Shown: piece by piece, positions 1-42,917 of the stretch
How the letters are laid out: each line of letters opens with the position of its first letter
Position numbering within the stretch: position 1 is the stretch's first letter
Assembly: GCA_027064125.1 (NCBI GenBank)
Contig: JAMOQF010000073.1
Span: 1-42,917 of the forward strand
DNA length: 42,917 nucleotides
Direction: 5' to 3'
From: Acidobacteriota bacterium
GTDB taxonomy: Bacteria > Acidobacteriota > JAAYUB01 > JAMOQF01
Program-made: the position numbers and the translations under genes
The notes under the pieces: generated by a model
Seen by the model: only the letters and a program-made list of their open reading frames with translations
The model's database searches: none
What the model was told of the DNA's origin: nothing

Positions 1-476
1 ACAATTAATTTTCCTTCTATAAATCCTGTTTCACATATATCGGCAATTCTACCATCTATTATTACACTTGTGTCAAGTATTTTAGGAAAAATGGTGCTCT
101 CGTTGGAAGAAAATATCTTTTCTAAGAAATTAAGTTCAAGTTGTTTTCCCTTATTAGTTCCTATTATGAGTCCAACATATCCCATAAATGTTAAAATAAA
201 AACCTGAAAAAATGTTTTTTCTCTGGGAGGAATTTCCATGAGATACACTGTAAAACATATAAGGGATGCACAGGTTATTCCAACAGCAGAACCTATCAGA
301 GCTCCAATTAATTCCTTGATGTGAAGTTTTCTTATACTTATTTCAAAGAGTATTATAAAAAAAGCAAATAGAGCCGATAAAATGAGTGATAATAAATTAT
401 TTCTGAATGGATTCAGGAAGAAACTCGATATTAAAAGGGTGAAAAAAACTAAAAATCTCAATATCCAGATACCCAC
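1..476 (-). CDS. PIN/TRAM-domain membrane protein, YacL-like (partial, 3' end outside window)
   Basis: This is the first ~158 residues of a protein that runs off the left edge. I translated it by hand from a GTG start at 476, chosen because a strong AGGAGG ribosome site lies just upstream (about 481-487). Residues 1-110 contain about four hydrophobic membrane segments. From about residue 133 the chain enters a PIN ribonuclease-like domain with the hallmark LDTSVIIDGRIADI followed by ETGFIEGK. That order (four membrane helices, PIN, then normally a TRAM domain) is typical of the YacL family, a putative membrane-tethered nuclease of unknown substrate. The PIN acidic residue in DTS is present; the rest of the active site and the TRAM part are not in the window. 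It lies 12 bases after the GT2-like gene and is probably co-transcribed with it. Confidence 0.85.
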   Translation of the reverse strand, partial: MGIWILRFLVFFTLLISSFFLNPFRNNLLSLILSALFAFFIILFEISIRKLHIKELIGALIGSAVGITCASLICFTVYLMEIPPREKTFFQVFILTFMGYVGLIIGTNKGKQLELNFLEKIFSSNESTIFPKILDTSVIIDGRIADICETGFIEGKLI

Positions 477-488
477 TAAAACCTCCTT

Positions 489-1244
489 TTAATCAAAACT
501 ATAAAGACCTTCTATGTTCTCAAGCATGTTTTCTATATCTTTAACTTCATTTATGCACTTTTTATATTTAAATAAACTATATTGAATTGCATCTTTTCCA
601 TATCCCAAAATTGGGTCTTCATCTTCTTCATTTAGAAAGAGTATTTTTAGTTCATCGGAAAAGTATTTATGTAAAATAGCTTCCACAGAAGGGAGGAAAC
701 AATTGGTTTCAGAAGGTAGAAATGTGAATACCTTCTCAAATAGACTCTTTTTTATCGTAAAAATAGATGGAATAACAACTGGCGCATTTATATTAAAATT
801 TTCAAATAAAACTTCAGAAAATAATTTATTTTCCCTGAACCTGTTATTGAATTTTTTCCTTAAATATATTCCATTTATTGCCTTATAGGTTGAAAGATCT
901 CTAAAATGGTCAAAAATACCCAAAATGGATTTTGGAAAAAAAGTGGTGCCGGGAGTTGGTAAAATTATGTAATTACCCCTTGACTCCTTGAATCCCCTTA
1001 ATATTGCATTGTCATGAGAGGTTACCTTTTCCTGTCGAAAAATTTTAAGATTTAGATTTTCATTCCTCAGATTTAGGAATTTTTTCCATAAATCATCGCT
1101 TCCTGAATTATCAACAAGAATTATATCACAATCGATAAAATGAGGTGATACTTTCTTATTAATTTCCTGCACTATTTTTTTTATTATTTCAAAATCTTTT
1201 ACCGCACACAGAACAATAGAAATATAAATAGGTAATTTTTCCAT
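489..1244 (-). CDS. GT2-like glycosyltransferase-fold protein, possibly degenerate
   Basis: The protein has 251 residues. The N-terminal half resembles the GT-A fold of family 2 glycosyltransferases: a first strand (IYISIVLCAVKD, residues 6-17), then DCDIILVDNSGSDD (38-51), then a stretch like the usual 'N-x-G-x-A-xx-G-xxxA-x-G-x-Y' (HDNAILRGFKESRGNYIIL, 77-95). In active enzymes the next residues form a DxD-type metal and sugar-nucleotide motif; here they read PTPGTTFFP (96-104) with no acidic pair. The protein may therefore be inactive, use another motif, or be mis-assigned. It starts at ATG 1244 without a clear ribosome site and lies directly upstream of the YacL-like gene. No sugar or acceptor can be inferred. 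The 98-base gap to the divergent Nudix gene should hold promoters for both directions, but I see no strong match. Confidence 0.6.
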   Translation of the reverse strand: MEKLPIYISIVLCAVKDFEIIKKIVQEINKKVSPHFIDCDIILVDNSGSDDLWKKFLNLRNENLNLKIFRQEKVTSHDNAILRGFKESRGNYIILPTPGTTFFPKSILGIFDHFRDLSTYKAINGIYLRKKFNNRFRENKLFSEVLFENFNINAPVVIPSIFTIKKSLFEKVFTFLPSETNCFLPSVEAILHKYFSDELKILFLNEEDEDPILGYGKDAIQYSLFKYKKCINEVKDIENMLENIEGLYSFD

Positions 1245-1342
1245 ATGAATATTTTTTTCAGATAGTAAATAATATTCTACTTAAAAAAGTGGTTTAATAA
1301 AATAGAAAACTTTGATATATTTGAAAAAAAGGTGAGGTTGTT

Positions 1343-1759
1343 ATGGGCAAAATAAAATGTCCCCTTCTGGCTGTGGATATAATAATAAGGTGTGATAGGG
1401 AGATGGAGAAAATTGTACTCATAAAAAGGAGAAATTTTCCCTTTGGATGGGCTCTTCCCGGAGGATTTGTAGAATATGGCGAAAGTGTGGAAAATACTGC
1501 CATAAGAGAAGCCAAAGAAGAAACAAATTTAGATATTGAAATTGTGAGATTACTTGGAGTATATAGTGATCCCCATAGGGATCCAAGAGGTCATTGTGTT
1601 TCAATCGTGTTTATTGCTAATAGTTCTGGAAAGCCAGTTGGCGGCGATGACGCAAAGGAATCTAAATTATTTTCCATTTTTTCTCTACCAGAAGAGATGG
1701 CCTTTGACCATAGAAATATCATTAACGATTATATAAAAGAATATATTTATTTGAAATAA
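1343..1759 (+). CDS. Nudix hydrolase (ADP-ribose pyrophosphatase-like)
   Basis: This is a compact 138-residue Nudix protein. The Nudix box is clear: GGFVEYGESVENTAIREAKE followed by ETNLDI, giving G-x5-E-x7-RE-x2-EE with the metal-binding glutamates. Only the usual Gly near the end of the box is replaced, by Asn. Downstream, the motif DPHRDPRGHCVSIVFIA is characteristic of the small ADP-ribose pyrophosphatase and related Nudix group. It is probably cytoplasmic and cleaves a nucleoside diphosphate linked to another moiety; the substrate is not determined. A GGTGAGG ribosome site precedes the ATG. It appears to be the first gene of the long plus-strand run, with the next gene starting one base after its stop. 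Confidence 0.85.
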   Translation: MGKIKCPLLAVDIIIRCDREMEKIVLIKRRNFPFGWALPGGFVEYGESVENTAIREAKEETNLDIEIVRLLGVYSDPHRDPRGHCVSIVFIANSSGKPVGGDDAKESKLFSIFSLPEEMAFDHRNIINDYIKEYIYLK

Positions 1760-1760
1760 T

Positions 1761-2501
1761 ATGAAAAAGGTTATTATTTTAATTTCTTTTACTATATTTC
1801 TCTTAATTTTTTTAAAGTTAGTTTTTTCATACCTTTTTTATTTAGATTTAAAGAATGAACATGATAATGATTTTGAATCCTTTATATCCGAATTTAATTA
1901 TAAATTGATACCTCAAAAAAATTTAAATATTTTTTACGTAAATGGAAACAACAGTGAAAAGGAAACACTACTTGTCATTCAAGATATAAATAATGAATTA
2001 TATAAAGATGAATTTATTAAATACTCTTTTAAAAAAGGTAAAGTATCCTTTTTTATATGTGATTACAAAAGGGGTTTAGAGGGTGGAAATTTTTTAAATT
2101 TGAAAAACAAGTTTAGTGAAATATTTAGAAATTTTTTAAAGATATGTGAAAGTCAGGTATCTAAAGGTAATAGATTAGTTGTCTTCTCCTATAAAACTGG
2201 CGCCCTATTTATTCCCTGTTTAGCGGGAAATGGAGTTCAAAAGGTCATTTTTTACAACGTTGAAATATCTCCTTTTAAGCAGAAGAAAGGGGTTGTATAC
2301 TTTCTAAAGAAAAATTTGATAGATTTTGATTTTGGGCTTGAGAAATTATTAAAAAATGGTAAATTTGAAAAGGTTTTTCTTTTTGACAAAGATTTTTTAA
2401 AGGTAAATACTTCTGAAAAGCTTTTATTTTATATATCTTCCTCACCTAAGGAATTTTTTGTTTTGAAAAATAGAGAAAAATTTTTCAATTTTATAAATTA
2501 A
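1761..2501 (+). CDS. Membrane-anchored protein of unknown function (faintly alpha/beta-hydrolase-like)
   Basis: I do not recognise this 246-residue protein. Residues 2-28 form one hydrophobic segment after a short KK start, so it is probably an inner-membrane anchor or uncleaved signal with the remainder in the periplasm. The soluble part alternates short hydrophobic strands and helices (ETLLVIQDI, VSFFICDYKRG, NRLVVFSYKTGALFIP, KVIFYN), which recalls an alpha/beta hydrolase core. At the place of a nucleophile elbow it reads SYKTG rather than G-x-S-x-G, so there is no sign of an active serine hydrolase. It starts one base after the Nudix stop, and the sensor-kinase gene begins 19 bases after its end. 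The assignment as a real gene is firm from position and reading frame; the function is open. Confidence 0.7.
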   Translation: MKKVIILISFTIFLLIFLKLVFSYLFYLDLKNEHDNDFESFISEFNYKLIPQKNLNIFYVNGNNSEKETLLVIQDINNELYKDEFIKYSFKKGKVSFFICDYKRGLEGGNFLNLKNKFSEIFRNFLKICESQVSKGNRLVVFSYKTGALFIPCLAGNGVQKVIFYNVEISPFKQKKGVVYFLKKNLIDFDFGLEKLLKNGKFEKVFLFDKDFLKVNTSEKLLFYISSSPKEFFVLKNREKFFNFIN

Positions 2502-2520
2502 TTTAAGTGGTTTTTATATT

Positions 2521-4077
2521 ATGAAGGAAAAAATGAAAAAGAAGTTGGCATTGAGATTAGTAACTGTTTTTATTCTATTTTTTGTCATTTCAAACGGAAT
2601 AATTTTTTATTTTTATAGAAATAATAGTTATAAAGTTGCCCTTGAGGAATGCAAGAATTTTACCTTTTTGTCCTCCAGATTTATTATGGAATCATATAGA
2701 AACAATTATAAGAAAAGTTTTTTAAGATTTTTAGAAGATATGGCAAAAATCGTAAAATTAAATCCAAATCTTAAAAAAATTGAATTAATTGATACTTCTG
2801 GAATTGTTATTTTTGACTCAGAAGACATTCTAAAAAAATATCTTGAGAAAATTAATAGGGCAAAGAAAATAATTACAGATAGGAAGATACTTAGTTATAC
2901 GAGAGGGATTAAGCCAGTTTATATTTATAAGGGAAATAAACTTATAGTCTATTTTCCATATGTGGAAGAATATGGTAATCATTTTTATACCTTCAGGTAT
3001 ACCTTTTCAACAAAAGGTATTTTCAGTTCCCTGTATGAACTCTTAGCCATTTTGTTTGTTTTTTATTTTCTTTCTGGATTCATAATTTTTTATATTGAGA
3101 GTGGATTATTTTCAAAATTGTTTGATGGTATCTTAGTTTTGAATAGATCTATAGAGGATCTGAGTAAGGGTAAGTATACATATATCAAAGACGAAAATGA
3201 ATTTTTTATGAAAGTATATGAAAATTTTAATATTTTACTGGAAAACTACAAATTTATACTTGATGATAAAGAGAAAACCATCTCCACTTTAAATGAAATT
3301 TTGTTTAAATGTGAAGAGGATAAAAAATCTTGTGAAGAAGAGGTTAAGAAAAAGAACAGAATTTTAAAAGATGTTATTGAAGATGCCAAAAATGCCAGGA
3401 GGGAAAGGGTCAACTTTTTAGCTAAAATTTCTCATGAGTTGAGAACGCCCTTAAATTCCATTCTTGGTTTTAGTGGAATCTTGCTACAGGGAATAAGGGG
3501 AGAACTTTCGGATGAGGTTAAAAAAGATTTATTTTCAATTTATAGAAATTCCCAATTCTTATTGAAAGTTATAGATGACATTATGAACCTCTCTAAGATT
3601 GAAATGAATAAATTTGAACTGGATATAAAAAAAATAGACATCAAAACTCTACTTGAAAATGTGTATAATGATTTTAAGCCTCTTGTGGAAGAAAAGGGAT
3701 TACAATTTGACCTTTTAGTTGAAGATGATATCCTATATGTTTTTGGAGATGAACACAAAATAAAGGAGGTATTAAACAATTTATTGGATAACAGTATTAA
3801 ATTTACTGAGAGTGGATATATAAAGATAAGGGCCTTTAGAAATATGGACAACAGAGATTTGATAATTATATCAGTGGAGGACACCGGCATCGGTATAAAA
3901 GAAGAGGATATGGAGAAGATTTTTGAGGAGTTTTATCAGGTAGAGAGTAGAAAAGGAGCAGGACTTGGACTTTCTATCTCTAAAAAGTTTATTGAAATTA
4001 TGGGTGGAGATTTGTGGGTTGAAAGTAAATTTGGAAGGGGTAGTACCTTTTATTTTACTTTACCCATAGCAAAATAG
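2521..4077 (+). CDS. Membrane sensor histidine kinase
   Basis: The protein has 518 residues. The first membrane helix is about 10-32, followed by an extracytoplasmic sensor region (about 33-170), a second helix (about 172-195), a HAMP-like linker and a coiled coil (about 240-295). The dimerisation/phosphoacceptor helix carries His305 in FLAKISHELRTPLNSILGFS. The ATPase domain has the N box (LLDNSIKF, Asn424), a DTGIGI box (454-459), the FEEFYQ motif and a GLGLS G2 box (481-485), so it looks fully active. No response regulator is adjacent; the nearest is the OmpR-type regulator at 22980-23669, so pairing is uncertain. A second ATG at 2533 has a better ribosome site (AAGGA) and may be the true start, giving four fewer residues. 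The stimulus is unknown. Confidence 0.92.
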   Translation: MKEKMKKKLALRLVTVFILFFVISNGIIFYFYRNNSYKVALEECKNFTFLSSRFIMESYRNNYKKSFLRFLEDMAKIVKLNPNLKKIELIDTSGIVIFDSEDILKKYLEKINRAKKIITDRKILSYTRGIKPVYIYKGNKLIVYFPYVEEYGNHFYTFRYTFSTKGIFSSLYELLAILFVFYFLSGFIIFYIESGLFSKLFDGILVLNRSIEDLSKGKYTYIKDENEFFMKVYENFNILLENYKFILDDKEKTISTLNEILFKCEEDKKSCEEEVKKKNRILKDVIEDAKNARRERVNFLAKISHELRTPLNSILGFSGILLQGIRGELSDEVKKDLFSIYRNSQFLLKVIDDIMNLSKIEMNKFELDIKKIDIKTLLENVYNDFKPLVEEKGLQFDLLVEDDILYVFGDEHKIKEVLNNLLDNSIKFTESGYIKIRAFRNMDNRDLIIISVEDTGIGIKEEDMEKIFEEFYQVESRKGAGLGLSISKKFIEIMGGDLWVESKFGRGSTFYFTLPIAK

Positions 4078-4093
4078 TAAAAGGAGATACTTT

Positions 4094-4627
4094 ATGATAG
4101 AAAAAATTGAGAAGGTACTTCTTAAAGAGAGTGAAATTCAGAAAAAAGTTAAAGAATTAGGGGAAAAAATATCTGAAGATTACAAAGATACATTGCCCCA
4201 TCTTATATGTATTTTAAAAGGGGCAAGTATTTTTCATTCAGATTTAATAAGAAATATATCTATTCCGCTGACCATTGATTATCTTTCAGTCTCAAGTTAT
4301 GGAGATAAGACTGAATCAACAGGGAGGGTGCATCTTGTAAAAGATCTTGATAATCCAATTAAGGATAGAGATGTAATAATAGTTGAAGATATTATAGACA
4401 CTGGATATACCATTGAGTATTTATTAAATCTGTTTAAATTGAGAAAGCCAAGATCCATTAAACTTTGTGCTTTACTTAGCAAGCCCTCAAGAAGGAGAGT
4501 TCCTGTGAAGATTGATTATCTTGGCTTTGAAATACCAGATGCATTTGTTATAGGATATGGACTTGATTTTGATGAAAGATATAGAAATTCCCCAGATATA
4601 AGTATTTTAAGGTTGATAGAGGAATAA
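4094..4627 (+). CDS. hpt: Hypoxanthine phosphoribosyltransferase
   Basis: This 177-residue purine-salvage enzyme transfers phosphoribose from PRPP to hypoxanthine (and usually guanine) to give IMP/GMP. The PRPP-binding loop [13 protein letters not shown] (94-106) with the acidic pair ED is exact for the family. The PPi loop region LKGASIF (41-47), the mobile-loop start SSYGD (67-71) and the C-terminal base-binding segment (residues ~150-165, [19 protein letters not shown]) are all present. Length and order match bacterial Hpt. The start is supported by an AAAGGAGA ribosome site. Its stop overlaps the nrdR start by one base (TAATG), so the two are translationally coupled. Together with purH on the opposite strand it gives the cell both salvage and de novo routes to IMP. 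Confidence 0.95.
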
Positions 4628-5109
4628 TGAAGTGTCCTTTTTGTGGATTTAACGAAGATAAAGTTATAGATTCAAGAGAGGCAAAGGATGGGACTGTTGT
4701 CAGGAGAAGAAGAGAATGTCAGAAATGTGGTAGAAGGTTTACCACTTATGAAAAGGTGGAAAAGGTTCCTCTCATGGTTGTTAAAAAAGATGGTAGAAGG
4801 GAAATTTTTGATAGACAAAAACTTCTTTCGGGAATAATGAAGGCGTGTGAGAAAAGACCGATTTCCTATGGAAAAATTGAACAAATTGTGGATAGAATAG
4901 AATTCTTTTTAAATAATGAAGGGAAGACCGAATTTTCAAGTAAAAGAATTGGAGAAATGGTTATGGATGAATTAAAGAAATTGGATAAGGTTGCTTATAT
5001 CAGGTTTGCTTCTGTATATAGAGAATTTAAGGATGTGGGGGAATTTTTTAGTGAGTTAAAAAAAATAAGTGATGTGGATGAAGACAAAGATGGGAGAAAG
5101 AGGGAATAA
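4627..5109 (+). CDS. nrdR: Transcriptional repressor NrdR
   Basis: The protein has 160 residues, the usual NrdR length. An N-terminal zinc ribbon has Cys3, Cys6, Cys31 and Cys34 (MKCPFCG ... CQKCGRRF) with the arginine-rich VVRRRRE between them. An ATP-cone domain follows from about residue 48 ([19 protein letters not shown]). NrdR senses dATP/ATP through the cone and represses ribonucleotide reductase operons by binding NrdR boxes; no reductase gene is in this window. The ribosome site GAGGAATA lies in the end of hpt. Its 3' end overlaps the start of hsp20 by up to 41 bases. Confidence 0.96.
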
Positions 5110-5515
5110 ACCAGAATTTAAAAATTTTTTTACGTTTGATTTTTTGGGAAATATAAGTGGTGATGAGCAGGGATTGTGGAACCCAGTTTTTGATGTTGTT
5201 GAGAGTGATAAGGAAATTATTGTAATTCTGGAAATCCCCGGGGTGGACAGGGATAGTTTGAAGGTTACCTTTTTTAGAAATGTTCTTGAAGTTTCCGGTT
5301 TTAAGAAAGATTTGATGGTAAACATTGAGGAAGAAATAAAATATGTATGGTTTGAAAGGTTTTGGGGTGAATTTGAGGTAAAAATTAAGATAGAGGGTGT
5401 TATAGATGTTTCTGACTCAAAGGCTGAATATGAAAATGGAATTCTTAGAATATTTTTGCCGAAAATGATTGATAGACAAAAGAAAAAATTCAAGATTCCA
5501 GTTGAGTGGAAATAG
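5069..5515 (+). CDS. Small heat-shock protein, Hsp20/alpha-crystallin family
   Basis: The protein has up to 148 residues. The alpha-crystallin domain is recognisable from [21 protein letters not shown] (around residues 36-56), through the dimer-forming middle ([17 protein letters not shown]), to the C-terminal [14 protein letters not shown], a good match to the conserved 'a-x-x-x-n-GvL-x-I-x-lPK' motif. It acts as an ATP-independent holdase in the cytoplasm. The start is uncertain: GTG 5069, ATG 5072, ATG 5078 and ATG 5090 are in frame, none has a convincing ribosome site, and all lie inside nrdR, which suggests translational coupling. It directly precedes lon, pairing a holdase with a protease for damaged proteins. 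Confidence 0.88.
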
Positions 5516-5529
5516 GAAGGAGGATTATG

Positions 5530-7917
5530 ATGGAAGTAGGACTTTTTTCCGATTCAAATGTTTCTGAAGCAAATTTTGAAGATAAGGACTTTCTTGAAAA
5601 TGTTGAGAAATTGCCTGTTTTACCATTGAGAGATATTGTCATTTACCCAGGTTTAGTAATTCCCCTTTATGTGGGTAGGGAAAAATCCATAAGCGCTGTA
5701 AATTTTTCACTTTCAAGTACCAATAAGTACATTTTATTTGCAACCCAGAAGAAATCTGATATTGAATTTCCCCAGAAAGAGGATCTACTTGAATATGGGG
5801 TTGTCGGTTCCATACTTAAAATGATAAAAATACCTGATGGAACCATGAGATTGGTTGTTAGGGGTTTGGAAAGGGTTAAGTTTTTAGAAATTGAAGATGA
5901 GGGAGAATTTTTATCAGGTAAATTTAAGGTGGTAAGGGACACACCATCAAGAATGAGAAGTGAAATAAAAAAGGAAGCGCTTATCAGGGGGGTTAAGGAA
6001 GCTCTGCAAAAGTTAAATGAATTCAGTAATATTTTAACCCCACCATTTTTTGAGAATTTAAATAGAATAAGTGATCCGGGAGAGTTGTCCTACTTTGTTG
6101 CTGCAATTATGAATTTGAAGTTAAGTGATTCCTATAGTCTTTTAAAAACGACAAATCCCATAACCCGCTTAAAAAAAGTATTTAAGCATTTAAAAAGGGA
6201 AATCCAGCTTCAGAAGATTCAACAGGAAATTTTAAATAAAACCCAGGCAAAGATAGAAAAGTCTAAAAAGGAGTTCTTTTTAAGGGAGCAACTAAAGGCC
6301 ATTAAGGAACAGTTGGGGGAAGGTGAGGAAGATGAAGTAAGGAGGGAAATAAATGAGTATTTAAAGAAATTGAGAAGAAGTAAGATGCCTGATGAATCAA
6401 AGGAGGTTGTACTGAAAGAGTTGAAAAGATTGGAAAGACTTTATTCCGATTCATCAGAGGCTGCAGTTATAAGGACATGGCTTGATTATATATTTTCTCT
6501 ACCCTGGGGAAAATTTACAAAGGATTCCCTGGAACTGGATAAGGCAAGAAAGATTTTAAATAGAGATCACTATGACCTTGAAAAAATTAAAGAAAGGATT
6601 ATAGAACATCTTGCAGTTATGAAACTTTCAAAAAATAAAAAGGCTCCCATATTGTGTTTTGTGGGACCTCCTGGAGTTGGGAAAACTTCTCTTGGTAAAT
6701 CCATTGCCTCTGCCCTCGGTAGAAAATTTGTAAGGATTTCTCTGGGAGGAGTACATGATGAAGCAGAAATAAGAGGGCATAGGAAAACCTATGTTGGGGC
6801 TTTTCCGGGGAAGATAATCCAGGGTTTAATACAGGCTGGTAGTGCAAATCCTGTTTTTATGCTTGATGAAGTTGATAAAATAGGCGTCGATTTCAAAGGA
6901 GATCCTTCGAGTGCCCTATTGGAAGTTTTAGATCCCGAACAAAATTTTTCCTTTGTGGATAACTATATTGGGGTGCCCTTCGATCTGTCAAATGTATTTT
7001 TTATAGCTACAGCAAATATAACAGATACTATTCAACCTGCTTTTCTGGATAGAATGGAGGTTGTCCACTTAAGTGGTTATACTGAGTATGAAAAATTGTA
7101 CATAGCTAAAAAGCATTTGATACCCAAAAAACTAAAGGAAGTGGGGCTTAACAGGAGGCAGGTGAAATTTGAAGATGATGCCATATTGAAAATTATTGAA
7201 AATTATACCTTTGAGGCTGGGGTAAGGAATCTTGAGAGGAAGATAGGTGCTGTTTTGAGAAAAATTGTAGTTAAAGTAGTGGAGGGGGAAAAGGGGAAAA
7301 TAGTTGTTACCCCTGAGAAGGTGACTGAATTTTTGGGACCTGAGTTGATTTTTAAAAGTAAATTGCCTGAGGAGGATAGAGTTGGAGTTGCTGTGGGACT
7401 TGCATGGACCCCCGCTGGAGGAGATGTTTTATTTGTGGAAGCCCTTTCCCTTAAAGGTAAGGGAAATTTGATTTTAACTGGACAACTTGGGGATGTGATG
7501 CAAGAATCAGCAAGGGCTGCTTTTAGCTGGGTTAAGGCAAATTTAAAAAAATATGAGATTCCTGAAGATTTTTTTGAAAAAAATGACGTGCATATCCACG
7601 TACCCGAAGGTAGTATCCCTAAGGATGGACCTTCAGCTGGAATAACAATTACTTCTGCTATTGTTTCCATTGCAAGCGGGAAAAAAGTGGATAAAGATTT
7701 TGCCATGACTGGAGAAATTACATTGAGGGGAGATATATTACCGGTGGGAGGAATAAAAGAAAAAATTCTTGCGGCCCGTAGAGTTGGAATAAAAAAGATT
7801 ATACTACCTTTTAAAAATAAAAAGGATGTTCTTGATTTGCCAAAATATGCCACAAAGGGTCTTAAATTTTTTTATGTGAAAAAGATAGAGGAAGTATTAG
7901 ACTTAATTTTAAAGTAA
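5530..7917 (+). CDS. lon: ATP-dependent protease La (Lon)
   Basis: This is a cytoplasmic AAA+ serine protease that degrades misfolded and regulatory proteins. With start ATG 5530 it has 795 residues, the typical LonA length. I chose this start because AGGAAGGAGG ends six bases upstream; ATG 5527 and an upstream in-frame GTG at 5506 inside hsp20 are less likely. The N-terminal LON substrate domain begins at LPVLPLRDIVIYPG. The ATPase domain has Walker A GPPGVGKTS (about 379-387), Walker B VFMLDEVDK and the RISLGGVHDEAEIRGHRKTY segment. The protease domain has the Ser-Lys dyad: Ser702 in PKDGPSAG and Lys743 in GGIKEK. All key residues are intact. Confidence 0.97.
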   Translation: MEVGLFSDSNVSEANFEDKDFLENVEKLPVLPLRDIVIYPGLVIPLYVGREKSISAVNFSLSSTNKYILFATQKKSDIEFPQKEDLLEYGVVGSILKMIKIPDGTMRLVVRGLERVKFLEIEDEGEFLSGKFKVVRDTPSRMRSEIKKEALIRGVKEALQKLNEFSNILTPPFFENLNRISDPGELSYFVAAIMNLKLSDSYSLLKTTNPITRLKKVFKHLKREIQLQKIQQEILNKTQAKIEKSKKEFFLREQLKAIKEQLGEGEEDEVRREINEYLKKLRRSKMPDESKEVVLKELKRLERLYSDSSEAAVIRTWLDYIFSLPWGKFTKDSLELDKARKILNRDHYDLEKIKERIIEHLAVMKLSKNKKAPILCFVGPPGVGKTSLGKSIASALGRKFVRISLGGVHDEAEIRGHRKTYVGAFPGKIIQGLIQAGSANPVFMLDEVDKIGVDFKGDPSSALLEVLDPEQNFSFVDNYIGVPFDLSNVFFIATANITDTIQPAFLDRMEVVHLSGYTEYEKLYIAKKHLIPKKLKEVGLNRRQVKFEDDAILKIIENYTFEAGVRNLERKIGAVLRKIVVKVVEGEKGKIVVTPEKVTEFLGPELIFKSKLPEEDRVGVAVGLAWTPAGGDVLFVEALSLKGKGNLILTGQLGDVMQESARAAFSWVKANLKKYEIPEDFFEKNDVHIHVPEGSIPKDGPSAGITITSAIVSIASGKKVDKDFAMTGEITLRGDILPVGGIKEKILAARRVGIKKIILPFKNKKDVLDLPKYATKGLKFFYVKKIEEVLDLILK

Positions 7918-7918
7918 A

Positions 7919-8884
7919 GTGTTGGATGAATTTTCTTTAATAGATTTTATTAAAAAAGAGTTTGAGGATAAGAGTGGTTTTATTGGAGATGACTGTGCCA
8001 TTTATGGTGACTTTCTAATTTCACTTGATCAAATGGTGGAGGGAACTCATTTTATTTTTTCAAAATTTCCACCCAATTATCTTGGAAAAAAAGTTGTTTC
8101 GTCCACGTTAAGCGATATTGCGGCCATGGGGGGAATTCCTCTTTTACTTTTTTTAGGTGTTGTCATAAAGAAAGATGTTCCCTTTAAGTGGTTTAGAAAA
8201 TTTTTGGTGGGGGTTAAAGAAGAGTGTATCAGGTATGGAATTGTTCTTGCTGGAGGTGATTTAAGTAGAGGAGAAAATATTTCAATTACAGCCACAGTAA
8301 TTGGGAAAAAGAATAATGGAAGGGTTTTACTCAGATCTGGTGCGAAAATCGGTGATTACATTCTTGCTACTCACAGTGGTGGATTTGCCTGCCTGGGGAT
8401 GAAGAAGTTGTATGAAGCGGGTTTTGTAAAAAGTTCCTTTTTAGATCGTGATGTGAGAAAGTTTATTCAACCCGATGCTTTAATTGATATTGGGAAATTT
8501 CTTCTCGAAAGTGAAGTTGTAAACAGCTGTATTGACATTAGTGATGGAATTTTAAGAGATTTAAAAAATTTATGTAGGGAATCCAATTTGAGTGCCATTT
8601 TATTTTTGGATGAATTGGATGGTTTATTAAAAGGGAAGAGTATAAAAAGGGACATTTTTCTAAAGGGTGGAGAGGAATATGAACTTCTATTTTCTGTGGA
8701 GAGGGGACAACTGGAAACTTTTCAGAGAAAGTTTTCAAAAAAGTTTGATAATGTGGAATTATTTCTTATAGGAGAAATGATTGAAAGAAAGGATTTTTAT
8801 TTGTATTCTTTAGAAAAAGGAGATGTGAAACCTTTTTTTGAGGATGGATTTGACCATTTTGGAGGTGGGATAGATGAAAAATGA
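7919..8884 (+). CDS. thiL: Thiamine-monophosphate kinase
   Basis: This 321-residue enzyme makes thiamine diphosphate from thiamine monophosphate and ATP, the last step of cofactor synthesis. Family features in order are IGDDCAIY near residue 22, SLDQMVEGTHF, the helix SSTLSDIAAMGG, AGGDLSRG, ISDGILRDL and GGEEYELLF near the C-terminus. It starts at GTG 7919 (or the adjacent TTG 7922), one base after lon stops, without a visible ribosome site, so it is probably translated by coupling to lon. The start agrees with where family members begin (…EFxLIDxI). The 3' end overlaps the next gene by 11 bases. No other thiamine gene is in the window. Confidence 0.95.
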   Translation: MLDEFSLIDFIKKEFEDKSGFIGDDCAIYGDFLISLDQMVEGTHFIFSKFPPNYLGKKVVSSTLSDIAAMGGIPLLLFLGVVIKKDVPFKWFRKFLVGVKEECIRYGIVLAGGDLSRGENISITATVIGKKNNGRVLLRSGAKIGDYILATHSGGFACLGMKKLYEAGFVKSSFLDRDVRKFIQPDALIDIGKFLLESEVVNSCIDISDGILRDLKNLCRESNLSAILFLDELDGLLKGKSIKRDIFLKGGEEYELLFSVERGQLETFQRKFSKKFDNVELFLIGEMIERKDFYLYSLEKGDVKPFFEDGFDHFGGGIDEK

Positions 8885-9401
8885 TCTTTTCAATAGTGTT
8901 GAATTCGATGAGGAGAAAAGTTTTTCATGGAAGCCATATTTTTTGGGTTTTATTGTAGTTTTATTACTCACTGTATCTGTCATTTTTTTGAGTAAAAAGT
9001 TGACGGGAGGTGCTCAGATAAAGGAGGGGCGAACGTATTATAAAAATGTTATAAGAAGGGGAAATCCAAATTTCAGCAATTATCTGAAATATCTTGAAAT
9101 TTTGTGGGCCAGGGGTATGGTTTCGGAGAATCTACTTGGAAATCAGCAGGCTGTTGTGGCCGGAGAAATAGTCAATAAGGGAAATAGGATTGTGGATGTT
9201 GTTGAGATTGAAGCAAAATTATATGATAATGATGGGAAGTTGATTTTGAGGTTTGTTAAAACTCCCATTAAACCAGATTTTCCACTACTTCCTGGAGAAA
9301 TAAGAAAGTTTAGTTTCTGGAGGGAGCCATTTCCCAAAGAATGGATGAGTGGAAGAATTGAGGTCTCAATTTATGGGTACAGATTTAAGGAGAAAAGGTA
9401 G
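8874..9401 (+). CDS. Membrane-anchored protein with an FxLYD-like beta domain, function unknown
   Basis: The protein has 175 residues. A cytoplasmic stretch of ~20 residues is followed by one strong membrane helix (about 22-42, YFLGFIVVLLLTVSVIFLSK). A periplasmic beta-rich domain then includes AVVAGEIVNKGNRIVDVVEI and EAKLYDNDGKLILR, ending LLPGEIRKFSFWREP. The 'G-x-v-xN-x-G' strand followed by 'LYDxxGxxl' resembles the FxLYD/DUF3426-type immunoglobulin-like domains found in many bacterial membrane proteins. That is a resemblance by eye, not a confirmed family. The start ATG has a good GGAGGTGGG site inside thiL. It is followed three bases later by the HEAT-cyclophilin lipoprotein, so both may act at the envelope. 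Confidence 0.65.
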   Translation: MKNDLFNSVEFDEEKSFSWKPYFLGFIVVLLLTVSVIFLSKKLTGGAQIKEGRTYYKNVIRRGNPNFSNYLKYLEILWARGMVSENLLGNQQAVVAGEIVNKGNRIVDVVEIEAKLYDNDGKLILRFVKTPIKPDFPLLPGEIRKFSFWREPFPKEWMSGRIEVSIYGYRFKEKR

Positions 9402-9403
9402 TT

Positions 9404-11536
9404 ATGATGAGAAGATTCCTTATTTTACTTTTTATACTTCTTGGACTTGTGGGGTGTAATAGGTTAAATTCTCCCAAAAAGATTGAAGAAAGGGAACTTG
9501 AAGCAAAGATTTTAAAATGTGAGTTTGAAAAAAGTCAAAGCGGGGATCTTTTTCTGAAAAAATTACTTTTTGAGGCAAAGGAAAGGAAAGATGTCGGTAG
9601 AATAAAAAGGGTTCTTATTGCCTATGGAAGAATAAGAAAGCCTTCTAATCTGGAATATATCTTGCCATTTCTAAAATATAAAAATTATGAGATCAGGGCC
9701 ATCGCTCTTTTTGCCATTGGTGAAATTTTAAGAAAAGAAAATAGGAAACTTTTTTTCTTTTCTCTTTCTCCTAATTTAAAAAAAAGAATTGCTGCACTTT
9801 TTTCAGATCCCTCAATTGTGGTTAGATCTTCTTTAGTGGAATCTCTTGGAAAAATTGGAGATGATTGTGGAATGGATATTGGAAAATATTTTTTTTATAA
9901 AAAGAACTATAGCGACCTTGAAATTTATTTTTTACATCAACTTTTGAAAACAACCTTCAGGTTGAAAAGAGTGGATCTAATTCCAAAAGTTGTTGAATAT
10001 CTTTCAACTGGAAATAAAAATTTACTTTTTGATGCCCTTTTTACTTTGAGGATACTTTTAAGAATAAAGGGAGAGAAAATTTCCCTTTCCAGCAAACTTT
10101 TAAAAAAACTTGAAGGTGAAAAAAATGTCCATGTTTTTTCCTCTTTTATCAGGCTGCTACCCTATTTAAAGTTATCTGAAGAAATTAGATTAAATATTTT
10201 GAGGAGAGTTTTAAATGGGAAAAATCCTGGGGCGAGAATTGAGGCAATAAGAGTTATTGGTCTGGAGAAAAGGGATAAAGAACTCAAATTATTGGTATCT
10301 CATTTTAAAAGGATTTTTGATCCCTTTGCCGCCTTTCCAAAATCTGAAAGGAGGAAAAATTTAAATGAAATATTGGAAGTTTTAAAGGCATTGAGAGGAT
10401 ATAGAGGCCATGAGTGGAAAAAAGTAATTTTTGAACTGTTTAGACTTTATCCATATTTTAGAATCTATTTTGCCATATCATATCTTTCCTCCTTTTCCGA
10501 TAGGGATAACTTTTTTCTTTTGAGGTGCAGGAATTTTCCTGTGGAAAACCATTACCTTTCGTGGGTGAGGTTTTTATCAAGTAGCGATAGAAGGGAGTTT
10601 AATCTTCTTGCCTTGAAGATTTTTAAGGGCATTACAGGGTATAATGTGGATATTAACTGGATATTGTCTGGAAGGGTTATAATTGCGGAAAATTTATTGC
10701 AAAAAGAAGTGATTGACCCCCTTGAGGTCGTATCAGATAAATATTCACCTGTAAGGGAACTTGCCCTTTATGAGATTGGTAAAAGGGGAAGAGAGTTTCT
10801 ATTTAAAAATAGGGATGTAATTTTAAGTGGATTTAAGAAATACATCTTTTCAAATTCTGTGGGAGATAAGTTGGCGTTCATTTCTGTTGCCCCCTATTGT
10901 GGGGAAGAGGGAAGGTCAATCCTTCTAACCTTTTTAAAGAATAAAAATTATATTGTAAGGTTAAAAAGTGCATTTGTTTTAAAGAAATATTTCAATGAGG
11001 ACCACTATTGGGAGATTTTTTCCCATGAATTTTCCCATTCCTTTGAATATTATCACCAAACAGCCCTTTATGAGGAATTACCCATTATTTTAAAAGTATG
11101 TACTTCCTGTGGCAATTTTCAGTTGAGATTGTATCCCAGGATTGCTCCTTTTTCTTCTGAAAATTTTATATCTCTTTCATCTGTGGGGTTTTATGAAGGA
11201 AATATTTTTCACAGGGTTGTTCCAGATTTTGTTGTGCAATGGGGTAGTGTAAAGGGTTCTGGTTATTTTGATAGTGGATATACCCTTCCTTCAGAATTTA
11301 GTCAAAATTTTTATACTTCCTTTGTTTTAGGAAAGGCAAACAGTGGATTTGACACTTCTTCATCACAGGTCTTTATAACTCTTTCTCCGCAACCACATCT
11401 TGAAGGCTATTATACCCTTTTTGGTGAGGTGATTGGAGGGTATGATGTGGTTAAAAAAATATCCCAGGATGATTTTATTGAGAAAGTAAAACTTGAATAT
11501 CCCTTTTTCCCTTTTTCTTTTGAGGTGTGTGAGTGA
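9404..11536 (+). CDS. Lipoprotein with HEAT-like repeats and a C-terminal cyclophilin-type peptidyl-prolyl isomerase domain
   Basis: The protein has 710 residues. A lipoprotein signal peptide (MMRRFLILLFILLGLVGC) gives a lipobox LVGC with Cys18 as the lipidated residue. From about residue 40 to 550 it is a long helical solenoid with HEAT-type units, for example YEIRAIALFAIGEI, SIVVRSSLVESLGKIGDD and YIVRLKSAFVLKKYF. From about residue 560 a cyclophilin domain begins (LRLYPRIAPFSSENFISL, GFYEGNIFHRVVPDFVVQWG, then SSQVFITLSPQPHLEGYYTLFG). The FHRV, GNSGxDTSSSQFFI-like and LdgxyTvFG-like segments are conserved, though the usual QGGD reads QWGS. It would act as an envelope-tethered foldase or as a scaffold on client proteins. 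It lies between a membrane protein and rsmE; the pairing of domains is unusual. Confidence 0.85.
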   Translation: MMRRFLILLFILLGLVGCNRLNSPKKIEERELEAKILKCEFEKSQSGDLFLKKLLFEAKERKDVGRIKRVLIAYGRIRKPSNLEYILPFLKYKNYEIRAIALFAIGEILRKENRKLFFFSLSPNLKKRIAALFSDPSIVVRSSLVESLGKIGDDCGMDIGKYFFYKKNYSDLEIYFLHQLLKTTFRLKRVDLIPKVVEYLSTGNKNLLFDALFTLRILLRIKGEKISLSSKLLKKLEGEKNVHVFSSFIRLLPYLKLSEEIRLNILRRVLNGKNPGARIEAIRVIGLEKRDKELKLLVSHFKRIFDPFAAFPKSERRKNLNEILEVLKALRGYRGHEWKKVIFELFRLYPYFRIYFAISYLSSFSDRDNFFLLRCRNFPVENHYLSWVRFLSSSDRREFNLLALKIFKGITGYNVDINWILSGRVIIAENLLQKEVIDPLEVVSDKYSPVRELALYEIGKRGREFLFKNRDVILSGFKKYIFSNSVGDKLAFISVAPYCGEEGRSILLTFLKNKNYIVRLKSAFVLKKYFNEDHYWEIFSHEFSHSFEYYHQTALYEELPIILKVCTSCGNFQLRLYPRIAPFSSENFISLSSVGFYEGNIFHRVVPDFVVQWGSVKGSGYFDSGYTLPSEFSQNFYTSFVLGKANSGFDTSSSQVFITLSPQPHLEGYYTLFGEVIGGYDVVKKISQDDFIEKVKLEYPFFPFSFEVCE

Positions 11537-11537
11537 A

Positions 11538-12272
11538 ATGAAAAAAAGGCTTTTTGTGTCCGATCTGGTTAAAAGAAAAAAGTTTCCCTTGAAGGATGAT
11601 GAAAAAAAGTATCTTCTGAAGGTTTTGAGACTTGAGGATGGAGATGGTGTGGAGTTATTTGATGGCTCTGGTAACATTGCACTTTCTAAACTTCGGATTA
11701 GAGGGAATGTGGCCTGGGTGGAAGTTGTGGAAAGAGAAAGGGTCCCTTCTCCTTTTAAGATTCATTTAACCATTGGACTTTCTGCCATTAGGGTTCAAAA
11801 TTTTGAATGGGCCCTAATTAAATGTAATGAACTTATGGTTGAAACCATTATACCTTTTTTTTCAAAGTATACTATATCTACTGGAAGAGAGAAAAGAATC
11901 ATAGATAAAATTGACAGATTTAAAAAATTGGTGATTGAGTCTTCAAGACAATGTGGCAGAAACTATCTCTTATATATAAAGAATTTGAGGGGTTTTTCTG
12001 AACTTTTATCTGAAGATGACTATGATTTTAAGATACTGCTCGATGTGGGAGGAAAAAAAGGTTTTTATAGTTTTTTAAATAATAAAAGAGAAGAACTTTT
12101 TGGAAAGAAAATCCTGTTTTTAATTGGTCCTGAAGGTGGTTGGAGCATGGATGAAATTGAAAAGGCAAAAGAGAAAAACTTTTTACACATTAAATTTGGC
12201 AACTCTATTTTAAAAAGTGAGACTGCTGCAGTGGCAGTGGCTTCTTCCTTTTATCTATTTTTCTATTCCTAA
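11538..12272 (+). CDS. rsmE: 16S rRNA (uracil1498-N3)-methyltransferase RsmE
   Basis: This is a 244-residue SPOUT-fold methyltransferase that methylates U1498 of 16S rRNA using S-adenosylmethionine. The N-terminal PUA-like part runs KRLFVSDL … YLLKVLRLEDGDGVELFDGSG. The C-terminal SAM-binding knot has LIGPEGGWSMDEI and FGNSILKSETAAVAVAS, the two signature segments. I chose ATG 11538, one base after the previous stop, because family members begin just before the RxFV-like strand; an in-frame ATG at 11493 would add an unlikely leader inside the upstream gene. Its last 18 bases overlap the end of the convergent bactofilin gene. Confidence 0.94.
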   Translation: MKKRLFVSDLVKRKKFPLKDDEKKYLLKVLRLEDGDGVELFDGSGNIALSKLRIRGNVAWVEVVERERVPSPFKIHLTIGLSAIRVQNFEWALIKCNELMVETIIPFFSKYTISTGREKRIIDKIDRFKKLVIESSRQCGRNYLLYIKNLRGFSELLSEDDYDFKILLDVGGKKGFYSFLNNKREELFGKKILFLIGPEGGWSMDEIEKAKEKNFLHIKFGNSILKSETAAVAVASSFYLFFYS

Positions 12273-12650
12273 TTCTTTTTTTATACTTTCAAACTTTTCT
12301 TCAAGTTTTTTTCTTGCAAATTTCCCCACAAATACCTTTCCATTCACAAATCCATGGTCGTGTAATTCAAGTTTTTCAGAAAAGATATTTCCGTTAACCC
12401 TTGAATTCTCTTTTAGTTCTGCCCTTTCAAGACAATAGATATCACCTTCAAGTTCTCCATCAAATTTTAAATTTCTGCAGTAGATTTCTCCTATGATTTT
12501 GGCAGAAGCACCTATTATTACCGAATCATTAGAATATATTTTTCCCTTTAAAAAGCCGTCAAATCTGAGTAATTTTTTTGTGATTAAATTTCCATCTATT
12601 TTTGTTTCACTTCCTAAAAAACCTGTTAATTCATCTGTTTCTTTAAACAT
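12255..12650 (-). CDS. Bactofilin
   Basis: The protein has 131 residues. It is a short polar N-terminus followed by a bactofilin (DUF583) beta-helix of short repeated strands with alternating hydrophobics: TKIDGNLITKKLLRFDGFLK, then GKIYSNDSVIIGASAKIIGE, then GEIYCRNLKFDGELEGDIYC, then NSRVNGNIFSEKLELHDHG. Bactofilins polymerise without nucleotide into filaments that scaffold cell-wall enzymes, and in Myxococcus bactofilins position ParABS components. It follows parB by two bases in the same run, which fits a chromosome-segregation or polar-scaffold role. It overlaps rsmE tail to tail by 18 bases. Confidence 0.9.
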   Translation of the reverse strand: MFKETDELTGFLGSETKIDGNLITKKLLRFDGFLKGKIYSNDSVIIGASAKIIGEIYCRNLKFDGELEGDIYCLERAELKENSRVNGNIFSEKLELHDHGFVNGKVFVGKFARKKLEEKFESIKKELGIEK

Positions 12651-12652
12651 TT

Positions 12653-13498
12653 CTATTCTCCCACAAGAATATCAAAAATTCTTTCAAGTTCTTCCTCAGA
12701 GTTAAATTTAATTATAATTTTTCCACCTCTTTTTTTCTTCTCTATTTCTACTTTTGTGAGAAATCTTTCCGTGAGCTTTTCTTCTGCACTCTCAATGAAT
12801 GGATCCTTTTCCTTTTTATTTCTTTTTCTGCTCTTTTTTAATTTTGAGATTAATTTTTCCACTTCCCTTGAGTTAAGCGAAAGAGATTTAATCTGCCTTG
12901 CTATTTTAATCTGCAAATTTTTATCTTCTATGCTAATTAAGGGTCTTACTTGACCAATTTTTAAAGTACCTTCTTCTATTAATTCCTGTATCTCTTCTGG
13001 AAGGGTGAGAATCCTTATCATATTGGTTATATATCCTCTGCTCTTCCCTACTTTTTTTCCTATTTCTTCGTGGGTAAGTTTAAATTCTTCTGAAAGTTGC
13101 TTTAGTGCCCTGGCCTCCTCAATAGGGGATAGATCTTCTCTATGTAGGTTTTCTATTAATGCAAGTTGTAATAGATGATTCTCCTCTTCATCTTTTATTA
13201 TAACGGGAATTTTTTCAAGTCCCGCTAAAAATGATGCCCTCCATCTTCTTTCACCTGCTATTATTTCATATTTCCCATTTTCCAGTTTTCTTACTATTAT
13301 CGGCTGAATAATTCCATTTTCTTTTATTGAATTTGCAAGTTCCTTTAGGGACTCCTGGTCAAATTTCTTTCTGGGCTGAAACCTGTTGGGTTGAAGAAGA
13401 TCAATATCAACTTCTCTGTAGTTAATCTGGGTTTTCCCTATTTTTTCTTCCGGAATGAGTGAACTCAGCCCTTTACCTAAGGCTTTTCTCTTTTTCAT
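12653..13498 (-). CDS. parB: Chromosome-partitioning protein ParB (Spo0J)
   Basis: This is a 281-residue ParB. It starts with the ParA-stimulating peptide region ([16 protein letters not shown], 3-18). The ParB/CTPase domain follows with NRFQPRKKF (38-46) and the GERRWRA motif (82-88) needed for CTP binding. A helix-turn-helix that reads parS comes next ([20 protein letters not shown]), and a C-terminal dimerisation segment closes it. It loads at parS as a CTP-dependent clamp and spreads. A perfect parS is present at 22931-22946. It overlaps parA by 26 bases and is followed by bactofilin. Confidence 0.96.
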
Positions 13499-14252
13499 TT
13501 TTCAATATTTCCCTCGCAAGATTTATATAACTGCTTGCTCCCTTTGATTTAATATCATATAAAATTATTGGTTTCCCGAAACTGGGAGCCTCAGCAAGTC
13601 TTACATTTCTTGGAATTACCGTTTCATAGGTTTTTTCTTTAAAAAAATGTTTAATTTCTTCCTTTACCTGCTGGGATAGGTTTGTCCTATCGTCATACAT
13701 TGTAAGCAGTACTCCCTCTATCTCCAGGTTTCTATTGAGGGACATTCTGACCCTTTCAATAGTTTTTAACAATTCTGTAAGTCCTTCAAGTGCAAAATAT
13801 TCACATTGAACGGGAATTATCACTGAATCAGATGCTGTAAGTGCATTGACTGTTAAAAGATCTAAGGCGGGGGGACAATCTATAAAGATAAAATCGTATT
13901 TATTTTTTAGCCCTTCTATTTTTCTTTTTAAAATTTTTTCTCTATCTTCTAAATATACAAGTTCTACGGTTGCACCTGCAAGGTTTTTAGAAGATGGAAT
14001 AAATTCAAGGTTTTTTATTGAAGTTTTTACAATGGTTTCTTTTATTGGTATTTTCCCTGTTATAACTTCATAAATGGAGTTTTTAAGATTTGCAGGATCC
14101 AGCCCCATGCCACTTGTACAATTTGCCTGAGCATCAAAATCTATTAAAAGAACCTTTACTTCCGCTGTTGCTATACAACTTGAAAGATTGATCGCTGTGG
14201 TGGTTTTTCCCACTCCACCCTTTTGATTGGCAATTGCTATAACCTTTCCCAT
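13473..14252 (-). CDS. parA: Chromosome-partitioning ATPase ParA (Soj)
   Basis: This 259-residue Walker-type ATPase dimerises on DNA with ATP and is released by ParB, driving origin segregation. The deviant Walker A motif KGGVGKTTT (residues 11-19) has the signature lysine; switch I/II segments [13 protein letters not shown] (39-51) and [14 protein letters not shown] are also present. Length and motifs are those of chromosomal Soj/ParA rather than large plasmid ParA, since there is no N-terminal HTH. It lies 23 bases after rsmG in the classic mnmG-rsmG-parA-parB order. Confidence 0.96.
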
Positions 14253-14275
14253 ATTAAAAAATCCAATATATGATT

Positions 14276-14851
14276 CTATAAAATATCTATTTTTTTACCA
14301 GTTACAATCAGCAACCTTCTATTGTCTAATTCTATATAATTTGTTTCAAAATTTAAAGGAAAATTAATATTGGTTATTTTTTTATTTCCTCTGCTTTTTT
14401 CTCCAATTAGAAAGAGAAATAGGGAATTGGAAAATTTTTTCATTATTTTTTCCATATCTAAGTTGTTGAATTCAATTCCCCTCATGAAAAATAAAAGGTT
14501 TTCTTTTTCAGGAAAGGAAATATTTTCAATTTTTTCTTCAATGATTTCCAGATTTGATAGGTTGAGAATTCTTTTCATCTTTCTTAAAAATGCACACTTT
14601 TTGCCATTTTTCTCCACCGCGTAAGTCATATTTTTTTCAAATTTTAAGGCCATTAAAATTGATAGATTTCCATTTCCTGCTCCTACATCCACCAATTTTC
14701 TTCTTTCATTTATTTTTAATAGATCAAGAACCTTTAAATTTTCGTCTATTATTTTTTGTAGGAATTCCTTTTCATCTAAAATTCCCGTTAAATTTATTTT
14801 TTTGTTCCATTTGTACAGTTCTCTTACATATCTTTTTATGCTATTTTCCAT
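14276..14851 (-). CDS. rsmG: 16S rRNA (guanine527-N7)-methyltransferase RsmG
   Basis: The protein has 191 residues, slightly shorter than the common 200-240. It has the Rossmann SAM-binding motif [18 protein letters not shown] and the following acidic strand end [16 protein letters not shown]. The N-terminal WNKKINLTG is the family signature. It methylates G527 of 16S rRNA, and loss of the enzyme usually gives low-level streptomycin resistance. Its start overlaps the end of mnmG by 11 bases, so the pair is coupled. Confidence 0.93.
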
Positions 14852-16721
14852 TTTTTTTGAACAATTTGATATAGGTGTAAATGATTGAAATTGCAGCTGG
14901 CGTTATACCCTTCATTCTTTTTAATTCTTCAAAGTTTTTAGGTTTAAATTTTTTTAATCTTTCCTTCATCTCATTTGATAGGGATTCAATTTTGTCGTAA
15001 TCAATATTTTCAGGAATTTTTTCATTTTTCAATTTTTTTAATTTTTCTCTGTCTTCCATTTGAAGTTTTATATATCCCTCATATTTAATGTCACTTTCAA
15101 GTTGCTCCAGTAAATATTCTGTAATTTTGAGATTTGATTTTTCAAAAATTTTTTTGAAATCAAGAATTTTGGCTTCCGGTCTTTTTATTAATGTTGAAAG
15201 GTTTCTCCCTTTTTTAAGCAATTTTTCATATTTGTCAAAATTTTCTATTAATTTTTCTTCTTCCTTATCTATTTTTTTCTCCCTGACAAATCTTTTTAAC
15301 TTTCTAAGTGTTTCATATTTTTTTAAAAATTTTTCCCATCTTGTGTTATCCACCAGGCCTATCTTTCTTCCAAGAGGGGTAAATCTTTCGTCTGCATTGT
15401 CTATTCTAAAGAGAAGTCTCAATTCTGCGCGAGAGGTAAACATTCTATAGGGTTCATCAACTCCCATGGTTATAAGGTCATTTACCAGTACCCCCATGTA
15501 TCCCATTTCTCTGCCCACTAAAAATTCCCCTTCTCCTTTTACCTTTAAAGCGGCATTTATTCCAGCAATTATTCCCTGTGCTGCTGCTTCTTCATAGCCG
15601 CTTGTTCCATTTATCTGTCCTGCATGAAATAGGCCTTCAATTAATTTGGATTCAAGGGTTTCCTTTAACTGTGTTGGGGGTAAGAAGTCATATTCAATTG
15701 CATATGCCGGTCTAATTATATGAACATTTTCAAGACCTGGCAATAGTTTATGGATTTCATATTGTACGTCAAGGGGCATACTTGAGGAAAATCCATTCAG
15801 GTAAATTTCATTTGTGCTTAATCCCTCTGGTTCTACAAAGATTTGATGTCTTTCGTGGTGGGGAAATTTTATGATCTTATCTTCAATTGAGGGACAATAT
15901 CTTGGACCTATTCCCTTTATTTCTCCACTAAAAAGTGGGGATCTTGTCCTATTTTTCCTGATTATTTCGTGAATTTTCTCATTTGTATAGGTTATATAGC
16001 AGTCAATCTGAGGAAGTTTTCTCTTTTCTGTTAGGAAGGAGAAAAATGTTGGAATTTCATCTGGTGATTGCCTTTCAAGTTTATTAAAGTTTATGCTTCT
16101 TTTGTCCACTCTTGCAGGTGTTCCGGTCTTTAATCTTTTTATTTCATATCCAAGGGCTTTTAAATTTTCGGCAAGTAGTATGGATGGCTTTTCTCCAGCC
16201 CTTCCTGCAGGTATTTTCTTTTCTCCTATGTGAATTAAGCCATTTAAAAATGTTCCTGTGGTCAGAATTACACATTTACATTCATAAAATCGTCCATCTT
16301 CTGTTAAGACTCCTTTAACTTTTGATTTTTCAACGATAATTTCTATTATTTCTCCCTGTATAAGGTCTAAATTTTCTATCCCTTCAAGTTTTTCCCTCAT
16401 AATTTTCCTGTAGAGGGCTTTATCACTTTGAGTCCTTGGACTCCTGACGGCAGGACCCTTCCTTTTGTTAAGTAATCTAAATTGTATTCCAGTTTCGTCT
16501 GCCACTATCCCTTGAATTCCCCCAAGGGCATCCACCTCCCTCACAAGGTGTCCCTTTGCTATTCCCCCAATTGCAGGATTGCAGGACATTTCTGCAATTG
16601 TAAGGAGATTTAAGGTTATCAGGGCAGTCTTTACCCCCAGTTTGGCTGAGGCATGGGCTGCTTCACATCCCGCATGCCCTGCTCCTATTACTATTACGTC
16701 AAAATATCCACTGTTGTACAT
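14841..16721 (-). CDS. mnmG: tRNA uridine 5-carboxymethylaminomethyl modification enzyme MnmG (GidA)
   Basis: The 626-residue FAD-dependent enzyme works with MnmE to modify the wobble uridine at position 34 of several tRNAs. The FAD-binding motif is VIGAGHAGCEAA (10-21), followed by the family signatures CNPAIGGIAKGHLVREVDAL and GPRYCPSIEDKI, then INGTSGYEEAAAQGIIAGIN. The C-terminal helical domain ends in MKGITPAAISIIYTYIK, the usual tRNA/MnmE-interacting tail. Length is normal. MnmE is not in the window. Confidence 0.97.
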   Translation of the reverse strand: MYNSGYFDVIVIGAGHAGCEAAHASAKLGVKTALITLNLLTIAEMSCNPAIGGIAKGHLVREVDALGGIQGIVADETGIQFRLLNKRKGPAVRSPRTQSDKALYRKIMREKLEGIENLDLIQGEIIEIIVEKSKVKGVLTEDGRFYECKCVILTTGTFLNGLIHIGEKKIPAGRAGEKPSILLAENLKALGYEIKRLKTGTPARVDKRSINFNKLERQSPDEIPTFFSFLTEKRKLPQIDCYITYTNEKIHEIIRKNRTRSPLFSGEIKGIGPRYCPSIEDKIIKFPHHERHQIFVEPEGLSTNEIYLNGFSSSMPLDVQYEIHKLLPGLENVHIIRPAYAIEYDFLPPTQLKETLESKLIEGLFHAGQINGTSGYEEAAAQGIIAGINAALKVKGEGEFLVGREMGYMGVLVNDLITMGVDEPYRMFTSRAELRLLFRIDNADERFTPLGRKIGLVDNTRWEKFLKKYETLRKLKRFVREKKIDKEEEKLIENFDKYEKLLKKGRNLSTLIKRPEAKILDFKKIFEKSNLKITEYLLEQLESDIKYEGYIKLQMEDREKLKKLKNEKIPENIDYDKIESLSNEMKERLKKFKPKNFEELKRMKGITPAAISIIYTYIKLFKKNGK

Positions 16722-16722
16722 T

Positions 16723-17472
16723 TTATCTTATCTGGAAGAGTTTTTTACTTAGATTTTTGTTGTATTTAATTTCCTCATATTCAAGTAAATAGGTGAAATT
16801 TCCTTCTCTATAGTACTCAATTCTTTTGGGTGTTTCTATTCCATCGATGCTAAACCACCTTGCAAGTATTTTGTACCACCTGACAGTAGTTAAGCCTTCT
16901 TTCTTCTTGTAGATAATTTTATATGGTATATAACTTTCTTCTTTGTAGATAATTTTAATTTCATCGTTATCGTCAAAAATCAGTTTTAAGCCTTCATTAA
17001 AAAGAGGTCCCTCTATTTCTTCTGGAGAGAGATAGTATATTGAAACTTTACCTTCTGGAATTATATATTTAAATAGATAGTGAATATCCCTTCTGAGTCC
17101 CATTTTAAATTCACTTATATCGCTTAAGGACATGGAAGATTTTTTCCCATACTTTATTCTAATTCCCTTTAATTTTGAAATATCTACAATTTCAATATCA
17201 CCATTTTCTTTATCTTCAAGTGCCTGACGAAAAAGTGATGGGAAGTGTATGTATTCCCATACGTCGGTTCTTGCACTCATACCTCCCTTTATTATATAGA
17301 GTTTTCCATGTGCATAATAGGTTTTGTAATTTTTAAATTTTTCTCCACCTAAAAATTTGATTGTGTTTTTGATTATTCTTTTTACATTCTCATCTTCTTT
17401 TTCTGAAAAGAGGTTGGTTATGTTTAAAAAAATAGTGATGATTGCCATTATAATTAATGTTTTTTTACTCAA
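16723..17472 (-). CDS. Exported protein of unknown function (possibly LolA-like)
   Basis: The protein has about 249 residues from TTG 17472. That start is preferred because an AAGGGAG site precedes it; TTG 17496 further upstream would lengthen it inside gatA. A hydrophobic segment (TLIIMAIITIFLNITNLF) near the N-terminus looks like a signal peptide or anchor. The mature part opens with RIIKNTIKFLGGEKFKNYKT, a pattern common in bacterial exported proteins related to outer-membrane lipoprotein sorting folds ('ALGGxxxL'-type). It continues with alternating beta strands (THYAHGKLYII-like, GIRIKYGKKSS, LKLIFDDNDEIKIIYKEE, KIIYKKKEGLTTVRWY). The family assignment is only a resemblance. It sits between gatA and mnmG in the minus-strand run, overlapping gatA by 8 bases. 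Confidence 0.6.
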   Translation of the reverse strand: MSKKTLIIMAIITIFLNITNLFSEKEDENVKRIIKNTIKFLGGEKFKNYKTYYAHGKLYIIKGGMSARTDVWEYIHFPSLFRQALEDKENGDIEIVDISKLKGIRIKYGKKSSMSLSDISEFKMGLRRDIHYLFKYIIPEGKVSIYYLSPEEIEGPLFNEGLKLIFDDNDEIKIIYKEESYIPYKIIYKKKEGLTTVRWYKILARWFSIDGIETPKRIEYYREGNFTYLLEYEEIKYNKNLSKKLFQIR

Positions 17473-18910
17473 TTTTAGGTTCTCCCTTGAAGTCAACTAT
17501 TTTTTCAAGGATGTCTGCAAAATTCAGCAACATTGCATCTTTCTTTTCATCTGCTAATATGTGCATACCCATTGGAAGATTTTTCTCATCAAAACCTATG
17601 GGTATGGAAATAGCAGGTGAACCTATCAGATTGGCTGTAATGGTAAAAATGTCAGATAGATACATATCGAGGGGATTTGAAATTTTTTCTCCTATCTTAT
17701 ATGCTGTTGTTGGAGTTGTTGGATTTATGAGGAAGTCAACTCCTTTAAAAAGTTCGCTGAACTTTTTCTTGAGAAAATGCCTTATCTTCAGAGCTTTATT
17801 GTAGTAAGCATCATAGTATCCTGCACTGAGACAGAAGGTTCCTATCATTATTCTTCTTTTAACCTCTTCCCCAAATCCTTCACCCCTTGTTTTTTTGTAG
17901 AATTCTTCCATTGAAGAATACTTTTCTGTTCTATATCCATATCTAACTCCGTCAAATCTGGATAAATTTGAACTTGCCTCAGATGGAGCCAGGATATAGT
18001 ATATGGCAACTACATATTCAAGTTCAGGTATTTCAACGTCTATTATGTTGTGTCCCTCTTTTTCAAGGAATTTTTTTAATTCCTCTTCTCTTTTGAGATA
18101 TTCTTCATTTACAGTGGCTATTTTGGATGAATTTAAAAACGCTATTTTATATTTTTCCTTTGTTTCCTTTATTGTAACGTATTCCCTGCCCTCCAGTGAT
18201 GTGGAATCTCTTTTATCATGTCCATTTATGGTGTTGTAGAGAAGTGCAATATCTTCCACATTTCTTCCCATTGGACCTATTTGATCCATTGAAGATGCAA
18301 AGGCAATAAGCCCAAATCTTGAAACCCTACCATAGGTGGGTTTAAATCCAGTGATACCACAAAATGCCGCAGGTTGTCTTATACTTCCACCTGTATCACT
18401 CCCCAGTGCTATTGGAAAAACCTTTGCAGATACCCCTGCAGCAGATCCTCCACTTGAGCCGCCCGGGACTCTTTCCATATCGTGGGGATTTTTAACGAAT
18501 CCAAAATAGGAATGTTCATTTGAAGATCCCATGGCAAATTCGTCCATATTGGTTTTTCCAAATATTATTCCATCTTCCTCTTTTATCCTGTTAATTACAG
18601 TTGCATTATAGGGAGGAATATAATTTTCAAGCATTTTAGAGCCACAGGTCGTTCTGATATCTTTAGTTATTATATTGTCCTTTATTCCTATTGGTATGCC
18701 AGCCAATTTTCCAAGTTTTTCATTTTTTTCAATTTTTCTATCAACCCTTTTTGCCTGTTCAATTATTTCTTCTTCGTTTAGAGTTATAAATATATTTAAT
18801 TTTTCATTTATTTTTTTTGCACGTTTTAAAAAGTATTCAACAACTTCGATTGTCTTATATTCACCATTTATTATTTTATCTCTTATCTCTATTGCCTTTA
18901 AATTCTTCAT
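17465..18910 (-). CDS. gatA: Aspartyl/glutamyl-tRNA amidotransferase subunit A
   Basis: The 481-residue amidase subunit of GatCAB releases ammonia from glutamine to convert Glu-tRNA(Gln) and/or Asp-tRNA(Asn). The Ser-cisSer-Lys triad is visible: Lys77 in GIPIGIKDNI, Ser152 in VPGGSSGGSAAGVSA and Ser176 in LGSDTGGSIRQPA. Length matches the family, and the C-terminal half is typical. gatC precedes it with a 4-base overlap. gatB is not in the window and must lie elsewhere. Confidence 0.96.
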   Translation of the reverse strand: MKNLKAIEIRDKIINGEYKTIEVVEYFLKRAKKINEKLNIFITLNEEEIIEQAKRVDRKIEKNEKLGKLAGIPIGIKDNIITKDIRTTCGSKMLENYIPPYNATVINRIKEEDGIIFGKTNMDEFAMGSSNEHSYFGFVKNPHDMERVPGGSSGGSAAGVSAKVFPIALGSDTGGSIRQPAAFCGITGFKPTYGRVSRFGLIAFASSMDQIGPMGRNVEDIALLYNTINGHDKRDSTSLEGREYVTIKETKEKYKIAFLNSSKIATVNEEYLKREEELKKFLEKEGHNIIDVEIPELEYVVAIYYILAPSEASSNLSRFDGVRYGYRTEKYSSMEEFYKKTRGEGFGEEVKRRIMIGTFCLSAGYYDAYYNKALKIRHFLKKKFSELFKGVDFLINPTTPTTAYKIGEKISNPLDMYLSDIFTITANLIGSPAISIPIGFDEKNLPMGMHILADEKKDAMLLNFADILEKIVDFKGEPKIE

Positions 18911-19209
18911 TTTTCCTCTCCATCACTTATGATTTTTGGTACCTGAAAATGGTCTTCCCTTATTGTCTTGGATCCTTTCAGATATGAAACCTTTTCTTCT
19001 TTTTCTTTTTCCACGATATCTTCTCTTAATCTCAATTTGTTGGATACTGGGTTGACAAGGGGCGGTAGTTCCTCGTATTTGGGGAAATTATCTATCTTTT
19101 CGAAATACTTTAGAATTTCTTCAAATTCTCCTCTAAATTCGTCTAAGTTTTCTATTTCCAGTCTTGCAAGATCTGCTATTTTTTTTATCATTTCTTTGCT
19201 AATTTCCAT
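18907..19209 (-). CDS. gatC: Aspartyl/glutamyl-tRNA amidotransferase subunit C
   Basis: This 100-residue subunit wraps around GatA and stabilises the GatCAB complex. It has the usual opening ISKEMIKKIADLARLEI with a helical N-terminus, and the late motif VNPVSNKLRLREDIV, close to the family's 'N-x-x-R-x-D'. I chose ATG 19209 because GAGGTGG lies six bases upstream; an in-frame TTG at 19224 is less likely. The start overlaps the ribF stop region, and the end overlaps gatA by 4 bases. Confidence 0.93.
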   Translation of the reverse strand: MEISKEMIKKIADLARLEIENLDEFRGEFEEILKYFEKIDNFPKYEELPPLVNPVSNKLRLREDIVEKEKEEKVSYLKGSKTIREDHFQVPKIISDGEEK

Positions 19210-20104
19210 ATTTAACCACCTCAAAAAATTTTTGTGCCTTTTCTATATCACTTTTTATTTTTAATTTCAATAGTTCTAAATTTTCAAATTTTTCTTCATT
19301 TCTCAATTTTTTTAAAAATTTTATTTTTATTTTTTTATCATAAATATCCCGGTCAAAATCTAAGATGTGTGTTTCAATTATTTCTCTTTCCCTTTTTTCC
19401 ACTGTCGGCCTTAAACCAATATTTGTAACTGATTTATAGATTTTGTTATCCACTTCTGTTTCTGTTATATACACCCCATGGCTCAGGATTGTGGAATACT
19501 CAGTGTAGAGATTTGCCGTTTTGAATCCCAATTTTCTTCCTATTCCCTTTCCCTCTACCACAATTCCCTCTATTTCATATTCACTTCCCAGTAATTTATT
19601 TGCAAGGGATATATTTCCCTTTTTCAATAGATCCCTTATCCAGGTGCTTGATATAACTTTTCCGTTATATCTTTCTTCAGATACTCCTATTATCTTCGTT
19701 TTTTTTTCTTTGAAAAACCTTTCAAGAAATTTTACATCCCCGCTTCTATTCTTCCCAAATTTAAAATTTTTCCCTATAACTATTATTTTGGGATTTAGGG
19801 GGATCAAAAATTTACTGCAAAATTCCTCAGAAGTAAGATTGAGGAATTTTCTATTTGTGTTTATAACTATTATTTTGTCAAGTCCCAATTTTTCAAGATT
19901 TTCAACTCTTTTTTCAATTGGAAACAACATTTTGGGGGATTTCTCTGGTTTAATGAAATGGAGTGGATGGGGATAAAAGGTTATGGCAATTTTTTCCCAT
20001 GATTTCTTACTTTCCCCTTTTAAGGTGGATATTATTTTTCGATGTCCAAGATGCAATCCATCAAAATTTCCTATTGTAATTGCAGAGTATTTTTTATTTT
20101 GCAT
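19199..20104 (-). CDS. ribF: Bifunctional riboflavin kinase / FAD synthetase
   Basis: The 301-residue protein makes FMN from riboflavin and then FAD. The N-terminal FAD synthetase domain has the nucleotidyl-transferase motif TIGNFDGLHLGHRKII (10-25). The segment ISSTWIRDLLKKG, matching the family's 'SStxIRxxl', lies at the domain junction. The C-terminal kinase domain starts at GIVVEGKGIGRKLGFKTANL and contains NIGLRPTVEKRE and ETHILDFDRDIYD, all diagnostic. Length is normal. It overlaps the DUF1844 gene by 11 bases and gatC by 11 bases. Confidence 0.95.
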   Translation of the reverse strand: MQNKKYSAITIGNFDGLHLGHRKIISTLKGESKKSWEKIAITFYPHPLHFIKPEKSPKMLFPIEKRVENLEKLGLDKIIVINTNRKFLNLTSEEFCSKFLIPLNPKIIVIGKNFKFGKNRSGDVKFLERFFKEKKTKIIGVSEERYNGKVISSTWIRDLLKKGNISLANKLLGSEYEIEGIVVEGKGIGRKLGFKTANLYTEYSTILSHGVYITETEVDNKIYKSVTNIGLRPTVEKREREIIETHILDFDRDIYDKKIKIKFLKKLRNEEKFENLELLKLKIKSDIEKAQKFFEVVKYGN

Positions 20105-20390
20105 TATTTATATATTCCATTTTAAGTTGTGTTATTGTACTCTTTAAAAAATTTTCCTCATCTTTTGATAAGTTGTTTTTTGTCTTTTCTTCAAGGAGAT
20201 CAAGTAGGTCAATATAGTGTCTTGCCATCTGTAAATTTTTATTGTCACCCTTCATAAAAGATGACGCAATAACTGCAATTTGAATGACAATCTCTTCAAA
20301 TTTAACTCCTTCTTTTTTGTTTTCCTCCTTTTTTTCTTCTTCTACTTTTTTTGTTCCTCTTTTGTCTATTATTTTGAATTCCCCTTCCAT
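20094..20390 (-). CDS. DUF1844 family protein
   Basis: This is a 98-residue protein of unknown function. An N-terminal Lys/Glu-rich linker (residues ~9-30) is followed by a helical DUF1844 domain: VIQIAVIASSFMKG, then NLQMARHYIDLLDLLEEKTK and KDEENFLKSTITQLKMEY. These correspond to the family's 'ARQxIDLLxxLxxKTxGNLxxxE'. Start ATG 20390 is set by a very strong AAGGAGGT site; an earlier in-frame ATG at 20420 lacks one. DUF1844 genes are common in Acidobacteriota, Deltaproteobacteria and PVC bacteria, which is a weak lineage hint. It overlaps the CHAT gene by 22 bases. Confidence 0.88.
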   Translation of the reverse strand: MEGEFKIIDKRGTKKVEEEKKEENKKEGVKFEEIVIQIAVIASSFMKGDNKNLQMARHYIDLLDLLEEKTKNNLSKDEENFLKSTITQLKMEYINNAK

Positions 20391-23008
20391 TTTAACCTCC
20401 TTAAAGAAATCATCAGGCATAATAGAATAATAGTTATTGCTGAATATGTCAAATCCCTTATGCCTTTCATGGTTAAATTTTCATAATTAAAAGATTTTTC
20501 AATTAATTCCAATCCAGCCCAGTAGTAAGGGGAATAGAATAAATTTTTGTTTTTAAATTTTTTCAAGGATTCAATATACGCCTTTTCGAAGTCTTTATCC
20601 ATTAGGTTTCTGAAGAATATTTTAAAAAATATGGATGTTGAGTAGTCATCTATTTTATATGTTGTTCCTATTAGATAATTGGTCCCGTTCTTAAAAAAAT
20701 ACCTTACAAAACCTATGATTCCTTCTCCGGGTATATATTTCCCATATTCGGAATTACAGCAGGTTAAGATTACCGCCTTTCCTGAAATGTGTTGCTCTTT
20801 TAGGTCCTTCAAACTCAGGTTTTCTTTTCCAAGATCTATTTTATATTCATCCTCTATTTTTTTCAAATGGGCTATTATGTGGATGTATATATAATTGTTT
20901 CTCTTCATAATTTTTTTATCTAAAATTAATCCCCTTTTTTGAACGAAATTCTTCACATTCTCTTCTTCGCGTGTCGAATTATTGAGTTTTTTATTTATTA
21001 GGAGTAAAAACCTTTCACTCCATTTTTTATTTCCTTTTTTACTTTCCATTACCTTTATTATTATTTTATCTCTTACAGGAGTTTTTTCTTTGTTTATCAG
21101 TAGGTTTAAAGGAAAGGTATCCAGGATGCCGTCTGTTGATACGTATATTACATCCTTTCCATTTATGATTTTATCCAGAAGTAGGACTTCTTCAATTTCT
21201 TTTAATTTTTTGATCCTTTTTTTTGTAAGCCCACCCCTTTCAAAGGAGTTTATAATTTCTCCAAGTTCTGTTATCATTTTCTCTTTTAATTTATTTCTAT
21301 TTATTTTTACTCTCCCATCAAAAATTCTCATTAAATATATATCATTTTTGGATGAAATATAGTAACTGCAGAATTCTCTATCTTCAATTGAGGAGATAAA
21401 AACAGCTTTTTTAAACGAGTTTTTATAGTCCACAACATTTTTCTTTTCCGTTATCTTTTTTTCAATTCCCTTGATTAGGTCTTTAATAGTAGGTTTTTCT
21501 TTTAGTTTGATGGTTTTATTTTGTTTCAATGTTCTTCTCTTTCCCATTTCCATTGCACTAAACAAAAGGGCATATTTTCTTTTGGATCTTTTTACCAGTT
21601 TAAAAATTTTTTTGACGAATTCATCATATATTTCCCGTTTGCTTTTAAAATAGAAAAATTGTTTGTTTTTAAACATGCAATTACCCCATTCCTTCTCCAG
21701 TACTCTTATTACCTTTTCAAAATGCAGTATACTCTTTTCTCCATTTTCTAACTCTGCCATGATATATTCGCCTATTAATTTTACGTTTCTATTTAAACTT
21801 TCTTTTACTATTTTTTTTATTTCTTTTATTTTTTCTCTTCTTCCTTTGCGGAGGTGTTTTATTTTGTATATTTGCAAAATTTCTTTATAGGGCTTTTCCA
21901 TGGGACCTAAATCTTTTTTTTCTAAAATTTTTATTATTCTTTTGGCTTTTTTGTATTTTTTTTCTGAGTCTACTAACATCAAGAGATTTACAAGTTTTTT
22001 TGTGTCAAGCCTTTCATAATCTATTTTTTTAATATTTTCCTTTTCATAAAATAAGTTGTAAATAAAAAGGAGATCCTTTTTTTTCTTTCCCTTCAGTTGA
22101 TTTATGCTTTTTATGCTCTCCTCTTTGTCACCTATTTGCATTTCAAGTATTGCCCTGTTGTAAATTAGATCTTTTTGTTCTTCTTTATCTAATAGTTCAC
22201 TTTTTTCCTGAAGTATCTTTATACCCATATACGCAAGGTAATACCACCCCTTTTCTGTGAGAAAGGGGATTAAATTTTCGAGCAATATTATGTTGTTTCT
22301 ACCCATTTTTAAATTGCTTTTTTTTATTCCCATTAAAAGAGATTTTATCGCTCCATCTATGTTGCCTTTTTTATACTTTTTTATTCCAATCGCATTGTGT
22401 ACTATTGGGATTAATGCTTTTTCGGCCAGTACATTTTCTTTTAGTTTTCTTTCAAGTGTTAAATCCTTTTTTTCTTCCAGAAGATATTTATAAAGCATAA
22501 AAATTGTTTTATAGAATTTTGAATACCTTCTGTTTTTTATGCCATTTTCAGCAATTTTTATTGCTCTTTTTCTGTTGCCAACCAAAATGCAATATTTTAT
22601 TTCTTGCAGTGTTATTTCCTCATTTTCTGGCATATTAATCTTTTCTTCAAGGAGATATTTTCTAATACTGAGAGATGCAATTTTATTGGAGTTTTTATTC
22701 TTTACTGCATTTTCTATTGCTTTAACGTCTTCCTTTTTTATATAGGGAAGAATGTAGTTGTCCCAGAACTTTATTCTTTTTCTGTTTTTTTCTATGAAGA
22801 GTTTGTATGCCCTTTTAAATTTTTTACTCTTTATTAAATAATAGAATTTTACGCCATCCGGCAGGTTTTCTGTGTATCTTTCAATTAAAAGTGCTTCTTT
22901 TCTTTCTTCTTTTATGCCTTTTGTAAAAAATGTTTCACGTGAAACAATTAATATAACAGCCGATAAAATAAGTATTTTTCTAAGGTATAAATTTATAACC
23001 CTGACCAT
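20369..23008 (-). CDS. Membrane-anchored CHAT-domain (caspase-like) protein with a helical repeat region
   Basis: The protein has 879 residues and is very Lys-rich. Residues ~12-22 form a hydrophobic anchor or signal segment. About 30-500 is helical, with TPR-like unit spacing (e.g. NRKRAIKIAENGIKNRRYSK, NIDGAIKSLLMGIKKSNLKM). From about 530 a C-terminal CHAT protease domain follows with YVSTDGILDTFPLNLLI, then YIHIIAHL with the presumed catalytic His714, then KAVILTCCNSEYGKYIPGEG with the presumed catalytic Cys751. It closes with GTTYKIDDYSTSIFFKIFFR and SPYYWAGLELIE. The dyad and flanks fit CHAT caspase-like proteases. A second hydrophobic segment (about 853-869) is followed by basic RRLKWK, so both ends would be inside and the bulk outside by the positive-inside rule. 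The start overlaps the response regulator by 29 bases. A perfect parS lies in codons 21-26. No target is evident. Confidence 0.85.
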   Translation of the reverse strand: MVRVINLYLRKILILSAVILIVSRETFFTKGIKEERKEALLIERYTENLPDGVKFYYLIKSKKFKRAYKLFIEKNRKRIKFWDNYILPYIKKEDVKAIENAVKNKNSNKIASLSIRKYLLEEKINMPENEEITLQEIKYCILVGNRKRAIKIAENGIKNRRYSKFYKTIFMLYKYLLEEKKDLTLERKLKENVLAEKALIPIVHNAIGIKKYKKGNIDGAIKSLLMGIKKSNLKMGRNNIILLENLIPFLTEKGWYYLAYMGIKILQEKSELLDKEEQKDLIYNRAILEMQIGDKEESIKSINQLKGKKKKDLLFIYNLFYEKENIKKIDYERLDTKKLVNLLMLVDSEKKYKKAKRIIKILEKKDLGPMEKPYKEILQIYKIKHLRKGRREKIKEIKKIVKESLNRNVKLIGEYIMAELENGEKSILHFEKVIRVLEKEWGNCMFKNKQFFYFKSKREIYDEFVKKIFKLVKRSKRKYALLFSAMEMGKRRTLKQNKTIKLKEKPTIKDLIKGIEKKITEKKNVVDYKNSFKKAVFISSIEDREFCSYYISSKNDIYLMRIFDGRVKINRNKLKEKMITELGEIINSFERGGLTKKRIKKLKEIEEVLLLDKIINGKDVIYVSTDGILDTFPLNLLINKEKTPVRDKIIIKVMESKKGNKKWSERFLLLINKKLNNSTREEENVKNFVQKRGLILDKKIMKRNNYIYIHIIAHLKKIEDEYKIDLGKENLSLKDLKEQHISGKAVILTCCNSEYGKYIPGEGIIGFVRYFFKNGTNYLIGTTYKIDDYSTSIFFKIFFRNLMDKDFEKAYIESLKKFKNKNLFYSPYYWAGLELIEKSFNYENLTMKGIRDLTYSAITIILLCLMISLRRLKWKGNSK
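22931..22946. promoter_or_regulatory. parS: parS centromere-like site (perfect 16-bp palindrome)
   Basis: The bases TGTTTCACGTGAAACA are identical to the universal bacterial parS consensus, a complete palindrome that ParB (Spo0J) binds. It lies inside the 5' part of the CHAT gene, where it is read on the minus strand as Val-Ser-Arg-Glu-Thr (residues 22-26). parAB are about 9 kb away on the same strand. I found no second full match in the window. Confidence 0.95.
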
Positions 23009-23669
23009 AAACCGTCAATATGTGCTCTGGGTTTTTTGGATTGGATTCAATTTTTTTTCTAAGTTTTAATATGTAGTTATCTATGTATCTATTTCCAGGA
23101 GAAGGTAAAACTTTCCAGATCTCTCTCAAAAGTTCCTCCCTTGAAATAATTCTATTGCTATTTTGAAGAAAATATTTTAGAAGTTCAGCCTCGAGGAAAG
23201 TAAGAAAAAAAGTTTTTTCACCTTTTTTTAAAATTCCCCTTTTGCTGTCAAAGAAAAAACCAGAAAATTTGAAGGTTGAGGACTTGAGCGCTTTTTCTTC
23301 AATTTTTCTAAGGGAGGCCTTGACTCTTGCAAGGAGTTCATTAAGAGAAAAAGGTTTTTTCACATAATCATCGGCTCCTGCCTCAAAACCTCTAATTACA
23401 TCTATTTCTCTACCTTTTGCTGTTAAAATAATGATGGGGATACCCGGTCTGATTGCCTTTAATTTTTTACAGAGGTCTAAACCATCGCAGTCAGGCAACA
23501 TGAGATCTAAAATTATAATGGAAATATTTTTTGAAGAAAATAATTCAAGGGCAGACTTGCAGTCAGTAGCAAGATGGACATTGAAATTACTAAAGAGAAA
23601 AAAGTCTTTAAGTCCCAGAGCCATTGCCTCTTCATCTTCAACAATTAGTATGGAAAATTTTTCTTCCAT
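22980..23669 (-). CDS. OmpR/PhoB-family response regulator
   Basis: The protein has 229 residues. The receiver domain has the acidic pocket VEDEE (10-14), phospho-acceptor Asp55 in IIILDLMLPD, Thr83 in ILTAKG and Lys105 in DYVKKPFS. The C-terminal winged-helix DNA-binding domain runs from about 130 (FFLTFLEAELLKYF … SREELLREIWK … YIDNYILKLRKKIE … VYGQGYKF), typical of OmpR/PhoB. It starts directly at the stop of the upstream oxidoreductase gene. No kinase is adjacent; the orphan sensor kinase at 2521-4077 is a candidate partner but unproven. It immediately precedes and overlaps the CHAT gene. Confidence 0.94.
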   Translation of the reverse strand: MEEKFSILIVEDEEAMALGLKDFFLFSNFNVHLATDCKSALELFSSKNISIIILDLMLPDCDGLDLCKKLKAIRPGIPIIILTAKGREIDVIRGFEAGADDYVKKPFSLNELLARVKASLRKIEEKALKSSTFKFSGFFFDSKRGILKKGEKTFFLTFLEAELLKYFLQNSNRIISREELLREIWKVLPSPGNRYIDNYILKLRKKIESNPKNPEHILTVYGQGYKFIP

Positions 23670-24593
23670 TTATATCATCTTAATATTATTGGAAATTTTT
23701 GTTGCAACCTCAAGGGCCCTTATCCCATCCAGAATTGAGCAGGCCACTTCTTTGCCAGTTTCAATTGAATTTACAAAGGATTCCAACTCAAGTAAAAGAG
23801 GTTCCCTGTTAACAATATTTACCTTTTCAGACATCACGGTTTTCCGGGGAGATTCCACAAGAGTAAAAATTTTAGCACTTTTGTTTAGCAGATCTATAGA
23901 AATGTAATTCTTTTCCTGAAAAATTCTAAACTCTCTGACCTTTTTTGAGGACACTCTTGAACTTGAAAGATTTGCCACAGCTCCACCTTTAAATTCAAGT
24001 CTTACATTTGCAATGTCTATTTTGTCGGTGAGAATGGGGATACCTATGGATTTTATTTCACTTATTTCGTCCTGAATTATGTTTAAAATAAGGTCAATAT
24101 CGTGTATCATAAGGTCAAAGATCACATCAACATCGGTACATCTTGGAGAAAAAAGAGAAAGGCGCTTGGTCTCCACATATTTTACCTTTTTGATAATGGG
24201 TTGTACTGCAAGAAAAGAGGGGTTAAATCTTTCTATATGTCCCACCTGCAGCAATATTCCTCTCTTGCTGTTCAGGATTCTTGCAAGTTCGTATGCGGTT
24301 TCAAGGGAATGGGTAACAGGCTTTTCCAAAAAACAGTGCTTACCCTTCAATAAGATTTTTCTGGCAACTTCAAAGTGGCTGACCGTAGGAGTCACAACTG
24401 ATAGGGCATCACATTTTTCAATTAGTTCATCTAAATCTTTATAGAAGTTGACCCCAAATTCTTCTGCAACTGCTATTCCCCTCTCTACATCTATATCATT
24501 GATCCCTACAAGGTTAACACCTTTAAGATGGGATAAAATCCTTGCGTGATGATAGCCAAGGGATCCTATACCTATAACTCCAAAATTAATCAT
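23670..24593 (-). CDS. Gfo/Idh/MocA-family NAD(P)-dependent oxidoreductase
   Basis: The protein has 307 residues. The N-terminal Rossmann dinucleotide fold has FGVIGIGSLGYHHARILSHL near residue 3, followed by the family motif HCFLEKPVTHS with the catalytic-site Lys in EKP. The C-terminal alpha/beta sheet domain has the usual MIHDIDLIL. I prefer ATG 24593 because GAGG lies six bases upstream; a TTG at 24605 would add four residues. The family acts on sugars or sugar nucleotides. Relatives of this size occur near lipid A genes as UDP-GlcNAc 3-dehydrogenases, but no partner aminotransferase or acyltransferase is here, so the substrate is open. It lies right after purH. Confidence 0.88.
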   Translation of the reverse strand: MINFGVIGIGSLGYHHARILSHLKGVNLVGINDIDVERGIAVAEEFGVNFYKDLDELIEKCDALSVVTPTVSHFEVARKILLKGKHCFLEKPVTHSLETAYELARILNSKRGILLQVGHIERFNPSFLAVQPIIKKVKYVETKRLSLFSPRCTDVDVIFDLMIHDIDLILNIIQDEISEIKSIGIPILTDKIDIANVRLEFKGGAVANLSSSRVSSKKVREFRIFQEKNYISIDLLNKSAKIFTLVESPRKTVMSEKVNIVNREPLLLELESFVNSIETGKEVACSILDGIRALEVATKISNNIKMI

Positions 24594-24601
24594 CACAATC
24601 C

Positions 24602-26185
24602 TCAATGTCTGAAATGTCTAATGCCAGTAAAGATCATGGCAATGTTATTTTCATTGGCAGCAGCAATAACTTCTTCATCGCGAATTGAACCACCTGGTTG
24701 TATAATGGCAATAATTCCATTTTCAGCAGCCACATCAACTGTGTCTCTAAATGGAATAAATCCATCAGAGGCCAGAACTGCCCCTACAATGGGAGATCGC
24801 GATTTCATAACTGCTATTTTGGCTGAATCCACTCTACTCATTTGACCGGCTCCAATTCCTATGGTCCTTTCCTCTTTGGCAATGACAATGGCATTTGACT
24901 TCACATTCTTAACGCATTTCCAGGCGAAAATGAGGTCATCAAAGGTTTCCTTGTCCGGTTTTCTCTTGGTGACAACTTTCATATCCTCAGGTTTAATTGT
25001 ACAGATATCGGGTGTTTGAACAAGATAGCCTCCTTCAATCTTCCTGAAATCAAGATGTCTGAATTTTTCAAGTTTATTTATCTTTTTCTGGAAAATTCTC
25101 AATCTTTTCTTTCTCTTCAAAATAGAAATGGCCTCTTTTGTGTAATTTGGAGCAAGGATAACCTCAAAAAAGAGGTTTTTTAATTCTTTTGCACATTCTT
25201 CATCTACCGTTTTGTTAAAGGCAATAATTGATCCAAACGCAGAGTCATGATCTGTTAAAAGTGCTCGTGAAAAGGCATCTGCCGTAGTTTCACCTATGGC
25301 TACTCCACAGGGATTGTTGTGTTTTACAATGGCACAGCAGCACTTTTCGAAATCCCTTACAATGGAGTAAGCAGATTCCATGTCAAGGTAATTGTTAAAT
25401 GAAGGTTCTATTCCTGATATTTGATTGGCATTAATCCAACCGTCAATGGGATTGATCAGGTTGTAGTATAGACCTGCTTCTTGGTGAGGGTTTTCACCAT
25501 ATCTTAAAATTTTTTCTCGAGAAAGGAGTAAGTAGATATTTTTATCGATTTCATTTTCATCTCTTTTAATTTCGAAAATTCCTCCATTTTCAACCTTTAA
25601 TTCGGAAAAATAGGAAAATATATGGTAATCATAGACAAAGGTCCTTTCAAAACTTAGTTTTGCAAGTTCCAATCTCAATTTAAGGGGAATACTACCATTG
25701 TTTTCTTTGAGGGCATCAATTATTTTGTCATAGTAGTCTATGGAAGGAACAGGTACCACGCTTCTGAAATTTTTTGCGGCAGCCCTTAAAAGGGAAATAC
25801 CACCTATGTCAATAAGTTCAACCATTTCCTCAAATTCTCTTCTTGTGTAATCATTCTTTTCAAAGGGATATAAATCAACCACAACCATATCCACAGGCGG
25901 AATTTTCAATTTTTCTATTTCCTTCATGTGCTGAGCATTGCTTTTATCGGCTAAAATGGAGGAAAAAATCTTTTGATCCAGGGTCTTAACTCTTCCACCA
26001 AGGACTTCTTTTTTTAGTGAGGAAAGATCTAAAATTGGTTTTGAATTAATTTTTCTGCTTTTTAAAAAATCGTGAGTTCCTGGAGTTGCATAAATTTCAA
26101 TGTCAAATTTTTTGAGACTTTTTGCAAATTCTTCAAGTTTTTCTCTACTATAGACACTTAAAAGAACCCTTTTAATTTTTAACAT
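24602..26185 (-). CDS. purH: Bifunctional AICAR transformylase / IMP cyclohydrolase
   Basis: The 527-residue enzyme catalyses the last two steps of IMP synthesis. The N-terminal MGS-like cyclohydrolase domain has RVLLSVYSREKLEEFAKSL, ATPGTHDFLK and GGRVKTLDQKIF; the more common motifs here are TGGT and KTLHPKIHGG. The transformylase domain begins around LRYGENPHQEAGLYY and includes AIVKHNNPCGVAIGE and SDGFIPFRDTVDVAAENGI. It ends with QPGGSIRDEEVIAAANE and a C-terminal TGIRHFRH, all canonical. ATG 26185 follows a GGAGAT site and begins where homologues do; a longer in-frame stretch upstream runs through the neighbouring gene and is not used. The upstream gene overlaps it by 14 bases. Confidence 0.95.
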   Translation of the reverse strand: MLKIKRVLLSVYSREKLEEFAKSLKKFDIEIYATPGTHDFLKSRKINSKPILDLSSLKKEVLGGRVKTLDQKIFSSILADKSNAQHMKEIEKLKIPPVDMVVVDLYPFEKNDYTRREFEEMVELIDIGGISLLRAAAKNFRSVVPVPSIDYYDKIIDALKENNGSIPLKLRLELAKLSFERTFVYDYHIFSYFSELKVENGGIFEIKRDENEIDKNIYLLLSREKILRYGENPHQEAGLYYNLINPIDGWINANQISGIEPSFNNYLDMESAYSIVRDFEKCCCAIVKHNNPCGVAIGETTADAFSRALLTDHDSAFGSIIAFNKTVDEECAKELKNLFFEVILAPNYTKEAISILKRKKRLRIFQKKINKLEKFRHLDFRKIEGGYLVQTPDICTIKPEDMKVVTKRKPDKETFDDLIFAWKCVKNVKSNAIVIAKEERTIGIGAGQMSRVDSAKIAVMKSRSPIVGAVLASDGFIPFRDTVDVAAENGIIAIIQPGGSIRDEEVIAAANENNIAMIFTGIRHFRH

Positions 26186-26912
26186 TTTTATCTCCTTTTT
26201 TTGTTTTATAGTATATTGGTGGAAATTTAAAAAAAGGTGTTTTAGAAATATCTCCGTTTGATTTCCACCATATATAGACAATGATGTTCACCGTGTCTGT
26301 AATGGTTCTGGAGAACATGATGGAAGCAATTCCAAAGGCAGCAGACCTTTCATCAAAGGTATAAGAATTACCACCTTTTTCATATTGAAGTATTAAATTT
26401 GAATAGAATTTTTCATTTCTTTCCCAGATGGAATTTAAAAAGGAGTCAGGATCAGATTTTAAGAATAGATCTCTGGAAAAACCGTAAAAAATGGGAACAA
26501 ATTTATCCCTTTTTAAATTCAAAAACCTTTCAAAATCCAATGCATATTCTTGGGGATAATTCTTTCCGCTAAATTTAATAAATGAAGAAAAATCATCAAG
26601 TTGGGCAAAGAGATGGAAGATTTTTAAGAACCTTTCAATAACTACCTTGAAGTTTGGAAAACCTTTTAAGTCCTCTATTTGCTCTTTTGTAAGAATTTTT
26701 ATTTTATTAAAAATTTCATTTTTTGATTTATAATCAATATTTGTTGATTTTAGTGTTAGCTTTGTGGGAAATAATTCTCTGAGCGAAGGTGGAAGGCTCT
26801 TTAATACATATTTATACATTCTCTCTTTTGTTGTTGGGGAAAAGGAAAGTGCAAATTGTGAAAAAAAGATTAAAAGAATCAAAATAGCCGTTGGGATCTT
26901 TTTCATCTTCAT
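26172..26912 (-). CDS. Exported protein of unknown function (zinc-nuclease/phospholipase C-like by faint resemblance)
   Basis: The protein has 246 residues from ATG 26912 (ATG 26906 or TTG 26924 are alternatives). A clear signal peptide (KKIPTAILILLIFFSQFALSFS) is present and the mature chain is helical. The late segment AAFGIASIMFSRTITDTVNI, followed by VYIWWKSNGD, resembles the C-terminal part of exported helical proteins grouped with S1/P1-type nucleases or zinc phospholipase C. Few of the required His/Asp metal ligands are evident, so I do not assign that activity. It is the first gene of the long minus-strand run. The divergent gap to the lptC/A gene is only 72 bases and should hold both promoters; I see no strong consensus there beyond a TATGAT at 26954-26959 on the plus strand. 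Confidence 0.65.
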   Translation of the reverse strand: MKMKKIPTAILILLIFFSQFALSFSPTTKERMYKYVLKSLPPSLRELFPTKLTLKSTNIDYKSKNEIFNKIKILTKEQIEDLKGFPNFKVVIERFLKIFHLFAQLDDFSSFIKFSGKNYPQEYALDFERFLNLKRDKFVPIFYGFSRDLFLKSDPDSFLNSIWERNEKFYSNLILQYEKGGNSYTFDERSAAFGIASIMFSRTITDTVNIIVYIWWKSNGDISKTPFFKFPPIYYKTKKGDKNVKN

Positions 26913-26984
26913 TTTTTGAAACAATTTAAATGATTAATATATCAAATATTTTTTATGATAACAATTTAGAATTTAAGGTTTGCA

Positions 26985-29117
26985 ATGGTTTTTAAAAAGA
27001 AAATAAAAATAGTGGTAGTAATTTCTCTTCTAATTTTTGTATCTTTGACAATCTTTTTTTTATTAAGGAGAGAAAAAAGTGGAGAAGAGTATGGAATTGT
27101 TCTTCCAGAGGGACTTTTATCTGAAGCAAAAAAGGTGGTCTATAGTGAGACAAAAGGGGAAAGAATAGTTTTTAAACTCAAGGCTAAAAAAAGTTTCAGT
27201 GGGGATGGAAGAGAAATATTTGAAGATATACTTGGATTATACTTTGACAGGAAAAAGAAAAAACCCCAGTTGATCGTTTCCAAAAGGTGTGAAAATGATT
27301 TAAAGAGGGGGAAAATAGTTTTTAAAGAGAATGTCAAAATTTTTTTGAGTGGAAATATTAAAATATATGGAAGTGAATTTATATATAAGAAAAATGAATG
27401 TTTGATCTATTCTCCTAAAAAATTTTCTTTTGTCTCAGAAAATATGGAGGGAAAAGGAAATTGGTGTGAGATAGGTTTAAACGAAGATACTCTTACCTTT
27501 AGGAAAAATTTTAAAATTTCAATAGTAAATGGATGGGAAAAAAATGATGTTTCCGGAAAAAAGGCTATTTTTTATGATAGGAAAAAGATAATTCATGTCA
27601 TTGGAGGGGGAAGGATAAAAGGGGAAAAAATTGATTTATCCTCGGAAAATATGGAGATTGTTCTTGGAAAAAACAATGCAATTAAGGAAATATTTTGTAA
27701 TAGAAAAAATGAAATTTTAGTTGGAAGTAAAGATAAAATAGAGGGAGATGTGGTTAAAGTGACATATGGTGAAGGTGGTATAGATAAGATAGAATCCAGA
27801 GGCAAAAGTAGAATTGTAATTGAGAATGGAAAGTTGAATCTAAAAGGAGAGGAACTTACTATTAGGCTTAAAGGAAATGCAATTTCAAGTATTGTATGTG
27901 GAAATAAAAATGTTTGCGGATTGGTAACTGGAGAAGAGGGAGAGAGATATAAGATAAAGGGAGATATGGTGAAAATTTTGTTAAAAGATGGGACTATGGA
28001 CGGCATATTTGTTGATGGAAATGGTGAAATTGATTTTTCAGAGAATAAAAAGGTTGTTGGAAAGAGATTGGAATTAAATTTAAAGGGGATGAATATTGAC
28101 AATATTGTTGTAAAAAATGGCAGGATGGAAAGTGAAGAAATTTTTGTATATGGAGATAAACTGCAGATTTATTTTAATAAAAACAGTATGAAGAGACTTT
28201 TGGGACAGAGACTGACGATTGAAAGAAGAGAGGAGAAGGAATTTTTTTCTGGTGAAAGGGGGGAGATCCTGTTTTCAAATGGAAAATTTGATAAAATAAG
28301 TTTAAAAAATAGGGTTATGGTCAAAGGGGAAAAATATGGGGTAATGAAAGGAGATTCCCTTGTCGCAAAGAGAAAGGGAATGGGGGAAAAATTGATGCTT
28401 CTTTTCACTGGAAATTTTGTCAGTGAGAAGGATGATAAAAAAATATTTGCAAAGACTGCCCATTGGGATGGGGAAAGTTTTACTTATGAAGAAGTAAAAA
28501 TCAGGGGTCAGAAATATAGTATTAGTTCAGATCATTGTATTTTAAAGGAAAAAAATTACAAATTTTCTGGAAATGTGATTTTTAATTCCAAAGATGGTAA
28601 AAACATCATAACTTCAGATAAATTAGGTGTATATGAAAAATATTTTCTTTTTGTGGGAAGAGTTAGATTGATAAATGATTTCACCACTTTAAAGTGTGAC
28701 AACTTGAAAATGAGTAGGGAAAAGGATGTTTTTGAAGGAAGAGGGAGTGTGATATTTATTTCAAAATTAAAAAATGGTAGTAAAATTTTTATTAGATCTG
28801 AAAAGATCAGTAAAATAAAAGAAAAATATGTCTTTTCTAAAAAGGTTTTTATGAGTTTTGGAGATATTTCCACAAATGGGGATATTATTGTATATGAAAT
28901 GGGTGGAAAAGAAGATGTATTGAGGGGAAAGGGGCATGTTTTGGTAAATACGTCAAATTTTAGGGCAACTGGAGACAGATTGTCATATTTTGTAAAAGAG
29001 GGTAAAATGTCAATTTCAGGTAGAAGGGTTAAAGTTATCAATAAGGAGGATAAGTCAACTTCTATTGGGAAAAGGGTCTTGTATTTTGAAAAGGAGGGTC
29101 GACTTAAAATTGAATGA
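26985..29117 (+). CDS. LptC-LptA-type fusion: LPS transport protein with many OstA-like repeats
   Basis: The protein has 710 residues. An N-terminal membrane anchor (about 6-27, [20 protein letters not shown]) is followed by a long, almost helix-free beta region. The first ~170 residues look like LptC ([20 protein letters not shown] … [20 protein letters not shown]). The remainder is a string of OstA/LptA-like strands of about 45-50 residues ending in 'IxxIxxxGN' or similar ([80 protein letters not shown]). The C-terminal '[17 protein letters not shown] … [19 protein letters not shown]' repeats are classic OstA. LptC and LptA form the periplasmic bridge for lipopolysaccharide; here one chain may supply both. 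lptB follows with an overlapping start. Confidence 0.82.
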
Positions 29118-29847
29118 GAATAGCAGAGGTGTACTTGAAGCAAAAGGTATTTCAAAAAGTTTTGAAAATAGAAAGGTAGTTGATAAAGTATCTCTTTATT
29201 TTGAAGAGGGAGAGATTGTGGGGCTTCTTGGTCCCAATGGTGCGGGAAAGACAACTACTTTTGGTATAATAATTGGTGAAATAGAACCGGATGAAGGGAG
29301 AGTGTATTTAGATGGTGAAGATATTACGGATCTTCCCATGTATAAAAGGGCAAGAAAGGGGATAAGTTATCTTCCACAGGAAACATCTATATTTAAAAAA
29401 CTTACCGTATTTGAAAATTTAATGATAATAGCAGAAATGACAGAAATGGGTGAAGGGGAGAGAATGGATAAAATCAATCATCTTTTATATGAATTTGGAT
29501 TGTATCATTTAAGATCTAAAAAGGGTAATACCCTTTCGGGAGGAGAAAGAAGAAGGGTTGAAATAGCCCGTTCTCTAATACTTAATCCAAAGTTTATACT
29601 TCTTGATGAACCCTTTGCAGGAGTAGATCCTTTAGTGGTTGCTGATATTCAAGAGTTAGTATCTCAGTTAAAGGACAGGAATATTGGGGTGGTGATAACA
29701 GATCACAATGTAAGAGATACCCTTAAAATTACTGATAGGGCATATATTATTACTGAAGGTAGGATTTTTAAAAGCGGAAGACCAGTTGAACTTGCCGGAG
29801 ATGAAGATGTAAAAAGGGTATATCTTGGAAAAGATTTTGAACTTTAG
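29110..29847 (+). CDS. lptB: LPS export ABC transporter ATP-binding protein LptB
   Basis: The 245-residue ATPase powers LPS extraction with LptF/LptG. Motifs: Walker [11 protein letters not shown] (41-50), Q-loop PQETSIF (89-95), signature LSGGERRR (142-149), Walker B FILLDEP with Glu167, D-loop and switch His199 (ITDHNV). The motif [21 protein letters not shown] and [15 protein letters not shown] are typical of LptB. The start is taken as TTG 29110, eight bases before the upstream stop and 12 bases after AAGGAGG; a TTG at 29065 would add residues not seen in the family. LptF/G are not in the window. Confidence 0.93.
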
Positions 29848-29856
29848 ATAGGGGAG

Positions 29857-29886
29857 TTTAAAAAGGGGTATATTTTGTGGTATAAT
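29857..29886 (+). promoter_or_regulatory. Possible sigma-70-type promoter for rpoN-hpf
   Basis: A perfect TATAAT at 29881-29886 lies 17 bases before the rpoN ATG. The best -35 is TTTAAA at 29857-29862 (four of six to TTGACA) with an 18-base spacer. The implied start near 29893 would leave only about 10 leader bases, but these contain the ribosome site AGGAAAGG. The site lies in the only gap of the lpt-rpoN run, so it may add a second promoter for rpoN. Confidence 0.5.
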
Positions 29887-29903
29887 TTTTCTTAGGAAAG
29901 GGT

Positions 29904-31343
29904 ATGAAAAATAATATTTCATTAGAGCAACATAATGAATTACAGCAACGACTGGAACAGAAATTAATACTGAGCCAGGCTATTTTACAGAGACTTGAGC
30001 TATTAACATTACCATATCTTGATTTAACAAATAAGATAAATGAAGAACTCCTGAGCAATCCTTTCCTCGAGGAAACTTCCCTTAAAGAGGAAACTCGTGA
30101 AAGTGAAGATAGGGATGTGGGTTATGGAGAGAGTATAGAGACTTCCCATAAAAAGGATTCCTTTGAGAGTGTGGATCTTGGGGATTATTTTGAAAACTAT
30201 CTGGATCCTGGATATAAGACCAGAAAGGTTTCCACAGACGAAGATAAAAATGTATTTGAAAATATAGCTGTTAAGCCAATTTCTCTATATGAACATTTGA
30301 TGTGGCAGATTGATTTTCTGGATGCTCCGAAAAATATTTTGGAAATTGCTAAAGAGATTATTGGTAATCTCGATGATGATGGCTACTTAAATGTATCCCT
30401 GGAGGATATTGCCTCTTCACTGAAAGTGGATGTAGAAGAGGTGGAAAAGGCTCTTCAACTTGTTCAAAGTCTTGACCCACCTGGTGTGGGTGCAAGAAAT
30501 ATAAGGGAATCCTTTTTGATACAATTGAGACAAATGGGTAAGGAAAACACCATTACTTATGAAATAGTTGATAAGTACCACCATTTACTGGAAGAAGGTG
30601 ATCTGGAAGGAATAGCAGCTAAACTGGATGTGGATATAGACCTTGTTAAAGAAAGTATTGAGGAATTAAAGAAACTGAACCCAAGACCTGGACTTCAATA
30701 TTCTGACGATAAGAATATTTTTATTGTTCCCGATGTGTTTATTAAAAAGGTTGGAAATGACTATGTGGTTATTTTAAATGAGGAGGGCATTCCAAACATA
30801 AGATTAAATGAAAAGTATATGGAATTGCTGAAAAAAGGAGAATTTGAAAAAAAAGATGAACAAGTTTTAAGAAAAAAATTGAAAGATGCTGTGGAACTTA
30901 TAAAAGGTATTTACAAAAGAAATACTACTTTATATAGGGTTGCAACGGTTATTGTAAATAAGCAGAGAGATTTTTTGGATAAAGGGATTGAATATTTGAA
31001 GCCTCTTTCCCTTAAAGATGTTGCTGAAGAAGTTGGTGTCCACATTTCTACTGTAAGTAGAGTAGTTACAAATAAGTGGGTCCAATGTCCTCAGGGTGTC
31101 TTTGAAATGAGGAAATTTTTTTCCACAGGCTTTAAAAGTAGTTCAGGTGAGGATATATCTGTAAATGAGTTGAGAAGCAAAATTAAAGAGATAATTGAGA
31201 GAGAAGATAAGACAAAACCCTATTCTGACAGTAAAATAGCTAAAATTTTACAGGAAGAGGGAATAGATATTAAAAGAAGGACTGTTACCAAGTATAGGGA
31301 GTTATTGGGTATTCCCACTTCGAGGGATAGAAAATTAAAATAA
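29904..31343 (+). CDS. rpoN: RNA polymerase sigma-54 factor RpoN
   Basis: The 479-residue alternative sigma factor reads -24/-12 promoters and needs an AAA+ activator. Region I starts with the glutamine-rich activator-binding helix LEQKLILSQAILQRLELLTL, then LSNPFLEE. The core-binding region includes SLDPPGVGARNIRESFLIQL and LNPRPGLQY. The HTH is in SLKDVAEEVGVHISTVSRVV and CPQGVFEMRKFF. The C-terminal RpoN box KRRTVTKYRE (457-466) closely matches the consensus ARRTVAKYRE. Length is normal. The order lptB-rpoN-hpf is conserved with proteobacteria. A -24/-12 promoter in front of groES in this window is a likely target. Confidence 0.97.
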   Translation: MKNNISLEQHNELQQRLEQKLILSQAILQRLELLTLPYLDLTNKINEELLSNPFLEETSLKEETRESEDRDVGYGESIETSHKKDSFESVDLGDYFENYLDPGYKTRKVSTDEDKNVFENIAVKPISLYEHLMWQIDFLDAPKNILEIAKEIIGNLDDDGYLNVSLEDIASSLKVDVEEVEKALQLVQSLDPPGVGARNIRESFLIQLRQMGKENTITYEIVDKYHHLLEEGDLEGIAAKLDVDIDLVKESIEELKKLNPRPGLQYSDDKNIFIVPDVFIKKVGNDYVVILNEEGIPNIRLNEKYMELLKKGEFEKKDEQVLRKKLKDAVELIKGIYKRNTTLYRVATVIVNKQRDFLDKGIEYLKPLSLKDVAEEVGVHISTVSRVVTNKWVQCPQGVFEMRKFFSTGFKSSSGEDISVNELRSKIKEIIEREDKTKPYSDSKIAKILQEEGIDIKRRTVTKYRELLGIPTSRDRKLK

Positions 31344-31361
31344 AATTTTGTAGGAGGAAGT

Positions 31362-31913
31362 ATGAATTTAGAAATTACCTCAAAACAAATTCAGATTACT
31401 CAGCCAATCAAAGATTTTATCAATAAGAAGATAGAAAAATTTCCAAAACTTGTGGGTTCAATGTGTGATTTTCACTTTATTATTTCTTCTGAAAGACACA
31501 GATTTATTACAGAGATTATTCTCACAACTAAAATAGGAAGGTATACAGCAAGTTCAGATGCGAAAGATATTTACAGTTCAATTGGTTCTGCCATTGAGAA
31601 AATTGAAAAACAGGTAAAGAAAAATAAGGAAAAACTGATAGATTCAAAGAAGCCGGGAATCAGTAAGGAAGAATTGAGGGAAATGATGGTACGTAATATG
31701 TTTATGGAATCATTGGGTGATGTGGAATTGAAGGAGAATCCAGAAGTGATAGAAGTGGTTTTGGATCATAAACCAATGGATCTTGAAGAGGCGGCTCTCG
31801 AACTGAAAAAATCAAAGGGGAACTTCCTTGTTTTCTACAATGCTAAAACAAAAAATTTAAATGTTCTCTATAAAAGAAGTGATGGGAATTTTGGATTAAT
31901 AAGGCCAATGTAA
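31362..31913 (+). CDS. hpf: Ribosome hibernation-promoting factor, long form
   Basis: The protein has 183 residues with two domains. The N-terminal HPF/RaiA domain (MNLEITSKQIQITQPIKDFI, then IEKQVKKNKEKL) binds the decoding site of idle ribosomes. The C-terminal domain (VVLDHKPMDLEEAALELKKS, NFLVFYNAKTKNLNVLYKRS, GNFGLIRPM) drives 100S dimerisation in long-form HPF. The GTAGGAGGAAG ribosome site precedes the ATG. It is the last gene of the lpt-rpoN run and ends at a GC-rich hairpin. Confidence 0.94.
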   Translation: MNLEITSKQIQITQPIKDFINKKIEKFPKLVGSMCDFHFIISSERHRFITEIILTTKIGRYTASSDAKDIYSSIGSAIEKIEKQVKKNKEKLIDSKKPGISKEELREMMVRNMFMESLGDVELKENPEVIEVVLDHKPMDLEEAALELKKSKGNFLVFYNAKTKNLNVLYKRSDGNFGLIRPM

Positions 31914-31922
31914 AAGATTTTT

Positions 31923-31945
31923 GGGGGGGTTATTCCCCCTGATTT
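31923..31945. terminator. Likely bidirectional terminator between hpf and rmlB
   Basis: A G7 run at 31923-31929 faces C5 at 31935-31939 across a loop TTATT. On the plus strand this is followed by TGATTTTT. The hairpin lies between the convergent hpf and rmlB genes, and the rmlB stop codon is in the loop, so its C-terminal codons make part of the stem. The minus-strand direction has a weaker T tract (TTTT about ten bases on). Confidence 0.5.
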
Positions 31946-33009
31946 TTCCCCCCATACCATTTTTTGTAAAATTCAATATATTCCTGATTTAAAATTGACT
32001 TCCACCAATTTTCATTTTCCACATACCACAGGACCGTTTTCTGAAGACCTTTTTTCATTGAAGTCTTGGGGGTCCATCCCAGTTTTTTTACCTTATCAAA
32101 AGAGAGAGCATATCTGTAATCGTGCCCAGGGCGATCTTCAACAAAGGAAATTAATTCTGAATAACTCTTCACTTTTTTGGAGGGCTTTATTTCATCCAGG
32201 ATTTTGCAGATTCTTCTTACAAGATTTATGTTTTTCAATTCATCATTACTGGCAATATTATATGATTCTCCCACTTTTCCCCTTCTGATTACCAGATCTA
32301 TTCCTTCACAGTGATCTTCTACAAATAGCCAATTTCTAATATTTTCTCCTTTCCCATAAATGGGAATGTTTTTATGGTTTAAACAGTTAATTATGGTTAA
32401 AGGAATTAATTTTTCAGGAAATTGGTATGGTCCATAATTGTTGGAAGAATTGGTTATGGTTACTGGTAGATTAAAAGTTTTGTAATAGGAATATACAAAG
32501 TGATCAGCCCCTGCCTTGGATGCTGAATAGGGACTTGATGGCTTATAACAACTACTTTCCAAAAATTTACCATGATCCTTTAAACTTCCATAGACCTCAT
32601 CTGTGGATATATGGTGGAATCTCACATTGTTGTCATTTCCCCAGAAGTTCCTTGCAACTTCAAGAAGTCTCAAGGTACCCAGAGTGTTTGTAGTCAAGAA
32701 TATTTCTGGATTTAAAATGGATCTGTCCACATGACTTTCTGCCGCAAAATTGACAATTGTGTCTATATTGTGCCTTTCCATTATCTTGAATATTGAATCA
32801 GAATTTGTGATATCTTCTTTATAAAAAAAATATCTGTTTTCATATCTTTCAGATATATCTTTAAGGGAAAGTATATTCCCTGCATAGGTTAGTTTATCAA
32901 CATTTACCACAGTAATCTGATTATAATTTCCCAGAAGATATCTTATAAAGTTGGAACCTATAAAACCACATCCGCCAGTTATTAGGATATTTTGGGGAGT
33001 ATAAACCAT
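31930..33009 (-). CDS. rmlB: dTDP-glucose 4,6-dehydratase
   Basis: This 359-residue NAD-dependent short-chain dehydrogenase makes dTDP-4-keto-6-deoxyglucose, the precursor of rhamnose and other deoxysugars. It has NAD motif TGGCGFIGS (11-19), the active-site TDE in HHISTDEVYG (Thr136-Asp137-Glu138) and the catalytic Tyr161-x3-Lys165 in SPYSASKAGAD. These are followed by NSSNNYGPYQFPEKLIPL and NWLFVEDHCEGID, all diagnostic. It is separated from groEL by a strong terminator and has its own -10 element. rmlA, rmlC and rmlD are not in the window, so the final sugar is open. Confidence 0.94.
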   Translation of the reverse strand: MVYTPQNILITGGCGFIGSNFIRYLLGNYNQITVVNVDKLTYAGNILSLKDISERYENRYFFYKEDITNSDSIFKIMERHNIDTIVNFAAESHVDRSILNPEIFLTTNTLGTLRLLEVARNFWGNDNNVRFHHISTDEVYGSLKDHGKFLESSCYKPSSPYSASKAGADHFVYSYYKTFNLPVTITNSSNNYGPYQFPEKLIPLTIINCLNHKNIPIYGKGENIRNWLFVEDHCEGIDLVIRRGKVGESYNIASNDELKNINLVRRICKILDEIKPSKKVKSYSELISFVEDRPGHDYRYALSFDKVKKLGWTPKTSMKKGLQKTVLWYVENENWWKSILNQEYIEFYKKWYGGKNQGE

Positions 33010-33038
33010 TTTTAAAAACAGAGTTTAGATTAAAGGGG

Positions 33039-33044
33039 ATTATA
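33039..33044 (-). promoter_or_regulatory. Possible -10 element of the rmlB promoter
   Basis: On the minus strand the hexamer is a perfect TATAAT, about 30 bases before the rmlB ATG and just after the groEL terminator. The -35 region would fall in the terminator's T tract and matches TTGACA poorly, so this promoter is supported only by the -10 and by its position. Confidence 0.4.
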
Positions 33045-33060
33045 CCGTAAAAGGAAAATA

Positions 33061-33086
33061 AAAAAAAGCCCCCAAAGTGGGGGCTT
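33061..33086 (-). terminator. Rho-independent terminator of groESL
   Basis: On the minus strand the sequence reads AAGCCCCC, loop ACTTT, GGGGGCTT, then a long T run. The eight-base-pair stem followed by at least seven U residues in RNA is a textbook intrinsic terminator, placed 13 bases after the groEL stop. It separates groESL from rmlB. Confidence 0.92.
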
Positions 33087-33098
33087 AAGAATTATTTT

Positions 33099-34739
<1,641 letters not shown>

Positions 34740-34748
34740 TTAATTTTT

Positions 34749-35039
34749 TTATTCAATAACACAGAGAATTTCATCTTCTCTCATTATGAGATATTCTTCT
34801 CCATCAATTTTAATTTCATTTCCGGCATATTTTCCAAACAACACCTTGTCACCTTCTTTCACATCAAGAGGCACTCTCTCACCATTTTCCAATAGTTTCC
34901 CCTTTCCTACAGCAATTACTTTTCCTTTTTGGGGCTTTTCCTTTGCAGTATCTGGAATTATAATTCCACCTTTACTTTTTTGTTCCTCTTCTTCCATTCT
35001 CTTAATTAAAACTCTGTCATTTAAGGGTCTAATCTTCAT
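34749..35039 (-). CDS. groES: Co-chaperonin GroES (Hsp10)
   Basis: The 96-residue lid of the GroEL chamber has the usual opening [20 protein letters not shown] followed by the mobile loop [20 protein letters not shown]. The roof/beta segments [20 protein letters not shown] and [10 protein letters not shown] are also standard. A strong GGGAGGAG site precedes the ATG. A -24/-12 sigma-54 promoter lies about 40 bases upstream, and I see no CIRCE element (the HrcA operator usual for groESL). Confidence 0.97.
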
Positions 35040-35077
35040 CGTACTCCTCCCTGAAAAAATTTTTCAACTTAACAGAT

Positions 35078-35095
35078 AAGCAATTATTATGCCAA
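35078..35095 (-). promoter_or_regulatory. Sigma-54 (-24/-12) promoter of groES-groEL
   Basis: On the minus strand the sequence is TTGGCATAATAATTGCTT. The invariant GG and GC dinucleotides are separated by exactly ten bases, as in the sigma-54 consensus TTGGCACG-N4-TTGCT; only the -24 block's AC reads AT. Transcription would start about 12 bases past the GC (near 35068), leaving a leader of about 29 bases that contains the groES ribosome site. rpoN is encoded at 29904-31343. Confidence 0.85.
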
Positions 35096-35127
35096 AAAAA
35101 ATAAGGGTTTTTGAGTGAAGTGTGGAG

Positions 35128-35161
35128 AAAAATTACTCGCTTTACGAATTGGTATGAGTAA
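35128..35161 (-). repeat. Inverted repeat upstream of groES: weak terminator or activator site
   Basis: Arms TTACTC (35133-35138) and GAGTAA (35156-35161) flank 17 bases. Read on the minus strand it lies 11 bases after the peptidase stop and is followed by five T, so it may be a weak intrinsic terminator. It also lies about 38-66 bases upstream of the -24 element, where an enhancer-binding protein could bind. The sequence alone does not decide. Confidence 0.5.
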
Positions 35162-35172
35162 AAGTTCCCAGA

Positions 35173-38061
35173 TTAATAATAGGGTATTACTGCGGAGATA
35201 AAGTTAAGAGAATTATCTCCAAATATTTCATAAGCGGCTATGGGATAATCTGATTTTATATCGATATAACCTTTTCCCATGGTATTTGGATTGGGAAAGA
35301 GGAGTTCGCTACCAACGAGGGAAATAAATCTTGAGAATGGGGATATTTCTGTTTCGAGGTGATAGATTGGATCAATGTTTTCTCCATCGTAAATTGAGAT
35401 TTCAATTTTGTTGTTGTAGGGATAAGGATTTACAAGGGCAAGTCCAGTGAAATACGATATATTTCCAATATCACCTTTTGCAATATGATTGAAAAGTAAT
35501 CTTTTAGAGAGTTCTTTAAAGGCAGGTTGTATTGTAAGAAATGCTCCATTTAAGTCGCCAATTTCACTATAAGAAAGGATATTTCCATTACATGTTATTT
35601 TTATCCATCCATCAAAGAAATCTTTAGATTCACCAGAAGGCAGAATATCTTTTACATTTAATGAATAAGTTGAATAGGGAGATAATTGAGGAAGCAGAAA
35701 ACTGTCAAGAATGAGATTGCCATTAGAATCGAAAATGGAAATATAAATATTGGTTACTTGTGTGGATTCAAGAGAAATAAAATGAAGTTTGGTGTAATAT
35801 CCACCACCCATTGCCACATGAGGTATTATAAGAGAAGATGAAAAATTGGGATTCCGGGAATTCAATACTGCTAAGTTTGAACCATCAAAAATATATATTT
35901 CAGAAATGAGGGAATTTGAGGAATTGATTTTTATATAATCACCAGAGTTCATTTCTGGAAATATTTCATTTAAATTGAGGGTACGCTCATTCCTCCCATT
36001 TAAGGTGTTGGTGGGCGAAAATTGGAGAAGAGTGCCATCGGAATCAAAAAGAAAAATTGTAAATAGGACATCTTCACCATGTGGATTAAAAAGGGATAGA
36101 TAAGTAATATAATTTTCACTGAGAAGAAAGAGAGGTATTGTTATTTGATTCAGGTTTTCCTGGGGAGGGATTGTTCCGTCGAGATAACTTCCCTCATAAT
36201 CACCCTTCATGTAAAAAAGTTCCACAGGAAATGGGGATATAAAAAGAAGATAATTATCTTCACTCAGATTGATGGGGAATAGGTTACCCGCTATAAAAAT
36301 TTTTTCACCCTTTTCCGGAATTTCAAATACCTGGGGATTTGAAAAAGATGGATCGCGGTCTCGATCATCATCACACTCTGTAATTGTACCATCTTCGTTA
36401 TAGAGAAAAAGTTTTCCACTAATTGGAAAGTTATTTCTGTTCACAATGGTTATACCGGTAAATGAATTTTCAGTTAGTCTTTTTAGGGGAATTTGATAGA
36501 GGGAAACCCTTTTTATTAAAATCCTTGAAAAGGGATAAGGTATTGTCATGTTGATTTTGATTCCTTCAAATGCAAATTGCAAATTTTTAATCCCATACTC
36601 TGTTTTAAATGTTCCCCCACTTTCAAAAGAACTTATTATTTCACCCTTTTTTTCATCCTCCAATGTTGGTTTCTCACATAACAAATATTTATCCCTGTTT
36701 AGGAGAATTAACCCGACCCCATCCTCTATGTCTTTGATAAGTGTGGGAATGTTTTCTCCACTGTGGGAAACTAAGAAATTTACTTTTTTTGATAAAGATG
36801 TGCCATTTTCAAGCGTAATTTTACCAACGATGGTATATACACCATCTGAGAGGGTAGTGGTATCAAAAAACCAATCGTTGTTTATTTTCTCATAAAGGGT
36901 GTATTCTTTTTTAAAAACTCGGATACTTCCTCGGTATACTTCAATTGTTAAAGGATTTTCAGAGGATAAAAGTTCTTCCCTTTCAATTCCATTTTCATCT
37001 TTAGACCTTTTAAAGGCAAAATATGTTAAATTCATTGGGTTAACTGTCGAAAAGTACCAATTGTTGTTAAATTTAGTCCACTGTGGGATTAAAACAAGAG
37101 ATGTTTCCTCATCGTTCTTCCTATTGATTGAGAGACTTTTCATAAAGTGGGAAGGGTACTTGAATGAGTCTATTCCCTTTTCGCCCATTATGGTATCTAA
37201 AATGGGATAGAATTCTTCGCTGCTTAAGTTTGTACAGTCTATACATCTCAAATTTTCATTTATTTCCTTTAAAAGAGTATAGTCATATATGTCAGATGAA
37301 TCTGAATGTTTGCTTGAAAGGAGCATAAAAACCGCTGCGGAGTAGTTGTAGTAATATTCTGGAAAACTTGAGTTTGTGAAATTTATATTGGGGGAAAGAA
37401 ATCTATTTTCTTCTAAAATATCAAACAGGAAAATGTTTTTCTGGGGATCTCTTCCCCTCATATCCCTTATCTCTTTGTCAAATAGGTATTTACTTATGAG
37501 TTCAGTACAACATTCTGTCATTCCTTCTTCAATCCAGATGGTGGAAATGGGAGTATCTCTGTGGTAGGAGTGGATGAATTCATGTGTGAATAGTTGATCG
37601 TAGTATGGGTCATTGTTATAATCTTCATCTATTTTCCCATCATTGTCATCATCCACTCCGTTGTATGGATCTTCATCTATTTCTCCATCCCCATCGTTAT
37701 CCACTCTATAGTTTTCGATGGGATATTTTGAAATTATAATCACATTGTTTTCCCTATTGTAAAAAAACCAATCTGGGAGTGATGGGTCATATTTGATGGT
37801 TATGGGTGAAGTATCTGGATTTTCTCCATAAAAATGATCCACATATGGAGTTATCATGTTTAAAAGATTAATAAAGTAAGAGTAGTAATTTGGGTCCACG
37901 GAAGAATCAAAAATTACTTCTTTTTTATCGCTGAGTGTGAAATGGGAGACCCCATTTATCTCCATTTTTTTTTGAATGACACCACCGCATTTAAGGGCAT
38001 AGAGATAGGTACTTAAAAAGAAAAGCAAGATTATTGACGTAAGAAATATATTTTTTTTCAT
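35173..38061 (-). CDS. Secreted zinc metallopeptidase (gluzincin-type) with calcium-binding loops and repeated beta domains
   Basis: The protein has 962 residues. A signal peptide (NIFLTSIILLFFLSTYLYA) is followed by a propeptide-like region. Two acidic loops, DNDGDGEIDED (121-131) and DDDNDGKIDED (137-147), resemble EF-hand/dockerin/thrombospondin-type-3 calcium sites. The zinc site HEFIH (His160, Glu161, His164) follows, with the third ligand Glu179 in WIEEGMTE, the spacing of gluzincins such as M1/M61-like enzymes. From about residue 330 to the end come beta-sandwich units with a recurring pattern, e.g. NSFTGITIVNRNNFPISGKL, ENYITYLSLFNPHGEDVLFT and ISYFTGLALVNPYPYNNKIE, each followed by a 'xYDxxGxL' strand. 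It probably acts outside the inner membrane on proteins; the substrate is unknown. It has its own promoter candidate and ends just before groES. Confidence 0.82.
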   Translation of the reverse strand: MKKNIFLTSIILLFFLSTYLYALKCGGVIQKKMEINGVSHFTLSDKKEVIFDSSVDPNYYSYFINLLNMITPYVDHFYGENPDTSPITIKYDPSLPDWFFYNRENNVIIISKYPIENYRVDNDGDGEIDEDPYNGVDDDNDGKIDEDYNNDPYYDQLFTHEFIHSYHRDTPISTIWIEEGMTECCTELISKYLFDKEIRDMRGRDPQKNIFLFDILEENRFLSPNINFTNSSFPEYYYNYSAAVFMLLSSKHSDSSDIYDYTLLKEINENLRCIDCTNLSSEEFYPILDTIMGEKGIDSFKYPSHFMKSLSINRKNDEETSLVLIPQWTKFNNNWYFSTVNPMNLTYFAFKRSKDENGIEREELLSSENPLTIEVYRGSIRVFKKEYTLYEKINNDWFFDTTTLSDGVYTIVGKITLENGTSLSKKVNFLVSHSGENIPTLIKDIEDGVGLILLNRDKYLLCEKPTLEDEKKGEIISSFESGGTFKTEYGIKNLQFAFEGIKINMTIPYPFSRILIKRVSLYQIPLKRLTENSFTGITIVNRNNFPISGKLFLYNEDGTITECDDDRDRDPSFSNPQVFEIPEKGEKIFIAGNLFPINLSEDNYLLFISPFPVELFYMKGDYEGSYLDGTIPPQENLNQITIPLFLLSENYITYLSLFNPHGEDVLFTIFLFDSDGTLLQFSPTNTLNGRNERTLNLNEIFPEMNSGDYIKINSSNSLISEIYIFDGSNLAVLNSRNPNFSSSLIIPHVAMGGGYYTKLHFISLESTQVTNIYISIFDSNGNLILDSFLLPQLSPYSTYSLNVKDILPSGESKDFFDGWIKITCNGNILSYSEIGDLNGAFLTIQPAFKELSKRLLFNHIAKGDIGNISYFTGLALVNPYPYNNKIEISIYDGENIDPIYHLETEISPFSRFISLVGSELLFPNPNTMGKGYIDIKSDYPIAAYEIFGDNSLNFISAVIPYY

Positions 38062-38076
38062 AACTCCAACATAAAT

Positions 38077-38105
38077 AAGATAATTTTAAGTGTTTAAAGT
38101 TGCAA
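38077..38105 (-). promoter_or_regulatory. Possible sigma-70-type promoter of the metallopeptidase gene
   Basis: On the minus strand TTGCAA (38100-38105) and TATCTT (38077-38082) are 17 bases apart, each four of six to consensus. They lie in the 53-base gap between the xer stop and the peptidase ATG. Modest support only. Confidence 0.35.
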
Positions 38106-38114
38106 ACAAAGTGT

Positions 38115-39005
38115 TTATTTTTTTCTCGGGTGATATCTATCATAAACTTCTTTTATATGTTTCTGAGTGACAAATGTGTATATTTCTGTGGTTGAAATAT
38201 CACTGTGTCCAAGCATTATCTGAATAGAACGTAGGTCTGCACCATGTTCAAGAAGGTGAGTTGCAAAGGAGTGTCTTAGTGTGTGGGGTGAAATCTTTTT
38301 TTCTATTCCGGCAAGGGATGCATATTTTTTTATTAATTTCCAGATTCCCTGTCTGGTTAGTTGTCCCCCTCTCCTGTTTAGAAATATGTGGTCATTTTTC
38401 TTTTCTTTAAGTAAATATCCCCTTCCTTCAAGTAGATATTTTTTTAGCCACTTTTTTGCACTTTCCCCAAAGGGTACGAGTCTTTCCTTGCTTCCCTTTC
38501 CTTTACATTTCAGATAGGAAAATTCAAGATTTATGTCATCCACAGCGAGATTTGCTACTTCAGAAACCCTGAGACCTGATCCGTACATTATTTCAAGCAT
38601 TGCCCTATCCCTTAATCCAGCGGGAGTGCTTGTATTGGGTGCTTCTATTAATTTATTAACTTCTTCTTCAGTAAGGTAAATGGGTAATTTCTTCCACAAT
38701 TTGGGGACGGATAAAACACCTATGATTTCTTCTTTTATTATCTTTTCCTGTGTCAAGAATTTTAAAAAATTTCTGAGGGTCACAATATTTCTTGCTATGG
38801 AGGAATCTTTAAGTCCAAGAGAATAGAGATATTTCACATAATCCAGGAGAATTTCAGAGTTTAACTTTTCCATGTCAATTTTCTTTTTTTCCAGGAATTT
38901 ATCGAATTTTTTTATGTCTTCATGGTAGGATGCTATGGTGTTTTTACTTAACCCCCTGTCTATTTTTAAAAATTCAATGAAATCTTTTATGAGTTTTTCT
39001 ATCAT
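38115..39005 (-). CDS. Site-specific tyrosine recombinase XerC/XerD family
   Basis: The protein has 296 residues, the usual XerC/D length. The N-terminal SAM-like DNA-binding domain opens with LIKDFIEFLKIDRGLSKNTI. The catalytic domain has all six residues: Arg146 (GSGLRVSE), Lys near 170 (KGKGSKER), His241 and Arg244 (HTLRHSFATHLL), His267 (LGHSDISTT) and the nucleophile Tyr276 (EIYTFV). It resolves chromosome dimers at dif; a dif site was not seen nearby. Only one Xer is present in the window, so XerC versus XerD cannot be decided (the sequence is somewhat XerD-like). Its start overlaps the upstream hydrolase by 4 bases. Confidence 0.93.
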   Translation of the reverse strand: MIEKLIKDFIEFLKIDRGLSKNTIASYHEDIKKFDKFLEKKKIDMEKLNSEILLDYVKYLYSLGLKDSSIARNIVTLRNFLKFLTQEKIIKEEIIGVLSVPKLWKKLPIYLTEEEVNKLIEAPNTSTPAGLRDRAMLEIMYGSGLRVSEVANLAVDDINLEFSYLKCKGKGSKERLVPFGESAKKWLKKYLLEGRGYLLKEKKNDHIFLNRRGGQLTRQGIWKLIKKYASLAGIEKKISPHTLRHSFATHLLEHGADLRSIQIMLGHSDISTTEIYTFVTQKHIKEVYDRYHPRKK

Positions 39006-39661
39006 TTTAACCTTAAAAATGGATTGTTATTTTTTTCATAAAAAACAGTTGTATCTTCACCATGTCCTGGGAATATATGGATGTCATCTGAAAGTGTAAG
39101 AATTTTATTTTTTATGGAGTTTATAATTTCTTCGTAATTTCCTCCAGGTAGATCTGTTCTTCCAATTCCTTCGCAAAAAATGGTATCTCCGGAGAAGAGA
39201 ACTTTGTTATTAACAAGGAAGGAAACACTACCCGGTGTGTGTCCAGGTGTGTGAATAATTTCAATTTTATACCCATCTATTTTTATAGGATCTTTTTCTT
39301 CCAGGAAAAAATCTGGTTCTGGAATATATTTTATATTTAAAAGGCTCTGTAAATTAAAAATGTCTATTTTTTCAATTTCCAGAAAAGGTAGATCCTTTTT
39401 ATGCATACCAATTTTGACATCTGGAAAGGCCTCTTTTATAATCCAGTTGTTTCCTGTATGGTCGGGATGTCCATGGGTGTTTAATAAATAAATGGGGATC
39501 AGATTTTTTGAATGTATGTGATTTATGAGGGTATGACCTTCTGCACCGGGATCTATTATTATACTTTTTTTTGAGGGAAAAATTAGGAGATAGGAATTTA
39601 CTGCTAAAGGTCCAAGGGAAAATTTTAAAATTTTCAATTTGTCAAAATTATATTCCTGCAT
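39002..39661 (-). CDS. Metallo-beta-lactamase-fold hydrolase, glyoxalase II-like
   Basis: The protein has 219 residues. It carries the metal-binding THGHPDH (His63, His65, Asp67, His68), HTPGHTPGSVSFLV, the bridging Asp in LFSGDTIF and a late His in IFPGHGEDT. This is the pattern of small glyoxalase-II-like hydrolases, which cleave a thioester such as S-lactoylglutathione or related thiols. The protein lacks the separate C-terminal substrate domain of eukaryotic-type GloB, so the natural substrate is unknown. It overlaps both neighbours (14 bases with the sensor-like gene, 4 with xer). Confidence 0.9.
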   Translation of the reverse strand: MQEYNFDKLKILKFSLGPLAVNSYLLIFPSKKSIIIDPGAEGHTLINHIHSKNLIPIYLLNTHGHPDHTGNNWIIKEAFPDVKIGMHKKDLPFLEIEKIDIFNLQSLLNIKYIPEPDFFLEEKDPIKIDGYKIEIIHTPGHTPGSVSFLVNNKVLFSGDTIFCEGIGRTDLPGGNYEEIINSIKNKILTLSDDIHIFPGHGEDTTVFYEKNNNPFLRLK

Positions 39662-41471
39662 TGAATTTAGATTTTGTTTTAAATTTTAAAGAGAGATAAA
39701 ATTTGCAATTATCTTCCATATAATGTTCATATTTTACGTGGCTTAAATCCAGAACCTTTTTTGTAACCTCCCATATAAAGTTTTCCTCAACTTCCTTCAG
39801 AAAGAGATCTGTGGAATTAAATAGTCTGTCATTTTTAGAAAGAAAATTGAACTTCAAGTTTAAGTATTTTTCTTCAAGAGTTGGAGAAACTCTTATTTCT
39901 CCGGTAAAAATATTTTCAAGGATAAGTCTAAATAATAAATTTAGGCAAAATGGGACCAGATCTCTGTCAATTAAGATTTCTGGAAAGACTTCATGATGGG
40001 AGATTTGAATTGGAATTTTCTTGAGTAATGTGAATTTTTTAATATTTTCAATTAAATTATTAAAAAACTCCTGGAAATTTTGACTTTCAAGATTTAAGGA
40101 AAAATTTTCATCCAGCAATACCTTTAAAAGTTTAAATTGTTCCATTTCCTCTTTCAATATTTCCAGTTCTGCTTCAATATTTCTGACTTGAGGTAATTGG
40201 GAAATCTCTGATATTTCATTTTTTAAGAGTTGGAAAAAACCTTCAAGTTTGATAAGGGACTTTTTCAAATTCCGACTTATTGTGAATATTTTATTTATAT
40301 GATTAACCCTTTCTTTTAACTTATTTACATATGCCAGTTCATTTTTTAATTTACTTATTTCAAGTTGAAACTTATTTAGTTGATTGTCAAAGTTTTTTGC
40401 GTTATTAATTAGAAAGGAAGACATCTCGCAGATTCTCACTATTGTGTTTATGGTATCTAATTTTAGTGGGGATCCATCTACACACTCAAAGATAAAGTAT
40501 TCAGGTTTTCTTTCAATGTTTTCTCTTTGTGGAACAATCAAGATTTCCACATTTTCCGAATTTAAATTGGATTTTTCCTTTATGAGCAAAAAGGGCTTGT
40601 CTTTTTTTAGTTTTTCTCCATCCCTTTTCAAAATTTCGAAGATTGTATTGTGATTTAGTAAAATTCCAGATTCCACTGAAAAAAAATTTGATTTATCTTC
40701 AACAAGCAGAGAGAAATTTAACCTTGAAAAGTTTGATTTAAAAAAATCTTCTATCCTTTGTTTTATGGATTTTGCTTCCTGAATGAAAAAGGTGGAAGAT
40801 AGAAATTTTAAAATCAAATTTGCTTCATCATTTCTCTGAATTATTTCATTTTGAAGTATGTGGAATTCCACCATCTGCCTGATGATTTTGAAAAAAGATT
40901 CCACCTCTTTGTCAAAGATGGTTTTTTCATCTTTTTTTCTTAAAAGAAAAAGTCCACCAATGAGTTTTTCCCTTCTAAAAAAGGGAAGTATTAGAAATTT
41001 TTTCTCCCTGTAGTTTTCTACAATATTGGAGACATCTTCATATTCTCTCCAGTTAAAATATATTCCCTCTTTGAGGTCTTCAAATTTTTTATGTATGTAT
41101 TCTTTTATAAGGGGGCAGATGTCCATGTTCCATTTGTAGTCAACACAACTTTGAACACTTGACTCTACGACTTCGTAAAAGATAATACCCTTTTCAACTT
41201 TAAAAATTTCAAAAAAATATAAAAGGGAGTTGTAGAGATTTTTTGAAATATTTTCCGCTGATGATAGGATGGAAAAGGACTTGTTGTAAAATGTTTTTCG
41301 TGCCTTTAATTCTTCTTCTACCTCTTTTAAGGCTTTCTCTTTTTTTTTAAGTTCTGTGGAAAATTTATATGTTTTTCTAAAAACAAGTGAAGATAAGAAT
41401 AGGAGGAGTAAACAACCAGCGATGATTAAATAATTTAAATTTTGAACTAAAAAAGTAAAAATTTTATCCAT
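39648..41471 (-). CDS. Membrane protein with GAF-like and coiled-coil regions, degenerate histidine-kinase-like
   Basis: The protein has 607 residues. One N-terminal membrane helix (about 10-31) is followed by a coiled coil (about 35-65) and a GAF-like domain (about 68-205, ending in LPFFRREKLIGGLFLLRKKD). A second similar region (about 230-345) precedes a long heptad coiled coil (about 355-460). The C-terminal ~150 residues (LIDRDLVPFCLNLLFRLILE, EIRVSPTLEEKYLNLKFNFL, ending FYLSLKFK) resemble the frame of a histidine-kinase ATPase. The phosphoacceptor His motif, the N box and the glycine boxes are missing. It may be a signalling pseudokinase or scaffold. A near-consensus sigma-70 promoter lies just upstream, and it is the first gene of its run. 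Confidence 0.65.
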   Translation of the reverse strand: MDKIFTFLVQNLNYLIIAGCLLLLFLSSLVFRKTYKFSTELKKKEKALKEVEEELKARKTFYNKSFSILSSAENISKNLYNSLLYFFEIFKVEKGIIFYEVVESSVQSCVDYKWNMDICPLIKEYIHKKFEDLKEGIYFNWREYEDVSNIVENYREKKFLILPFFRREKLIGGLFLLRKKDEKTIFDKEVESFFKIIRQMVEFHILQNEIIQRNDEANLILKFLSSTFFIQEAKSIKQRIEDFFKSNFSRLNFSLLVEDKSNFFSVESGILLNHNTIFEILKRDGEKLKKDKPFLLIKEKSNLNSENVEILIVPQRENIERKPEYFIFECVDGSPLKLDTINTIVRICEMSSFLINNAKNFDNQLNKFQLEISKLKNELAYVNKLKERVNHINKIFTISRNLKKSLIKLEGFFQLLKNEISEISQLPQVRNIEAELEILKEEMEQFKLLKVLLDENFSLNLESQNFQEFFNNLIENIKKFTLLKKIPIQISHHEVFPEILIDRDLVPFCLNLLFRLILENIFTGEIRVSPTLEEKYLNLKFNFLSKNDRLFNSTDLFLKEVEENFIWEVTKKVLDLSHVKYEHYMEDNCKFYLSLKFKTKSKFNAGI

Positions 41472-41494
41472 AACTCTTTGAATTACAAAATTTT

Positions 41495-41523
41495 ATTATA
41501 TTCTTTATGGTATTTTTAGTCAA
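41495..41523 (-). promoter_or_regulatory. Strong sigma-70-type promoter of the sensor-like/hydrolase/xer run
   Basis: On the minus strand a -35 TTGACT (41518-41523, five of six) and a perfect -10 TATAAT (41495-41500) are exactly 17 bases apart, and the -10 is 23 bases before the ATG at 41471. This is the best housekeeping promoter I see in the window. Confidence 0.8.
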
Positions 41524-41527
41524 TTAC

Positions 41528-41555
41528 TTAAAATAAATTTAAAAAGTTGTATAAT
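41528..41555 (+). promoter_or_regulatory. Possible sigma-70-type promoter of the CFA synthase gene
   Basis: A perfect TATAAT (41550-41555) has TTAAAA (41528-41533, four of six) 16 bases upstream. The start would be near 41562, leaving a ~25-base leader with the AAAGGAGTG ribosome site. It diverges from the strong minus-strand promoter only a few bases away. Confidence 0.55.
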
Positions 41556-41585
41556 TACTTAAGGATCATGTAAAGGAGTGAAAAA

Positions 41586-42848
41586 ATGGAAAATGAAAAG
41601 TTTTTATCCATTTCCAGAGATTTTCTTGAATTACTTCTTGATGGTGTTCACAATAAGCCTACTTTTGTCCTATGGGATGGCAGTAAAATTTTAGGCAATA
41701 AAAGAGAAACTGAAATTTTAATTAATTATCCCTGGAGTTTGAGGGAGATGTTTTTAAACCCTTCGGAACTTTCAATGGCAGAAGCGTATATTTATGGGGA
41801 TATTGATATTAAGGGTAATATATATGATGTGTTTCCCCTTGCAAATGAACTGATTGAGAAAAAATTTGGGGTAAAGAATAAGGTAAAACTTTTCACCCTT
41901 CTAAAAAAGCTACCTTCAAGGAAAATTTCCTATGAAAAATGTTTTGCAAATTTAAGTGGTAAAAAACACAGTAAAGACAGAGATGCAAGTGCCATTTCAT
42001 ATCACTATGACGTTTCAAATGATTTTTTCAGATTATTTCTCGATAAAAATATGCAATATTCTTGTGCCTACTTTGAAAGTGAAGATGATTCAATAGATGT
42101 GGCTCAGGAGAAGAAGATGGAATATATTTGCAGGAAATTGTCATTGACTCCTGGCGAAAAGTTGCTGGATATTGGTGCCGGATGGGGTGGGTTAATTATT
42201 TATGCTGCCAAGAATTATGGTGTTATTGCTCGTGGGATCACTTTAAGTAAGAGACAATATGAGTATGCAAGGAATTGGATAAAAAAAGAAGGACTTGAGG
42301 AAAAATGTTCAATGGAATTACTTGATTATAGAGATATTGATGGCAAAGAGAAATTTGACAAAATAGTGAGTGTTGGAATGTTTGAACATGTTGGAAGGGA
42401 AAATTATGAAAAATATTTGAAGATCGCCTATAACATTTTAAAAGAAGGGGGGCTTTTTTTAAACCATGGAATTTCAATAAGAGCAGATCTCTTTGGGAAA
42501 TCAAGATCCTCTTTTTCTGAAAAGTATGTTTTTCCAGATGGAGAGTTACTACCCATTTATTTCACCACTAAAATCTCCGAGATGGTGGGATTTGAAATCA
42601 GGGATGTGGAGTGTTTGAGGGAACACTACTCTTTGACTCTAAGGAAATGGGTTAGCAGATTGGAAAAAAATAGAGAAAAAGCCATTGAATTTGCAGGAGA
42701 AAAGAGATACAGAATCTGGAGATTATATATGGCTGGCAGTGCTGAACAATTTAAAAATAGGGAGATAGGAGTATACCAAACACTTCTTTTAAAAGATAAA
42801 AATGGAATGGGAAATCTGCCCCTTAGCAGAAGGAGTTGGTATTTATAG
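41586..42848 (+). CDS. cfa: Cyclopropane-fatty-acyl-phospholipid synthase
   Basis: The 420-residue SAM-dependent enzyme adds a methylene across the double bond of membrane phospholipid acyl chains. Features are the N-terminal helical domain with MAEAYIYGDIDIKGNIYDVF, then ISYHYDVSNDFFRLFLDKNM (137-156) and the CFA signature MQYSCAYF. The SAM motif is LLDIGAGWGGLIIYAAKNYG (193-212), followed by GITLSKRQYEYA, SVGMFEHVG and the late NREIGVYQTLL. Length is close to the family. It is monocistronic as far as visible; the 69 bases after it hold nothing I can identify. Confidence 0.94.
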   Translation: MENEKFLSISRDFLELLLDGVHNKPTFVLWDGSKILGNKRETEILINYPWSLREMFLNPSELSMAEAYIYGDIDIKGNIYDVFPLANELIEKKFGVKNKVKLFTLLKKLPSRKISYEKCFANLSGKKHSKDRDASAISYHYDVSNDFFRLFLDKNMQYSCAYFESEDDSIDVAQEKKMEYICRKLSLTPGEKLLDIGAGWGGLIIYAAKNYGVIARGITLSKRQYEYARNWIKKEGLEEKCSMELLDYRDIDGKEKFDKIVSVGMFEHVGRENYEKYLKIAYNILKEGGLFLNHGISIRADLFGKSRSSFSEKYVFPDGELLPIYFTTKISEMVGFEIRDVECLREHYSLTLRKWVSRLEKNREKAIEFAGEKRYRIWRLYMAGSAEQFKNREIGVYQTLLLKDKNGMGNLPLSRRSWYL

Positions 42849-42917
42849 TTATAATACTGAATGGCGACAAATAAATAAAAAGGCAGAGAAGAAACAAGAT
42901 TTTTAGGTATGTCTTCC

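Follow-up and report, generated by a model that had tools for sequence, protein, structure and literature searches.

Which form of RNA polymerase reads the groESL operon of this Acidobacteriota bacterium, and what would switch it on? Bacterial heat-shock control is usually described as the work of repressors (HrcA, HspR, CtsR) or of sigma-32. For the DNA analysed here (contig JAMOQF010000073.1, 42,917 nucleotides in full length, called the window below), a preliminary description had placed groESL under a sigma-54 promoter with exact GG-N10-GC spacing. We found the element as described. On the minus strand, read from 35094 to 35079, the GG (35093-35092) is followed by ten bases and the GC (35081-35080), and the sequence agrees with the TGGCAY...TTGCW consensus. 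The element is 55 nt upstream of the groES ATG at 35039, and downstream of it come a short leader, GGGAGGAGTACG and then the ATG (Table 1).

Table 1. Coordinates of the groESL operon, its putative control elements and rpoN in the window
Feature	Position	Strand	Remarks
sigma-54 -24/-12 element TGGCATAATAATTGCT of groESL	35079..35094	-	kept in L003, L004, L005
putative upstream activating sequence GCGAGTAATTTTTCTCCAC	35122..35140	-	weakest copy of GTGGRGAAAWWTTCYCCAC; matrix rank 6 in 1.03 Mb
groES (Cpn10), 96 aa, ribosome-binding site GGGAGGAG	34752..35039	-	PF00166, 7.6e-40
groEL (Cpn60), 540 aa	33099..34721	-	Pfam; sole Cpn60 match in genome
rpoN (sigma-54); activator-interacting, core-binding and DNA-binding domains	29904..31343	+	Pfam; TIGR02395 440 bits, cut-off 277

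The genome encodes what such a promoter needs, i.e. sigma-54 itself and enhancer-binding proteins (15 matches to PF00158, about 10-11 of them strong). The distance to rpoN given in the preliminary description is also right, as the gene ends 3.7 kb from groES. We dropped this proximity as a meaningful feature and regard it as incidental, because the remaining operons of the regulon described below sit on other contigs.

The search for further -24/-12 sites proposed at that stage gave 16 occurrences of the exact TGGCAY-N5-TTGCW pattern in the 2.58-Mb genome, and 7 when the spacer was one base longer; of this spacing control, the four sites examined in their correct orientation all fall within long ORFs. 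The majority of the 16 exact sites are intergenic, and ten sit 41-73 nt upstream of a start codon. Among their targets, besides groES, dnaK and hsp20-grpE-clpB, are an ECF sigma factor, a type IV pilin-like gene and a gene of the pilus type. At this density (16 per 2 x 2.58 Mb), the chance of a match in the 130 bp preceding a particular gene is p ~4e-4, and the chance that groES, dnaK and hsp20 all have the element is p ~1e-10, with the genes picked post hoc.

Several of the other exact sites are described here for their own sake. The pilin-like gene (L149, C218:14404, plus strand) has an adjoining NtrC-type regulator, and another site precedes pilus-type genes (L136, C3:12137, minus strand). 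At L137 (C7:12799, minus strand), the ECF sigma factor gene begins 56 nt downstream of the site, which may be a cascade from sigma-54 to an ECF sigma factor. L134 (C1:3609, minus strand) and L143 (C87:13911, minus strand) are near-identical intergenic stretches with TGGCATCAGACTTGCA in each, a repeated element for which an Rfam search gave no match.

It could be argued that the element before groES is a chance match and that an ordinary sigma-70 promoter is used, for example the overlapping TTGGCA-N17-TTAAGT, as the genome is AT-rich and the window sequence alone allows a weak sigma-70 reading. However, a sigma-70 scan of positions 34900-35400 gave no good site and none above the expectation from shuffled sequence. 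In relatives, TGGCA and TTGC are preserved upstream of groES with the correct spacing but a -10 is not, and the element is common to three unlinked chaperone promoters. We consider a chance match very improbable.

Conservation upstream of groES, which the preliminary description had named as a check, was followed in six genomes of the order, from two families and three genera, all of them draft assemblies. Three of the genomes (G003, G004 and G005) represent a single genus, so the independent lineages are the three genera. Where the gene was found, the -24/-12 element stands at the conserved position before groES in 4 of 4 genomes, dnaK in 5 of 5 and hsp20 in 6 of 6; no GroEL was found in G001 or G005. 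GroEL of the window itself is most similar to Acidobacteria records, and genomes of the same phylum match named Acidobacteria at up to 91-93%, which makes Acidobacteriota the probable phylum by sequence. Outside the order, an element of this form precedes none of 102 groES loci, and CIRCE is present at many of them. Since each of the three order relatives that have a groES locus keeps the element, which replaces CIRCE there, the proposal that groESL is read from a sigma-54 promoter is strongly supported by sequence comparison.

The same promoter type is found at two other chaperone operons of this genome. The dnaK gene (C80:23476) has TGGCATATTTTTTGCT 51 nt upstream of its ATG, and upstream of hsp20 (C83:21099) the element is TGGCATCTTATTTGCT, 55 nt from the ATG; grpE and clpB follow hsp20 on the same strand. 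GroES, GroEL, DnaK, Hsp20, GrpE and ClpB are thereby encoded behind one promoter type in three operons. A second grpE-dnaK-dnaJ operon (C152; L288:15095-18504) has no good sigma-54 site directly upstream of dnaK, indicating that some chaperones are outside the regulon. Two DnaK types are kept in the order. Another Hsp20-like protein, with 40% identity to the Hsp20 of the regulon, is encoded within an operon at 5069-5515 of the window (plus strand), with no sigma-54 site seen.

Reading the upstream regions of dnaK and hsp20 brought out a 19-bp palindrome, GTGGRGAAAWWTTCYCCAC, which is present at all 15 of the conserved sigma-54 promoters described above, 45-204 nt upstream of the -24. The best copies, at hsp20 of G003 and G005, are perfect palindromes, and a weaker second copy exists at some promoters. 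At groES of the window the palindrome is close to the promoter, with its centre ~63 bp upstream of the expected start. As the motif was drawn partly from the promoters under test, an out-of-sample test was run against a background of stretches of the window genome totalling 1.03 Mb, window included. A matrix from the sister family alone ranked the own-genome dnaK copy 1st, hsp20 2nd and groES 6th among all positions, and a matrix from the dnaK and hsp20 copies recovered the groES copies. Among 324 sigma-54-like sites in the 1.03 Mb, the three best upstream palindromes belong to dnaK, hsp20 and groES, using a matrix that included these three copies themselves. The genome's 13 remaining exact -24/-12 sites have no such palindrome.

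We also searched for the palindrome only, allowing up to two mismatches, in the six genomes. Most of the matches were intragenic or lacked a sigma-54 site, and their number was not much above that of a reversed-pattern control; the signal is the co-occurrence of the palindrome with -24/-12 elements, not the match count. Two further matches in G002 have a strong -24/-12 element ~60 nt downstream. Their targets are grpE, at a distance of 81 nt, and a dnaJ-like gene, at 254 nt; Pfam confirmed both. The targets found with both signals, namely groESL, dnaK, hsp20-grpE-clpB, grpE and the dnaJ-like gene, are all five core proteostasis genes or operons.

The usual regulators were then looked for. The earlier remark that no CIRCE operator is visible holds for the region upstream of groES in the window, and no CIRCE was found upstream of groES in L002-L005. 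HrcA (PF01628) is missing from all six genomes of the order, genome-wide in the window genome; of 54 other genomes in the phylum, 45 have it. With neither an hrcA gene nor the CIRCE inverted repeat, the operon does not belong to an HrcA/CIRCE regulon. HrcA-free relatives outside the order (L011, L015, L017, L031) have sigma-70-like sequences before groES by eye, indicating that loss of HrcA by itself does not bring sigma-54. Fifteen proteins of the genome contain sigma-70 region 2: RpoD, two short proteins that do not look like ECF factors, and others, of which those read (all but L177) are ECF-sized. The two short proteins (156 and 222 aa) are both under the RpoH cut-off, the first with 77.7 bits against 323. 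No dedicated sigma-32 (rpoH) was found among the sigma-70 family proteins tested, and assignment of groESL to a sigma-32 regulon is not supported.

The best candidate for the NtrC-type activator, which the preliminary description had suggested searching for, is encoded next to dnaK. Divergent from dnaK, on a contig other than the window, lies the gene of a 464-aa receiver-AAA+-HTH_8 protein with the features of the NtrC family, i.e. a receiver, a PF00158 AAA+ domain with GAFTGA and a Fis-type HTH. The activator gene is divergent from dnaK in 5 of 5 genomes, the copy in G005 being a contig-end fragment; the best match of the activator in G002, G003 and G004 is likewise in this position. In the four complete copies the receiver Asp and Lys, GAFTGA and the recognition helix DRKTLRLKLKQYG are invariant, and the helices of the paralogues that were read differ from DRKTLRLKLKQYG. 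Gene neighbourhood, motif conservation and the shared recognition helix suggest that this activator binds the palindrome, and it is likely to drive the core chaperone promoters.

A different arrangement can be drawn from the same promoters, in which the palindrome is a repressor operator that replaced HrcA and another enhancer-binding protein activates the sigma-54 polymerase. CIRCE is likewise a palindrome upstream of chaperone genes, and the genome encodes about ten enhancer-binding proteins. Yet the palindrome is 45 to 204 bp upstream of the -24 rather than over the promoter and at times has a weaker second copy, as is usual for activator sites, and the gene divergent from dnaK encodes a GAFTGA activator. 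A repressor operator is therefore improbable, and we keep the palindrome as a putative activator site.

As for the input to the activator, no kinase gene adjoins it in the window genome, where a search for a kinase homologue gave one weak match (L323, 24% identity). Between activator and dnaK, and on the same strand as the activator, G002 and G004 encode a protein of 248-254 aa whose match to HisKA is below threshold; by eye, the normal kinase ATPase domain is missing from it. HisKA-like proteins of ~250 aa flank the activator in the sister family (L248:6317-7081, minus strand; L250:4906-5652, plus strand; L250:8683-9435, minus strand) and are possibly phosphotransfer proteins. Near the activator, an ADP-ribosylglycohydrolase-like gene was seen in four genomes (G000, C80, L150:3483-4424, minus strand; L248:3890-4960; L249:3720-4679; L250:7012-7971), for which PF03747 was confirmed in L150; it lies on the activator's other side, away from dnaK, in the genomes read.

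Taken together, it is highly likely that groESL belongs to a chaperone (heat-shock) regulon that runs on sigma-54 throughout the order, under one NtrC-type activator, as judged by the promoters and the palindrome with their conservation and specificity, by the lack of HrcA, and by the location and motifs of the activator. Opening of DNA by sigma-54 polymerase requires an ATP-hydrolysing activator, so transcription of the core chaperones from these promoters would depend on the dnaK-linked activator or another one. In the proposed mechanism, sigma-54 RNA polymerase would wait at the -24/-12 element in a closed complex, and the response regulator encoded divergently from dnaK would bind the upstream palindrome and spend ATP to open the promoter upon protein misfolding or a temperature rise. 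One switch would then drive groESL, dnaK and hsp20-grpE-clpB and stand in for the HrcA/CIRCE repression that is missing in the order. The activator itself may be controlled through phosphorylation by a kinase or relay.

That the signal is heat or misfolded protein is rather likely. The promoters and the enhancer might be real and the regulon answer to something else (nutrient, redox, growth phase, envelope stress), with the chaperones serving a different purpose, because sigma-54 systems answer many signals and the ADP-ribosylglycohydrolase-like neighbour of the activator may hint at another one. But 5 of 5 found targets are core proteostasis genes and HrcA, the usual regulator of heat shock, has been lost, and we take a non-heat signal to be unlikely.

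The proposed regulon may also need a tentative refinement, which is not a full rival, namely that sigma-54 serves stress induction and a hidden sigma-70 promoter or read-through supplies basal groESL. Some basal expression is expected as groEL is normally essential, and the gene at 35173-38061, upstream of groES on the same strand, could read through; the sigma-70 scan described above argues against a hidden promoter. A model for this is Chlamydia trachomatis, in which hrcA-grpE-dnaK has tandem sigma-66/sigma-54 promoters (PMC8762339). There, as here, a chaperone operon has a sigma-54 promoter, whereas in Chlamydia HrcA/CIRCE still controls the heat-shock response and rpoN goes down with heat (PMC8762339). 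In the present order HrcA is absent.

Sigma-54 at single chaperone genes has precedent. In Bradyrhizobium, groESL3 is under NifA and sigma-54, which is similar in having a groESL operon with a -24/-12 promoter and an upstream activator site. However, that operon is one of several copies and tied to nitrogen fixation, and the comparison with a rhizobial accessory copy drawn in the preliminary description undersells the present case, in which the only Cpn60 gene found is concerned, dnaK and hsp20-grpE-clpB share its promoter type and enhancer, and both palindrome and activator are different. E. coli ibpB and pspA are also stress proteins with sigma-54 promoters, but they are side branches beside a sigma-32 response, while here no dedicated sigma-32 was found and sigma-54 would serve core chaperones.

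In Myxococcus xanthus, the NtrC-like HsfA acts on the heat-shock gene lonD (PMC9109919, citing Ueki and Inouye 2002), a similar case of an NtrC-like response regulator directly controlling a heat-shock gene. HsfBA differs in that, in the parts of that article consulted, it concerns one heat-shock gene (lonD) and secondary metabolism, has a hybrid kinase in its operon, and is not described as an order-wide control of groESL, dnaK and hsp20 (PMC9109919). Control by HrcA/CIRCE has the same target genes, and HrcA is present in most other relatives in the phylum; it is negative control by a repressor, in contrast to the present system, and both HrcA and CIRCE are missing here. In the open-access literature we found no report of a core chaperone regulon on sigma-54 only with HrcA lost.

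We lean towards the view that the order replaced HrcA and sigma-32 heat-shock control with sigma-54 and one dedicated enhancer-binding protein, and that the sister-family activator may be fed by the small HisKA-like protein encoded between activator and dnaK. The proposal offers a defined set of targets together with an activator and a 19-bp site that can both be tested, and it prompts one to ask how basal expression of an essential chaperonin is maintained. If true, placing the core chaperones under sigma-54, which does not act unless an ATP-driven activator is present, would add another design to those of heat-shock control, with a logic nearer to the activator-driven heat-shock factor of eukaryotes.
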